Shown here piece by piece: positions 1 to 64,000 of a stretch of DNA of 64,000 bases. A model generated the notes under the pieces. The model saw only the letters and a program-made list of their open reading frames with translations. It made no database searches and was not told where the DNA came from. This stretch comes from Crambe crambe (lineage: Eukaryota > Porifera > Demospongiae > Poecilosclerida > Crambeidae). The stretch spans positions 3,906,001 through 3,970,000 of the forward strand of contig OZ004587.1 in NCBI GenBank assembly GCA_963924555.1, read 5' to 3'. The position numbers and the translations under genes are program-made. The stretch's first letter is position 1, and the number at the start of each line of letters is the position of its first letter.

Positions 1-298
1 TACAGTTACAGCATCACTGGATTTGAAGAGTGTGCGCAGAGCTCTGTGGGATGCCAGATGCAAGTGGTATGATATCGGTGTGGAGCTGAACTTGGATACA
101 GCAACTCTAGACACAATTGATGCTAACTTCCATGGAAAGGTTGAAGACTGCTTCCGAGAAGTTCTCTCAAAGTGGCTCAATGTCACTTCACCTGATCCCT
201 CATGGGAAGCACTGGTGGAGGCCCTCAGGTCTCCTGCAGTGGAACACCCTGAAATTGCTGCCAAGATTGAGAGCAAGTATATTGTAGAAGAACACTAG
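1..298 (+). CDS. Death-domain protein, C-terminal exon (partial)
   Basis: The frame is open from base 2 to the TAG at 296-298 and enters from outside the window, so only the last exon is visible. The roughly 98 residues read as a Death fold: an amphipathic helix 'ARCKWYDIGVELNLD', a 'TLDTIDANFHGKVEDCFREV' stretch, the typical 'W...PDPSWEALVEAL' helix, and a final helix before the stop. Death domains mediate homotypic assembly in NLR, IRAK and apoptosis-type signalling complexes. In sponges they often form the end of NLR-like or adaptor proteins. The partner domains lie upstream and cannot be seen. The stop is followed by an AATAAA at 405-410, consistent with a real 3' end. I am confident of the domain and not of the parent gene. 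Confidence 0.8.
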   Translation, partial: TVTASLDLKSVRRALWDARCKWYDIGVELNLDTATLDTIDANFHGKVEDCFREVLSKWLNVTSPDPSWEALVEALRSPAVEHPEIAAKIESKYIVEEH

Positions 299-404
299 GA
301 ACTGATTGAGTTTTTACAAGTGTTTTTTTTTCGTGTCCTGGATACATCACTTGTACTTTAATGAAAGTTTAATGTAGTTAAACAGTGTTAACGTAATCAT
401 GGGC

Positions 405-410
405 AATAAA
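405..410 (+). promoter_or_regulatory. Polyadenylation signal of the Death-domain gene
   Basis: A canonical AATAAA lies about 110 bases after the stop codon at 296-298, followed by a G-rich stretch. The sequence is seen directly; its use is inferred. Confidence 0.5.
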
Positions 411-1012
411 GGGGGCAGTGCCTCATTGGGCTGGGTTTGGCAAAATAGGCAGTTGCCCTCAATCTGCGAGCAGCAAAGTGCAAGGCAGTGAAGTTAATTT
501 TAGTCCTGGGGGATGGCTACTACAACCACAGGGCCGGCGTCAACAACAGGGACGACGATGACGCCAACTCCCAGAGGACCGACAAGGGTTAACGTAGCGG
601 GCGTGTATAAACTTCGGACCGGTGTCACAGTTTATTTTGTCGCTGGGAGATTCTGTCGCGGCGACAAAATATCCTAGGAAATTCTGTCGCGAGCGACATA
701 ATCTCCTAGGATATTTCGTCGCCGCCAGGATATATTGTCACTGCATATAAACATAGATATACTTATCGGAGAGGTGGCATAGCTATATCTGATTATACAA
801 ACACAATCGGTCACCAACAAATAGCTTTCCTAGCAATAAAACATCTCCTAGGTCGTTTCTGTCTTGGTGATAAATCTTTAATGGGATATTTTTTCACTAG
901 TTTTTTCTATAGATATTAAAAATGAGAGAAAGAGCAATGCTATTTATAGGTGCATCAAAATCTCAAGCTTGTTAGCTATTCACCTTTAATATAGTTGGGT
1001 GTGGTGTTGCAG

Positions 1013-1316
1013 CAGTTTCTGCATTCATATCCAGCTGAGCAAGAGTTCGCCTTCTTTCTACAATTGGTTCGCACACCTGTAACCTCTTATCAAACTCTCA
1101 AGTCTATTCCTGATGGTCTTGATGTTTTCATTAGTGTCTCACACTACAGCGAGTGAGTTATTCTTTATGGACCATCTGTAATAATTATGATAGTGACTGA
1201 AGTATTGTCCCCACAGGTGCAGAACCCAGCAGGATCTCTTCCAGTGCTTCATTGGAGGCTGTCATCCCATTTTCAAATTTTGTTCTGAACCACGGATGTC
1301 ATCAAGCCATTTATGA
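1013..1316 (+). CDS. Unidentified two-exon coding fragment inside the TIR element
   Basis: A possible exon at 1013-1152 follows a GCAG acceptor and ends at GTGAGT. A second at 1217-1316 follows CCCCACAG. The phases match, giving about 78 residues that end at the TGA at 1314-1316. The peptide has an acidic/aromatic stretch 'YPAEQEFAFFLQL' and a cysteine-containing second part 'CFIGGCHPIFKFC'. I do not recognise it. It could be a remnant of the element's own protein, or chance. The only support is two good splice sites and a continuous phase. Confidence 0.3.
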
Positions 1317-1694
1317 TGCTGTTCTTCCACCGACAATCCCAGGTTATTGAACATAGAGTAGTGGGTGGCCGGACATTGTGTAATAAAACCTTTTGAAGTA
1401 CACCGTACCCACTAATTGTAGGAATTCCAAAATAGCCTGACTTCCAGTTTAAGGGTAACCCTTAGGCAGCTTTAGTATTAGCCAGTGGCTAGTTGGTTCG
1501 CCTTGTGCCCATTTTGGACACTAAAGTTATAAAATAAAGGTTCCTGAAGCAGTACTTCTAGTAATAAGGAAGCAAAAAAGTGGCTTTACCTATCCCACTG
1601 AAAAAGGACACATAATCACAGCCAGTACATACCAACAGTGTCTGAAGAACATGGGGTAACTCTGATGGTGTGAGCTTGCCTAGCTCTGGATCAG

Positions 1695-2269
1695 TAGTCT
1701 GATGTAGCCAACCCTTTACCTTCCTTTTCTTGGGGGCGGGGGAAGGAGAAAGGGTCTGGTGACTCTAGCATCAACGACTTGTGTCGCGCATGAAAAACAA
1801 CACTTGGATTCATCATGTGATATAGCCATAAACTTTTGTTTCTACCACTTTTTGGAGCCTGCCCCTTGCTTTTCTATGGGATCAAGATCGACTCGATAAG
1901 CCCTTGATGGGATCGATCGTGGCTGTAGCTAGCTGTTTCAAGTGAGATGAGAAGTTATCAGCAGGTGGATCAATTGACTTATACGGCATTATGAGGCTAG
2001 GGGAGCGAGCATTAGGTGTATGGGACGTACTATTCAAACACTGTTGTGACTCCAAGGCTCTTGTCACTTGATCCCCATTTCTTAGACTCTCCAAGAATTC
2101 TCCTTTCTCTAACTACTGCTTTTCACGCAAATTACTTGCACACGGTTTATGATTGCCATGATGTAATGTTCAAAAATGACACAAGTTGTATATGCTAGAG
2201 TCACCAGACCCTTTCTCCTTCCCCCCACCCCCAAGAAAAGGAAGGTAAAGGGTCGGCTACACCAGACTA
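1695..2269. mobile_element. MITE of the TAGTCT type, nested in the 2.8-kb element
   Basis: The 575-bp element starts TAGTCTGATGTAGCC and ends with its inverse. The TIRs are about 80 bp. An exact 9-bp direct repeat CTGGATCAG flanks it at 1686-1694 and 2270-2278. Each TIR contains its own stem: AACCCTTTACCTTCC near the end pairs with GGAAGGAGAAAGGGT further in. Nine-base duplications are typical of Mutator-like elements. No coding capacity seen. Confidence 0.85.
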
Positions 2270-2419
2270 CTGGATCAGCTTCTAAGGCCATGATCAGATT
2301 TTTGAGGTGAAATAGCCTTAACTCTCTGGCACTATAAAGGCTGATTTATGCAATTATGTCCTTGTTTTTGGAAAAGTAACCAGCCACCTAGGTGTATGGC
2401 TAGGATCTGCAAGTACTAC

Positions 2420-2677
2420 CCTTGTTATATCCCTTCTGCAGGTTTGACAGATTACTCCATCTTCAGGGACATCAAGGCTTGATATGTACCTGTAACCCTC
2501 CACTTGGATGGCGTATTCAGATGGATTTTTCCATGGCAGAGGTAGCAGGCTTCTGTGAGGCTGGTGGTCTGCTCTGTCATTGCATATAGCTATATGTATT
2601 AGTGTACTGATAACCTTTTTTAATGATAAAATATTACCATGTATATTCGTTTGTTCCTTCTCTCCCTCAGAATACAC
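2420..2677 (-). CDS. Possible exon with a CxxC motif, unidentified
   Basis: An open minus frame from 2677 ends at a possible GTAGTA splice donor next to 2420. Its C-terminal part holds 'DGVICQTCRRDITR', a CxxC knuckle-like motif preceded by a short conserved-looking segment. It lies inside the 2.8-kb TIR element, so it may be a fragment of that element's protein. I recall similar CxxC-plus-arginine motifs in repeated ORFs of sponge and cnidarian genomes but cannot name a family. Confidence 0.28.
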
Positions 2678-3398
2678 TCAGCAGCAGTTGAAATACTAAT
2701 AGGATTGTTTACCTACTTATCAACCTACATACAATTATAAACCACAAGTACACTTACCTTAACCACTTTCAGCTGCACAGTGAATGCAGCTGGACTTTGC
2801 ACGCGCTAAGTACACTGCTGCCGATCGTGCACAAGTCCATACTTGGATGATTGTAAGCTAAGGATGTCTGAATAGTGTTGGAGAAAGTAAAGCTTTAGAT
2901 CTGTGTCGGAAAATATTATACCACGCTAGTTAGTACATCCTTTCAAAACAGGTATGTTGCGTGTTTGGTGCCCGTGCAAGTGGATTTTGGCAGTTGTAAG
3001 CGATTAAGTGCGTTAATAGTGTACTAGGAAGGTTGTGTGTCCTCGCTAACAAATTTCAAGTCCAAGAATGCACAGGTAACGGAATAAGAAAACGTTTTCT
3101 AGAGGTGCTGTTTTGATTCACCGTGCACCTACGGCAAGAATTGACATTTCCGGTAAAATTAAATTTCAATGGGGCTCAATTGACTTCCGGTTTGGTTGCG
3201 TAACGACTGGCTATGCCACCTCTCTGATAGGTACTTTATATGCAGCGACAATATATCCTGGCGGCGACGAAATATCCTAGGAGATTATGTCGCTCGCGAC
3301 AGAATTTCCTAGGATATTTTCTCGCGACAGAATTTCCTAGGATATTTTGTCGCCGCGACAGAATCTCCCAGCGACAAAATAAACTGTGACACCGGACC

Positions 3399-3486
3399 GG
3401 GCGAATTTTTTTTTTGGACGCGGTTTTGACTTAGAAAATTTCTCAGAGATACATTCACCTTTGACCTCCAGCACTGGCACGCGCAG
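3399..3486 (+). repeat. Left TIR of the 7.4-kb Mutator-like element
   Basis: Pairs in inverted orientation with 10683-10769. It opens GGGCGAA, a T run, GGACGCGG, then a TTTTGACTTAGAAAATTT block. Only a few mismatches separate the arms. Confidence 0.85.
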
Positions 3487-3624
3487 CACGCGGGGATGGC
3501 TCCACCCTCCAGGGCACATTAATTTTTGTAACCTATTCTATATCTGTAGTCTATGGTGGAAAGTCTGATGTGAATCATAATGAAAGGTAAATCATAATAG
3601 CTAGCTATAGTTACTGTGTTCTGG

Positions 3625-6600
3625 CTACCATTTTCCAGCATTTTGTTTGTTTGCAATAATGTTTAGTGATAAACTGTGGGGTCGTTTCTTCTCTACTTGG
3701 TTTTTTCTTCTTATAGGTAGTATGTACCTTTGGTTCTTTTGGTTGGTGATAGGCACATAGCTTCTCATTCTAGGCCTTCCTGCTTGAACAGGTCCTTTCC
3801 CTTTGGATCCATACTTTCGTCTGCCACTTGCAGTTGCCTGCACACCAATCCTTTTCCCCCATCTTCTATTACCTGTGGTAAGAGTTGTTGCTCTTCTTGA
3901 TTCAGATCCAAAACTGTGAAGTGCTGATGCCAAATGGGCATTTGATTGAAGTGATGAAAGTTTCTGAAATCGTCCAACAAACTTCTCAATACCAGGTATT
4001 AGTTGTGGATCATTAAAATCTGTGTTCAATTTCTGTTTTAATGTTGCAGCAATGTTGTCTATTTTTCGAACTAAGTCTGCTTTTTTTTCTTCATTATTGA
4101 TCTCTACTCCTTTTTCTGTGTCATCAAGTGCCCCTGCCCTGATAATATCCCAACAACTACCTGTAAAATCTCCTCCTGAATCCTTAATAGTTTTGGTGGT
4201 GTTGCTGGTTATTTCCCTTGTTTCATGGAGGGAACAGTAAAATTCAGGGTCTTTCCTCACACTTTCTCCCATTGCCAAATAAGCAATTTCTTGCCTCTGT
4301 GCAGGGTGTATGGTAGGAATGAAGTTTAGTGATTGAGTATGACAATGATATACAATTGCGGCCTGATGGCTGCATGGGGATCCATTTTTTCCTTTCTCAC
4401 ATGAACATGTCCCTATTTCCATATCAACGATGTACTTAATAGTTGAATCCCTAGTGCTTTTAACATGATAAATTTTTTTTTCTGCACTGACTATTGATAT
4501 TGATGATTTATCCACCATTTCTGCAAGCAAGCCTTTAAATTTTCTTGATATGTAATAGTCAAACCTGTTATGGGCAATATTGAGGAGCTTCCTTTTCATA
4601 TAGTTCTCCAGAGCATCTGTTACAAACTGAAACATTTGGACTAAATTATATGCTTTTATACGCCCAAAAATCAGGTCTTTGATTATTCTTATTCCTGCCT
4701 CTGCTATATTATTAGTATTATTTCCTCTAGTTGGTATACTATTTCTGTAACATATAGCCCACTCTTGGCGCTTATGCCATAGGTCTGCCATATGGTTTTT
4801 AAAGTTTTGTGGCACTGTGTTGTCTTCACTGAATCTTGAGTATATTTCAGCTAGTTCTTTTTCGGTCTTGCTATAAACCATCTCTTTTACCTTGCCAATT
4901 AATTTAGCACGGTCTTCATGTTTGATTTTGTTCTTGCTATCAAACAACCAGGTCCACCGGCGCTGTAAAAAGTGAAAAGTACACAACAATAGCTTTGCTT
5001 TAGGCCATACTTCAGAAAGCGCCTCCCTTTCTGTACCAGAGTCATCTGTCATAATTAGTCTTGGTCCATCTTTGTTACCATAGAAAGATGCCTTAGGTAC
5101 CACTTGTAACAATTGTTGAAATGCTGCTTTTATTGTGAGCTGTTTTTCATCAGAAGTAATTGTAACCCCTAATGGCAACCCTCCAGCTGAACTACTAGTA
5201 GAAATGATGAATAAAGAACAATTGTATTTTTCTAAACAGCTGGTAGAGTCGCAAAATATCATTTCTCCTGATTGCTGGATGTTCTCATGCACCCTTGCCA
5301 TTAATGGGGTACAGGCTGTGATTATAAGGGGCTGAGAATGTCTCTTTTTGACCAGTTTTTTCTGTTTAGTCTTTGGTGGTTTGATGAAATCACTATCACT
5401 CTCTGTTTCTTCATCACTGCCAACATCATACACTTGTACATAAGCCTTTCCGCCACTGTTAGCATTGGCTTGATTGTACATTTTGATTTCCTCAGTGAGA
5501 GAATCTGCTAGATCTTTCCCGTTATGTTTTGTACCATACTCGGTTATCCTCCACTTATCATACATTCTGCTAACATCTTGCAGCAGAGGGTTGATTGCCC
5601 TGTCTGAAAGCACTTCTTGTAAACCTGCTTCATCATGTATGTCCATCAACATAGTTTCATAGTAATGTCTTGCACTGGCTGCACTATGGCCAGATTGAAA
5701 GAGTTTATAGTACTTGCTTTTGGTCTCACTGCTAATTGGTCTAAAACTCAGCACATGTGCAGACTCAATGGGGTGATTGTGTGTGAAAGCTAGTTGTACT
5801 AAAGTTTTGTGAGAAAGAAAAATATGATTTTGCTTGCAATATTGTTCCTTTTTGGTTGGCTCAACAATTTTTAATGTAAATTTGGAAGAGCACTTTGTTT
5901 TCTTGTCCCTCAACTGATGCATTAGAGGATTAGGTTTCCTCTTACAAGCTGCTTTCAAGCCTTTTTGCCTCTTAGATAAGGTTTTTTGTTGATGCTGGCA
6001 GTGCATGTCTACTTTGTACAATACTCTCTTTTGGCCAACTTTATAAGTTCGTGTGACCCTATAAGTACACTTGCTGGATTGAAACATTTGCTCCAACCAT
6101 TTCTTAGCCTGGTTCTCCTTTGTAATATTGATTCTGAATGTAACCCTGAAATTGTTGTCGCCATTTAATTCTGAGTAGGTTTCTATCACATAGCTATACT
6201 CACTGTTATCAGGTAAAACTTTCTGCAACGATAATGGAAGATCTTTCCATTTAAGTACCACATATTTAGAAGTTGATTCAGTTGGTGAATTGGATTTGGA
6301 GACACAGTTTGGATCCAAGTCAGCTGTAGAATTTAAAAGTTGAATGCATGAGTTAGACCCAAGCTGCATGCCAGCATTAGGAGAAGTGGTGGGAGTGAGA
6401 GGCCCAGCGGCGGCAGTGGTGTGAGCGAGAGGCCCAGTGGCAGCAGTGGTGTAAGCGAGAGGTCCACTGGTGGGAGTGAGAGGCCCAGTGGCGGAAGTGG
6501 TGTGAGCGAGAGGTCCACTGGTGGGAGTGAGAGGCCCAGTGGCGGCACTGGTGTGAGCGAGAGGCCCACTGGTGGGAGTGAGAGGCCCAGTGGTGGCACT

Positions 6601-7203
6601 GGTGGGAGCGAGAGGCCCACTGGCATCAGTGATGGGAGTGAGAGGCCCAGTGGCAGCAGTGATGGGAGCGTGAGGTCCAGTGGCAGCAGTGGTGGAAGCG
6701 AGAGGCCCAGTGGCGGCACTGGTGGGAATGAGAGGCCCAGTGGTGGAAGTGAGAGGCCCAGTGGCAGCACTGGTGGGAGTTAGAGGCCCAGTGGCAGCAG
6801 TGGTGGGAATGAGAGGCCCAGTGGTGGCACTGGTGGGAGTGAGAGGCCCAGTGGCGGGAGCGAGAGGCCCAGTGGCAGCAGTGGTGGGAGTAAGAGTAAG
6901 AGGCCCACTGGCGGCAATGGTGGGAGCAAGAGGTCCAGTGGCGGCAGTGATGGGAGCAAGAGACCCAGTGACATGAGTGAGAGACCCTAAGAGAGGGCCA
7001 GTACTGGGAGTGAGAGACCCAGTAGGAGAGGTGGTGACAGGAGTTGAAGTCAGTGTGTCAGAGGATGAGGTCATTAAATTATTTTCATCCAATACATGCT
7101 TACTAAATTCCGATTCCTGTATCAATGGTCGGTGAAGAAGACCAGCACAAGTGGGTTCTAGGAGATTGCAGTGACCAATCGTACTGTAGCGGCTAAGGAT
7201 CAT
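3625..7203 (-). CDS. MULE-type transposase with SWIM zinc finger
   Basis: A single 1192-residue open frame. Residues about 50-270 are low-complexity Thr/Pro/Gly/Ala repeats (see 6385-7015). Residues about 400-500 carry a Cys/His cluster ending 'THNHPI', resembling the WRKY-GCM1/FAR1 DNA-binding finger of Mutator transposases. A DDE core follows: 'FCDST' near 651, 'MTDDS' near 718 with the MULE 'CTFHFLQ' motif just after, and a glutamate in 'NIAEAG' near 834. A SWIM finger (CxC, eight residues, CxH) sits near 934, followed by a basic tail. The expected catalytic and zinc residues are all present and there is no frameshift, so the protein may be active. It should cut and join the element's TIRs in the nucleus. 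The start at 7203 is the first ATG; an upstream spliced start is not excluded. The stop of the USP-ULP1 gene lies 68 bp upstream. Confidence 0.88.
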   Translation of the reverse strand: MILSRYSTIGHCNLLEPTCAGLLHRPLIQESEFSKHVLDENNLMTSSSDTLTSTPVTTSPTGSLTPSTGPLLGSLTHVTGSLAPITAATGPLAPTIAASGPLTLTPTTAATGPLAPATGPLTPTSATTGPLIPTTAATGPLTPTSAATGPLTSTTGPLIPTSAATGPLASTTAATGPHAPITAATGPLTPITDASGPLAPTSATTGPLTPTSGPLAHTSAATGPLTPTSGPLAHTTSATGPLTPTSGPLAYTTAATGPLAHTTAAAGPLTPTTSPNAGMQLGSNSCIQLLNSTADLDPNCVSKSNSPTESTSKYVVLKWKDLPLSLQKVLPDNSEYSYVIETYSELNGDNNFRVTFRINITKENQAKKWLEQMFQSSKCTYRVTRTYKVGQKRVLYKVDMHCQHQQKTLSKRQKGLKAACKRKPNPLMHQLRDKKTKCSSKFTLKIVEPTKKEQYCKQNHIFLSHKTLVQLAFTHNHPIESAHVLSFRPISSETKSKYYKLFQSGHSAASARHYYETMLMDIHDEAGLQEVLSDRAINPLLQDVSRMYDKWRITEYGTKHNGKDLADSLTEEIKMYNQANANSGGKAYVQVYDVGSDEETESDSDFIKPPKTKQKKLVKKRHSQPLIITACTPLMARVHENIQQSGEMIFCDSTSCLEKYNCSLFIISTSSSAGGLPLGVTITSDEKQLTIKAAFQQLLQVVPKASFYGNKDGPRLIMTDDSGTEREALSEVWPKAKLLLCTFHFLQRRWTWLFDSKNKIKHEDRAKLIGKVKEMVYSKTEKELAEIYSRFSEDNTVPQNFKNHMADLWHKRQEWAICYRNSIPTRGNNTNNIAEAGIRIIKDLIFGRIKAYNLVQMFQFVTDALENYMKRKLLNIAHNRFDYYISRKFKGLLAEMVDKSSISIVSAEKKIYHVKSTRDSTIKYIVDMEIGTCSCEKGKNGSPCSHQAAIVYHCHTQSLNFIPTIHPAQRQEIAYLAMGESVRKDPEFYCSLHETREITSNTTKTIKDSGGDFTGSCWDIIRAGALDDTEKGVEINNEEKKADLVRKIDNIAATLKQKLNTDFNDPQLIPGIEKFVGRFQKLSSLQSNAHLASALHSFGSESRRATTLTTGNRRWGKRIGVQATASGRRKYGSKGKGPVQAGRPRMRSYVPITNQKNQRYILPIRRKNQVEKKRPHSLSLNIIANKQNAGKW
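6385..7015 (-). repeat. Coding minisatellite, Thr/Pro/Gly-rich repeat in the transposase
   Basis: Degenerate tandem units in multiples of three bases (roughly 15-33 bp) carry GAGAGGCCCAGTGGC on the plus strand. They encode variants of 'AATGPLTPTS' in the transposase N-terminal part. Length variation would keep the frame. The repeats probably form a flexible linker ahead of the DNA-binding finger. Confidence 0.85.
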
Positions 7204-7271
7204 CCATCGTTCTTGTTTTGTTCTAAATTAGTATGTACATAACTATGGAATTATGAGAATTGTTTGCATGC

Positions 7272-10200
7272 TTACAGTAGACTTCCACTTAGCAGCTCTT
7301 CTAGCATGATCTTCCGTATAATTCCCATGTGATCCTACAAAATTATGAAATTGTATCATGTGACGACAATCTTACTGTATCCATGATCATTGGGGTCTAT
7401 AGACCCGAAGTCTCTCTTTAGGATGTATCTCTGCTCACGTACTTGATTAAAATTGATTGTCAGATCCAAACAAAGATGGTAAATGAACTATATAAAGTTG
7501 TCCAACAAGAGATCAGTTTTAGAATCTTGTCAATACGGAATTTATACCTGACTGACAAAAACTCCACAATCAGTTCCATTCTCTTGCCTTGGTAAATCCT
7601 GTATGGGCGCAATCATAATACCAAGCTTTGCATGTCATTGATATGACTAAAGACATACAATCCTGTGGACATATTTCCATTTCTTCCAGTCTTGGTCTCC
7701 ACAAACAAATTTCAAGTAAGATCTGCTGATCAAACCTTTTCATGAATTTTACTAACTATTATTATAGTAATTACTTGATATGTGACCAGTAGGATGGATG
7801 GTCAGTGTGCAGTGAATCATAGTATTCAGCTCTTCTGGCTTTCATGTGAACAGCCTTAAAAAAAGAAAAATTAGGCTAAGGCCACATCCCTCTCCTAATT
7901 TTTGCTCTTCTGGACTTTTAATTTTTGCTCTTCTGAACTGAGCATGCGCATGGTGTGCTCTATTTGAAAATTAGGTGTGATTTTCAGTGTGATATTAATT
8001 TTAGCGGCTATTAAATTATGGTGTTTGCTATTCTTCGAATAAGGTGTGGAGCTACTATTTTTTAACTTCAGCTTTTTGGTTTTTATGACTTTTTAAGTTA
8101 AACTTCAGCTTTTTACTTGTTTTGCTTTTTTCATGGTATAAGATTGTGTATAAATAGTTGCCATGGAAACCAATAAAAAATAAAAGCCTCTTTTTTTTTG
8201 GATGATAAATAAGTAATTTGATGTGGCCTAATTGGTGATAAAGGGCCTCATATATTTTTGGATGATAAACAAGTAATTAATAATTATTTGATGTGGCCTA
8301 ATTGGTGATAAAGGCAGGCCATATATATTTTTGGATGATAAACAAGTAATTATGTGGCCTAATTGGTGATAAAGGGCCTCATATATTTTTTGATGATAAA
8401 CAAGTAATTAATAATTATTTGATGTGGCCTAATTGGTGATAAAGGCAGGCCTCATATATTTTTAGACAACCAATCCACCACCTACTAGCTAATAGCATAC
8501 CAGCAAAGTCCAGTGACATCCACCATCATTTATGGGGAAAAGGAGGAGATCTTGTTTTTCTAGCTCGACCTTCAGATTTTTTTATTGTATAATTACATGT
8601 ACATACCATGCTTTTATTCTGTATACCTTTGTATGCCATTTTGCCACACCTTTGACACCCTTCTGCAGAAATGCTGGAAGGAAGTGGGAACTAAATGCCA
8701 CTATGGATTTTCCTTCCTGGTAAAAATTTCTGTCATTGATTTTGTTAGTGTGAACTATTATTCCATACCTTGGAAGCTTCTGCTATCACTAGTCTGGCAT
8801 ACTTATATATGATCTGAATGGAAAATGGCAGCATCATATTAACTACTGAAATAATGAATAAAGGAAACCTAAAACTCTTGTCATCCCAACATTAACTTTG
8901 GTGTATAAGTGACATCTGAATGAATGACATGTCTTACTGTTTAATAGCTACATACCTCATCTGTCAACCAATTATTTTGGCCTGCTATTGAATAGCACAT
9001 GTTCAACGACAGAGGTGCTGAAGTTGTAGACACTTTGTGCATAGAAAATTTGTTAAGTGTCAGTCTTTTGTTTAGTGGTTCTTACAGTTTGAAGCCTCAT
9101 AAAATATCATGTATGGATCTTGCTGTAATACAGTCGCCACACTGACTGGAATCACCTGGATGAGATATATAAATATGTACACAATATCCCAACAATAGAT
9201 TCACCCGTATACCTTTGTATCATCTGCATATGCCCAATATGCAGCATTTTTTGGTGATTTTAAAAATGCTGTATAATGTCCACAATCTCTGTAGAGCTGT
9301 GCATGGTTTATCACACTGCTTAGTGTGTACATCAACCGCTTGCCATCAACTTCACAAGAAATACTTGAATTCTTTTGGTGGACATGTACGTAGTGCATGT
9401 GCTTTTTATGACAACAATATATATGTACTTATTATAACTAACCTGAATCTGTACTCTGCTTCCCACACTGCCATAACCATGTAAATATAATTAAAATAGA
9501 AATTGATTAGCCTTACCCAGTCCCATGTTTCCATACACACAAACATAGAAGCTCAGGTATCTTTTTCAGACACCTACTTTTACACTTGGTAGTGTCCTTA
9601 TTGCATCTGTAATAAATGTACATGTGTACTAGTAATGTGAAAACTAGCATCAGAGGAGGTTAGATCAAATTTGATGGTCACAATAACTAATTACGATACT
9701 TTAGCCACCAAGGTCATGCACACATGCACCAAATTTGCATGACATGCGGCTTACTCCAACCTCCTCTGAGATGTGCCTATACCTTGTACAATGACTGGTT
9801 ACTTCCTCATTTCTAAAATAAGAGTCCAACAGATCCTGGTATGTTAAAGCACCAGTTCCCTACATCATTTTCTATCAATGCTTCCATGGAATGTGAAATT
9901 TTCTCATACCACTGTTTTAGTGTATAGTACCCTCTCCTTGCTGATGTGGGTGGATGATGTTAGACCACAATCCATACAAGTCACTAAAATGAGTATTCTG
10001 TGCATGATGGTGTTATAGCTAAGTTTAGGGAGGACGCACCAGTTTCAGCATATTCCATACTAAGCTGGTTAGAGAGAGCATTCCCAACACTAGATGATAT
10101 CACTTATTGTTAAAGGATTTGGTAATGAGCTGAGAATCTTACCCTTCAGGTAACTTTTGAAGCAATTTGTCCACAAGTTGCACATAAAACTCGTTAGCAT

Positions 10201-10648
10201 CTTCCTGACAGCCATACTGCATGTTTGGAGAGAAATCTAAAAAAGGTAAACTCTTTGTTAATTATCGTGTTTCTATAATTCTATTGTTATCCTTTAGATT
10301 GTCCAACAGTGGTGAGACGTCAAGAATACTATGCTGGTTGCTGTATTTGTATGCTTTAAATAGAGAACTGATCTCATGAACAAGACCTGGCAACCCTGTA
10401 TATCTTTTTTTAATGTGCATAGTATGAATTTTTTAAAGGCGCATACCTTCATTGTTATAACTGTCAACTTGGTCTACCAAGGTTCTGTAGACTGGGATAT
10501 TCAACATGCACTGTACAGTACTATTGGCATAGCAATAATTTCTCCTGTTTACAAAACCTGGTGGTAGTAGGTGCCAGTCAATTTTAAATTGCTTTGCTGA
10601 GGATCTCTTCTGAGGCTTGGTTAAGCTTAGTGAAAGAGATTTAGCCAT
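7272..10648 (-). CDS. USP-ULP1 fusion protease (C19 + C48), spliced transposon cargo
   Basis: Hand-built 19-exon model: 10648-10447, 10395-10291, 10236-10143, 9997-9931, 9911-9864, 9835-9783, 9606-9517, 9467-9443, 9401-9213, 9155-9086, 9017-8956, 8813-8769, 8716-8627, 8569-8501, 7854-7775, 7722-7659, 7598-7548, 7487-7443, 7334-7272. It totals 1512 nt (503 residues). Phases fit throughout, and every junction is GT-AG except the donor after exon 2, which is GA where a decayed copy has GTAAGG. USP half: Cys box 'GFVNRRNYCYANS' (Cys39), 'QEDANEF', zinc-ribbon CxxC pairs, His box 'DCGHYTAF' (His about 270) with 'ADD', and C-terminal 'PYMIFYEA'. ULP1 half: 'NNWLTDE', 'FPINDGGCHW' (His about 400), 'YYDSL', 'LPRQENGTDCGVFV' (Gln about 456, Cys about 462) and a 'HMGIIRKIMLEEL' end. 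Expected to cleave ubiquitin and SUMO-like conjugates. His replaces the usual ULP1 Asp (about 406). The join between halves (9086 to 9017) is phase-correct; two separate genes remain the alternative. Confidence 0.75.
8201..8463. repeat. Four-unit tandem repeat inside a fusion-gene intron
   Basis: Four direct copies of 57-73 bp share GATGATAAACAAGTAATT and TGTGGCCTAATTGGTGATAA. Units with and without an ATAATTATTTG insert alternate. The array lies in the long intron between fusion-gene exons 8569-8501 and 7854-7775. Confidence 0.8.
9651..9769. mobile_element. Short MITE, CAGAGGAGG termini
   Basis: A 119-bp element with imperfect inverted ends CAGAGGAGGTTAGA and its complement. It lies in the fusion-gene intron between 9783 and 9606, so it does not disturb coding. 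No clear target duplication. Confidence 0.55.
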
Positions 10649-10682
10649 GGCTTGAGCTTTCCCGCCCTAGACATATGGCTCT

Positions 10683-10769
10683 AGCGCGTGCTAATGCTGG
10701 AGGTCAAAGGTGGATGTATCTCTGAGAAATTTTCTAAGTCAAAACCGCGTCCAAAAAAAAAATTCGCCC
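10683..10769 (-). repeat. Right TIR of the 7.4-kb Mutator-like element
   Basis: Inverse partner of 3399-3486. It abuts GGACC at 10770-10774, after which the next element's TIR begins at once. Confidence 0.85.
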
Positions 10770-12379
10770 GGACCGGGCTAATTTTTTTTTGGACGTACTT
10801 CTGACTTAGAATTTTTTTCAAGTCCTGGTTTAACCTTTCACCCCAACACGGCCACACCCATATGTAGCCCGGGGGGCACGTGACTACCCATATGCCAGTA
10901 GCCAGTTAACTTGTGGCAGCACTCACTTTCTGTTTGCTAGTTGAACTTCCTTGAGTAAGTAACTTATGGTTGTAACAGGGAATGGATGGGGACTCATACT
11001 GGCAGTGGTAGCTATCTGTGTCAGTGAGCTGTAACACCTTCAGATTCCTTACTTTATTTTCACGGCATGTGAGTTGACAAATTGTAGAAGAAAGAACAAT
11101 ATCAAGAAGAGTTAAGTCGATTTATCTCCCGTATTGAGAATCTTAAGTGTCTACTGTCTACATACTGCTGGTATAGACTTTCCTATAATCATTCAACGCA
11201 TGCATGTAGGTAAACGTAATACGTATGTTAGTCTTCAAGTTTTGTGTACAGCACCATCTCATTTATAGTTGTATATACCATGTGGCTGCATGTCAGTTTG
11301 CTATTATTACCCACCACAAAATTAAGGGGGGGGGGGGTTCCCTGGCTCCAAAACTTGCCACTTTACAAATGTATTAGCGTAACTCTGCCCACTTTTTACT
11401 TCCTGTCTTAGCCCTTCCCTTCCTCCATACCAATGTCCATATAACCCAGATAAAAAAATTCATTGCTTAGTTTCATCCTATAGCTAAGTCGATGCCAAAT
11501 TAGAAGCCTTTATCACATAATTAACTATTTTTAATTAATATTTTTTTTAACGACCACTTGTGAAGGTACTATGAGAGTAGCTGTATACCCTAAAGGGTTA
11601 AAAATTTGCTTCTTGGGACAATGATAACTTAATTTAAAAATTTTTAAAAATTATACTTAAGATATCATTTGAATCTTCTTTAGAAGCTCTATAAAATGTG
11701 GCTATATATAGGCACTGTAATCCACGTTAAATGACCTAAAGTACTGAAAGGTACTTTGAAACATTAGTGAATCACTTGAAAGATGATTTAAAACTTTTGT
11801 GTGTGTTGCTATGGAAAAAGGAAAGCCACATTTTGTAGTCCTACATAATTAGCACTGTGTAAAGTGATGAAATTTTACCACAATTTTTTCCTGAGTTATT
11901 ACTGTCCCTAACAGTGGTCTTCATTTTTGCTTGAACACAATATTTTGGGGCTTCAATTCTTAAGCCACACCCACTTTTTGGTTCGTAAGTACTCCAACTA
12001 TCATTGAAATAGCATACTTAATTTCATGCGAATACACATTACGGTAAATGAGTAATCCAACATTTTTTAGTGCAGAATTTTTAGCAAGGGAACCTCCCTT
12101 AATGATAACCTACAAGTCTCTGTGTATACCACTGAGAATTCGTCCAAATATTCAGTTTGCTGTCTACAAATATCAGTGGGTGTAGTAATAATGGAGTTAA
12201 AAAGTACTGTGCTGGCCTTCATTTTTCAAAGTGTTTGGCTAGGAGCACTAGTATATGGCCATCAGGTGGCTGTGAATCGCTGCATTGTGTAATTCAACTT
12301 GGATATGTGAATGCTGAAACAATCAGCATTGTGCCAACCACTTTGAGAAAATTCTGGCTGTTCAGCAAATTATAAATCT

Positions 12380-13125
12380 GCTCTATTTTTTCACATACTG
12401 GTCTGGCGTAGTCCAATGTAAAATTCGTTAATATCCTCTTGCATCCCATAAACCATACTTGGAGTTATGCCTGTAGGCTATGGGTAAAGTCAATTTTTTA
12501 TCCATAGTTGTCCTTACCACCCAGATTACTGAGAAGAGGTTCCAGATCAAGGGAGACTGAATGCTTGAACGAGTAACAATAACTTTTCTTTAGCTCACTG
12601 ATTTCTTTTATGAGCCTAATTTTTATCAGAAAAAAAATTGTTTATTTTTTTGTGCATACAATTAAAATATTTATTTACCTTCAACTCCATCACAAATACC
12701 CAGGCATCTACACAACAGCTGAAGAGTTGATGGTTCATGCAATGGACAACACTATTAGCATAGCAGCAATTCTTCTTGCTGACAAACTCAGGTCAGGGTT
12801 TATTTCAAGGGGGGCTTCTGCTCCCCCCCCTAGGAATTAGCTAGCTTTCGTAATGGGATTATCATAGAATTCCACATACATGTACTGGTTTGTAGTTGCC
12901 TCTCCTTAATTTTTTAAACTAGGCATTTGACCCCCCTTAATTAAAATTCTGAATTAAACCCTGCAGGTAGTTTGGATCGCCAGTCAATGGCATAAATACT
13001 AGGAGCGTTTTGAGAGTCTGGAATATGGGTAGTCTTTTTTTCTTTTTTTTTTAGGGACAGAGATGCACACCTGCTACCTTTAGCCTGATCCCTTGCTTCG
13101 CTTTCCCGCGAAAAATTACCCGCGT
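12380..13125 (-). pseudogene. Decayed USP copy, interrupted by a MITE
   Basis: Minus-strand pieces match the USP half of the 7272-10648 gene. The first exon ends '...AIDWRSKLP' near 12969 and continues after the MITE as 'EFVSKKNCCYANS'. A second piece, '...LEPLLSN', ends at an intact GTAAGG donor near 12521. A third holds 'YGMQEDINEFYIGL'. Stops and frame changes follow the third piece, and the ULP1 half was not found. Removing the MITE and one CAGGT restores the Cys-box frame, so the insertion came after a functional or near-functional stage. Confidence 0.7.
12794..12963. mobile_element. MITE with CAGGGTTTA termini inside the USP Cys-box exon
   Basis: The 170-bp element begins CAGGGTTTATTTCAAGGGGGG and ends with a near inverse. 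CAGGT is directly repeated at 12789-12793 and 12964-12968. Five-base duplications with CAGG ends suggest a hAT5-like or related non-autonomous element; the family is inferred. Confidence 0.75.
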
Positions 13126-13598
13126 GCAAGTATAAGCATGCGCATGAGCTAAATGGGTGTGTCAGTGTGGGGGTTAAAGGTTAAACCAGGACTTGAAAAA
13201 AAAATTCTAAGTCAGAAGTATGTCCAAAAAAAAAATAAAAAATTAGCCCGTTTTTTTTTTGGACGTACTTCTGATCTGACTTAGAATTTTTTTCAAGTCC
13301 TGGTTTAACCTTTCGCCCCCACATGGACACACCCGGTACCCATTTAGCTCATGCGCATGCTTATACTTGCAGGCGGGTAATTTTTCGCGGGAAAGCAGGT
13401 GTGCCTAAAAAGAAGAAAAAAGACTACCCATATTCCAGACTCTCAAAACACTCCTAGTATTTATGCCATTGACTGGCGATCCAAACCACCTGCAGGGTTT
13501 AATTCAGAATTTTAATTAAGGGGGGTCAAATGCCTAGTTTAAAAAATTAAGGAGAGGCAACTACAAACCAGTACATGTATGTGGAATTCTATGATAAT
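12858..13598. repeat. Long palindrome (inverted duplication), arms about 350-380 bp
   Basis: 13251-13598 is the reverse complement of about 12858-13240 with few differences. The arms meet near 13249. Both contain the same element terminus, the USP exon piece and part of the MITE at the same position, so the inversion happened after the MITE inserted. Such a structure would form a large cruciform and be hard to clone. Confidence 0.85.
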
Positions 13599-13601
13599 AA
13601 A

Positions 13602-13817
13602 TAAAAAGTACGGAAATAAGGTGCTGGCTAGCTATGTACTGACCGCATGGACTGCTAACTGTCATAAAATTGACATAAACCTTACGTCGCTGCAAGGTGT
13701 AGCCAGAAAGGATAGTGTGGTAGCAGCAATGTAGGGTTTATGTCAATTTTATGACAGTTAGCACAGCAGTTGATGTAGGGTCAGTACATAGCCAGCACCT
13801 TGGTTCCGTACTTTTTA
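13602..13817. mobile_element. Hairpin MITE, TAAAAAGTACGG termini
   Basis: A 216-bp element whose arms of about 80 bp are inverse copies, with TAAAAAGTACGG at one end and CCGTACTTTTTA at the other. It lies immediately after the palindrome. No coding content. Confidence 0.75.
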
Positions 13818-15494
13818 TAGTCATGTACTCAAGCCTACATCACTCTTTCATTATATCATTATATCATTCAGTCATTCCCAAATCTGGAAATAAGCAAGGC
13901 CAATTGACATGAAAAGAGCTGTCTAATGAGTTAGATGTCCCCACAGGCAGTATTATCAGACAGAGCTAGACTATATGGCTAAGTCACTACCTCCTGTAAA
14001 TGAATGTGATTAACTAGATCAGAGATTCGAATTTTGTGTTATCCTCTGTTATGCATAGCAGATATTGAGTAGCACTGAGCATTGTGTAGCTGTTGATGAA
14101 ATCAACCAATTGATGTATTCTCAAGATTACTCACTCATTCGTGTTCTCTCTTACAGACCCCTCTCAGATTGAGTCATGCACCCTCACTAATCTCACCCAG
14201 CTGCTGAAGGAATGGGATTTTTAGTGGGTGCTGATCTTGACATCCACTACTTTTGGTGTGTGATAGCATCTGGAAACAATACGTACCATTCCAGTAAGCC
14301 TTGACACTACATTCCAATTATATTGCCAAAAAAAAAAAAGAAAAAAAAAAGAAAAAAAGTTAAACCACCAAAATAAATGACTAGTTGTGCTCCACACATG
14401 TGACTTTGACCCAAAGGATCAAAATGCCTGAGAACGCATTGAGATATCCCCTGGACCTATAGTATTTACATTAAACCCTGACTTTATACTGCAAGACAAT
14501 GAAGATCACTCAAAATAAAGCTTTAAAGAAGACAAAATTAATGTAGAATTGAAGGCAAGGATACCAATGATATCTTGTAGCACTGTGATGTATATGAAGA
14601 GAGTGATGGTCCATTGAGGAATCTCTAACTGATTGACTTGCTAGAAAAAGCTCAACATAGACCTCAGAATCTGTTGGGACATGATAAGTCCCTCTGTGGT
14701 TGTTACATAATTATGTCTTGTTGCCAGTGTCAGTGCTCGCTGTGTTTAATGTGAGGAAATAGGTTTGGATTTGAACTCTGTACCCTTAACCTGACTGATT
14801 CAGCACTGAAATTCTCATTCCATAGAAGGGAAATATGAGTGACTATACTCTAAAGGGTATATTCATGGATACGCATACTCAATGTGATTGCAGGAAACCA
14901 ATGGGATACTAATAACATGATGCTGTACCACCCCCTCCAAGCCAGGCTTGCAGTTAAAATGGTGCACTATAATATACAAGTTTTTTGCATCCAGGTCATA
15001 GAATCACTATTCTTTGCGAAGTGTACTTCACTGACCTCTTTGATTATACCTCCCCCTTACAACACTGGTGTAGTTGCCATTGTGTGACCAAAAACTGCTA
15101 ATCATGTCTCTATGAAAAATGATAATGTTATTGCATGCCCTGAAGTCCCTGTACTCACATGACTATCATTTGTATTAATCCTTAATTGTGGGTTTGTCAT
15201 TCTGTACAATATCAGGACACTGGATGGTTTCAAAAAGAACCTTGTGATGTAAGTACTGTACTTGGTGTGTGTGACTTTAAAAGTCTCACTTTCTGGTGGA
15301 AATAAGGAGGAAAACATTTTCGTTAGAATCAATGTCTTGTGACTAGAATTCCTCCATCCTGTCCCTCAAGTGTGCATTACATGTATGTGGAATGTAGATC
15401 ATGTTATCCTGTATGTGCTATTTTGTAATTGTGTACCCATGTAGTGATATTTTATATTGGTGGGAGGAGCATGACTTGCTGGAAGTGCTCTGTG
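13818..15494. other. Intergenic stretch, little recognisable
   Basis: AT-rich with a poly-A tract at 14329-14360. A possible terminal exon at about 14157-14224 follows CTCTTACAG and stops after 'LLKEWDF', but without a partner it is unsupported. A segment near 14985-15020 is repeated at 16204-16240, the LINE fragment below, so it may be another LINE scrap. Confidence 0.4.
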
Positions 15495-15911
15495 TAGGCT
15501 TAGGTAGATTATGCTCAAGATTTCTCCAGTTATTCTATTCCACAATGCTTCAAAATGCTACCTATTATTCCCTCGAATGCACCAATTATTCCCTAAAATG
15601 CACCAATTATTCCCACTATTATTCTTAAATAAGTTAATGATTATGCTTCCCCAGTCCACCAGTAGCAGTAGCGGAGCTAGAAGTAGCTTAGCCATTGCCA
15701 TAAACTAACAGCTGTAGCTAGACACTGTCACAGTGTAGCAAGAAACCACCTCAGGCAGTAGAGAGTGACAGAAGTCTTTGATTTCAGGCTTGCAGAAGCT
15801 CCAATTATTCTCATTATGCTCAAAATATGCCCCAATATTCTGGCATTATGCTTGATTCCAGGAAGTCCCAATTATTCCCAAAATTATGCTGGCATAATCT
15901 ACCTAAGCCTA
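15495..15911. mobile_element. MITE with TAGGCTTAGG termini
   Basis: A 417-bp element with inverted ends TAGGCTTAGGTAGATTATGC and an 8-bp direct repeat GCTCTGTG at 15487-15494 and 15912-15919. The interior has recurring AATTATTCCC motifs. Eight-base duplication fits hAT or Mutator-like families. Confidence 0.8.
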
Positions 15912-16194
15912 GCTCTGTGCAGGATAAGTGGTAATGTAAGTGGTTAGATATAGAACCACAATTATTTACAGTAGCCTACAATAGATTATAAGGCAAGTAT
16001 TATTAAGCCTCGGTGTGCTTGTTTCTGTTCCTGCTCTATCAGCTATACAAGTAAATGGTTCAACAGGAAGCTACTCGATTTTTGATTCATGGATAAACTA
16101 GCATACATATTACAGAAAAAGCATATTGAATTACTCTCCTTCCTCAAAATAGTGAACCAGTCACGGATTTGCATGGTGTGTTCTATTAATTCCT

Positions 16195-16590
16195 TCAATA
16201 TACTTTTTGCATCCAGGTCACAGAATCACTATTCTTTGCATATGGATGGACCATCCCCAACATTCCTCAATATTCTGTATCTGTGGAAACAAATTTGAAA
16301 TTGACCATGCTCTAAGCTGCAAGAGAGGTGGCTTCATGATCCAGAGAGGCACAACGAACTTTGTGACTCTACAGCTAGCCTCCTAACTGAAGTGTGTCAT
16401 AATGTATATATATATCCACAGAACCCCAACTCCAACCATTGCAAGGAGAAATTTTCAATTATCGAACTGCTAACACCAACTCTGAAGCGAGGCTTGATAT
16501 TAAAGCTAGAGGATTCTGGAACTGAGGCCAGGATGCATACTTTGACGTTAGGGTTTTCAACCCAAATGCTCCCATCTATTGCTCCCAGGA
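16195..16590 (+). pseudogene. Decayed C-terminal fragment of a LINE-type retrotransposon
   Basis: Across at least two frame changes and one in-frame stop, the plus strand reads a domain I recognise from the tail of reverse-transcriptase proteins repeated in sponge and cnidarian genomes. It has 'CICGNKFEIDHALSC' with a 'RGGF' turn, then 'RHNE...TASLLTEVCHNV', then 'SEARLDIKARGFWN' and 'DAYFDVRVFNPNAP'. It is clearly dead. The family name (LINE) is inferred from the known context of this domain. Confidence 0.65.
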
Positions 16591-17206
16591 TAAATAGCTA
16601 ATTTTCAGTTCCATTCACACTAATTATGACTTGTGTATCCTGCATGTTCAATGTATCCTTTAAATCTTCTTTTGTTATAATATTAAATGCCATTGATATT
16701 AGTAATTGAGGGGATGCGGTTAATCATACATAACATCACTAGCCTTAAAAATCCTTTTCCCCTCCTCCCATTCCCAAAGCCTCTCCTTTACCATGAATCC
16801 ACAATTTCTCAGGATTATGATGTGTCCACAAGTGATTTAATAGCCTACATTATGTGATAGTACTTGTCTTATCTGCAAAACATTAAAAGCTGCTAAACGC
16901 TTGTAAAGTTTACAAGCTACATAATTATAATGTACAAGAGATGTAAAATTCAATTAGACAGGAACAAAGTGGTGTATACATTTGATGAAAAGCCATGTAA
17001 ATCTCCAGATTAAGAGCTTTAGAATGATACCAATAACTCCTTCGCTCCATAAGACCCCTTTTCTCAAGTACTATCACATATGACTATTATCCATTTTAAC
17101 GGAATCATTATGCTTTGGCACCTAAGATCTAGCTTATATGATTGATAGTTTAGGTGACCCTTTACCAATGTTTTCCTGAGATCCAATAGCATATTTTATG
17201 ATGCAG
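16591..17206. other. Intergenic or intronic, nothing recognised
   Basis: AT-rich, no open frame of note. It ends at the acceptor (TTTTATGATGCAG) that precedes the LRR exon. No NACHT motif was seen between 13.8 and 17.2 kb. Confidence 0.4.
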
Positions 17207-19350
17207 GTAGGGTATCAGATGAATGCACATTAGGATCAGAGGGGATAGCTGTACTTAGAGAGAAAGCTAGGGACAAACTGTCACAAGTGACTACTCTCTG
17301 TTTTCATGGTCATAATTATGCTGCAGAACAATTACAAGCAGTTAGTGTATTGATGCATATCTTGCCTTCTTTGGAAATCCTAGACCTTTCTGATACACAG
17401 CTTGGAGAAGATGCAGTGAGAACTTTAACTAGTGATCTAAACCATTCCAATCTTCAAATACTCAAAATTGACACTGCGGACAAAAATCCACTCTATTCTT
17501 CAATCAAACTCCTACAATACTTAGTGAAGTCTTTCACATCAAAGTGTAGCCATTTTGTTAATATTTGGTTTCCTGATTATTCTAAGAAGCATTTATTATC
17601 TTCCCTTTCTCTACCATTTTATTTCTGCTCTAATGTCTACTTGCCTGATATAAATATGAGCTTTTGTCACCTTCAACCAATAGAAATCAGTATAATTTCA
17701 TATAATTTCAAAGTGAGATTCATCTGTAGTAGACTTAGTTTTATCAACTGTTGCATTACTGATGAAGGAGCTAAGACTCTCTCTGATGCTATAAGGTGTA
17801 GCAATATTAAAATACTTGAACTAAGTATGAATTCTATAGGTGATGAAGGAGCACTAGCTCTTTCTAAAAGTGCTTAATTCTTGAAACAGTAGATTTGAGC
17901 TGCAATCAAATTGGTGATAGTGGAGCACTAGCCATAGCCAGAGCTATACCACTAAAGATATGTGGTCTTTTTTTGTGGAGCAATAGCATCTCTAAGCATG
18001 GAGCTGAAACCTTGTTACGAATTAAGCAGGACATTGATCTAAACTCATTTTATATTGATAGTAGGAATATACGAGATAGTGAAGCAGCTGCTATTTCTTT
18101 AGGTTTAAAAAGCAAAATGTAAGAAAGGATTCTTCTAATGTTCTGAAGCACAACTTTGGATGTCTACATGCTCTGAAAATATGTAGCAATTCGATAGGCA
18201 ATGATGGCGCAAAAGCACTTGCCACTGCATTGAAAATATGTACAGGTTTAATTTCACTTAATCTATCCAACAATACAATTGGCCAGGATGGTGCTAAAGC
18301 ACTTGTTAATGCTCTGAGTGCATGCACAAACTTAACTTCACTTAATTTTTCTAGCAATTCAATTTGTGATTCTGGTGCTAAAGCTTTTGCAGATGGTTTG
18401 AAAAAGTTAACTTTACATGAATTTGACATTTCTTATAACTCCATTGGTGATTATGGTATTGAAGCACTTGCTGATAGTCTCAAAGCACACACAAGTTGGA
18501 CTTCATTTAATTTATCTAGCAATTCAATTGGTGATGATGGGGCTAAAGCCTTAGCTAATGCTTTTAAAAAATTCATTAATTTAGTTTCACTAAACTTATC
18601 CAGCAATTTAATTGGTACTAAAGGTGCTGAAGCACTTGCTACTGCTCTTTCAACAATATTACATGAAAAAAAAAGCTCTGATTTCCATACACTCAGTCTT
18701 GGACACAATTCTATAGGCCAAAGGGGTGCTAAATTTCTTGCTGATGCTCTTAAGAACTGTACATCATTGTGCACAATTGACATTTGTAATAATAATAATA
18801 GTGAAGGTGCAATGGCCCTTGCTTGTGTGTTGAAGAATTCTAGAAATTTGCACACTCTTGATATTGCTCAAAATAGGTTGGATAAAGATGGAATTATGGC
18901 TTTGGCTGATGCTATTAAGAATTGCAACAAGCTGTACAAGCTCAACATAGGTAATAATAACATTGATGATTGTGGAATACAGGCTATTGCTAATGCTCTC
19001 AAGGAATGCAGTGATCTGCATGTGCTTGACGTTAGCCACAACAAAATGAGTAGAAGCGGTGCAAAGTCTCTTGCTGGTAGTATTAAGTTCTGGGTCAAAC
19101 TTCAAGTGCTTGATGTATCCTATAATAATATTGGTAAGGATGGCATGAAGGCTCTTACTGGTGCTATTAAGTGTTGCAGCACTCTTAATATTGCTTTCTG
19201 AGATGAGGTCCCATCATCAACTTGAGACCAATGGGACAAGGTCCCAACATCAACTCGGGACCGATGGGACCAGGTCCTATACGTATCACTGGAAATATAA
19301 AAGCTCTTGCAAATGCAATTAAAGGCTGCAATGAATTGCATGTAATAACT
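17207..19350 (+). pseudogene. LRR (ribonuclease-inhibitor type) gene, NLR-like, frame-broken
   Basis: After an acceptor at 17205-17206 the frame reads 'LREKARDKLSQVTTLCFHGH' and then LRRs of 27-28 residues with consensus L..L.LS.N.IGD.GA.ALA.AL. The NLRC3/NOD-type ribonuclease-inhibitor LRR has this form. The first frame ends at 17877. A second runs 17878-18122. A third starts near 18125 and runs to 19201, with eleven consecutive repeats. One more half repeat ('NIKALANAIKGCNELH') lies at 19288-19350 beyond a short insertion. GTAAGA at 18120 could be a donor, so one break might be an intron; the break at 17874 looks like a true frameshift. In sponges such LRR tails usually follow NACHT domains; none is visible upstream. 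Probably a decaying NLR-family sensor or an orphan LRR exon. Confidence 0.72.
19202..19285. repeat. Two-unit 37-bp repeat interrupting the LRR frame
   Basis: Two imperfect copies of GGTCCCA...CATCAACT...GACC.ATGGGAC lie exactly where LRR coding stops. LRR coding resumes in the next bases (19288). It therefore looks like a small insertion or expansion that truncated the frame. Confidence 0.6.
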
Positions 19351-20534
19351 GACTGATTACTAAATGGCATGCATGTATATAATCTTTCCACTTGTGGTTT
19401 TCATAAGCTGTAGTCAAAGGCTCTTGCTGGTATATCATTTGCATGTGTCTTTACACTATTGAGTACTGTAGTAACCTATGTACACTAGAGGCCAAACATG
19501 TGTACAACTGAACTATTTCAGTGGCTTACTCAAAGGAGGTATTGTGGAGGCTGAGGTCCCTCCCTAAGTTATTCCTCGATCGTGATTTTAAAGCAGAGTG
19601 AATTCGAATGTTTTTATGATGGCAGTGGCCTTGAATTGAGATCTAGGTGTTAAATCATCACTCCACTCATGTTATTCTGCTATAAAGATGAAAGCTTGAG
19701 GATCAAGCAACTCACATTAGAGCCACTCATCCTGACTTCACCCAAGCTATACCTCTTATTCTGATCCCAATCCACAATTTCACCCAGGGTACCTCATACA
19801 CAGGAAAGTAAAGATAATAATGTGCGCACTGAAAGCTAAGTAAAGGGCTAGCTAATTATAACTTGTTTACAAGACAATATCTACTGGACATGTTTTTGTA
19901 TACCAAGTGTTGCTTCTTGGATGAAGATCAGGAAATGAGATAACCTCACTCCGGCCTCCCCTTGAATAGTTCATGTGCATCTTTAAACTTGCTTTCCTAA
20001 AACTATTTTTGGGTTACCATGCACTCTGGGGTCCTCGTCCCGTAACCTGGGATCAGAGTTTCATGCCTCTGATGCTGACGAGAGTGCCTAAGATATTCCA
20101 GGGGTCATTACAGCTTTGTATCTTACCCACACAATCATAGTTATATATAGTGTCCACATCAACCAGCACATGCCCCTCATTGTTGCACAAGCACACTATG
20201 ATTAGTAAAAGTGAGGAGTATCCACAGAGAAGGTAATTTTTAGACATCATGACATGTACATCACTATAATACGTAATTATTTATCAAGATATTTATCATT
20301 TTGAATTTGCTGCTTCCATGCACAGAGCTCAGAACGCCCTTAAAAGTTGGACCACATTACCTGTGTTAGTGTGTATGACAGTTAGATAAGAAAGCATCTC
20401 AGAATTAAGGTATTTGTGTCTCAGCACCAACCAAGGTACATCTGCAAATTCCAACTTGAATGTTGGATTTGATGTTGGCTGCTCTTGTGGTAGTCTGTAT
20501 AGACAGTCTAAGTGACTATGGTTTTAACCTATTA
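19351..20534. other. Intergenic stretch, nothing recognised
   Basis: No convincing coding frame, repeat or inverted end seen between the LRR gene and the DIRS element. Confidence 0.4.
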
Positions 20535-20777
20535 ATGGAGGTTAATGCCCAGGCATTAAACGGAGTTAATGGAAGGAAGGACAATGGCTGGATGCCCATC
20601 CCAACAGAAGGCAGGAAGAAGGATGATGCAGGCCACAATGTCAGTATCAGTATTGCAAAGTAGCGCATGCATATAAGAGAGGGCGGGATGGGAGATATAA
20701 AAAGAACCTAGTGCGCATGCTCGAGCCACTCAAAGTTGCACGTGCAAGCAGACAAGCAAGAGCCAGAATTTCTCCCA
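20535..20777 (+). repeat. DIRS split direct repeat A1
   Basis: Same length as A2 (25945-26187), offset 5410. It holds the palindromic GTTAATGCCCAGGCATTAA segment and a TATAAAAAG box near 20697, about 110 bp upstream of the gag ATG. It probably acts as the element's promoter. Confidence 0.88.
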
Positions 20778-20807
20778 TTTTCCCATTCTCGATCTCCTAT
20801 TGAGGCA

Positions 20808-22665
20808 ATGAGCGATCGCGAAGACGCAGTAGAAGCAGATCCTGTGGATCCCTCATCCTTTTCAGCTGCACAGCAAGCCTGGATCCAGAACCTGGTGGCG
20901 ACGCAGGTCGCTGAGGCCACAGCCGCCCACGCCCCGAGGCGCACCGTCGAAGGCACCACGGCAAGCACTACAACGCCCGCTGTTACTACTATGCCAGGTG
21001 AGAGTCGTAGAATCAGAGAGAGGTAGTAGGAAGGGAATTACCAGTAGCCAGCCCGGGGGAGTGATAGTAACCCAAGGTGTTAAAGAACGCTGAGCTAAAT
21101 AAGGAATGGAACGAATTATCACTAGGGAAGGGGTGAATGGGGTGCTAGCCAGCTAGGTATAGAGGTCATAGACGAGATCAATGAGCCATTGCTGGTTGAC
21201 ATCGGTGGCTCTAGCAAAGGGCAATGACAAGGCCAATAATAGGTATAACTAGGCTGGGATGTATCAAATGATAGACGGCTGGCGGTAGATAGCTATTGCT
21301 GGTTGGTCAATGACTTTGCTGCAGGGTTGCTGATTCAAACGGAATAAGTATTACTAGGCTGGGATGTATCAACTGCTGTGTAGATTGCTGGTGGTATATA
21401 TTGCTGGTTGGTCAATGACTTTGCCGCAGGGTTGCTGGTTCAAACGGAATAAGTATTACTAGGCTGGAATGCACCACCACTATGTATTGCTGGTTGGTCA
21501 ACAACATTATGGTTTCGCTGGTTGGACATTGCAGAGGACAAAGACAAATGTACAACTAGGCCGGAATATCAGTATAGTGGGGGGAGGGGGTATTGCTGGT
21601 CAGACATGGCTGGTGAACACCAGGATTGCTCTAGGACTACACCAAAAATGTGTGGCAAAAAAAAACAAAAAAAAAACAAAAAAAAACAACAACAACAAAA
21701 AACAACAACAACAAGAACTGCAAGGGATATCATTAGACTGGATCACTCATCCCATATATCTCATATACAAATCATTGATTGCAGGCTTAGGTGTACTTCC
21801 AACATCTTCGCTGCTAGGTACGATGCCAATCTTCTCAGCGTCACAAAGCGGGACCCCAGTGATATCAACTCACCCACTCCCCACTGTAGGCCTCCCTGCA
21901 CTGACATATAGTATTGCAGGTGCAACACTCCCGGAGACACCAACAGCATCATACACACTTCCCCAGAAGTTAGTTAAACGGATCCTTGAACTTGAATATA
22001 TTGACATGGCAGACATAGTCCCGGACTCGTGGCGATTCCAGGAGGAAGAACCAAACAGATGCTGTCACCAACAAAAACGTCAACGCCGGGGACCAGTCAC
22101 AGACATCCTGTTGTGGGTGGAATGTTATTCTTCACTGATCGCAGTATTGGCCATGAAATATCCAACAAATACTCCGGAATTTATGGCATACTTAAAAACG
22201 ATAGTACATGCCAGCAAATCATTCCTAGGTGATGGATGGGTAACGTACGACTCATGCTACAGAAGAAAAGCAGCTGTAACAAAGTCCCTGAACTGGAGTC
22301 AGGTCGATTTTACTCTATACAATGAGACATTTGCGGGCAGAGCAAAGATCATGCCACGCTGCAAATTTTGTAACAGCGAATTACATCACTCAGCCGATTG
22401 CTCGTATGCCCCAGACTTTCTGGAAAAACATAACACAAGCCAGTCATCAACCTTCAATCGAAATAGGTTCAAAACAACCCGGTCATCCAACTATGTCTGT
22501 CACCTGTACAATCACAAGTTGGGGAACCGATGCAGGTTCACACCCTGCAGGTTCATACATCAGTGTCTAGAGTGCAAGGGAGCACACCCGGCCTCACAGT
22601 GTCGCTCGAGGCCCCCACCACGAAAGATTACCAGATCAGAGTCACCTGTGGGAAGAAGAGACTAA
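20808..22665 (+). CDS. DIRS gag-like protein (spliced)
   Basis: Exon 1 runs from the ATG at 20808 to 20997, where GTGAGA follows. Exon 2 runs from 21785 (after TTGATTGCAG) to the stop at 22665. The junction keeps frame (phase 1), giving about 356 residues. Without splicing, exon 1 stops at 21026. The C-terminal half has a classical CCHC knuckle 'CKFCNSELHHSADC' (CX2CX4HX4C) and a second CX2CX3HX4C cluster 'CLECKGAHPASQC', as in retroelement nucleocapsids. A conserved block 'LPQKLVKRILELEYIDMADI' recurs in the second DIRS remnant at 36.6 kb. Expected to package the element RNA. The exon 2 frame is also open upstream in the intron, so an unspliced start there is possible. Confidence 0.72.
21290..21480 (+). 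repeat. Tandem repeat in the gag intron
   Basis: Two units of about 115 bp share TTGCTGGTTGGTCAATGACTTTGC and GGAATAAGTATTACTAGGCTGG. Weaker copies of the same blocks lie on both sides from about 21140 to 21620. Confidence 0.7.
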
Positions 22666-22944
22666 GTGTAGAATTCCAAAGGACATGAACAGTTGGACTA
22701 CTTATGTAAAATACTGAGTTTAATACCTAGTACTTGATTTTGTTATTTCCGCCAACTGGCGTGATCACCCACCTCTCACAGGTGCGGTTTCAAAGTCTGT
22801 GTCATGTTTATTTAAGTTGTGCACCCCAGGTTACTGGGATGATTATTTAATGTTGACTAATTAGGGTATAAAAAACTGCACTATATATGCATACTCATTT
22901 TAACCACAGGACCTGATGGCCCTTACCCCTACACGCAAGACCTC

Positions 22945-24642
22945 ATGGCACTGAACAGTCAGCCTGTCACAACAACGATTGGGGTGGATCACCGCCTAAG
23001 AGCCATTGCATCCCCGCTGCAGCTCCCAGCATGGAGAAGACGGCTTGCAAAGCACCCAGATGGAGACTATGCGCATTACATACTACAAGGTATCGAACAT
23101 GGCTTTCGCATTGGTGTTGACCAGTCTAGGGTGTTTAAGTCTGCCAAAAAGAACATGCTGTCAGCACAGCGAAATCCCCGAGTCATAGAGGAATACTTAC
23201 AGGGTGAAGTGACCAAGGGAAATATTCTAGGTCCATTCTCTCCAGGGACAGCACCAGATACCCACATCAACCGCTTTGGAGCAATCCCGAAGAAGCATCA
23301 GCCTGGGAAATGGAGGCTGATCACGGACCTCTCGTACCCAGAGGGCAACAGCGTCAATGACGCCATTGACCCGTCGCTGTGCTCATTATCATACATAACA
23401 GTGGACCAAGTGGCAGAGAAAGCTTTAGCCCTAGGGAGAGGCGCTCTAATAGCAAAAACAGACATTAAATCGGCATATAGACTAGTCCCAGTGCACCCTA
23501 ATGACCGAAGATGGCTTGGGATGAGATGGAACAGCGAAGTCTATATCGATGGGATGTTACCATTCGGCCTGAGGTCAGCGCCGAAAATATTCAATGCACT
23601 TGCAGATGCTGTGGAGTGGTGCGTATCAAAAGAGGGTGTACCATATGTCTATCACTACCTCGATGACTTTGTAGTTCTAGGCCCTCCCCAATCAGATGCA
23701 TGTCTTAACTTTCTGCTCAAACTAAAACGAGTTTGTGAAGACCTGGGGATCCCACTAGCTCCAGAGAAAGAGGATGGCCCGAAAACTATCATTACGATAC
23801 TGGGAATAGAAATAGACACTGTGAAGGGTGAACTCCGGCTCCCAAAGGAAAAGATGCAGAGGTTATCACAGACATTAGCAGAGTGGGAAGAGCGGAAAGC
23901 ATGCACTCGCAGAGACTTAGAATCCTTGATTGGGGTCCTACAACATGCAACCAAGGTTATCCGACCAGGAAGATCCTTCTTGCGGCGAGCCATTTCATTG
24001 CTAAGTGTAGTAAAACACCGACATCATCATATCCGTCTCAATGCAGAATTCCGGGCAGACTTAGCCTGGTGGAAAACATTTGCAGCACATTGGAATGGAG
24101 CATCGCTAGTTATCAACCCCAACAGTAATACAGTTTCGTTAACATCTGATGCATCAGGGTCATGGGGTTGTGGGGCATGGCATGGGAGAGATTGGTTTCA
24201 GTTGGAGTGGGATGAAAAGACCAGTCACCTCCACATTGCAGCCAAAGAGCTCATCCCCATCATGATTGCAGCAGTTATCTGGGGCCACCAATGGAAGAGT
24301 TGCAGGGTCACAGCATATTGTGACAACACAGCAGTGGTTGCAGTGCTAAACACCCGCCACTGCCAGGACAAAGTTTTGATGCAAATGTTAAGGGGATTAT
24401 TTTTTGTAGAGGCACGTCTCCAGTTTAGAATCACTGCCATGCACATTGCAGGCCTACATAACGACTTAGCTGATGACCTGTCACGGGATAGGCTAGCAGC
24501 ATTTTTGGGGAAAAAACAAGACGCATCACCCACTCCAACAAATATTCCCATCTCTTTTCTACAGTGGCTGCTACACCCAAGCATGGATTGGACATCTCCA
24601 CATTGGATGAAGCAGTTCGATACTTTTGTGAGAAAGGATTAG
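22945..24642 (+). CDS. DIRS reverse transcriptase-RNase H
   Basis: A 565-residue frame. RT fingers and palm: 'LITDLSYPEGNSVND', 'AKTDIKSAYRLVPV' (first catalytic Asp), 'PFGLRSAPKIFNALAD', and the 'YLDDF' active site near residue 237. RNase H: 'SLTSDASGSWGCGAW' near 395, 'AAKELIPIMIA', 'YCDNTAVV', 'HNDLADDLSR'. All acidic residues are present. It copies the element RNA and removes template RNA. The frame stays open upstream of the ATG back to a CCACAG acceptor at about 22911, so the real start may be spliced. It overlaps the YR frame by 79 bases in another frame. Confidence 0.9.
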   Translation: MALNSQPVTTTIGVDHRLRAIASPLQLPAWRRRLAKHPDGDYAHYILQGIEHGFRIGVDQSRVFKSAKKNMLSAQRNPRVIEEYLQGEVTKGNILGPFSPGTAPDTHINRFGAIPKKHQPGKWRLITDLSYPEGNSVNDAIDPSLCSLSYITVDQVAEKALALGRGALIAKTDIKSAYRLVPVHPNDRRWLGMRWNSEVYIDGMLPFGLRSAPKIFNALADAVEWCVSKEGVPYVYHYLDDFVVLGPPQSDACLNFLLKLKRVCEDLGIPLAPEKEDGPKTIITILGIEIDTVKGELRLPKEKMQRLSQTLAEWEERKACTRRDLESLIGVLQHATKVIRPGRSFLRRAISLLSVVKHRHHHIRLNAEFRADLAWWKTFAAHWNGASLVINPNSNTVSLTSDASGSWGCGAWHGRDWFQLEWDEKTSHLHIAAKELIPIMIAAVIWGHQWKSCRVTAYCDNTAVVAVLNTRHCQDKVLMQMLRGLFFVEARLQFRITAMHIAGLHNDLADDLSRDRLAAFLGKKQDASPTPTNIPISFLQWLLHPSMDWTSPHWMKQFDTFVRKD

Positions 24643-25574
24643 CACAGTCAACAAACAAGACGTACCAGTCAGCCTTACGCAAGTTTTATAATTTTTGTTC
24701 CTCTTATTCGATTGTTTCACCATTTCCCGTCTCTGAAGCCATGCTCTGTTATTTCTCCACACACTTAGCACAGCAAAATCTATCTCCACAAACAATTAAG
24801 ACCTATCTAGCAGGTATTAGGCACATGCAAATCACTTTGGGTCTGCCTGAACCAAAGGCTTATTCATCCCTTCCTCGCTTACGTCTTATTCAAGCAGGGA
24901 TTCAGAGGACACACGCACAGCGGGCTATGTCGACAGCGAGAGTGAGACTCCCTATTACCCCATCTATTCTCCACAAAATGAGGGAGAACTGGTCAGTAAA
25001 GGCATCAAATCCAGATATTGTGATGCTGTGGGCAGCGTCTGTTTTGTGCTTCTTCGGTTTTTTCCGCACAGGGGAGATTACAGTCCCATCTATGAAGGCT
25101 TTTGACCCAAGGGCCCACCTCAGCTGGGGGGATGTTGCCATCGACAGCCCAAAAGACCCCACGATGCTGAAAATCAAACTAAAACGATCCAAGACAGACC
25201 AGCTTGGAAGAGGAGTGGATGTGTATGTTGGCAAAACAGGGTGCCCCCTATGCCCGATAGCAGCAACAACAGCATACATGGCAATCAGAGGGCCCCAGGA
25301 AGGCCCTTTCTTCAGGTTCCAGAATGGCCAGCCCTTAACAAAGCCAAAATTTACACAAGAAATTCGGAGAGCGCTGGAGGCTGTGGGGCTGCCATACATG
25401 AGTTTCGCTGGCCATAGTTTCCGTATTGGCGCAGCCACTGCTGCAGCAAAGGCAGGTATAGAGGACTCGACAATACAAATGCTGGGCAGGTGGAGCAGCT
25501 CAGCATTCCTAGTGTACATACGTACTACAAGAGAACAACTATCACATTATACAAGGAAGCTAGCCAGCTCGTAG
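24564..25574 (+). CDS. DIRS tyrosine recombinase
   Basis: A 336-residue frame with an N-terminal core-binding helix region ('YQSALRKFYNFCSSY...SPQTIKTYLAGIRHMQ') and a catalytic domain with the R-H-x-x-R-Y set: Arg168 in 'GFFRTGE', His284 and Arg287 in 'HSFRIGAATAAAKAG', Tyr318 in 'VYIRTT'. All four are intact. It should integrate the circular DNA intermediate. The first ATG lies inside the RT-RNase H frame; translation could use splicing, reinitiation or frameshifting. Confidence 0.9.
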   Translation: MAATPKHGLDISTLDEAVRYFCEKGLAQSTNKTYQSALRKFYNFCSSYSIVSPFPVSEAMLCYFSTHLAQQNLSPQTIKTYLAGIRHMQITLGLPEPKAYSSLPRLRLIQAGIQRTHAQRAMSTARVRLPITPSILHKMRENWSVKASNPDIVMLWAASVLCFFGFFRTGEITVPSMKAFDPRAHLSWGDVAIDSPKDPTMLKIKLKRSKTDQLGRGVDVYVGKTGCPLCPIAATTAYMAIRGPQEGPFFRFQNGQPLTKPKFTQEIRRALEAVGLPYMSFAGHSFRIGAATAAAKAGIEDSTIQMLGRWSSSAFLVYIRTTREQLSHYTRKLASS

Positions 25575-25697
25575 ATGCAAGTAGAGGTTAGACAGTCACA
25601 GTCTGCATTGATCATTTCAGTGACAAATTAATGTGGGGTGGTCAGATGGTGGGGCTGATGGAGAATTGTTTTGGGGGGAAGGGTCAAGACCTTCCTA

Positions 25698-25945
25698 TGG
25701 ATGGATAGGCTCCAATTTGAGCCTATTATCTCCCCAAAACAGGAGTATTGCATGACCTTAATGATCATTAATAGGTGATAACTGGGGATAAAAGCTAAGT
25801 GTGAGGGTTAGGAACACTTAGTACTATTGTTATCACCAATTAACACGTGGGCTCCAGACCAGGACCTTCCTTCCAAAGATCTTACTTAATGGGCGTGAGT
25901 TAATTGTTGAGTAATACCATTATTATAACTATGACAGACATTAAA
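25698..25945 (+). repeat. DIRS split direct repeat B1
   Basis: Matches B2 (26333-26580) with a constant offset of 635 and no gaps. Its last base is shared with the first base of A2. Confidence 0.88.
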
Positions 25946-26187
25946 TGGAGGTTAATGCCCAGGCATTAAACGGAGTTAATGGAAGGAAGGACAATGGCTG
26001 GATGCCCATCCCAACAGAAGGCAGGAAGAAGGATGATGCAGGCCACAATGTCAGTATCAGTATTGCAAAGTAGCGCATGCATATAAGAGAGGGCGGGATG
26101 GGAGATATAAAAAGAACCTAGTGCGCATGCTCGAGCCACTCAAAGTTGCACGTGCAAGCAGACAAGCAAGAGCCAGAATTTCTCCCA
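25945..26187 (+). repeat. DIRS split direct repeat A2
   Basis: Matches A1 (20535-20777) over 243 bp. Followed by a short CCCA microsatellite at 26185-26201. Confidence 0.88.
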
Positions 26188-26332
26188 CCCACCCACCCAC
26201 CCTGATTAAACTATATTTATTTGATGATACAGTTTGGTGTCTCCCCAGAGCAAGGACCAGGGATATGTATGTTAGATGTTTTCTGCTCTACTCCATCTGT
26301 CACAGACACTGCGGCAGATGTGATCTGGGTCC

Positions 26333-26580
26333 TGGATGGATAGGCTCCAATTTGAGCCTATTATCTCCCCAAAACAGGAGTATTGCATGACCTTAATGAT
26401 CATTAATAGGTGATAACTGGGGATAAAAGCTAAGTGTGAGGGTTAGGAACACTTAGTACTATTGTTATCACCAATTAACACGTGGGCTCCAGACCAGGAC
26501 CTTCCTTCCAAAGATCTTACTTAATGGGCGTGAGTTAATTGTTGAGTAATACCATTATTATAACTATGACAGACATTAAA
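26333..26580 (+). repeat. DIRS split direct repeat B2 (3' end of element)
   Basis: Second copy of B1; marks the right end of the retrotransposon, after which sequence changes to unique AT-rich DNA. Confidence 0.88.
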
Positions 26581-28811
26581 CTAGCTACAACAAACTATAG
26601 ATCCTTTTGGAGCACTCTTTTCACAGCTAATTGAGTGTTAGCTTGGTTACATAAAGCTTAGCTTGGTTACTGATGTTACCATAAAACTATGAAGAAAGAG
26701 AATGTGATTTCTACCTGGGATTAGTGTCCCTAACTGCATCACTTATCAAACGTATAATTATTAGCTATAGCTACAATAATATTAATAAATAAAATATAAA
26801 TGAATAAATAAATAAATAAAATTAAGATTAAGTAGCAACTCTTATTGTGGTCACAAAGTGGGAAAAAATTGTGACTGGATCATTTTAATTACTAAAGATG
26901 ACAAACAAATCTGCAGTAGCCACATACAGAATATTATTTTCTTTTCCAAGAGTACTTATCATACCAATTTGCAGCTTTTGTGATAAACTTAGAAATGATA
27001 GTGCTTTAGCTTGGTAGCTAAACTCTTCTTTTATCACTACAGTAGATAGCTACTTGAACATCAACTTTCCTCATTTTGATTAGTAAAGTCTTCATCTGAC
27101 ATGGTAATTGGCACAGACATTCTCAGAATCAATTTTTCATCTTTTATGGGCATGGAGTAGGAGCCTTTTTCTTTATGCTTCCTTTCCAACACCCAATTTC
27201 AGCTGTTTTTCTCTTCATTGTAGCTAGCTAGCTACATAAAAGAACAATAAGATGCTAAAATTCAATGTACCTGTCTTACCTGTACCCATCACCAAACTCA
27301 AGAACCACACACCATGCACACCAATATTACCAAACTACAAGCTAACTATTCCTATAGCTACTTCACTCTCATGACAGGCCAGGATGAGAGTGAATAGTAG
27401 TTTGGTAATATTGGTATGGTTCTTGAGTTTGGTGATGGGTACAGGTAAGGGGTTACTTGACTCTCTTGTTGCTGAACTTCTTTGAACTGTACATATTAGC
27501 CATCTTATTTTTATCCTTTACTTGTACAATGTTGCTTAGAAACAGTAGTTGCTATTATTATAGTCACCTCAACCAATGGGATCAACCCTCAAGCTTGTAG
27601 TAGCCTGCTGTTTATAACTCTAATTCTCTCATGAATAGGCTAATTTGTGGGAGGGATGAGTACAGGGAAGACACACTACTTCATGCTAGAATTTTCAGGA
27701 AATTAGTGAAAGTACCAATTAAAATGCATCTTCCTATTCTTATGGATAGCAGCTATTGTTCTGATGTTTTCTTTAATCATAATATGTTAGTACCCTTCTC
27801 CTTCTCAAGATTGAGTCGCAGAATAGTAATCATATGAGGTTATGAACCTCTGAAAGCAGATGATGTAGCTTCATCTATAGACTGTTTGAATCCCAGTACA
27901 GCAACATCTGTTGCTTCATCTGTTAGCTATTACAGAATACCAATAATCACACTTTGCCAAAATTTCCCCCATCAAGGTTGAGTTCATTAGTGAAAACTTC
28001 TATCCAATTCTTTAAAGCACTTTTCTTGACCAGATTACAGCTGAGGTAAGTCCCCCTTTCTCTGAGTGACCCCTAATGTCTGAGTAGATTCTGTATGGGG
28101 TTACTTAATTATTAACTCTGAACTTTTTTGAACCGTACACACTACGCACCATCCCTTATTTGCCTTTTTTATTTAGAATAAATACTTCACTTATTCACCA
28201 CCCTTTTTTTTTGATGTAGATTACTACAGATGAAAATATGGTTCATGTGTCTAGAATAATCATAATGTCAGAGATAATAATTATGATTTATTATAGGCAA
28301 CTGGATGTTGTGATCCTGCTATCCAAGTTAAAGTTCCTCTATTGTAGGCTATGTAGTTCATCGGAGGTTTCATCATATGAGCCGAAATGAATCTGATATA
28401 GGACAAATACTGATGGAGCTAACTATACAGTTTATAATTATAAGATTGCCATTGACTTTGACCAGTTTACGCTGAGAGAAAACTAATGGTTACAATACCA
28501 GTTAGTTTAGATCCAAGGTCAAGGTCCAAGAATCACGTGCATGGGGTGGGGCATATTTTTATAATGTATGTCTGCATTGTAGGTTGAAGCTAGAATGATG
28601 TGTGTGCTATTTTTAACGTGGGTAAAGTGCAGTCAATTTTGAGTAGAAACAGCGTGGGGAATTTTTTAATGTCACAGTAGCAGTTCAATTAATTAGACTA
28701 TGCGTGGTCTATTAATTAATTTTTTTTTGCCATCATTCATTCATTCTTTTAGTGTGCAAAAAATGTTTCATCATGCTACGTCATAGTTAAACCACAATGC
28801 CTGCACCATCC
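26581..28811. other. Intergenic stretch with one hairpin repeat
   Basis: AT-rich, no supported coding exon. A 170-bp inverted repeat at about 27278-27448 pairs TTACCTGTACCCATCACC with its complement; the same motif (AGTTTGGTGATGGGTA) recurs at 46994 inside another hairpin element. A related 'GGGGTTACTT...CTGAACTT' segment recurs near 28098. Confidence 0.5.
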
Positions 28812-29632
28812 CTAAGATGCCGAGTCAGCACAAATGAAACGTCTAATGCAGTTTGACTCTTTCTTTAGAATTGAGTCTGGGCAGATGAAAATGGTGATTT
28901 TAGAAGTTGCTAAATGATGCTGCTTTGTCTTCTGCTTTTCATACTTGAGTCCTAGCACATTGAAGGTGTTCTGTCTATAGGAGAGAAGTATTCTGGAGTT
29001 ATGAAAGAAAATACTAAGTATTAGTCCAATGGGGCAATCCATGCCATCCCTACTTAGAGAGTACTATCGTAGCTACTTTCTGATAAATCCAATGTTAACA
29101 ATGGGCACTATAAGTTTAGTAGCTCTATGCCCTGGCTATTAAGTTTAGTACTCCCATGAGGGCACTATGCTGACTATGTTCCAATGAAGGATAATTATTA
29201 TGAGTATTATATATTGATCTTTACCAAATAGTCCACTCTGAATAAGCAATGAGCTGTAGGTTGTAGGAAGAATTTCAAAAATAGCAACTAGACTACAAGT
29301 TAGCTAATTTAAATTATTGTGTTTGATACAATGATGATGACTTTAAAAGCACTTGAATTTCTTCCTGGATTTAAGGATCCAATCAATAACCATAGTAGCA
29401 CCATAAACAATCTATTTACCTTGAGTTCTTCTTGCATTCCAAGTTCATGACATTTTTGGTCCAAAAGCTTAATTATATCTTTCTCTGTCTTAATCTCCAC
29501 AATCGATGGGAAATTTCTAGAAAGAGTTGTTAGCAAAGATGTTGTATGTCTCAGTAAATCAGCATCTTTATTTTGTTCCAGTGCACAAATTAGCTGTGTA
29601 ATTAAAATCTCTACACTTTCAAGTAGAACACC

Positions 29633-29683
<51 letters not shown>

Positions 29684-32600
29684 ACAATATTACGTAGGGA
29701 CCATAATGTCATACTTTCTGATCCAGCAGTATACAAATAGGAGATGAGAAATAAAGACTTTATTGTCAACTTGGTGACTCCAGATGTCAAGCAAGCAATA
29801 ACAATTCTCAGCCCATTCTTTCTGAAGAATTCACTTCTCCCCAAAGGAAAATCACGAATCAAACCTATAAAGAAAATAATTAATGAGCATAAATAATATT
29901 GTGCAGTGGAGTATCGTTTTAATACCAACATCAGTCTAGCTTTGGCCACACAAAATTGGGAAAACTGGGATAGCCTAAATCAGTGAAAACCAATGTTCTA
30001 TGTGATACATTGTTGACATATAATTATGTAAGAAATCAATCACATAGCACATGCACCTGCAAAACAGCACTTGCTGCTTGGCCAATTGATAGCAGGGGAG
30101 GCTAAGTTGGTTCCTCCGCCCTAGTCTTGCTAGCCAGCTGCACTTTTTTTTTTGCGAGGGAGGGAAAAAAAAAAGTAAGCCTGGTAACAATTGCCAGGTT
30201 TTCTTGACATATGACAGAATGTTGTTGCCACCACAAAAATTCTATAACTCGCGCGTGCATGTGGCTCATGAGCAATTATCTGGCCTGCCATGGCTAGCTG
30301 TGAGTGTCTCTACTCGGAGAGTTCTGACAGTGCAGCAACCTCTGCTGCAACAGGTAGGTCAGAATAGCTAGCTATAGACTAGTTGGACTGCAAGACCTTT
30401 CTTGCCATGCTACGCCTGAGTATGGCTCATATATCTATGATCTCAGCTAGCTATATAGACTGATTTTTAATTGTGTGCGCACGTGCATGTGGTAAATTAT
30501 TATCCCATGAGTCATGTGATGCACATTCTTTGAAAGAACGGAAACCTGGCGATTGTTACCAGACGTACTTTTCCCTTCCCCTCCTCGCAAAAAATACGTC
30601 TGGCGCGCAAGACTACCTCCGCCCCTGGATAGATAAGGGCATGGTTTTATAGCATGTGATCACATACTGTATATGCGGTGTGCTGACCAACCATACAACC
30701 ACAATACCAATTTTACCAATCAACTATACTGTGTATGTACTTACAAGACACTGCATATAGAGCCTTGATTCTCACGTCCTTGAGAGAAGGATTCTCTATT
30801 AACGTCAACAGTTTACCAATTGCAGAGTGAAATGCTTCTTGACAACGTGGATTGTTTTGTGATGCTGTGGCTATTAGCTCACAGGAAGATTGCACCAAAT
30901 CCCTGCAATAATTAATTATGAAGGGGTATCAGATTTAAAAAAAAATTTTTGTGCTATAGGACAGGACAAAACTCATGGGAAAAAATTTTTTTGTACAGTG
31001 GAAAAGTATTAAGACTGCAATCTGATCATGGTTGCCCCTATTACCTATCCATAGAAATTATTAAAAAAATTCAGCACCATAGATCTTCAACCAAGATTGG
31101 AATATTCTGCCTGCATGTTCCACTTGCCCATATTAAGTAATACAACAAGAAAAAAGACAGATTTGGGTAACAAGTGTACAGCTGGTGACTTCTTCTTCAT
31201 CTCCGCACCTTCTTGTTCTCTGCCCAAACCATGAGTGAAGATGCTGAAGCCTCTTCTCAGTTGATCATCCCCGAGAAAAGTTATAATCATTGAGCTTTTC
31301 ATGGCAAGGGAATGTACACATTTGGAAAGCTAACTACCTTTTTCAAAATGGTATGCAAGACATACCCAGCTAATGTGAACTATTGGCTGAAGCTGCAAAA
31401 CCCTCTACATTTTATGAAGGCATGTAGTAAAGTGTGTACCGAGCCTGAAACTGTAAGTTGCAATTTATTCTTTCATGTAAGGGGATCCAGCCAAAAAAAA
31501 GAGGTAAGTATGGATATTATAGCAGCAAAAATTGTGTTCTTTGCATGGTCTATGTTGATTATCGCTCAAATAGTCCTTGGTGTGAATGGATAAGCATATC
31601 TACTTCCTTACAACTATCCATGAAACGGGTAGATGTGCCTTGCCCCATGTCAACTCATATCAAGCATACATGCGAGGCATTGATAAGGTGACCAGAGGTA
31701 GAGCAAGACTTGGACGTCCAAGGTTGAGCTTAGATTGGACATGAACACAAGACATTTGCCTGAGTTCACTGACATTACATACCAAGTAGAAAAAAACAAC
31801 AACGTAATGTAATAATGAATGAATAAATAATCAAAGCACGATCCTTCCCTGAGTACCTCAGCGCTTCGCTGCCATCACGGATCTCTAAAGCAACTTCGTC
31901 CTTCTCCATGTTATTAACTTAGAGCGCCTAACTCTACTTTGTTTTGGACTGCGCATCAGGTCGGAAATTATACTACTGTCTCCATGTTGATGATCTTTAC
32001 CATACAATCTAAGAACACGTGCAAGCTAGTCTGGCATAGCACCGCCCACTGACTTGAGTACGTGGTCTGGTGATATACAATACAACGAGTTGTGCCAGTG
32101 GATTCTTCTGCGCACGCGCGTTACTAACAGGAAGTGTCGTAGGTCGCAGTATTATAACTAGCCAGTGACATCACTGTTGTCATAGTTATTAATCATGGCG
32201 CCGGCAGGTCCAATTTTAGCGTGCAAACTTATAGGAAAAGGTGCCAAGTGTTTGCGTAATTTTACGTCATCAAACGTCATTTAATAATGGCACAACTCGT
32301 ACTGTACCAGACCACCAGAGTACTCGAGTCGGTGGGTGGTGCTATGCCAGACTATGTGCAAGCAGAGTTCTTTAGCTTTTGCCTGTAGTGTCAAGCCTTG
32401 ATTGCAGACAGAGATGAGACTCTGCTAAGCAGTGTGTACAGGCATTATGTGGTTCAGGTGAGTATCTAGTCAGCTTTTAACTATCATCGGTAATTGTACT
32501 ACCGTCTCCATGTTGACGATCTTTACCATACAATCTAAGAACACAGAACACGTGCAAGCAGAGTCCTTTACTCTGCTAACCAGTGTGTAAAGGCATTATG

Positions 32601-35600
32601 TGGTTCAGGTGAGTATCTAGTCAGCTTTAGCTAGGTCATAATCAGCTACTTGTATTATGGAAATGTTTCCTATCTTTTATCAGGTTATGGCCTTCCAGCT
32701 TCAATAATCTGTGACTTGGGACACTAGTGAGAGAGTACAGTTGTGCTTCCTGACCTTTCATGTTTACTTACTAGCAAAATAATGATCAAAATAATTATTG
32801 CCATGACAGCTTCTCTCTGACTCTCAATGACACATCTGTAATGTAAATCTTAGTGTTTTTTTTTTCTACTTGGTATGTGGTCAACTCTTGTTACATACCA
32901 AGTAGAAAGAAAAAATGCAATAAATAAATAATCAAAGCGCGTTTCTTCCCTGAGTACCTCAGCGCTTTGTTACCATTATTAACTTAGAGTGCCTAACTCT
33001 ACTTCGTTTTGGACTGCGCATCAGGTTAGAAATTGTACTACTGTCTCCATGTTGACGATCTTTACCATACAATTTAAGAACACGTGCAAGCAGAGTTCTT
33101 TAGCTTTATCCTGTAGTAGTGGGAAGCCTTGATTGCAGACAGAGATGAGACTCTGCTAAGCAGCAGTGTGTACAGGCATTATGTGGTTCAGGTGAGTACC
33201 TAGTCAACTTTAGGCCTACTATCATCGGTAGTACTACTGTCTCTAAGTTGACGATCTTTACCATGCAAGCAGAGTTCTTTAGCTTTCTCCTATGTGGTCG
33301 ACTCTTGAAAAAAAAAGAAAAAAAAAAGAAAAGAAAAGAAATTGTGTTGCATGTAGTAAGGTCAAATATTTTGCTTGTCTTAGCATATACACTGGAGACA
33401 TGCAGGTTGTCTACTATTATTTGTTCTTTCCTTAGCACTCGCAAGTTGTTGGTCTTAAACTCAAGGATGGGCTGAGAGCCATAATAATCATATCCATAAT
33501 AATTATGTGCAGAGTGCACAATTCTGAGGGTACATTTCACGAGATATGTTCTGACAATAATATTTTGATTTTTTGGGACTCCTGGAGCTATATGAAGTCT
33601 TTCTGAGGGTACAATAGACCCTCTTTATCTACTCTCATTTCAAATGCATGTTTGCATTCAGTATACTGCATGGTTGGTTGTCAATTATGCATAGTATGGA
33701 TAGATACTCCCCATTACACAAAAGGTTTGGGGTCCTCGCAACTGCATGACATAAAAGGATCAGGTCACTACCTATTTCTGACAACCATCCTGAAATCCAC
33801 TGTAGTGTAAAGCTGGTACAGACACAGGGCAGCAGTATCTGACTCATGTCTACAGTGTACTTCCTGAAGTGTGCTGGGCCTGCTGTTGCTTTGATAACCA
33901 TTAACCATTAATTTTACCTCCTTGATGCTTCAAAGTATATTATTATTATAATAGTTTATTGTATTTCATTAGTATATAGTAAACTACATAGACGATTACT
34001 GCTATTTGTAATAGTGGGCTACGTGCATGCTTGAAATAGTGCTGTGTTAATACACATGTGTATAACTGCCTTTACATATGAAGAACAACCACTAACTACT
34101 AGAACAACTATAAATACTAGCTACAAGAAAACTACTAGCTAGCCATGATAGAAAGAGGAAGGTTGAAAACATGTGTGCATCGATTCTACGTAGTCATTCA
34201 TCAGCTCTCTTTGGTTGTTTGCAATCAACGTACTGGAACAGGTCTAAATTCACTCTTTTCAATGACCTTATTCTTTGATGGGCTAAGTTAGCCAGACGAG
34301 AGCTACTACTTTGGCTATTTTTAGCATGTGATAGGTGGTGCTATTTTGGATAAAATAGGGTTCTGAAATTGTCCTTTGGTTGCCAAATTGTACTTGCTTC
34401 CTATTACACATACTAATTATTATACAATAATGAGTAAATTCATACTGGCTTACTTCTCACACGTTTTAGTCATGCTGATATTGTATTCATCATGTAGGGA
34501 CTGGCACATTCAGCCAGCATAGTTTTGGGAATAATAGGTCTATCAAAGCAGGAAGCATAATGCTCCATTGTTGATCTTGAATGTATTTATCATGTGTGCC
34601 TACACTTGACCAAACTTGTGTGCTAGTGAGCTAGTAAACATACACATGACATCAGCTACGAGCATACTTAAAGAATATTAGGTCAGAAAAAAAAATGACT
34701 TCATAAAGCTGGAATTAAAGAATAGAATAATAGGAAGCATAATGTCATTAGGCTTCCTGCTATCCAAGCAGTAAGGAAAATCTAAAATCAGGGATTGAGT
34801 ACATGCAGCCTTTTTCATGAATTGTACTTCGTCCTTCACAAGGTACTCAAGTGTATATACTTTGTTAGCATAGCTACAAATATAATAAATCCACTGAAGA
34901 AAGGCATTAATCTGTTCTAAGAATATCCTTCAAAAATTAACAGCAATACGCATGCTGGTCACAGTGCTGTAGTGTGTTATGCACATACTAGTCACTGTTA
35001 GTGTGGCTCATTCCAATGACTTACATATCTTTATGCTCTAAGTACTGCGATATAACATCAATTCCTCCCAAAGGGATCATGTCTGAAACAGTAATTAATA
35101 ATTATATTAATTACAGGAATCAGGTTTTGTTTCCCTTCATACACAATCATAAAAATATTGTTAAAGGGTCGGCATTGAATATATTTTAGGTGAGTATTAT
35201 ACATACACTTCCTAGAGTGGAATATACAATCGTTTCACCTGACCCTTAATATAAAACAAAGATCATTGCATTACTTGTGAAATAATTGGGCACCTGGGTA
35301 AGATACTTGTAATTGTACCATTTGCATGATCCATATCTTCTATCAGGTACTGTATCTGCTCAAACGTCTCTTCCAAATGATTCTTAACATTTTCATCAGC
35401 TTCTTGCGTATTGCCATGTACCTATTAAATAATTAAATATAGTTTAATGACAGTTAAACTGAGTTAATAAAGAGGATAGCATGACAAAGGGGTGGGGCCT
35501 TGCCCCACCCAGCAAGGGGCCACAGGGCGCATGCGCAGGGCCAGTCAGTAGCTTCATCGTGCTCCAACAACTACAAGCTACAGCCAGCAAAAGGAATCTT

Positions 35601-38600
35601 TATTGAGTGCAGACATTTTCAGTTCTTTCCCCTTTTGCGGCGTTTCATCGAACATAAGTGAAAATGGAGACGAGGAAACTACAAGAAGAGTGACGATAGA
35701 CAAGAATGTGGTGAGGAAGCATTGGCCGAGATACCAGCCTTTAGAGCCTTCGTGGCCAAAGGCACAAGAGATCCTCAGTCTGGACCAGACGACGCTAGCA
35801 GCTTGAGAGCAGCAGATGCGAGGTGACTCCCACGATTGGTGAGGGTGATGTCATACCCAGTAAGTAGCATTTTTAGTTAGAGGTTGGACTAAGGGGTCAG
35901 GAGCCAGGCTTGTTGGGCGGGGTAGCTGGTGCGTAGCAGGAAGGCAAGGAGTTATGGGATAGTAGATAAAAGGCCTAATAAGCGGGTAGCTAGAAGGCTA
36001 GCACAGAGTATCGAGTGTGCAGGCAGGAGGCCATGAACATAAGAGTATATGGCAGGTGGGAGGCTTCACAGAGTTTGAGTATAGAGCACAGGGGCAGGAA
36101 GGAGGCCTCACAAAGACTGAGCAGAGGCAGGAGGCCTCAGAGAGATGGGGCACAGGCAGGAGGCCTCACAGAGATTGAGCACAGGCAGGAGGCCTCACAG
36201 CACAGGTAGGAGGCCTCACAGAGATTGATAATGGGCAGGAGGCCTGGAACCTGATGATTTTATTTTGGAAAATTACATTTAAAAAGGAAGGCAGGAGGCC
36301 TCGACTTTGGAGGGAAGTGTCAGATGCCATGGTATAATGTGAGGGGAGCAAGTGTCAGATGCCATTATATGGTATCATGTGAGGGAAGCATTAATGGTGA
36401 AGGTGGTGCAAGAATAGTAATACCTGAATGTGCTAATTCGGAGTGAGTTTTGATTCAATGTGTTCCCCCCTTTCAGGTGATAATATCCGGTGTGGACAGG
36501 GAGGCAGTGAGACAGTTGGGCCTCACAACATTTGGTGGGGGAGACAGAGAGACCTCAAGAGACAGAGCCACCCATGAAAATCCCTCCAGGGCAGCTCCCT
36601 TCATATTGAGTGAGTCGATGCCGGTGATCCCCAGCAAGCTTGTGAAGAAGATCTGAAAGGGGAGTTCGTGGATATTGCAGAGTTGCTGCGGGATAATATG
36701 TGGAGAGGAGGAGGTGTGTGGCAGAGGGAGAGTCTGGCTGGAGTCAGTTGTCTCAAAGGGTGAGCAGGAGGGAAATCCCTGGCCTGCTGAGCTGGTTCAG
36801 TATGTATGCGGCAGTGCTGGGCAAGAAATACAAAGGACCTCTGGGCCTATCAGGCCATGATAATCTCTGAGCATAGGCGGTGTGGGGGACGTGGCTGGCT
36901 GTTGTACGATTCGGCATTCCACCAGCAAATATCTGACATGGCAACAGCCAATTTAAAAAAAAATTAATCAGGGATTCTATTCAACCACTTTTTTAGCGTA
37001 TGGAAGAAAGGGACAGTTCTGCCAGAGCTGCATGCTATCAGACCACTCCCAGGAGGAGTATGCCCTACACCTAGGGAGGGCTGTACCAGTGGTACAACTT
37101 AAGGAGGCAGCGTTACCCCATTTGAGAGATGAGATGCGGGGGAGGAGTCAGGACAAGAAGAGATTTAGTAAAGGGGCATGCTATGACTGGAATGATGGGA
37201 AATGCATAGCCCTTAACTGCCGTTTCAGCCACGTTTGCTCCCGTTGTCACGGGAAGCACAAAAGACCGCCAGGGGAAGAGTGATCCCAGGAGGGATAAGG
37301 AGGAGGCACTAGGGACTCAGCGTCTGAGGTGATTGAAGGATGGTGTGTGTATGACAAGAATGTGGATAACCAACAGACCCTTCTACCCTTAGAATCACCA
37401 TCAAACAGTCCAAGACAAACCCATTCCGGAAAGAAGTGGACCTTTTCCTGGTCAAAACAGGTACTGAGCTGTGTCCAGTGGCAGCTTTACTGACTGAACT
37501 ACATGATAGGGGCACTGTTTCGATTCAGTGACAGTCAGAGCTCTACTAACTCGGGAACGATTCGTAGCAGCTGTAAAAGAGGAGTGGACCAGTCCAAATA
37601 CAATGGCTATAGTTTCTGCATTGGAGCAGCGACCACTGCAGCAGCTAAGGGAATGGAGGATTCGATCATCAAGACATTGGGGAGATGGAGGAGCCTGGCC
37701 TACCTCCAATATGTGAAGATTCCGAGGGACTAACTCGCTCAGTATTCCAAAGCATAGCTAATAATTAGTGAAGTCTCTTTTCTTTGTTAATGATAGTGTT
37801 CTGCAGAGGATTTATTCTTAGCTAGGTAAATCAGAGGGGCTAGACTAGGAGAAGTTAGTACGTACTGTACGGGGTGTTATGGGGTGTGTGGTGCTTGGGG
37901 GGTGTTGGCTGGGCCTCCATTGGGCCGGGCTTGGGTTTCACAACCATAAGCTCCTATTCCCCCTGTTAGCACCAATTAGCACTTGGGTTACAGGGGTGGA
38001 GCTTCCGGTCCACACCTCCGACATACTACACAACTAATTACTGTGGACTTAGTTACGCAGTAGGTCAGGTACGGTAAGTTGTGGTAAGTTGGGTCAGAGG
38101 ACCGCTTATTATTAACCACTTTAAAAAGTCTATAGTATTGCTGACCCTTTACCTCTTTTATCCCAGAATAATATTTTTTTTTTCACCTCAATTACATTGG
38201 TTTCTTTACTAGGTAAACACAGATGAGTGTGCATGTTCAGTTTATCTTGAAAAGAAGCTGCAACATTAGATTATGATGTGATTGCATATGAGGGTGAAAG
38301 GTCATTATCATTAGTGTGGGGGCTTGCATCGCTCACCCAATTAGTATCATATGGCAGGGTTGTCCCCAGAGCATGCTAGCGTGGTGCAGCACCACACTAC
38401 TATAATAATTTCTAATAGTCTCATGAGGGTCTGGCTTACGTAGCTAGCTAATGCACTGAGAAAATCCAGTACCAGTGGTAAGGCTTTTAAACTTGATGAG
38501 CTGAACTAACTAAGCTATTTTCGCTACCTCTTTGATACCTTACTCGAGTCTAGCTCCTCCTATAGTTATTTCGAAACTCAGCCCATCCACACTGTACCTG

Positions 38601-41219
38601 CACTGACGATCTCGCGCGCGATTCATTACGCGCAGGTGCAGTGACACAATTTACCGCTTTATTATTTTTTTCTGGGGACAACACTGCATATGGCACCACA
38701 TAGACCTCTTACACATATCCACAAACATGTATGTACCTTAAGTATGGTCAGAGCAGCCTTCAGTATATCAGTCTCACTTGGTTGGTTGGAGATATCAGTG
38801 AGAGCGTCCCTTAACCACTTTAATCGCTACACAATGGCACAAAACAAAAAATCAAACACAAGAGCAGGCACGATGAGACACAGTTAAAAGTTACAAGTTG
38901 GTCACTACAGGAACAAGTGTATGAACAACCAATTGCAACATTCATTTCCATAACACCCACTTCCAGCCTGCTATGAATATGATTACAAAGCCATGTAAAT
39001 ACCTGCTAGTGCTTAGTCTCGTTCCCAGACCGCTTTTTTCTCCCTATGCAATTTGGCGCGCGCGGAGGGAGGGGGAGAAAAAAGGGTCTGGTGACTTGCC
39101 TATTCAACCCGTTGGAATGCGAGCGCAACCAAAAAAATGCAATTATTAATTAGAATAGCGCGCGCGAAATTTGCCACTGAGTTAGATAGCTTGAAAAGTT
39201 ATAAGCCAAAGCAAGAACAAGTTCTTCATAGTTTTTTGAAAGGGAACGACGTTTTTGCTGCTTTGCCAACGGGCTATGGCAAGTCATACTGTAATGCAAT
39301 ACCACTGGAGGTTAGAGAAGCATAGCCTTCCTTAGATGCATATGATGTAAGCTGAAGATGACTGGGGTGCCCCAACATCTCTCTCGGAAGAAAAACTGAC
39401 GTTATTCCTCGCTCCTGAGGCTTGGTAAGTCCTCCACAGACCTTACAAACTGTCTGTAGCCATGACTCGATTGACTGACTGGACTGCGCGCACGAGTCAA
39501 ATCTGTGGTTAATAATTATACGTACATTCCTTGAATTCATATGCGCATGCCAAAGAGACATGGGTTGAATAGGCAAGTCACCATGCAGACCCTTTTTTTT
39601 CCCCCTCCCTCCGCGTGTGCCAAATTGCATAGGGAGAAAAAATCTGGGAATGAGACTAGCTAGTGCTAGCTTGCCCCAGGCCAGGGGGGGTCGGACAAAC
39701 TTTTCGCGAAATTGGCCCGCAAAGCTTTGCAAGAATAGACGCGCAGTAAAGAATGGTTGGAATGTAATTAACCTGCTGTTTGATAGGCTGTTTCTCCAGC
39801 TTTAAGCATTTGTAGATGATTTTACCTGGGCACAAGAAGATCTAGTAAGCTAGTTGCTAGAAAGCAAACCAGTTTTAGCTGGGCTTTGAAATTCAGTTAG
39901 CAATTAACCTTTTTCTGAATCTCCAAAACAGGACGGGGATGGATTGGGTTCAGTCGATTTTCAGAAATCAGTCTAATTCAAGTCCATTCAAAGCATACAC
40001 ATCTCGAGGAATAGCAACTTCAAAAAATGTATTGGAAATTCTATGTGAAAAAGTGCCTACTCAGCAATAATTGACCTTGTCCAACCCCGCAATTTTACAA
40101 TTTGGGGGTCAAAGGTCACACTGGGGTTAAAGGTCATGATATCTTTCTACCTAGGTCTCTTAGTGTCTACTACATCCTAATCCTGGGTCTTCTTTGAGGA
40201 GTGAAGAGTATGAAAAGTATTTACTTATTCTTTGCCATAGCTGTTCTCTTCAAAGTGCGATTAATATTAATTTTGTAATCTAGCATGGTGAAGATCAGTT
40301 TCTCTTTGAAGTGAGGAGATAGCTACTCTTCTGAGTTCCTGACCATAGTAGAAGTCTTCTTGCAACAAAGTAGCCGTGGTTGAAAAAGAGAGAAGAGGAG
40401 ATTCATTTCCTGTGTAACCACCCAGGCCTTCACTAGTAGTCTCATAAGTGTACATCTTTCAGATGTCCGATCTTGTGACAAATGAAGGGTGTAACTTTGT
40501 GATGAACACGATAGCTAGCTCACTATGTGCATATCTAGCTACCTGTTTTGGTGCAAAGGCTGTCAGGATAAGAAATGTATATTTTGTTCATTGCATCTCT
40601 GCAGTGAGGGTTGTGCAACAGGCACTGAATAAGAAAGCAGTTGGAAGAATTTGTCAATCCTGGTGGATAGTTCGCAATGCCCAAATCAACCTCCTCTGAT
40701 CCCTTCTGGTATTTTGTGGGAGGGATATACAGGCCTGTAGCCAGCAGGCGATTCAATGGGCTTGAGCCCCTCCCCCCTTTGATGGAAATATATATAGCTT
40801 AGTCAGATTTAATCTCTTGCATTAGTTTGCTGAATTGATATCATAGTTCGTATTAGCACTTAATAGAATAGCTGAGTAACATTATATTTGAGGTCCTCCT
40901 GAGCCATAAAATCCTGGCTACAGCCTGGGCCTCTTGGTTCTCAATGCTGTTTTCAGCATAGCTGAAATTCCCGCCAAAGTCGTGGGAAAGCTATCTGGTT
41001 GAAAGGGTTAAATGCTAACCTTTGATCCCACCAACTGGGCCCAAATTATAAAATCGCTCCGACCCCCCCTGGCCCCAGGCTCTCCCCCAAGCTTCAAGCT
41101 AGCTAGCAATAACTTACTCCAGGGTCCGTAGATCTGTTGGGATCACTTAGCGAGGGTTCACCATCATGCTGCGTCAAGGACCACTTAAGGATGCCTTTCA
41201 GAACTCCTGACATACTCAT
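28812..41219 (-). CDS. HSPBP1: HSPBP1/FES1-like Hsp70 nucleotide-exchange factor
   Basis: Eight-exon model: 41219-41118, 38826-38737, 35421-35319, 35082-35025, 30902-30745, 29864-29715, 29631-29420, 28943-28812 (last exon tentative). The seven firm exons are all GT-AG, agree in phase and give 291 residues; with the last, 334 (human HSPBP1 is about 360). Family signatures in order: 'LKGILKWSL', 'RLKWLRDALTDI', 'QIQYLIEDMDHAN', 'IPLGGIDVISQYL', 'LIATASQNNPRCQEAF', 'VRIKALYAVSCLIR', 'NGLRIVIACL', 'KSLFLISYL', 'LLDQKCHELGMQEEL'. These are the armadillo-like repeats that clasp the Hsp70 nucleotide-binding domain to release ADP in the cytosol. Introns are large and full of transposons. A GA microsatellite supplies the polypyrimidine tract of exon 7, and a possible alternative first exon lies at 31857-31909. 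Orthology is inferred from motif order, not from a search. Confidence 0.78.
29636..29680 (-). repeat. (CT)n microsatellite acting as a 3' splice-site tract
   Basis: A pure GA run on the plus strand (CT on the transcript) ends directly at the CTAG acceptor before HSPBP1-like exon 7 (29631). Confidence 0.85.
30122..30615. mobile_element. TAGTCT-type MITE in an HSPBP1-like intron
   Basis: A 494-bp element with ends TAGTCTTGCTAGCCAG and inverse. An exact 9-bp direct repeat CCTCCGCCC lies at 30113-30121 and 30616-30624. Each TIR (about 95 bp) has an internal stem between a T-rich and an A-rich arm (about 30135-30185), ending GCCTGGTAACAATTGCCAGG. Confidence 0.82.
31857..31909 (-). CDS. Possible alternative first exon of the HSPBP1-like gene
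   Basis: An ATG at 31909 opens 53 nt ('MEKDEVALEIRDGSEAL') ending at GTACTC. The phase (2) is the same as that of exon 4 and fits exon 5 (30902), giving '...EALRDLVQSSCEL'. This would make an N-terminally shortened protein that still starts before the ATASQNNP repeat. A degraded second copy of the surrounding sequence at 32.9 kb lacks most of the exon. Function and use are inferred. Confidence 0.4.
32027..32354. mobile_element. TAGTCT-type MITE with an empty site in the same window
   Basis: A 328-bp element, ends TAGTCTGGCATAGCACC and inverse, TIR about 60 bp. Flanks CGTGCAAGC and TGTGCAAGC form a 9-bp duplication with one mismatch. The uninterrupted sequence CACGTGCAAGCAGAG occurs at 32544 and 33080 in the neighbouring repeat copies and shows the pre-insertion state. 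It contains GCGCCGG-rich DNA with a short ATG frame near 32194 that I do not interpret. Confidence 0.82.
33241..34990. other. Intron sequence without recognised features
   Basis: Within the HSPBP1-like intron 35024-30903. Contains an AAAAAAG/AAAAG tract near 33308 and the block AGGAAGCATAATG twice (34549, 34734). No supported exon. Confidence 0.4.
35600..37740 (+). pseudogene. Internally deleted DIRS/Ngaro-type retrotransposon remnant
   Basis: Antisense to the HSPBP1-like gene, in its intron between exons 2 and 3. Gag pieces: 'PVIPSKLVKKI' and 'FVDIAELLRDNM' near 36620-36700 (compare the gag at 21.9 kb), 'AYQAMIISEHRR...GWLLYDSAF' near 36850-36920, and a zinc-finger end 'CRFSHVCSRCHGKH' at 37219-37260, with frameshifts and stops. 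Only about 100 bases later the tyrosine recombinase C-terminus appears ('FCIGAATTAAAKG...TLGRW', 37617-37700). The whole RT-RNase H region is gone. A first-exon-like frame lies at 35603-35806. Boundaries are approximate and no split repeats were identified. Confidence 0.72.
36025..36310 (+). repeat. GGCAGGAGGCCTCACAGAG minisatellite
   Basis: About nine imperfect units of roughly 22-40 bp, each with AGGAGGCCTCA and often CAGAGATTGAGCA, in the gag-intron position of the DIRS remnant (the intact element also has tandem repeats there). Confidence 0.75.
38355..38686. mobile_element. hAT-like MITE, CAGGGTTGTCCCCAGA termini
   Basis: A 332-bp element with inverted ends CAGGGTTGTCCCCAGA/TCTGGGGACAACACTG and direct repeats CATATGG at 38348-38354 and 38687-38693. 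It sits 50 bp downstream (in transcript sense) of the exon 2 donor of the HSPBP1-like gene. Terminal CAG and a 7-8-bp duplication suggest hAT. Confidence 0.72.
39014..39658. mobile_element. TAGTCT-type element carrying a RecQ-helicase fragment
   Basis: A 645-bp element with TIRs of about 105 bp, ends TAGTCTCGTTCCCAGA and inverse. An exact 9-bp direct repeat GCTAGTGCT lies at 39005-39013 and 39659-39667. Each TIR folds internally: CCAGACCGCTTTTTTCTCCC pairs with GGGAGAAAAAAGGGTCTGG. The interior contains a RecQ-like coding fragment (39137-39325). It lies in intron 1 of the HSPBP1-like gene. Confidence 0.85.
39137..39325 (+). pseudogene. RecQ-family DNA helicase fragment (motifs 0-I)
   Basis: A 62-residue frame reading 'LKSYKPKQEQVLHSFLKGND' followed by 'VFAALPTGYGKSYC'. 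That is the RecQ-type Q-motif region and Walker A (motif I), after which similarity ends ('NAIPLEVREA', stop). DEAH box and later motifs are absent, so it cannot be a helicase. It probably marks the element as a deletion derivative of a larger helicase-encoding transposon, or as a captured exon. Confidence 0.68.
39670..41095. mobile_element. Possible TIR element with a decayed USP copy
   Basis: CCCCAGGCCAGGGGGGGTCGGA near 39673 and its imperfect inverse near 41062-41090 could be terminal repeats of a 1.4-kb element directly beside the RecQ-fragment element. No clear target duplication. It contains the USP fragment at 40535-40756 and a nested inverted pair (CAGGCCTGTAGCCAG at 40731, CTGGCTACAGCCTG at 40914). 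The assignment is tentative. Confidence 0.4.
40535..40756 (-). pseudogene. Third decayed USP Cys-box fragment
   Basis: The minus frame reads 'YPPGLTNSSNC' followed by 'FLIQCLLHNPHCRDAM', the USP catalytic Cys-box layout with a short deletion after the cysteine. Further along the same strand (40267-40455) 'LLQEDFYYGQEL' may be the decayed QED motif. No intact frame. It lies in intron 1 of the HSPBP1-like gene, same strand, but is not part of it. Confidence 0.5.
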
Positions 41220-42100
41220 GCACCTAGCTTTAATACCTCGTCGCGCACGCGCTCGATCGCTTCCTAATTAGTAGCCGACCCTTTACCAATCTCCTCTAAT
41301 GTGAGCACCCTTTACCAATTTCTTCCTCAAAAAGATACAATTTGGGACCAAGGAGAGAAAAGTAGAAATGGCTAGCTGAGAGGTTTCGCTCTAGTCTAGC
41401 GTATGCATATGCGGTTAGATTAAGCTTGGTTACAGAAGTTACAAAGGTTCCAAATGTCATCCCAACAACATGGATACTAAAGTTGTGTGGTTGCAAATTG
41501 CAAAGTAAGGTTACAATGTCAACAAGAGCAGCAGCAAACAAATATGTAGCTTATACCAACAGAATTGTAGAACAACAAGGCAGCAGCATAATGTAGCATG
41601 TCATCCTGTACTTTAGGAGATAGACATGCAAAAATATTTTTTTCTCATAGCGGCCAGAATATCAGTCAATGGTGATGACATGGAACTTGTAGTTGGATGT
41701 CTTCTATTTGAGAGAGTATTAATCCCATACATGTAGATTCTGTGACTTTCAGGAATCACAAAGAATATTATATAGCTACAATAATGATTGTTAATAACTT
41801 GGGGTAGATAAGCAAGAAAAAAATTGAAGCAAATAGCAAATAATTCAAGGCAATAATATTATCTTCTAGTGCTAATGCATATTCATTAGAATTTCATTTC
41901 GTGTTTTTGATGAAGTACGGTAGTTATTTTATTAGCTACTGGGGAGATCTACCGATCTACTTGCCAACAATTTTCTCCCAGATCAACCAAGCTCAAATAG
42001 AGCTAAAATGTAAAAACTATGCTTGTTTTATAGCAACTACTTCTGAAACACTATAGCTAGCTACTAGCACTAAACACTATAAGCTGAAATAAAATTGCAA
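41220..42100. other. Upstream region of the HSPBP1-like gene, nothing firm
   Basis: The first 60 bases upstream of the ATG contain CG-rich GTCGCGCACGCGCTCGATCG (41239-41258), a plausible promoter core. CACCCTTTACCAATTTC/CGACCCTTTACCAATCTC is repeated twice near 41278-41325. The rest is AT-rich without recognised genes. Confidence 0.4.
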
Positions 42101-42159
42101 ATAAAACCTTTGACCTAATTAATTTTCTGAACATCAACTCCTGACTGCAATAATAACAT

Positions 42160-43780
42160 TCTCTTGTGATCTCTTGTGATCTCAGGGTCATGACCTCTTG
42201 GTTGACTATTGGTCTCTAGGGATTCTGTGTGTGCATGTGTACATAGGTCTATAAAATGTTCAGTGATTTGACCATCCTCAGTAATTATTGGCTGAATGTA
42301 CAATTAGAGACTTACAATCTCTTCGATAGAACCTGGATCCTGTATGGAAAGTGTTGCTCTTGCTTATTAAATTGATGGGTGTGGATATGCTAGCATCTTC
42401 AGTGGCTTCTCTCTTGAGGGAACAGGAACTCAAATAAAAGAAAACTTCCACATACTGTACTTAAAGATAGCTAGTCCCTAGCCATTATGTACGTAGCTAT
42501 TAGGAATTTGACTGGACAATAGCATAATGGCAAATTTGACTGGATAATGGCAAGAATTGACTGATAAGTGGGGAAATTGGCCAGAAAATGTCTTATGATG
42601 GGCTATTTCCAGAGATAAATACAGTATAGTGTTTCTTTTCCGGTCTTACTAGCACACTAATCTTGTTTATAATAAGGACTCCAGAAACCTTTATTGAAAA
42701 ACAGGATAAATCTCGCACATACAAAATACAGCCACACATGAGAATTCAGGACAGGAAAAAATAATTAAACCACACAACAGAAATAATAATTTTTGACTAA
42801 CGCTTGCTGTATACAAACTAGTCCATCACAGTATATTAATTTTGTGGTCAAGTTTAAGGTGAAAGCTCAGTCCAGTAGTCCAGTCCAGTCCAGTGAATTC
42901 AGATACCCCATAGAAACACACAGGTGAGTCAAATCATGTACAAACATATCACGAATGTCAAGGAACATGTATCTGGATAATTTTTTCCCCCAGGCTGTTA
43001 TTGAAAGGCTTCACTGCATAGTGAAGCAAACGATCACTCTTATTTCACTTATCATGACATTGTGAGCTTTCCACTGCATGTCAAGAGAACATTGGTTCCA
43101 CCCAGTAGTGTATCATTATTAAGTGTTTCTTTTCTGGCGTATAGATTTCTAGCATACCTGTGCTCCCTAAAGGACAGCAGAAAGGCAATAATTATGATTA
43201 TTAATTACAATAACCAGTCAGATTGAACATTCATTGTTCTCTCCAGTCAGATTCAACATTTATAACCTACACTGTTGAAGGTAGGGTAATTCCAAGCAGT
43301 TCACAACTCCTCAGATAGTGTCCATTAGTTTAGAGAAAAAGCAACTTTGTCATGCCTACACACTGTACTAGAAAGTTGATAGGTAGTTTTAAACAATAGT
43401 CAGAGAGAAGCTATAGTAGTTTCCTGAAGTGCCAACTGAAGCCTAAAGAAGAGGTACCAAATGTAGCAATGATACTGTAGCTTTATTTCCAAACATAGCT
43501 AATTAATATAAGCTAGAAAGCCGACCCTGTTTTCCACATAACTGCTGGATTCTCTGTGGATGGAGTTTTTCATGGATGACTAGCTAACCTAATTTTCTAA
43601 GCTCTAAAAAAAATATCAGAATTAATTATATAGAAAAAAATGAACATGACTTATATTCCGGATTTTCTAAATCATTATAATAATAGTTCTTCTCCTTTTA
43701 TTTTCTTCTTTCCAGATCTGATCAGCCACTACATCCAACTTCCCCCTCCCCCCAAGCTCTGGCTGGGATGTGACAATGCA
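42160..43780. repeat. 5' part of GPCR duplication unit A
   Basis: 42160-42680 matches 63090-63560 (unit C). 42690-43780 matches, with gaps, 55480-56360 and 58236-58370 (unit B). Shared blocks include AGGACAGGAAAAAATAATTA, TTTGACTGGACAATAGCA and TCCAACTTCCCCCTCCCCCC. A short exon-like segment with a conserved GTAAGTCTC donor ('REATEDASISTP', minus) is kept in units A and C but has no known identity. Confidence 0.7.
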
Positions 43781-43896
43781 GAACATGTGCATCCCTGGAG
43801 GCTACTGATAGAAATGTGTTCTACAACACATTATTTCTGCCCCTTAGCTATCTGTGGAAGATTTATAGTTATCATTCTTGTAAATCTTTTTTTTAT

Positions 43897-44157
43897 GAGC
43901 AAAAAAAATTTCTTCTAAATAAAAAGGTTAAGTAGGGATAGCCTAAAATCTAGCTGAGCTATATAATGTACTGCAGCCTAGCTCGTATGAAAATAATCCC
44001 TACATTTACGTACATCCATTACCTATAGCTAGCTACGGCAGTTGTAAAAGTAGGGATTGTTTTCATACGAGCTAGGCTGCAGTACATTATATAGCTCAGC
44101 TAGATTTTAGGCTATCCCTACTTAACCTTTTTATTTAGAAGAAATTTTTTGTGCTCA
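43897..44157. repeat. Hairpin element P1
   Basis: About 120-bp arms from AGCAAAAAAAATTTCTTC to GAAATTTTTTGTGCT fold around a short CATTACCTATAGCTAGC loop. No coding content. First of three related hairpins spaced 0.8-0.9 kb apart. Confidence 0.85.
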
Positions 44158-44494
44158 CTTGTTTCCATCCTTTTTCTTAGTGCTTGCATTGACCGTCACT
44201 TCAACTGGAGAGTATGCAGTGATGAAGCTACAGTACAGTACAAAGCCAGCTCTACATAAACCTTATCTTTTTCTTTTGTAGGGTCACTGGCTAAAGAATT
44301 TGTTTAGCTATTCAGTTTTGTCTATTAGCTATTTAATATGAGCAATAGCAATGTAAATGAGCATGGTGACTACACTACAGCCAAGTACTGGCTATAATAC
44401 TCTATAGGATGAGCATCTGTACTGTAATTCAGGAAGGAGTGACTGGAACATCATCAGATAAGAATAAAATAGCTAGCTAAATGATTAAGTTTTC

Positions 44495-44560
44495 GTGGCT
44501 CCGCCCATAGGCCCCGCCCCCTACCGACGTGTGCTTCAAAATGGCGTAGAAAGATTAGCT
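44495..44560 (+). promoter_or_regulatory. Promoter-like cassette copy 1 (GC boxes plus YY1-like site)
   Basis: GTGGCTCCGCCCATA and GCCCCGCCCCC (SP/KLF-type) followed by TTCAAAATGGCG (YY1-like core AAAATGGCG) within about 50 bp, then a conserved tail CAGCCTCTAGGTGCCGCTC. Activity is inferred from motif layout only. Confidence 0.4.
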
Positions 44561-44729
44561 AGTGCCGAGTGCTATCGAATAGTGAAGTAGAGCCTTAGTC
44601 AAAACTAATAGCAAAAGATCAGCCTCTAGGTGCCGCTCTAACAGATGGCCAAAGCAGAATTTTGATGAATATAGCCAGTAAGTCGGGGCGTTGATCTTAT
44701 ATTTATTATCCTTATTATTATTATTATGA

Positions 44730-44966
44730 ATGCAAAAAATTTCTTCTAAATAAAAAGGTTAAGTAGGGATAGCTTAAAATCTAGCTGGGCTATATAATGT
44801 ACTGCAGCCTTGTATGAAAACAATCCCTACATTTACATCCACTACCTATAGCTAGCTATGGCAGTTGTAAAAGTAGGGATTGTTTTCATACAAGGCTGCA
44901 GTACATTATATAGCCCAGCTAGATTTTAAGCTATCCCTTTTTATTTAGAAGAAATTTTTTGCATTC
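44730..44966. repeat. Hairpin element P2
   Basis: Same family as P1: GAATGCAAAAAATTTCTTC to GAAATTTTTTGCATTC, long near-perfect arms. The terminal bases differ from P1 but in a paired way (GAATGC/GCATTC here). Confidence 0.85.
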
Positions 44967-45422
44967 ACTTGTTTTTATCCTTTTTTCTTAGTGCTTGAAG
45001 TTGAATGTAAGTTGTGTATGTAAAGAATTGAGTGGCAGTATTGACTGTCACTTCAACTGAGAGTATGCATGCAGTGATTATTAATTTGACACGAGTCTAC
45101 AGTACAGTACTATACAGAGCCAGCTCTACATAAAACTTATCTTTTTCTTTTGTAGGTACATACACAGTCTCTGGTTGAAGAATTTGTTTAGCTATTTAAG
45201 TTTTGTCTATTATTTAATATAAAACTTTACAGCAACAGCAATGTAGCTTAATGACATGTGCATGGCATGGTGAAGTGAGCTGACTACACTACAGCCAAGT
45301 ACTGGCTATAATACTACTATAAGATGAGCATCTGTACTGCAATTCAGCAAGGAGTGACTGGAACATCATCAGATAAGAATAATAGCTAGCTAATTAGCTA
45401 AACGAAGACCTAGCTAAGCTTA

Positions 45423-45480
45423 CGTGGCTCCGCCCATAAGCCCCGCCCCCTACCAACGTGCGCTTCAAAATGGCGTCGAA
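45423..45480 (+). promoter_or_regulatory. Promoter-like cassette copy 2
   Basis: CGTGGCTCCGCCCATAAG, CCCCGCCCCC and CTTCAAAATGGCGTCG in the same order and spacing as at 44495. Confidence 0.4.
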
Positions 45481-45656
45481 AGATTAGCTAGTGTTCCGAG
45501 TGCTCGAATAGTGAAGTAGAGCCTTAGTCAAAACTAATAGCAAACGATCAGCCTCTAGGTGCCGCTCTAACAGATGGCCAAAGCAGAATTTTGATGACTA
45601 TAGCCAGTAAGCCGGTACGTCGATCTGATTATTATTATTATTATTATTATTAGCTA

Positions 45657-45917
45657 CAAGTGAGCGCAAAAAATTTCTTCTAAATAAAAAGTTAAGTAGG
45701 GATAGCCTAAAATCTAACTGGGCTGTATAATGTACTGCAGCCTCGTATGAAAACAATCCCTACATTTACATCCACTGCCTACAGCTAGCTATGGGCCGTT
45801 GTAAAAGTAGTAGGGATTGTTTTCATACGAGGCTGCAGTACATTATACAGCCCAGTTAGATTTTAGGCTATCCCTACTTAACTTTTTATTTAGAAGAAAT
45901 TTTTTGCGCTCACTTGT
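45657..45917. repeat. Hairpin element P3
   Basis: CAAGTGAGCGCAAAAAATTTC to GAAATTTTTTGCGCTCACTTG, about 120-bp arms, core like P1 and P2. Confidence 0.85.
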
Positions 45918-46379
45918 TTCTATCCTTTTTTTTTAGTGCTTGAAGTTGAAAGTAAGTTTGTGTAAGTAAAGAATTGAGGGTGGCAGTATTGATCGTCACT
46001 TGAACTGAGAGTATACAGTGATTATTAATAATTATTTGACATGAGGCTACAGTACAGTACTATAGTCTATACAAAGCCAGCTCTACATTTCTTTTGTAGG
46101 CACATACACAGTCTCTGGAAGAATTTATTTAGCTATTTAAGTTTTGTCTATTATTTAATATAAAACTTTACAGCAACAGCAATGTAAATGCATGGCATGG
46201 TAAAGTGAGCTGACTACACTACAGCCAAGTACTGGCTATAATACTACTATAGGCTGTACTGCAATGCAGAAAGGAGTGTCAGGAAGATCATCAGATAAGA
46301 ATAAATAGCTAGCTAAACGATTAAACTGAAGACCTAAACTGAACTGATTAGGCTGCACTGTAGCCACATGTGGACTTAT

Positions 46380-46438
46380 ACGTGGCCCCGCCCATACGCT
46401 CCGCCCCCTATTGACGTGCGCTTCAAAATGGCGTAGAA
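46380..46438 (+). promoter_or_regulatory. Promoter-like cassette copy 3
   Basis: CGTGGCCCCGCCCATACG, CTCCGCCCCC and CTTCAAAATGGCGTAG. A diverged fourth copy with GGCTTCAAAATGGCGGAT but no GC boxes lies at 49440-49460. Confidence 0.38.
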
Positions 46439-46594
46439 AGATTAGCCGAGTGCTATCGATATCACTGATTTATGAAGTAGCGCTTTAGTCAAAACTAATA
46501 GCAAAAGATCAGCCTCTAGGTGCCGCTCTAACAGATGGCCAAAGCAGAATTTTGATGACTATAGCCAGTAAGTCGGTACGTCGATCTTATTATT

Positions 46595-46826
46595 ATAAAG
46601 AAAAAGAACAAAAGTCAATTTTAGAACTCGTTTTTTTCTTATGTTAGCGAATGAATTTTTTATTTTTGAATGTTCTCCTCTCTTCTTTGTAGATGTAATA
46701 ATTCACTGTAGCCTTCTGAGAACCTGTAGAGTAAGGGTAGAAGAGAAAGAAGAGTTTGTAGTTTATACAGTCTTATGACCTTTGACCTGCCATCCCTACT
46801 TAGAGAGTGCTAGCGCACTCTCTGAT
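46595..46826 (+). repeat. Module ending in a short perfect palindrome, copy 1
   Basis: Starts AAAGAACAAAAGTCAATTTT and ends CATCCCTACTTAGAGAGTGC followed by TAGCGCACTCTCTGA. The closing AGAGAGTGCTAGCGCACTCTCT is a perfect 22-bp palindrome (two halves of 11). Copies at 49621-49871 and 49874-50103. Confidence 0.75.
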
Positions 46827-46828
46827 TA

Positions 46829-47201
46829 CAAGTAAGTGCAAAAAATTTCTTCTAAATAAAAAGTGAAGTAGGTATAGCCATAAAATTTAGCTGCATTCCT
46901 ATCACTCCTACCCCTCCTAATTTCAATATCCATGCCCATAGAGGCCTAGGAGTGAAGTAGTAGTAGTTTTGTAATAATATGATTGCTGTGATTCTTGAGT
47001 TTGGTGATGGGTATGGGTAAGGGATTACTTGACTCACTTATTGCTGAAGGGGGAGTGAAGAGTAGGGATTTACGTAAGTTGGGTATATATATGGGCATGG
47101 ATATTGAAATTAGGAGGGGTAGGAGTGATAGGAATGCAGCTAAATTTTATGGCTATCCCTACTTCACTTTTTATTTAGAAGAAATTTTTTGCACTTACTT
47201 G
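46829..47201. repeat. Hairpin element P4
   Basis: Outer arms CAAGTAAGTGCAAAAAATTTC/GAAATTTTTTGCACTTACTTG match P1-P3, but the inner arms (TAGCTGCATTCCTATCACTC and inverse) and a central GAGTTTGGTGATGGGTATGG block are different. The central block resembles the hairpin at 27.4 kb. Confidence 0.8.
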
Positions 47202-48360
47202 TTTCCATTCTTTTTCTTTGTAATTAGCTATTATAAATTGATAATATTTAAAAATTTAATTTTCTGAAATGTTCTTAATTTGGTAAGTACATAGCACTGG
47301 ATATAGAAGATTATTAACAATATTTGTGTATTATTCATATTCATAAGAAGTAGTTATTCCTTCATACCCTGCACCTATGGTTTGCAAATAGCTAATTATA
47401 TGCATTCCCTTGCTAAGAAAAGCTGAATGATTAATTTTGAATGTTATATTCCTCAGGGATGATTGACTGATGAGGAGGTTTCAGAACGAGAAGGTGCAGT
47501 AGTGAAGAACCTGGAAGAAATGAATGGCTGGACACTTAGCTAATTAGCTATTGGTGTTTTTTTTTTTGGTTTTTTTTTTTTTTTTTTTTCAATTAATATG
47601 TGGGGGCATGTGCAATAAGGAGTGGTTGGGCAGTTTTTTTTATTGAGAGTACCCTCTCATGCATGTGTGCTGAGGGTTTATTGTTTGCAAGCATAGGAGT
47701 GAAGAATGTTTTGTTATCTTGAGGGAGGAGAGTATGACTGACATGAAGGAGGAGTATCTGTAGTGAATACAGTACTGAGGAGTGAAAACATTAGAGTGGA
47801 GGAGCAGAAGGAAATGAATCAATAATAGTTGTTGAGGTTTTGTTGTCTTGCATATGAGGGAGGAGGGTATGAGGGATGAGCATGTGGAGTGCAAATGAGT
47901 GTTGAGGTTTGGTTGTCTTGCACGAGGAAGGATATGGGGAATGAGCAAATGAGAGTAGCAATTTGTGATGCGCATGCACATTTGATGTAGCAGAATTTTG
48001 TGCAGAAGCTTAGTATAGAGATCTGCTGTTTGTGTACGTGATGATCGCGAGATATATATCTATAAAGCAATAGGGTTAAATGAAGCCAAGCTATAGCAGC
48101 TTTATGCTTGCCTTGAGTTAGAGAATTTCTTCAAGTATTTAGATACAAATGAAATGTTTTATAGTGTTTGAGTGCGTGACTTACTTTTTATTTTTGATGA
48201 TAGTGGAAATGCACTGGAAAAGACAAGTAGCTATATATAGCTAAGTGATTTTGTAATGTTTTATATTACTTACAGTTTCCTCGATACATATTAGGGTCTG
48301 GAATTAAAGATTATGGTGATACATGTTATATAATGTGTTGGTGGAAAATGGTTAAGTATG
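47202..48360. other. Spacer with T-run and GA-rich repeats
   Basis: 47350-47420 resembles 54955-55015. A T-run lies at 47558-47590. 47820-47935 has a TTGAGGTTTKGTTGTCTTGCA block repeated about every 80-90 bp. No supported gene. Confidence 0.45.
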
Positions 48361-48419
48361 TACTCACATGGAAACAGGCAGAATCGAACACCCCTCCCTC
48401 TGCGCCTGGCCCTGGCCCT

Positions 48420-49075
48420 AGCCCTCCACCCTGGGTGAGGGTGTGCAGTTGGAAGTGGCACTGGATGAAGTAATTGTAAGATGCTATCTATAGTTAGTTG
48501 CTTACCTTCTGGGAGGGGGTGCGCAGCTGGAGGTGGCACTGGATGATGTAATCGTAAGATCATGAAATGTTTTATTCATAGTTGCTTACCTTCTGGGAGG
48601 CCGAGGGGGCGTGCAGTAGGTGGTACTGGATGACGTAATTGTAAGAGTAATGAAATGTGTTATCTATAGTTGCTTACCTTCTGGGAGGGTGTGCGCAGCT
48701 GGAGGTGGCACTGGATATAAGAGTAATGAAATATATTATCTATGTATAATTCTTTACCTTCTGGGAGGGGGCGCACAGCTGGAGGTGGCACTGGATGATG
48801 TAATTGTATGAGTAATGAAATTGTTATCTTTAGTTACTTACCTTCTGGGAGGGGGTGTGCAATGGGAGGTGGGGCGCGCAGCTGGAGGTGGCACTGGATG
48901 ATGTAATTGTATGAGTAATGAAATAGTTACTTACCTTCTGGGAGGGGGTGTGCAAAGGGAGGTGGCACTGGATGATGTAATTGTAAGATCGTGATATGTG
49001 TTATGTATAGCTAGTTAGTTGCTTACCTTTTGGGAGGGGGTGTGCAGCTGGAGGTGGCACTGGTTGAGATCAGTG
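48420..49075 (-). repeat. Tandem array of a repeated mini-exon-like unit
   Basis: Seven or eight units of about 80-115 bp. On the minus strand each has a pyrimidine-poor ATCATCCAG acceptor-like end, a segment of about 33 nt encoding 'CHLQLRTPSQK' or a variant, and a consensus GTAAGC/GTAAGT donor. Units differ by small in-frame and out-of-frame changes. The rightmost unit continues into a longer open frame (49015-49209, minus). Whether these are used exons is unknown; the conserved splice signals and the length divisible by three are the evidence. Confidence 0.5.
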
Positions 49076-49620
49076 GAGTAGTTCCAAACTGATAGTGCTA
49101 CGTAGTCAGAGAAAGAAACACTTATGAAAGAGTGAATATGGTTGACACTGAACACATTTTTTTGTACAAATAGCTGCAGAGCACTAGAATTGTAAGGAAA
49201 CAGTTCCAAAGTTGCAAGCAGCTGATTATAAAATGAAAAGAAGCAATGGACTCAGGAGTCAAACAAAGGAAAGAGTGAGTATAACATACCTTGTCTCAGA
49301 AGAGTGACTGTTACTTAATTTTTTGATTCAGAGGTAGAAGGATTGCACTTTAAAAGCAGCTGCACTTCAAAAGAAGCTAGCACGTGCGCGTGCAACGCGC
49401 GCGCATTGCATTTTACGTAATACTACGTAATACGCACCACAGGCTTCAAAATGGCGGATGAAAAGTAGCTAGTGCATCTATACCACTGAATTGTGAAGTA
49501 TAACCTTAGTGAAAACGAATAGCAAAAGATCAGCCTCTAAGTACCGCTCCATCTAATCGCCATGTTATAATTGTGACAACTATAGCCAGTTAGTCAGTAC
49601 GCCGATCTGATTATTATTAT

Positions 49621-50103
49621 GTTGAAAAACTAGAACAAAAGTCAATTTTTGAAATTATTTTTTGTTGATGTTATAGAATGAATTTTTGATTATTATACAT
49701 TGTCCTGTCTTCTGTGTAGATGTAGGGATAGGGCCATGACTTGTGAGAACCTGTAGAGTAAGGGTAGAAGAGAAAGAAGAGTTTTTAGTTTATACTGTCC
49801 TATGGACTTTGACCTGCCATCCCTACTTAGAGAGTGCTACCGCACTCTCTGAAGAGTGCTACCGCACTCTCTGATAAAGAAAATGAACAAAAGTCATTTT
49901 TGGAACTCGTTTTTTTCTTATGTTAGCGAATGAATTTTTGGTTTTTGAACACTCTCCTCTCTTCTTTGTAGAAGTAGTATCTCACTGTAGCCTTCTGAGA
50001 ACCTGTAGAGTAAGGGTAGAAGAGAAAGAAGAGTTTTAGTTTATACAGTTCTATGACCTTTGACCTGCCATCCCTACTTAGAGAGTGCTAGCGCACTCTC
50101 TGA
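49621..50103 (+). repeat. Palindrome-ended module, copies 2 and 3 in tandem
   Basis: Two head-to-tail copies of the 46595 module. The first ends with a doubled short palindrome (GAGTGCTACCGCACTC twice). The second ends with the perfect TAGC form 100 bases upstream of the GPCR start codon. Confidence 0.75.
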
Positions 50104-50129
50104 TAGTTGCAGTATTGATTTGGTAGCTA

Positions 50130-50202
50130 CGAATGCGCGCACTCATTTTCGGCGCATTAATTTTATACTATGCGCATGCTGATCGAGTCAAAGCTAAACT
50201 AG
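50130..50202 (+). promoter_or_regulatory. Conserved GPCR upstream region
   Basis: GCGCGCACTCATTTTCGGCG, CATTAATTTTATACTA and AAGCTAAACT immediately before the ATG are kept in the second GPCR copy (58367-58422), while sequence further upstream differs. This is the best candidate for the core promoter and 5'UTR. Confidence 0.45.
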
Positions 50203-51405
50203 ATGGGGAACAGTAGTTCGGCGTCTTTCCCACAGTACATCTGCTTTGCAGAAAATTTGAGCAGAAATTCTGTCACGCCAGAATATTGGACTCCCCCTTC
50301 TGAATTCAGGGATGTTTCCCTAGCCACTGGGGTTGTGATGTTGCTGTTCTGCCTGATAGGTCTGCCGAGTAATTTCATCATCATCGTCAGTATACTGAAG
50401 CAAAAACTCTACAAGCTATCAACTCACATTCTGCTGCTCAACCTGGTTATATCCGATTTTCTCTTGTGCTTTCTGTATATGCCCTTTACAGTCATTGCTT
50501 CATTTGCTGGGAGCTATATTTTTGGAAGCAGTGACTACACAAGATGTAGATTATGTGAAGGAGGCTTGATATTCACTGCACTAACTTTTTTCTCTGTATG
50601 GACCCTTGGCTTAATCTCTGTTGATCATTTTATCTACATCAAATTTCCTTTCTCCTATGAAAAAACAGTCACCAAAGTACGAACTGTGATCACAGTCATA
50701 GTGGTTTGGTTGCTATCTATCTTCGTAGCTCTGCTACCACTTGCTGGTTTTGGGCAAATCATATTTTCTTACACTCTAGAAACTTGCTTGGTAAATTTAT
50801 TTGGTGAAACGCCATTGACTAGAAACATAAACTACATGATATTCCTGATTGCATTGGGTGTCATTCCTGTGATTGTAATAGTCATCACAAATATTTGGAT
50901 CGTGTACATAGCCAGAAAACAGATCAGGAAAGTTTACGATTTGACAAGTAGAGAAGATAATCGTGAAAGAAAGCAAATCCAGAAAGTAAAAAACAAGAAG
51001 CAAGTTGCATTGCTGAAGGTCTTTGGAGGAATTTTAATAGCTAATTTCATTACTTGGACACCAGTGATAATTTATTCTGTAGTATCTATTGTGGTCAGCG
51101 GAGACAATGTCCCCCTCTGGGTTCTTGTATTCGTGTTTGGCACTTTCATCATGCATTCAGTGTTGCATCCTTTCATCGAGGGTATTTTCATTCCTGATAT
51201 AAGAAACACTTTCAAAAAAGTTTTCTCATGGAAGAAAATTTCATGCAAGTCAGGGACTAACAATTCAGAATCTCAAACTGGGAATAGGACATTGCAACCA
51301 GATAGTGAAGATGGGAATAAGATATGTTGCACAGGATGCTTGCAGACATGTTATTTTGTGGTCATTCCTGAATCTTGGAAGACCCAAAGAAGAAGAAGAA
51401 ACTAA
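50203..51405 (+). CDS. Class A (rhodopsin-like) GPCR, single exon
   Basis: A 400-residue frame with seven hydrophobic helices: about 43-66, 75-100, 112-146, 158-181, 208-237, 268-295, 302-325. Family marks: Asp2.50 in 'NLVISDFLLC', the helix 3 cysteine in 'CRLCEGG' with a partner in 'LETCLVN', Pro5.50 in 'GVIPVIV', 'TWTP' in helix 6 for CWxP, and 'HPFIEGI' where NPxxY is usual. The DRY motif is 'DHF': His142 replaces the key Arg3.50. NSS at residue 3 is a likely glycosylation site, and a cysteine cluster 'KICCTGC' in the tail could be palmitoylated. The ligand is unknown. A paralogue at 58423 retains Arg3.50 but is broken. Part of a lineage-specific tandem duplication. Confidence 0.88.
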   Translation: MGNSSSASFPQYICFAENLSRNSVTPEYWTPPSEFRDVSLATGVVMLLFCLIGLPSNFIIIVSILKQKLYKLSTHILLLNLVISDFLLCFLYMPFTVIASFAGSYIFGSSDYTRCRLCEGGLIFTALTFFSVWTLGLISVDHFIYIKFPFSYEKTVTKVRTVITVIVVWLLSIFVALLPLAGFGQIIFSYTLETCLVNLFGETPLTRNINYMIFLIALGVIPVIVIVITNIWIVYIARKQIRKVYDLTSREDNRERKQIQKVKNKKQVALLKVFGGILIANFITWTPVIIYSVVSIVVSGDNVPLWVLVFVFGTFIMHSVLHPFIEGIFIPDIRNTFKKVFSWKKISCKSGTNNSESQTGNRTLQPDSEDGNKICCTGCLQTCYFVVIPESWKTQRRRRN

Positions 51406-51713
51406 CTCCTCTCCTTCAACTGTTGTGAAAACATTAGCTTCTACTGAAAGTAAATTTAATATCTGTGATAATAGCTACTAAATGAGTCCTTTGCAATAAT
51501 TAGGCCAGTTTTCCTTTGGGTAACGTTAACTTACTGTATACTTGTTAAGTTCTTTGCATCCAATACATTATCATTTCTAATCTCAAAAGGCTTACTGAAT
51601 TAAGATACACTGTAAATCATGACAATTTCCACACTTGCACATTAAACCCAATCTCAAACTGTCATTGTTGTTGTTATTATTGTTGTGTTTTTGTTTTGTT
51701 GTTGTTATTGTTC

Positions 51714-51750
<37 letters not shown>

Positions 51751-53000
51751 ATAGCTAGCTACATTGTTCCTGAAACTGTAATAGCTAACTTTGAGAGTAG
51801 CACCTGTGGAATGTAGTACAATAATCTCAACCAAAGCTTTAATGCTTTAATGCTATCAAATCACACCTCCTTAATCATTTCTGGTCACACTTTTGAGATT
51901 GGAAGCCCAATCTCAAAGAAAACTGTTATTGTTGTTTTTGTGTTGTTGTTGTTGTTATAGCTAGCTAGCTACACTCATTTCCACTGAAACTACTTTGTGT
52001 ATTATTGTGCTATTACTTCCCCACGCTAAAATATAGCTACGTAATTATTAGTGAATAGCCTGAGGCTGAGAGTAGTGCGCCTGTGGAATGTAGTACAATC
52101 TAACATTTAATGCTATATCAAATCACACCTCCTCTGGTCACACTTTACACATTAGCTACCATGTTTATTTCATGTTGTCTGCATGCCTTTATGCCATCTT
52201 CTCATGATTATTGTTTACTTCTCTTACTATAGCTGCTCCAAAACCTCTACATATCAGCAATTCACTCTATAATCTTACCATTATTCTTTCCATTAAACAA
52301 CCATCTTACCATTGCAATTTCTCTACATAATTCCTAGATAAGACCCCATTATCAAATAGAACTTTTGAATCAAATTATAACTAATAATTATTGTAGCTAA
52401 TTGTTTACAACAGCATGCTGGGAAGTGATAGTTCCTGACTATTAAACTCTGGGGCTGATCGGGGGGATGGGGGTGAATTGGGTGGGTGGATTTCTCAGAG
52501 ATCCAGTAACTCTTTGTTGATACATGTATGTATAGCTACCACAAATTTGGGAATCAAACCCCTTGAAGTTATGGTACCTCACTAAATGAGTTATAACAAC
52601 AACCTTAAAGACTGCCAAACACGATAGGGACACACATAGCATACAAGAGTAAGTACATGAGCTGACCTATCCTCTTTATTGTAATGGTCATCCGCTTCTA
52701 CTAATATTGGTAGCTGCGATATTAATTTTTATCTAGAGCCAATATATACAGTTCTATTCCATAAAAATGACAAGAGATAGAGAGAGACAGTCAAGCAATG
52801 ATAATAATATAAAAAAACAACAACAAGATACATTAATAATAGTTGTCTTCAAAATTAATAATTAGCTATAACCCTAGAACTATGATAGTAACAATAAAAA
52901 CTAACAAAAACAACAACAAAATAACCAGCAAATAAACAAAAAAACAACAAAAATAACAACAACAAAGTTAAACAGATAGCTTTAGGTCAACACAAATAGG
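51406..53000. repeat. 3' part of GPCR unit A with GTT microsatellites
   Basis: Matches 59543-61440 downstream of the second GPCR apart from insertions there. Contains (GTT)n at about 51663-51750 and 51926-51958, and a CAACAAAA-rich stretch near 52905-52970. No gene seen. Confidence 0.7.
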
Positions 53001-53019
53001 TCTGAATGTCTGAATGATA

Positions 53020-53455
53020 ACTATAATCAGAGAGCGCGGTAGCGCTCTCTATGTAGGGATGACCTATGACCCTCCATAGGACTAATACAAAATGAAGTTG
53101 GATTTTCTCAGAAAATAGTAAGTTGTAGCTGCTATGACTGCTTACCCTATCTTTTATGCACTTTCTTATCATGCAGGAGAATTTTGGAGGCTGAAAGACT
53201 CAACACGGAAGAATAATAAAAGCACACTTTTTCATGATTTCTTACGCGGTAGCGCTCTCTATGTAGGGATGACCTATGACCCTCCATAAGACTAGCACAA
53301 ATGAAGTTGCATTTCCTCAGAAAATAGTAAGTTGTAGCTGCTATGACTGCTTACCCTGTAGCTATTTTATGCACATTCTTATCATGCAGGAGAATTTTGG
53401 AGGCTGAAAGACTCGACACGAAAGAATAATAAAAGCGCACTTTTTCATGATTTCT
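53020..53455. repeat. Two tandem copies of a GCGGTAGCGCTCTCT-headed repeat
   Basis: Units at about 53024-53240 and 53246-53455 share AGCGCTCTCTATGTAGGGATGACC, TAGTAAGTTGTAGCTGC and GCAGGAGAATTTTGGAGGCTG. The head GAGAGCGCGGTAGCGCTCTC is palindrome-like, and with CATCCCTAC in inverse it links this repeat to the 46595/49621 modules. Confidence 0.7.
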
Positions 53456-53640
53456 TATTCTTCATGTTCTTAATCATCATAGCTATTCTTCATAATAATG
53501 GCACGAGCTGGAGAAAAATTGGGCTGCACTATGGCTATGTTCTATATATGAATGTGTAGCATTTTACTCCGACCAGTGCAGTGTACTATCGGTTTAGCCT
53601 CCAGTTTACTCAGAGAAAAGCCGTTCTCTTAGTACAGTAG

Positions 53641-54688
53641 ACTATACCATAGATAGTATATTACCGCCCCGGGATTGGAAACGGAACCAATTCCACGGGC
53701 AATCCGTGTTATGAAGTCAACGCGCGCGCGCTTAAATCTAATAATTATTACAGAACATACAGTAATAATGTGCAATACATACAGTGCATGCTACTAGTGA
53801 TGTGATGGACTCTTCTTCCTCTCCTTATTCATCAGTCGAGGAGGCTACTACACAATAATTATACTACACAATATAATAATTACTTTCTGGCTCAGATAGA
53901 TTTGCATGCACAAGTAAGTGATCACAAAAATTGATGCAGAGTTGCTAATAATATAATATTATACCATCAAAATTGTCAATGAATTTCAATGCCAAGATGC
54001 AGTCATCAGAGTTACCAACACAATTTTGCTGGAATCAATCCGGCACAGTTACTAGAGAGACACAGGAGCTGCAATGCCGGAACAATTTTTAGGGTCATGT
54101 TGCAATCTATAATTGATATTGACACTATTGATCATTTAATACTGGCATGAACTGTGGAGTGACCAGGATATCTGGAATGGAGTGCAGCAGTGGAGGTTAC
54201 ATGACCATTACTTTCTTGTACATAGTCGATGCTTCCTTCCTCCCATGAGTGCTCTAAGTAATTGGTTTATATTTTCACCATTAATGCAGTAACATGCATC
54301 TAATGCCACTCATTCTATAAAAGAAGGATGACTCTACTCACAAAACTAGATAATAAGCACAAACCTAAGTTATGAAGACTACCATTCCCCCGACAAATTT
54401 TCTTCTAGTTTTCTATATCGCTAAAGTGTGGAATTTAGCCATTATACTAGTAGGAATAATTGAAATTGTGGATGCAAATTATAAATACTAACCGCCGCTT
54501 GCAGTTTCCCTGTGAAAGAGCAGCCACACGCCTCCTAGCGGACCGCTGCAGCCCGTTGCTACCCACGTAACTAGGTAAGTTTCTTGGTCGCAAACCATAA
54601 CACGGAGTGCCCGCGGAATTTTCAATTAGCCTATGCTACCGTTTCCAATCTCGGGGCGGTAATATACCATCTATGAGCATAGCTAGTA
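53641..54688. mobile_element. 1.05-kb TIR element, no coding recognised
   Basis: Inverted ends of about 90 bp share CATAGATRGTATATTACCGC, CCCGRGATTGGAAACGG and, further in, CCGTGTTATG. The interior is non-coding as far as I can see. The exact ends and target duplication could not be fixed. Confidence 0.65.
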
Positions 54689-54689
54689 A

Positions 54690-56395
54690 CTTCACCACCT
54701 TACTCGTACAAAAAGCAAATTTTTTGCTGCTAAGACACCCATGCCAGCCTGTTTTGGCTTTGTGTACCCGTATCCCCTTACATGAAGGAATAAATTTTCA
54801 ACTTACAGTTTCAGAGTTTAGTATACACTCTACTTCATGCCCTCATACCTAAAAATGTAGTGAATGTATTCAAGAGTTTCAGCCAATAGTTCACATTAGC
54901 TGGGTGTGTCTTTGTGTAACTTTTTTGAAAAAGACCCCAATTTATATTCATAACAAGTAGTTATTCCTTCATGCCCTGCACCTATACTTTCCAAATGTAC
55001 GCATTCCCTTGCCAAAAAAAAAAAAAGCTCAATGATTAGAGTACACTAAGTATAGGTTATTGCATGAAGTCGAGGAGTTTCACTATTTTAGGAACCTGAG
55101 AGCTGTTGCTATTATGGTGACCGAGGGCGAAGCCTGAGGTCATCATAGGCAACAGTGAGATTTCAGCATGGGTACCTACATTGGATATCAAATAATCATG
55201 TGAAGCCTTATGAGTGTGGTTTCATAATGACTGTACATCCTGACATTCCATGCACAACAGTGGCATCTGTTATGATAGTAGCTATTTATAGTAGATGGAG
55301 TATGCTACTAACAAGGGATGAATCAGATTAGTCACTAAGTAATTCAGCTAACAACTGTCTAACTCAAAAACAACTTTCAAAAATTCTAAAAAACAAAAAA
55401 ACAAAAAAAATAAAAACAACTTGTCTCTGCTACTTAATTTTTATACAAAACTCAACATGAAATAAATACTGATACAGAAAAACAGGAAAAATCTCTCACA
55501 CACAAAATACAACCACACATGAGAATGCAGGACAGGAAAAAATAATTAAACCACACAACAGAAATAACTAACACTTACACACATACAAACTGGTCCATCA
55601 AATGTTTTTGTGGTCAAGTTTATACATATCACGAATAGTGAGACAAATGATCACTCTTATTTCACTTATCATGACATCGTGAGCTTTCCACTGGGAGGGG
55701 CTTGACAAGAGAACATTGGTTCCACCCAGTAGTATCTTTATTAAGTGTTTTTTTTCTGGCATTTAGTCCTTGTTCAAGTTCTAGCATACAAAGGACATAA
55801 AAATGAGAGCAAGTGGTTAGGAAACCAGCCATTTCTTAAATTGTTATTGGTATGGGTGCACATGTGCCAGATATAACTTCATAGCTAGAAGGTCCTATGT
55901 ATATATGTCAGCTGTGTATACATGCCAGCTACAATGTATCAAAGGGTAGTGAGGTGGGTTTCCCACACCCCAAGGGAATCCTCAAGCTTACAATAACAGA
56001 AAAGGACAGCAGAAAGGGCCCATTTACAATAACAATAATGATTATTAATTACATTAACCAGTCAGATTGAATAGTCATGTTGAGTATGCAGTTCACAACT
56101 CCTCAGAGAATATCCATTAGTTCTAGAGAAAAGCAACTCTGGTCATGCCTGCAAACTATACTAGCTACTGGAAAAGTTTGTAGGCAGTTTCAAACAATAG
56201 TCAGAGAGAGGCTATAGTATAAAGCCTAAAGAAGAGGTACCAAATGTAGCATAGATTTCAAACATAATTAATATAAGCTGGAAAGCCTACCCTGTTTATA
56301 TGACTCATAGCTAACTGTTGGCTTCTCCGTGGATGGAGTTTTTCATGGATAACTAGCTATAACCTAATTTTCTACTTTAGTCTAAGCTCTAAGTA
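54690..56395. other. 5' part of GPCR unit B, no gene recognised
   Basis: 55470-56360 matches 42690-43600 with gaps. The start (54690-55460) is AT-rich with A-runs and shares a GTAGTTATTCCTTCAT segment with 47350. No supported coding. Confidence 0.5.
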
Positions 56396-56504
56396 ATAGA
56401 TAAAGCATGTGCGCGAGATTTCTGGTTGATTTAGTGCACCGTAGCCCGAGGGATGGTGCACTAAATCAACCAGAAACCGAGTGCGCATGCTTTATCTATT
56501 TTAG
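56396..56504. repeat. Short near-perfect hairpin, AATAGATAAAGCATG arms
   Basis: Arms AATAGATAAAGCATGTGCGC and TGGTTGATTTAGTGCACC pair with their inverse copies across a CGTAGCCCGAGG-type loop. The total of 109 bp suggests a tiny MITE. Confidence 0.75.
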
Positions 56505-56617
56505 ATCCCATTGCGCATGCGCGTAGCTACTGTAGTCCATAGTTACAAACATCAGTACTGTTTGGTTTACTATAGCTAGCTAATTGTTGTGTCTCCACTT
56601 CTTTCTTGAGTTGTGAA

Positions 56618-56745
56618 ATGGCGGCAAGAATAGTCCACGTACCTGCTGATGCTCCTGTTATAGCTATCTATAAATCGGGATACTCCCCGAGCACGAAGGA
56701 TACAAGTATTTTGTGCCTGCCCAGTCCGAAGATCAAAGAAGGCGG
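56618..56745 (+). CDS. Possible first coding exon of an unidentified gene
   Basis: An ATG within GAAATGGCGGCAAG (YY1-like and initiator-compatible) opens 'MAARIVHVPADAPVIAIYKS...' to 'PKIKEGG', where GTATGA could be a donor; the frame stops at 56800 otherwise. No downstream exon was found. Low confidence. Confidence 0.25.
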
Positions 56746-56999
56746 GTATGAAACACCAGCTTGCTGTAGACCAGCTAGAATGTTCCTTCTTTTATACTAG
56801 CTACTCTCAGAAAAGCTTGTTGGGTAACGTGGAATTTTAATTGCAGCGAGCGAGCTGACTCTCAGGTCATGACTCATTGAAATATATATATATTATATAT
56901 CTAGGTCTACACTCGAAAATGCGCATGCTCCAATTGTAATCAAGCTAGATTGTTTTCTACAGCCTTTTGTCATAGAGGCGCTAGGCTTATCTAAGTGGA

Positions 57000-57460
57000 T
57001 TGTAGGCGCTTGGCTTATTTAAGTGCTTGTGGTAAGTATTTACAGCTTTCTAAGTATGGAGCTTCCTGGTTGGAACCACAACTTACATGACTCTTGTCTC
57101 TGACAGCAATATCAAGCTTGCAAGTACTGGAGCCTATCAGCTGCAGTACTTTGTTACATATAAACTCAACAGCAAATCTTCTAAAACAGTTGTAGCACTG
57201 ACTTGCTTGCTCATTGTCAAAATTAGCTAATGTATCAAAGTGAATTGTAGGTGCTTGGCTTATAGCTATAAGTGCTTGTGGTAAGTAGCTATTTACAGCT
57301 TTTGATGTGTGGAGTTTTCTGGTTGGAACCACCACTTATATGAATCTTGTCTCTGACACAATATAAAACACTGGAGCCTATCAAGCTCACTTGCTCACTG
57401 TCTAAAGCTAAAGTAGTAGTTGCATGTACATATCTAATACATATGAACTAAACAGCAAAA
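57000..57460. repeat. Tandem repeat, about 235-bp unit
   Basis: Units begin GTAGGYGCTTGGCTTAT and contain CTGGTTGGAACCAC and TTGTCTCTGACA. Two full copies and a partial one (57960, GTAGGTGCTAGGCTT). Open minus frames across them are repetitive and unassigned. Confidence 0.65.
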
Positions 57461-58083
57461 TCTTCTAAAGAGTTGTAGCACTAAAGAATGCTTGCTCGCT
57501 CGCTGTCAGCCGAATGTTGAACATTGCCCTAGTGTTATTCATTGACCACATTGCACGTTTATAATGATAACGTTTCAAACCCAACAAGCTTTTCAGAGAG
57601 TATAGTAGCCAGCATAAAAGGCAGAACTTCAACAACTTCTTCAAGCTGTCTTTCAGCATAGCCTGGGGATGCAAAAAATTAGTGCACTCCTACAGAATTA
57701 GTGCACACTTGCTGATTTAATGCACATAGCAACCACATAGCAACGGGATCTAAAAACTTTGTTAGAAAAAAAATTGGACATGACTCACTAAATTACTCCT
57801 ACAATTTTTTCATAATCTAATTGCAATCAATCCCTAATTGCACTCGTTTTATAATTGCACTCCTGGCTACATCTGCGCATGCAGACAAAATAGCCATAGT
57901 AAGGATGTTTCTGAAGATGGTAGGCTAGCTTGATCTATTCCTACGTTTTTTCGAAGTGAATTGTAGGTGCTAGGCTTTTTCTGACAAGCATTATATATAG
58001 GTTCATAATAATTATTAGCTAACAGCTTCCTACATGCAGCTGCCTGGCTGATACAAGTAATCTACCACATGATTAATAGGCAA

Positions 58084-58217
58084 TCACATTCTTTTGAAGG
58101 CAATTTGGGTATAATTGCATAAGAAACTGTCTAAAATTACACTTGGCTTCATCTCATGCAATTACCTAGCCTGTTTCTCATGCAATTATACCCAAATTGC
58201 ACTCAAAAGCATGTGAT
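58084..58217. repeat. Hairpin repeat, AATCACATTC...TTTGGGTATAATTGCAT arms
   Basis: 134 bp with arms of about 40 bp: CAATTTGGGTATAATTGCAT and its inverse near 58172-58191. It lies just upstream of the second GPCR copy. Confidence 0.7.
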
Positions 58218-58422
58218 TAGCTACCTATACAAATTATATTCCAGGTTTTCTAGCTAAATCATTATAATAATGGTTATTATTCATTTTCTTCTCCTTTCCT
58301 TTTCTTTTTTCCAGATCCGATCAGCCACTACATCCAACTTCCCCCTCCCCCCAAGCTGCCTCTATGCGCGCACTCATTTCGGCGCATTAATTTTATACTA
58401 TCGAGTCTCGAAGCTAAACTTG

Positions 58423-59542
58423 ATGGGGAACAGTAGTTCGACGTATTTCCCACAGTACATCTGCGATGATCCGAGCAGAAACTCTGTCACGCCAGAATAT
58501 TGGACGCCCCCTTCTGAATTCAGGGATGTTCCTTAGCCACTGGGGTTGTGATGTTGCTGTTATGCCTGATAGGTCTGCCGAGTAATTTCATCATCATCGT
58601 CAGTATACTGAAGCAAAAACTCTACAAGCTACCAACTCACATTCTGCTGCTCAACCTGGTTATATCCGATTTTCTCTTGTGCCTTCTGTATATGCCCTTT
58701 ACAGTCATTGCTTCATTTGCTGGGAGCTATATTTTTGGAAGCAGTGACTACACAAGATGTAGATTATGTGAAGGAGGCTTGATATTCACTGCACTAACTT
58801 TTTTCTCTGTATGGACCCTTGGCTTAATCTCTGTTGATCGTTTTATCTACATCAAATTTCCTTTCTCCTATGAAAAAACAGTCACCAAAGTAAGAACTGT
58901 GATCACAGTCATAGTGGTTTGGTTGCTATCTATCTTTGTGGCTCTGCTACCACTTGCTGGTTTTGGGCAAATCACACTTTCTTACACTCTAGAAACTTGC
59001 ATGGTAAATTTATTTGGTGAAACATCATTGACTAGAAACATAAACTACGTGATATTCCTGATTGCATTGGGTGTCATTCCTGTGATTGTAATAGTCATCA
59101 CAAACATTTGGATCATGTTCATAGCCAGAAAACAGATCAGGAAAATTTACCATTCGACAAGTAGAGAAGACAAACGTGAAAGAAAGCAAATCCAGAAAGT
59201 AAAAAATAAGAAGCAAGTTGCATTGCTGAAGGTCTTTGGAGGAATTTTAATAGCTAATTTTATTACTTGGACACCAGTGATACTTCATTCTGTAGTATCT
59301 ACTCAGACGATATCCCCCTTTGGGTTTTTGTGTTTGTGTTTGGTACTTTCATCATGCATTCAGTATTGCATCCTTTCATTGAGGGTATTTTCATTCCTGA
59401 TATAAGAAGGAGTTTCAAAAAAGTTTTCCCATGGAAGAAAATTTTATGCAAGTCAGAGACTAATAATTCAGAATTTGAAACCGGGAATAGGATGTTGCAA
59501 GGAGTCACAGATAGTGACAGGAATAAGATATGTTGCACATGA
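58423..59542 (+). pseudogene. Second GPCR copy, two frameshifts and a nonsense codon
   Basis: Very close to the 50203 gene. Reading from the ATG at 58423, a 1-base loss at about 58525-58537 (GATGTTCCTTAGCC against GATGTTTCCCTAGCC) gives an early stop. The frame then resumes through all helices until a deletion of about 10 bp near 59295-59310 shifts it again. The last part ends at a TGA created in 'TGTTGCACATGA' (GGA in the intact copy). It keeps the canonical Arg3.50 ('VDRF') that the intact copy has lost. Not translatable as a receptor unless there are assembly errors. Confidence 0.85.
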
Positions 59543-59792
59543 TGCTTGCAGACATGTTTTGTGATCATTCCTGAATTTAGTGGAAGACCCAAAGAAGAAC
59601 CTAACTCCTCTCCTTCAACTGTTGTGAAAACAATAGCTTCTACTGTAAATTAATATCTGTGATAATAGCTACGTACTAAATGAGTCCTTTGCAATAAGTA
59701 GGCCAATATTTTTATTGGGTAACATTAATTTACTGTATACTTGTTAAGTTCTTTACAATCATTATACAGTAATTATTCTTTCTTTTATCATT

Positions 59793-60010
59793 CACTATGA
59801 AAAAATTAATAGGAGATATCCTAGCCTGATACCTGTAGGAAACTTTGTAAAGAAATTCATAGAACACGCAAGGGCACGGCATGTTTCTGTGTTTCCTATT
59901 CAAAATCTTATGAAATATGCTGTGCCTTTGTGTATCTTACAAAAAAAACAACTGCGTTTCCTTCAAGTTTCTCTTGGAAACGCAAAGGAAATCTCTAATT
60001 TTTCATAGTG
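59793..60010. mobile_element. MITE with CACTATGAAAAA termini
   Basis: A 218-bp element with inverse ends CACTATGAAAAA and TTTTTCATAGTG and a 3-bp duplication ATT on each side. It is absent from the equivalent position in unit A (about 51560). CACTA ends and a 3-bp duplication suggest an EnSpm/CACTA-like derivative. Confidence 0.72.
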
Positions 60011-61211
60011 ATTAATGTTAAGGTCACCTAATCTTAATGGTTTACTGAATTAAGGTATACTGGAAATCATGATAATTTCCACACTTGCACATTAGCTAAG
60101 GAAGCTAATCTCAAACTGTTGTTATTGTTGTGTTTTTGTTGTTGTTGTTGTTATAGCTAGCTACATTGTTCCTGAAACTAACTTTAAGAGTAGCACCTGT
60201 CGAATGTAGTACAATAATGTCAAACTAAGCTTTAATGCTTTGATGCTATCAAATCATACCTCCTTAACAATCTAACATTTAATGCTATAAACATTTATAA
60301 AATCACACCTCCTCTGGTCACACTTTACACATCATTTTAGCCACGTTCATTTCATGTTTTCTGCCCCTGTTCTGTTTATGCCATCTTTTCATAATTATTG
60401 TTTACTTCTCTTACTATAGCTGCTCCAATAACCTCTATGTATCAGCAATTCACTCTATAATCTTACCATTTATTCTTTCCAACCATCTTACCATTGCAAA
60501 TTCTCTACATAATTCTTAGATAAGATCCCACTACTAAGTAGAACTGTTGAACTGAATTGCTTTACAACAACATGACTGAGAGGTGATAGGTCCTGACTAT
60601 TAAACTCAAGGGCTGATCGGCTGGGGTGAATTGGGTGGGTGTGGCTAACCTCCTTCCTTTGCAGATAAGAATAATTAGCTATTGGGCAGACCTCATAATT
60701 ATGAAATCTCCACTTATTCTTTCTCCACCATCGGGTTGATCAGACATACATTGGCTATGGTCTAAGTGTGGCATGCAACCACCATCCCCGTTGAAATCCT
60801 GGATCACCCCCCAAGTTAAACTACTGGAGGAAGAATAATGATTACATCCACTGATGCCTTGAGGAGCATGGAATTCTCCTCAGAGATCCAGTAACTCTTT
60901 GTTGATATAGAAATACATGTATGTGTACCACAAATTTGGGTAATCAAACCCCTTGAAGTTATGGTACCTCACTAAGCGAGTCATAACAACCATAAAGACT
61001 GCCAAACACAATAATACATTGGGACACACATAGCTAGCATACAAGAATAAGTAAACGACCTGACCTATCATTGTTCTTTATTGTAATGGTCATCCACTTT
61101 TACTAATATTGGTAGCTGCAATTCAGAAAGATATTAATTTTTATCTAGAGCTATTATAATTATTATTAGCTAGCTACAGTTCTATTCCATAAAAATGACA
61201 AGAGAGAGAGA

Positions 61212-61277
<66 letters not shown>

Positions 61278-62181
61278 CAATGACAATAATATTGAAATAC
61301 ATTCATAATAGTGGTCCTCAAAATTAATAATTATAACCCTAGAACTACGATAGTAGCTAACAATAAAAACTGACAAAAACAACAACAAATTAAAAACAAC
61401 AACAAAGTTAAACAGATAGCTTTATGTCAACAAAAATAGGTCTGAATGATAACTATAAATCTCCCACAGATAATTAAGGGGCAGAAATAATGTGCTGGAG
61501 GATACACCTCCAGGATGCACCACTTGCGAGTGTTCTGCAATGTCCCAAAGTCGGCATCCCAGCCAGTGATGTCATCAGGAGGCACTTCTTCCTGGCTTGG
61601 GGGGAAGTGATCAAAGTTGGATGTATCAGTGGCTGATCGGACCTGGGAATCTACAGCTTTATATAATTATTCCAACACTATTTACTATCAAACCTTACAA
61701 TAGCTATTATTATGCTGACTGAGCCACTACCCAATACACTATAGTTCAGTGAGGCTCACAGGATGCCATTTTCTTTTTTTGACATAGCACAGGTACGTAG
61801 ATTGACGTTGGTGAAGCTCTTAGACAATAGTGCCCGTAAGAGTTTACATTACTACTTTGTATGTAATTATTTTTTAACTGCATACCAAGTAGATTTATTT
61901 CATAAGTAGACCAGTTCACTTGGGTTGGTAAAGGGTTGCTAGGAGTATTATGTATACAGTATAGAGTGGACTTACATTTGGAATGATGCTTTTGACAAGC
62001 CCATCCCAGTGGAAAGCTTCAAACCACCTTCACATATACACAATGTCGTGATGGTGAATATAAAGTGAAATAAGAGTGATTGAATTGTTATAAGCTACTC
62101 TCTTAGTGTTATACATTATCTCATTCACTTTCACTTATGCACCTTTTAAAGGGAGAGAAATCCTGATAAACTATCCAGATA
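60011..62181. other. 3' part of GPCR unit B and spacer
   Basis: 60040-61440 matches 51590-52990 (GTT repeats, CTCTTTGTTGATA block). (GA)n lies at 61201-61275. 61445-61570 is the reverse complement of about 43755-43880. No gene recognised to 62181. Confidence 0.6.
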
Positions 62182-62319
62182 CAGTGATCTTGCAACATGA
62201 AATTCTGAACGCCAAACAAAAATTTACTAGCCTCCTTTCAAAGGACTTAATCGTGGCTTTAGAGTTGGGCTACTTAATTAAAAAGGGAGCCATATTTGGT
62301 GCATGTTGCAAGATCACTG
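62182..62319. repeat. Small inverted repeat, CAGTGATCTTGCAACATG arms
   Basis: Perfect 18-bp arms at 62182-62199 and 62302-62319 bound 138 bp. Possibly a tiny MITE; the open frame across it is unassigned. Confidence 0.65.
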
Positions 62320-62498
62320 CAATCCACTGTACAAATGGAAAATGAACTGTTCTAATATAAAAACCTTTGAACTTATAAATTGCTATGCAAGAAATGTAGT
62401 ATGTATGTATATATGTATGTACATGATTTGACTGACCTGTGTGTCTTGATGTCCTTGAGACCACCACGAAGGTAGCCTAACCTCTCAGCTGGGTTATC

Positions 62499-62827
62499 CA
62501 GTGGCGGATTTAGAGTGGTTTCTGTGGTTTCCATTGAAACTCCCTTTGCTGCGCGCTAGCGCGTGCGATAGATGGCCAGTCTATAGCGCGCGCTATTTTA
62601 ATACCCACTATTTTAATACCCACCTGTCAGTACTGAGCATGCTCAGAGTCTTTTCAAAGAGCCTTTAGTCGTCCAGAAACGGCTAGCTAGCTGAAGCTTA
62701 CTATCTTCATCACTCACATATAAACAATCCAAAAAGGGTGTGGTTACGGGAAAGCGGGCGTAGTCAGACAAAAAATTTTCCCCGCAGATAGCTGAAACTC
62801 CCTTTTAATTTTATAGATCCGCCACTG
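62499..62827. mobile_element. hAT-like MITE, CAGTGGCGGAT termini
   Basis: A 329-bp element with ends CAGTGGCGGATTTA and TAGATCCGCCACTG and direct repeat TTATC at 62494-62498 and 62828-62832. CAGTGGCGGA ends are typical of hAT; a 5-bp duplication suggests the hAT5 branch. Confidence 0.8.
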
Positions 62828-63089
62828 TTATCACTGCATTAAGCACACAGCTATAAATTGCATTGTTAAATTAATTATCCTGTACAACAATAACAAAAAA
62901 ATAACGACAGCAACAAGAAGTAAATTTTTTAAAGGTGTTATCATGTAATGAGATGGTGAAGGAGGATTGAAGAAAAACTGGCAACCCAAGTGACCCCTTT
63001 TTTATCTCGGTATACTATGAATTAGCTATGTAATACTATAATGGCCAACGTTGTTCTAGTATATGAAGATATACTAGGATATACAAGTT

Positions 63090-63660
63090 ATTGGTCTCTA
63101 GGGTTTACTGGCAGGTAAGAGTGTGTGTGCGTGCGTACATCAGTCAACAAAAAATGTTCAGTGATTGGACCATCCTCAGTAATTATCATTGGCTTTATGT
63201 ATAATTGGAGACTTACCATCCTGGGTCCTGTATGGAAAGTGTTTACTCTTGTTTTGATGGGTGTGGATATGCTAGCATCTTCAGTGGCTTCTCTCTTGAG
63301 GGAACAGGAAATCAAATAAAAGAAAATTTCGTACTTAAAGATAGTCCTAACCATTACGTATGTACGTAGCTGCTATTAGGAATTTGACTGGACAATAGCA
63401 CAATGGCAAAAAATTGACTGAATAATGTCAGAATTGATGTAAATCGGCCAGAAAATGTCTTAGCTGTGATGGGCTGTTTCCAGAGATAAATACAGTATAG
63501 TGTTTCTTTTGTGGTCTTACTAGCACGCTAATCTTATTTATAATAAGGACTCCAGAAATCTTTATTAAGCACTCCAGAGGTGTAGGGAAACCTACCAATT
63601 TGTTATTGGTATGGGTGTTATAGGAATTGTATGTTTTCCACATAGCTAGAAGGGTTATGC
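63090..63660. repeat. Start of a third GPCR duplication unit (C)
   Basis: Closely similar to 42165-42680, then joins a TTGTTATTGGTATGGGTG block also seen at 55840. Suggests the tandem array continues beyond the window. Confidence 0.6.
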
Positions 63661-63684
63661 TGCCACAAATAAAGGGTGTCATGA

Positions 63685-63950
<266 letters not shown>

Positions 63951-64000
63951 GGATCATAAGAGAAGTAAAAGGAGAAAGAACATAAGGTATAAGTTTGGTA

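Follow-up and report, generated by a model that had tools for sequence, protein, structure and literature searches.

A Mutator-like transposon of the sponge Crambe crambe that likely encodes a USP-ULP1-transposase polyprotein

We analyzed a 64,000-nucleotide stretch of the Crambe crambe genome (contig OZ004587.1, positions 3,906,001 to 3,970,000; here, the window) and found in it a complete Mutator-like element of 7,367 bp at window positions 3401-10767, identified by its terminal inverted repeats (TIRs), its target site duplication (TSD), and a transposase with MULE and SWIM domains. Upstream of the transposase and on the same strand, a USP domain is followed in one frame by a ULP1/SENP domain. 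On the sequence evidence, we consider it rather probable that the USP, ULP1/SENP, and MULE transposase parts form a single minus-strand gene of this transposon and that the proteases act in cis. An initial annotation had proposed that a Mutator-like transposon encodes a fused USP-ULP1 protease. Its coordinates, 10648-7272 on the minus strand, are correct, and both domains fit one phase-consistent model; the setting is supported by the TIRs, the 9-bp TSD, and the co-occurrence of fusion and transposase in other copies and other families. The notion of a protease encoded on its own next to an independent transposase was not sustained, the evidence favoring one polyprotein. The features, in window positions, are as follows.

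3392-3400, no strand: left TSD CCGGACCGG, direct repeat with 10768-10776
3401-3484, no strand: left TIR, 84 bp, 96% identity to the right end over positions 1-84
3625-7222, minus strand: proposed exon 18, MULE transposase with SWIM finger, through the stop codon (open reading frame with MULE and SWIM matches)
6385-7036, minus strand: repetitive P/T/S-rich linker from ULP1 to the transposase core (self-overlapping blastn matches and translation)
7275-7223, minus strand: proposed phase-2 intron, 53 nt, between ULP1 and transposase (donor and in-frame acceptor)
7274-7272, minus strand: apparent TAA stop of the protease frame, within a GTAAG donor
8813-8769, 8716-8627, 8569-8501, 7854-7775, 7722-7659, 7598-7548, 7334-7276, minus strand: remaining ULP1/SENP exons, the last one trimmed to the donor
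9017-8956, minus strand: bridging exon from USP to ULP1, holding the ULP1 motif WLTDE, after a 68-nt phase-1 intron (9085-9018)
10648-10447, 10395-10291, 10236-10143, 10089-10040, 9983-9910, 9859-9783, 9606-9517, 9363-9213, 9155-9086, minus strand: USP exons (gene model and Pfam)
10684-10767, no strand: right TIR, 84 bp, pairing as an inverted repeat with the left end
10768-10776, no strand: right TSD CCGGACCGG, direct repeat with 3392-3400

MULEs are characterized by long TIRs, a TSD of 8 to 11 bp (typically 9 bp), and a MULE transposase domain with DDE residues. In the window, the inverted arms 3392-3484 and 10684-10776 include the TSD, and 84-bp TIRs of 96% identity remain after its subtraction, which are long in the MULE sense. 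The TSD is 9 bp, as in MULEs, both in the window (CCGGACCGG) and in a diverged relative described below, the C16 copy (CCTAGGGAG); because the TIR and the right flank each start with GC, the direct repeat can also be read as 11 bp. The open reading frame at 3625-7227 (minus strand) matches the Pfam families MULE (PF10551; 38.3 bits, cut-off 27.6) and SWIM (21.2 bits), and we placed by pattern in the C16 copy what we take to be the D, D, and E motifs of the transposase. Two repeat tracts lie within the element, one in intron 13 (8186-8466) and one in coding sequence (6385-7036), and both give self-overlapping matches between copies.

The protease gene has 17 exons, running from 10648 to 7272 on the minus strand with phases that close, and encodes 478 residues. 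The initial annotation had described complete USP and ULP1/SENP layouts, and Pfam bears this out for the 478-residue model: UCH scores 93.6 bits (cut-off 23.9) at residues 31-300 and Peptidase_C48 scores 73.7 bits (cut-off 20.7) at residues 320-456. The USP motifs (Cys, Gln/Asp, His, and Asp) are in place, with the UCH score at 122.3 bits in the C16 copy; the ULP1 His, Asp, Gln, and Cys are in place in the window, the C16 copy (C48, 59.5 bits), and a further relative, L056. In a structure-profile comparison, the best match of the ULP1 half was SENP1 (105 bits), and the USP half matched the solved structures of USP2, yeast Ubp8, and others; SENP1, the other SENP/ULP1 proteins, and the USPs of known structure are host enzymes, joined neither to each other nor to a transposase. 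The predicted product would thus combine a USP-type deubiquitinase with a ULP1/SENP-type SUMO protease, and we would expect cleavage of ubiquitin and SUMO.

The earlier count of 19 exons and 503 residues was not upheld, since relatives support 17 exons and 478 residues: we prefer 17 because the C16 family shows the same 17-exon layout with canonical sites, including a Cys-box exon followed directly by the last ULP1 exon. A candidate exon at approximately 7430-7376 was rejected; the phase at its end misfits the last exon, and it has no counterpart in C16. The single irregular donor noted previously is that of exon 2, where the window has AT after 10291 and the copies L039, L040, L041, and L042 have GT (L040 and L041 are identical copies, and L044 is unalignable there). 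Judged from this alignment, the irregular donor is a lesion of the window copy rather than a flaw of the model, and because four other aligned copies carry GT, the window copy is probably defective.

We searched the genome (143 Mb in 119 contigs) with the left TIR, which gave 36 matches, and took 15 regions. Matches to USP, ULP1, and transposase were found together in 5 of these 15 (L039, L040, L041, L042, and L044), so it is not the case that copies of this TIR family consistently lack the protease domains. L043 contains the start of USP only, and nine regions (L045-L053) gave no match to USP, ULP1, or transposase. L042 has TG in place of AG ahead of exon 3. The clearest contrast between exons and introns was seen for the window versus L044 (differences at 20 of 992 exon sites and 45 of 1,112 intron sites); for the window versus L039 it was small (13 of 1,437 versus 14 of 1,278). 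Within the window family, pN/pS ranged from 0.20 to 1.34 (pairs without the misaligned end of L042), numbers too few to use.

The insertion sites of this family suggest a strict, GC-rich target. The flanking 9-mers of the window, L040, L042, L043, and L044 (CCGGACCGG, CCGGAGCGG, CCGGCGCGG, CCGGCCCGG, and CCGGGGCGG) fit the pattern CCGGNNCGG, with one flank seen for each of CCGGCGCGG and CCGGCCCGG. The pattern occurs just twice in the 64-kb window, both times as the TSD itself. L039 is flanked by CCGCACCGG and CCGGTCCGG, which agree at only 7 of 9 positions. L040 and L041 (C12:3307106-3322510) are identical 7,698-bp copies in head-to-tail arrangement; only one CCGGAGCGG separates them, and each outer end also bears CCGGAGCGG. 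This may reflect a recent duplication or an assembly effect.

The order USP-ULP1-transposase recurs in three further families of the same genome, with protease identities of 35 to 53%. Genome searches yielded 53 matches for the transposase, 81 for the USP half, and 57 for the ULP1 half, with diverged matches to the different parts adjacent to one another at several loci, and eight stretches were taken. USP exons followed by ULP1 exons were present in six of them (L054-L058 and L061), where the fusion model scored 552 to 1205, compared to 134 to 219 on the opposite strand and 180 to 258 for three shuffled proteins each. An adjoining transposase match was found in five of the six (C16, C9, C12, C5, and C8), and none is listed for L058 (C3). 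L059 has ULP1 without USP, and L060 has little beyond the last ULP1 stretch (E of 0.56). USP and transposase matches also occur on C10, C15, and elsewhere. The C16 copy, L054, has 17 exons with GT-AG at all borders and encodes 496 residues that are 35% identical to the window protein, with UCH at 122.3 bits and C48 at 59.5 bits; it is bounded by TIRs of its own and a 9-bp TSD without mismatches. Exon lengths equal those of the window in 10 of 17 cases and intron phases in 14 of 16, a likeness toward which the model leans because it was guided by the window protein, although the canonical sites at all borders were not forced. The C9 relative, L055, is missing 10 bases in exon 6. In a further family, C14, the ULP1 half scored 267 against a control of 133 and the USP half 166 against 151, and we dropped USP there; in C14, ULP1 is joined to the transposase and USP is undetectable, an apparent loss.

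The connection of the proteases to the transposase (joint 2) and the resulting polyprotein go beyond the original observation. In the window, L054, L055, L056, L057, and L061, the ULP1 frame ends in LL-TAA within a GTAAG donor of phase 2, and L039 and L040 read the same arrangement of GTAAG over the stop; the apparent stop thus lies within a donor in all four families examined. An acceptor 53 to 65 nt downstream brings the transposase into frame in the window, L054, L056, L057, and L061 (introns of 53, 54, 55, 65, and 65 nt, respectively), with a stop codon met after the acceptor in L056. Because the TAA is internal to this donor and the reading frame runs on into the transposase, the protease frame probably does not end at 7272. 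Splicing from 7276 to 7222 would join the window frames into 1,676 residues; the joined frames of L039 (1,804 residues) and C16 (1,423 residues) are uninterrupted, and the P/T/S-rich linker varies in length among copies (1,676 versus 1,804 residues in total). The first 44 codons past this joint differ between L054 and L057 at 10, 9, and 22 first, second, and third codon positions, with 29 residues identical, and they contain no Met in L057 and L061. In C14, the last ULP1 exon continues into the transposase with no intron. A transposase query of the protein database returned 61 relatives, 14 of which have the ULP1 C-terminal motif within their first 70 residues, compared to a mean of 0.03 (maximum 1) in shuffles and 0 of 665 stretches elsewhere; the motif was drawn up after viewing the N-termini, making this control partly post hoc. 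One relative, P0025, has C48 above the cut-off and MULE within a single open reading frame. We consider it likely that the product is one USP-ULP1-transposase polyprotein.

The connection of USP to ULP1 (joint 1) consists of a phase-1 intron of 52 to 68 nt followed by an open bridging exon in the window, L054, L055, L057, and L061, and is decayed in L056. As proposed earlier, the exon at 9017-8956 is in phase on both sides; it has counterparts in the four relatives, and splicing across 9086/9017 is predicted. Taken alone, the bridging exon has no clear codon-position bias (8, 7, and 9 differences in 18 codons, L054 versus L061). The open stretch before WLTD[EQ] contains no Met in L056, L057, and L061 and one in the window and L054, where ULP1 may have a separate start.

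We compared substitutions in protein-guided codon alignments. Between L054 and L061, dN/dS was approximately 0.16 for USP, and ULP1 had pN of 0.19 and pS of 0.76, with synonymous sites saturated; between L054 and L057, dN/dS was 0.16 for USP and 0.06 for ULP1. The decayed pair L057 and L061 gave 0.52 and 1.21, respectively, and L039 versus L056 gave pN of 0.34 (USP) and 0.23 (ULP1) with pS of 0.80 and 0.85. By these figures, both protease domains are under purifying selection between families C and D. Catalytic motifs are retained in the window, C16, and L056, and the decayed L061 is without the ULP1 His and Asp.

When we searched the protein database with the fusion, and again with an alignment of four rows, the same five proteins were returned, carrying only C48 of the two domains; no fused relative was found among the proteins that such a search reaches, namely those sharing short exact words with the query. 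No significant USP match was found in the open reading frames of the 61 transposase relatives (best E of 0.41), where a USP in upstream exons would be invisible. Our own ULP1 profile scored 15.9 to 25.2 bits in P0047, P0052, P0053, P0054, and P0058, 8.5 bits in P0025, and 8.3 bits in P0045. Pfam C48 gave no match at E ≤10 in P0043, P0044, P0052, P0054, and P0058 and none at 0.01 in P0045, P0047, and P0053, and we therefore count P0025 alone as a single-frame ULP1-transposase. A tree of 59 transposases (53 of the 61 relatives, chosen as those of at least 720 residues with P0006 left out, plus six from this genome) did not group the USP-bearing families A, B, and C/D as one clade, the row for B being decayed; a single USP-bearing clade was rejected, since the branches starred in the tree require three changes. 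As the shared gene layout probably did not evolve on three separate occasions, we tentatively favor an old fusion followed by losses or accompanied by unseen USP exons elsewhere. Alternatively, the families may have exchanged protease modules.

Ubiquitin and SUMO proteases are known from several transposon superfamilies, and their role is not settled. Ulp1 has been documented in Mutator and Ginger1 elements and OTU in Ginger1 elements and Helitrons (PMC2836005, PMC13317346, PMC9741609, PMC2528002, PMC10027918). Animal Mutator elements coding for an Ulp1 domain (hydra and lancelet, cited in Bao et al. 2010) belong to the same class, and the passages on them mention no USP (PMC2836005). Plant KI-MULE/Kaonashi elements are likewise MULEs with a ULP1-type protease, but they are described as non-TIR, their ULP1 and transposase genes pointing in opposite directions, with no mention of USP in those descriptions (PMC2528002, PMC13317346); the window element has TIRs and carries ULP1 on the transposase strand. 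Ginger1 transposases are fused to Ulp1 or OTU, but they are of the Gypsy-integrase type with a C-terminal protease, one class per element in the published table (PMC2836005), whereas the matches of the window element are to MULE and SWIM, with no integrase family among them, and its proteases are N-terminal. Two different cysteine-protease domains per transposon protein are found in VTD/OTU Helitrons (121 VTD Helitrons also bear OTU), which differ in their rolling-circle Rep/helicase and in that both domains are deubiquitinase classes, with no ULP1 in the account given (PMC9741609). A Trichomonas protein combines a USP-class domain (peptidase C19) with transposase_11, another superfamily, and its description mentions no ULP1 (PMC2836005). 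In the open-access literature searched, we recognized neither a USP added to a ULP1-bearing MULE nor a USP-ULP1 fusion in any transposon. ULP1-bearing MULEs are known already; the added USP, and with it the fusion, is provisionally new.

If the USP, ULP1, and transposase parts belong to one protein joined through small introns, the transposase would carry both peptidases in cis to the transposon ends and the target chromatin. The fusion suggests such action, with deubiquitinase and SUMO protease delivered by the transposase both to its own chain and to the chromatin at its ends. The tethered peptidases could strip ubiquitin and SUMO from the transposase and its neighbors, which might lengthen transposase life and might blunt ubiquitin- or SUMO-dependent silencing or repair decisions; self-stabilization and control of silencing or repair may each apply, both being compatible with the present evidence. 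The initial annotation had suggested that the proteases protect the transposase from turnover or counter silencing; like that suggestion, the role in cis-protection is an inference. Since elements of this genome that are only distantly related have the layout in common, the combination was probably kept for its benefit to the element. As a plausible but tentative extension, the one-chain unit of both proteases and transposase would be older than the split of the families (transposases approximately 38% identical), and retention of the intron with the stop-bearing donor might serve as a switch that determines whether the double protease is made on its own or as part of the transposase.

Other explanations account for parts of these data. 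The same three-part protein might act mainly on host proteins, such as silencing complexes or factors that repair DNA where the element excises and inserts, in keeping with the repair role proposed for the Ulp1 and OTU domains of transposons (Bao et al. 2010, PMC2836005) and with the link between plant ULP1-bearing Vandal elements and hypomethylation of related elements (PMC13317346); an enzyme tethered in this way would have the transposase and host targets alike within its range, and we regard a mainly host-directed role as somewhat unlikely. We consider it unlikely that the element makes two proteins, with a USP-ULP1 double protease ending at TAA 7274-7272 and serving in trans as an accessory to a transposase with its own start. 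The in-frame stop after ULP1 in every family examined would fit two proteins, as would the Met soon past the acceptor in the window and C16 transposase frames, but the stop always lies inside the phase-2 GTAAG with a frame-restoring acceptor close by, the segment past the joint is conserved and lacks Met in L057 and L061, and the ULP1 end lies inside the transposase frame in C14 and the 14 database relatives.

The proteases could also be captured host exons without function, comparable to the transduplicated gene fragments that plant MULEs carry. MULEs are well known to capture genes (PMC13317346), and L042, L044, L056, L057, L058, and L061 are decayed. Passengers are already disfavored by the recurrence of the fusion in four families, the open frames of L039 and C16, the conservation of catalytic motifs, and the low dN/dS between families C and D, and we judge them very improbable. 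Slightly less probable still is that USP and ULP1 are two separate adjacent genes: the stop in the intron after USP in the window and the Met ahead of WLTDE in the window and L054 would agree with this, but the halves lie just 52 to 68 nt apart, separated by a phase-1 intron with conserved signals, and L056, L057, and L061 have no such Met. The preferred reading of a single polyprotein, with both protease classes in one frame with the transposase and under selection, makes it testable which modifier such an element needs to strip, whether ubiquitin, SUMO, or the two together, and what the substrates are. Because the proteases are spread over many small exons ahead of a single large transposase exon, annotation based on open reading frames can miss such proteins.

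The surroundings of the element in the window include other features. A fold-back element formed by nested inverted arms (661-751/3235-3325 and 615-693/3321-3399) ends beside the left TSD. A second USP fragment, at 12789-12409 on the minus strand, adjoins the element, with a Cys box (NCCYANS), a QED box, and three significant profile matches; it borders long inverted repeats at 12858-13598 and, judged by eye, resembles family B (L056). Open reading frames at 17158-19201 on the plus strand look leucine-rich-repeat-like, again judged by eye from the translation. GC skew is strong (0.36-0.48) at 47001-49000 and 63001-64000, perhaps marking repeats.
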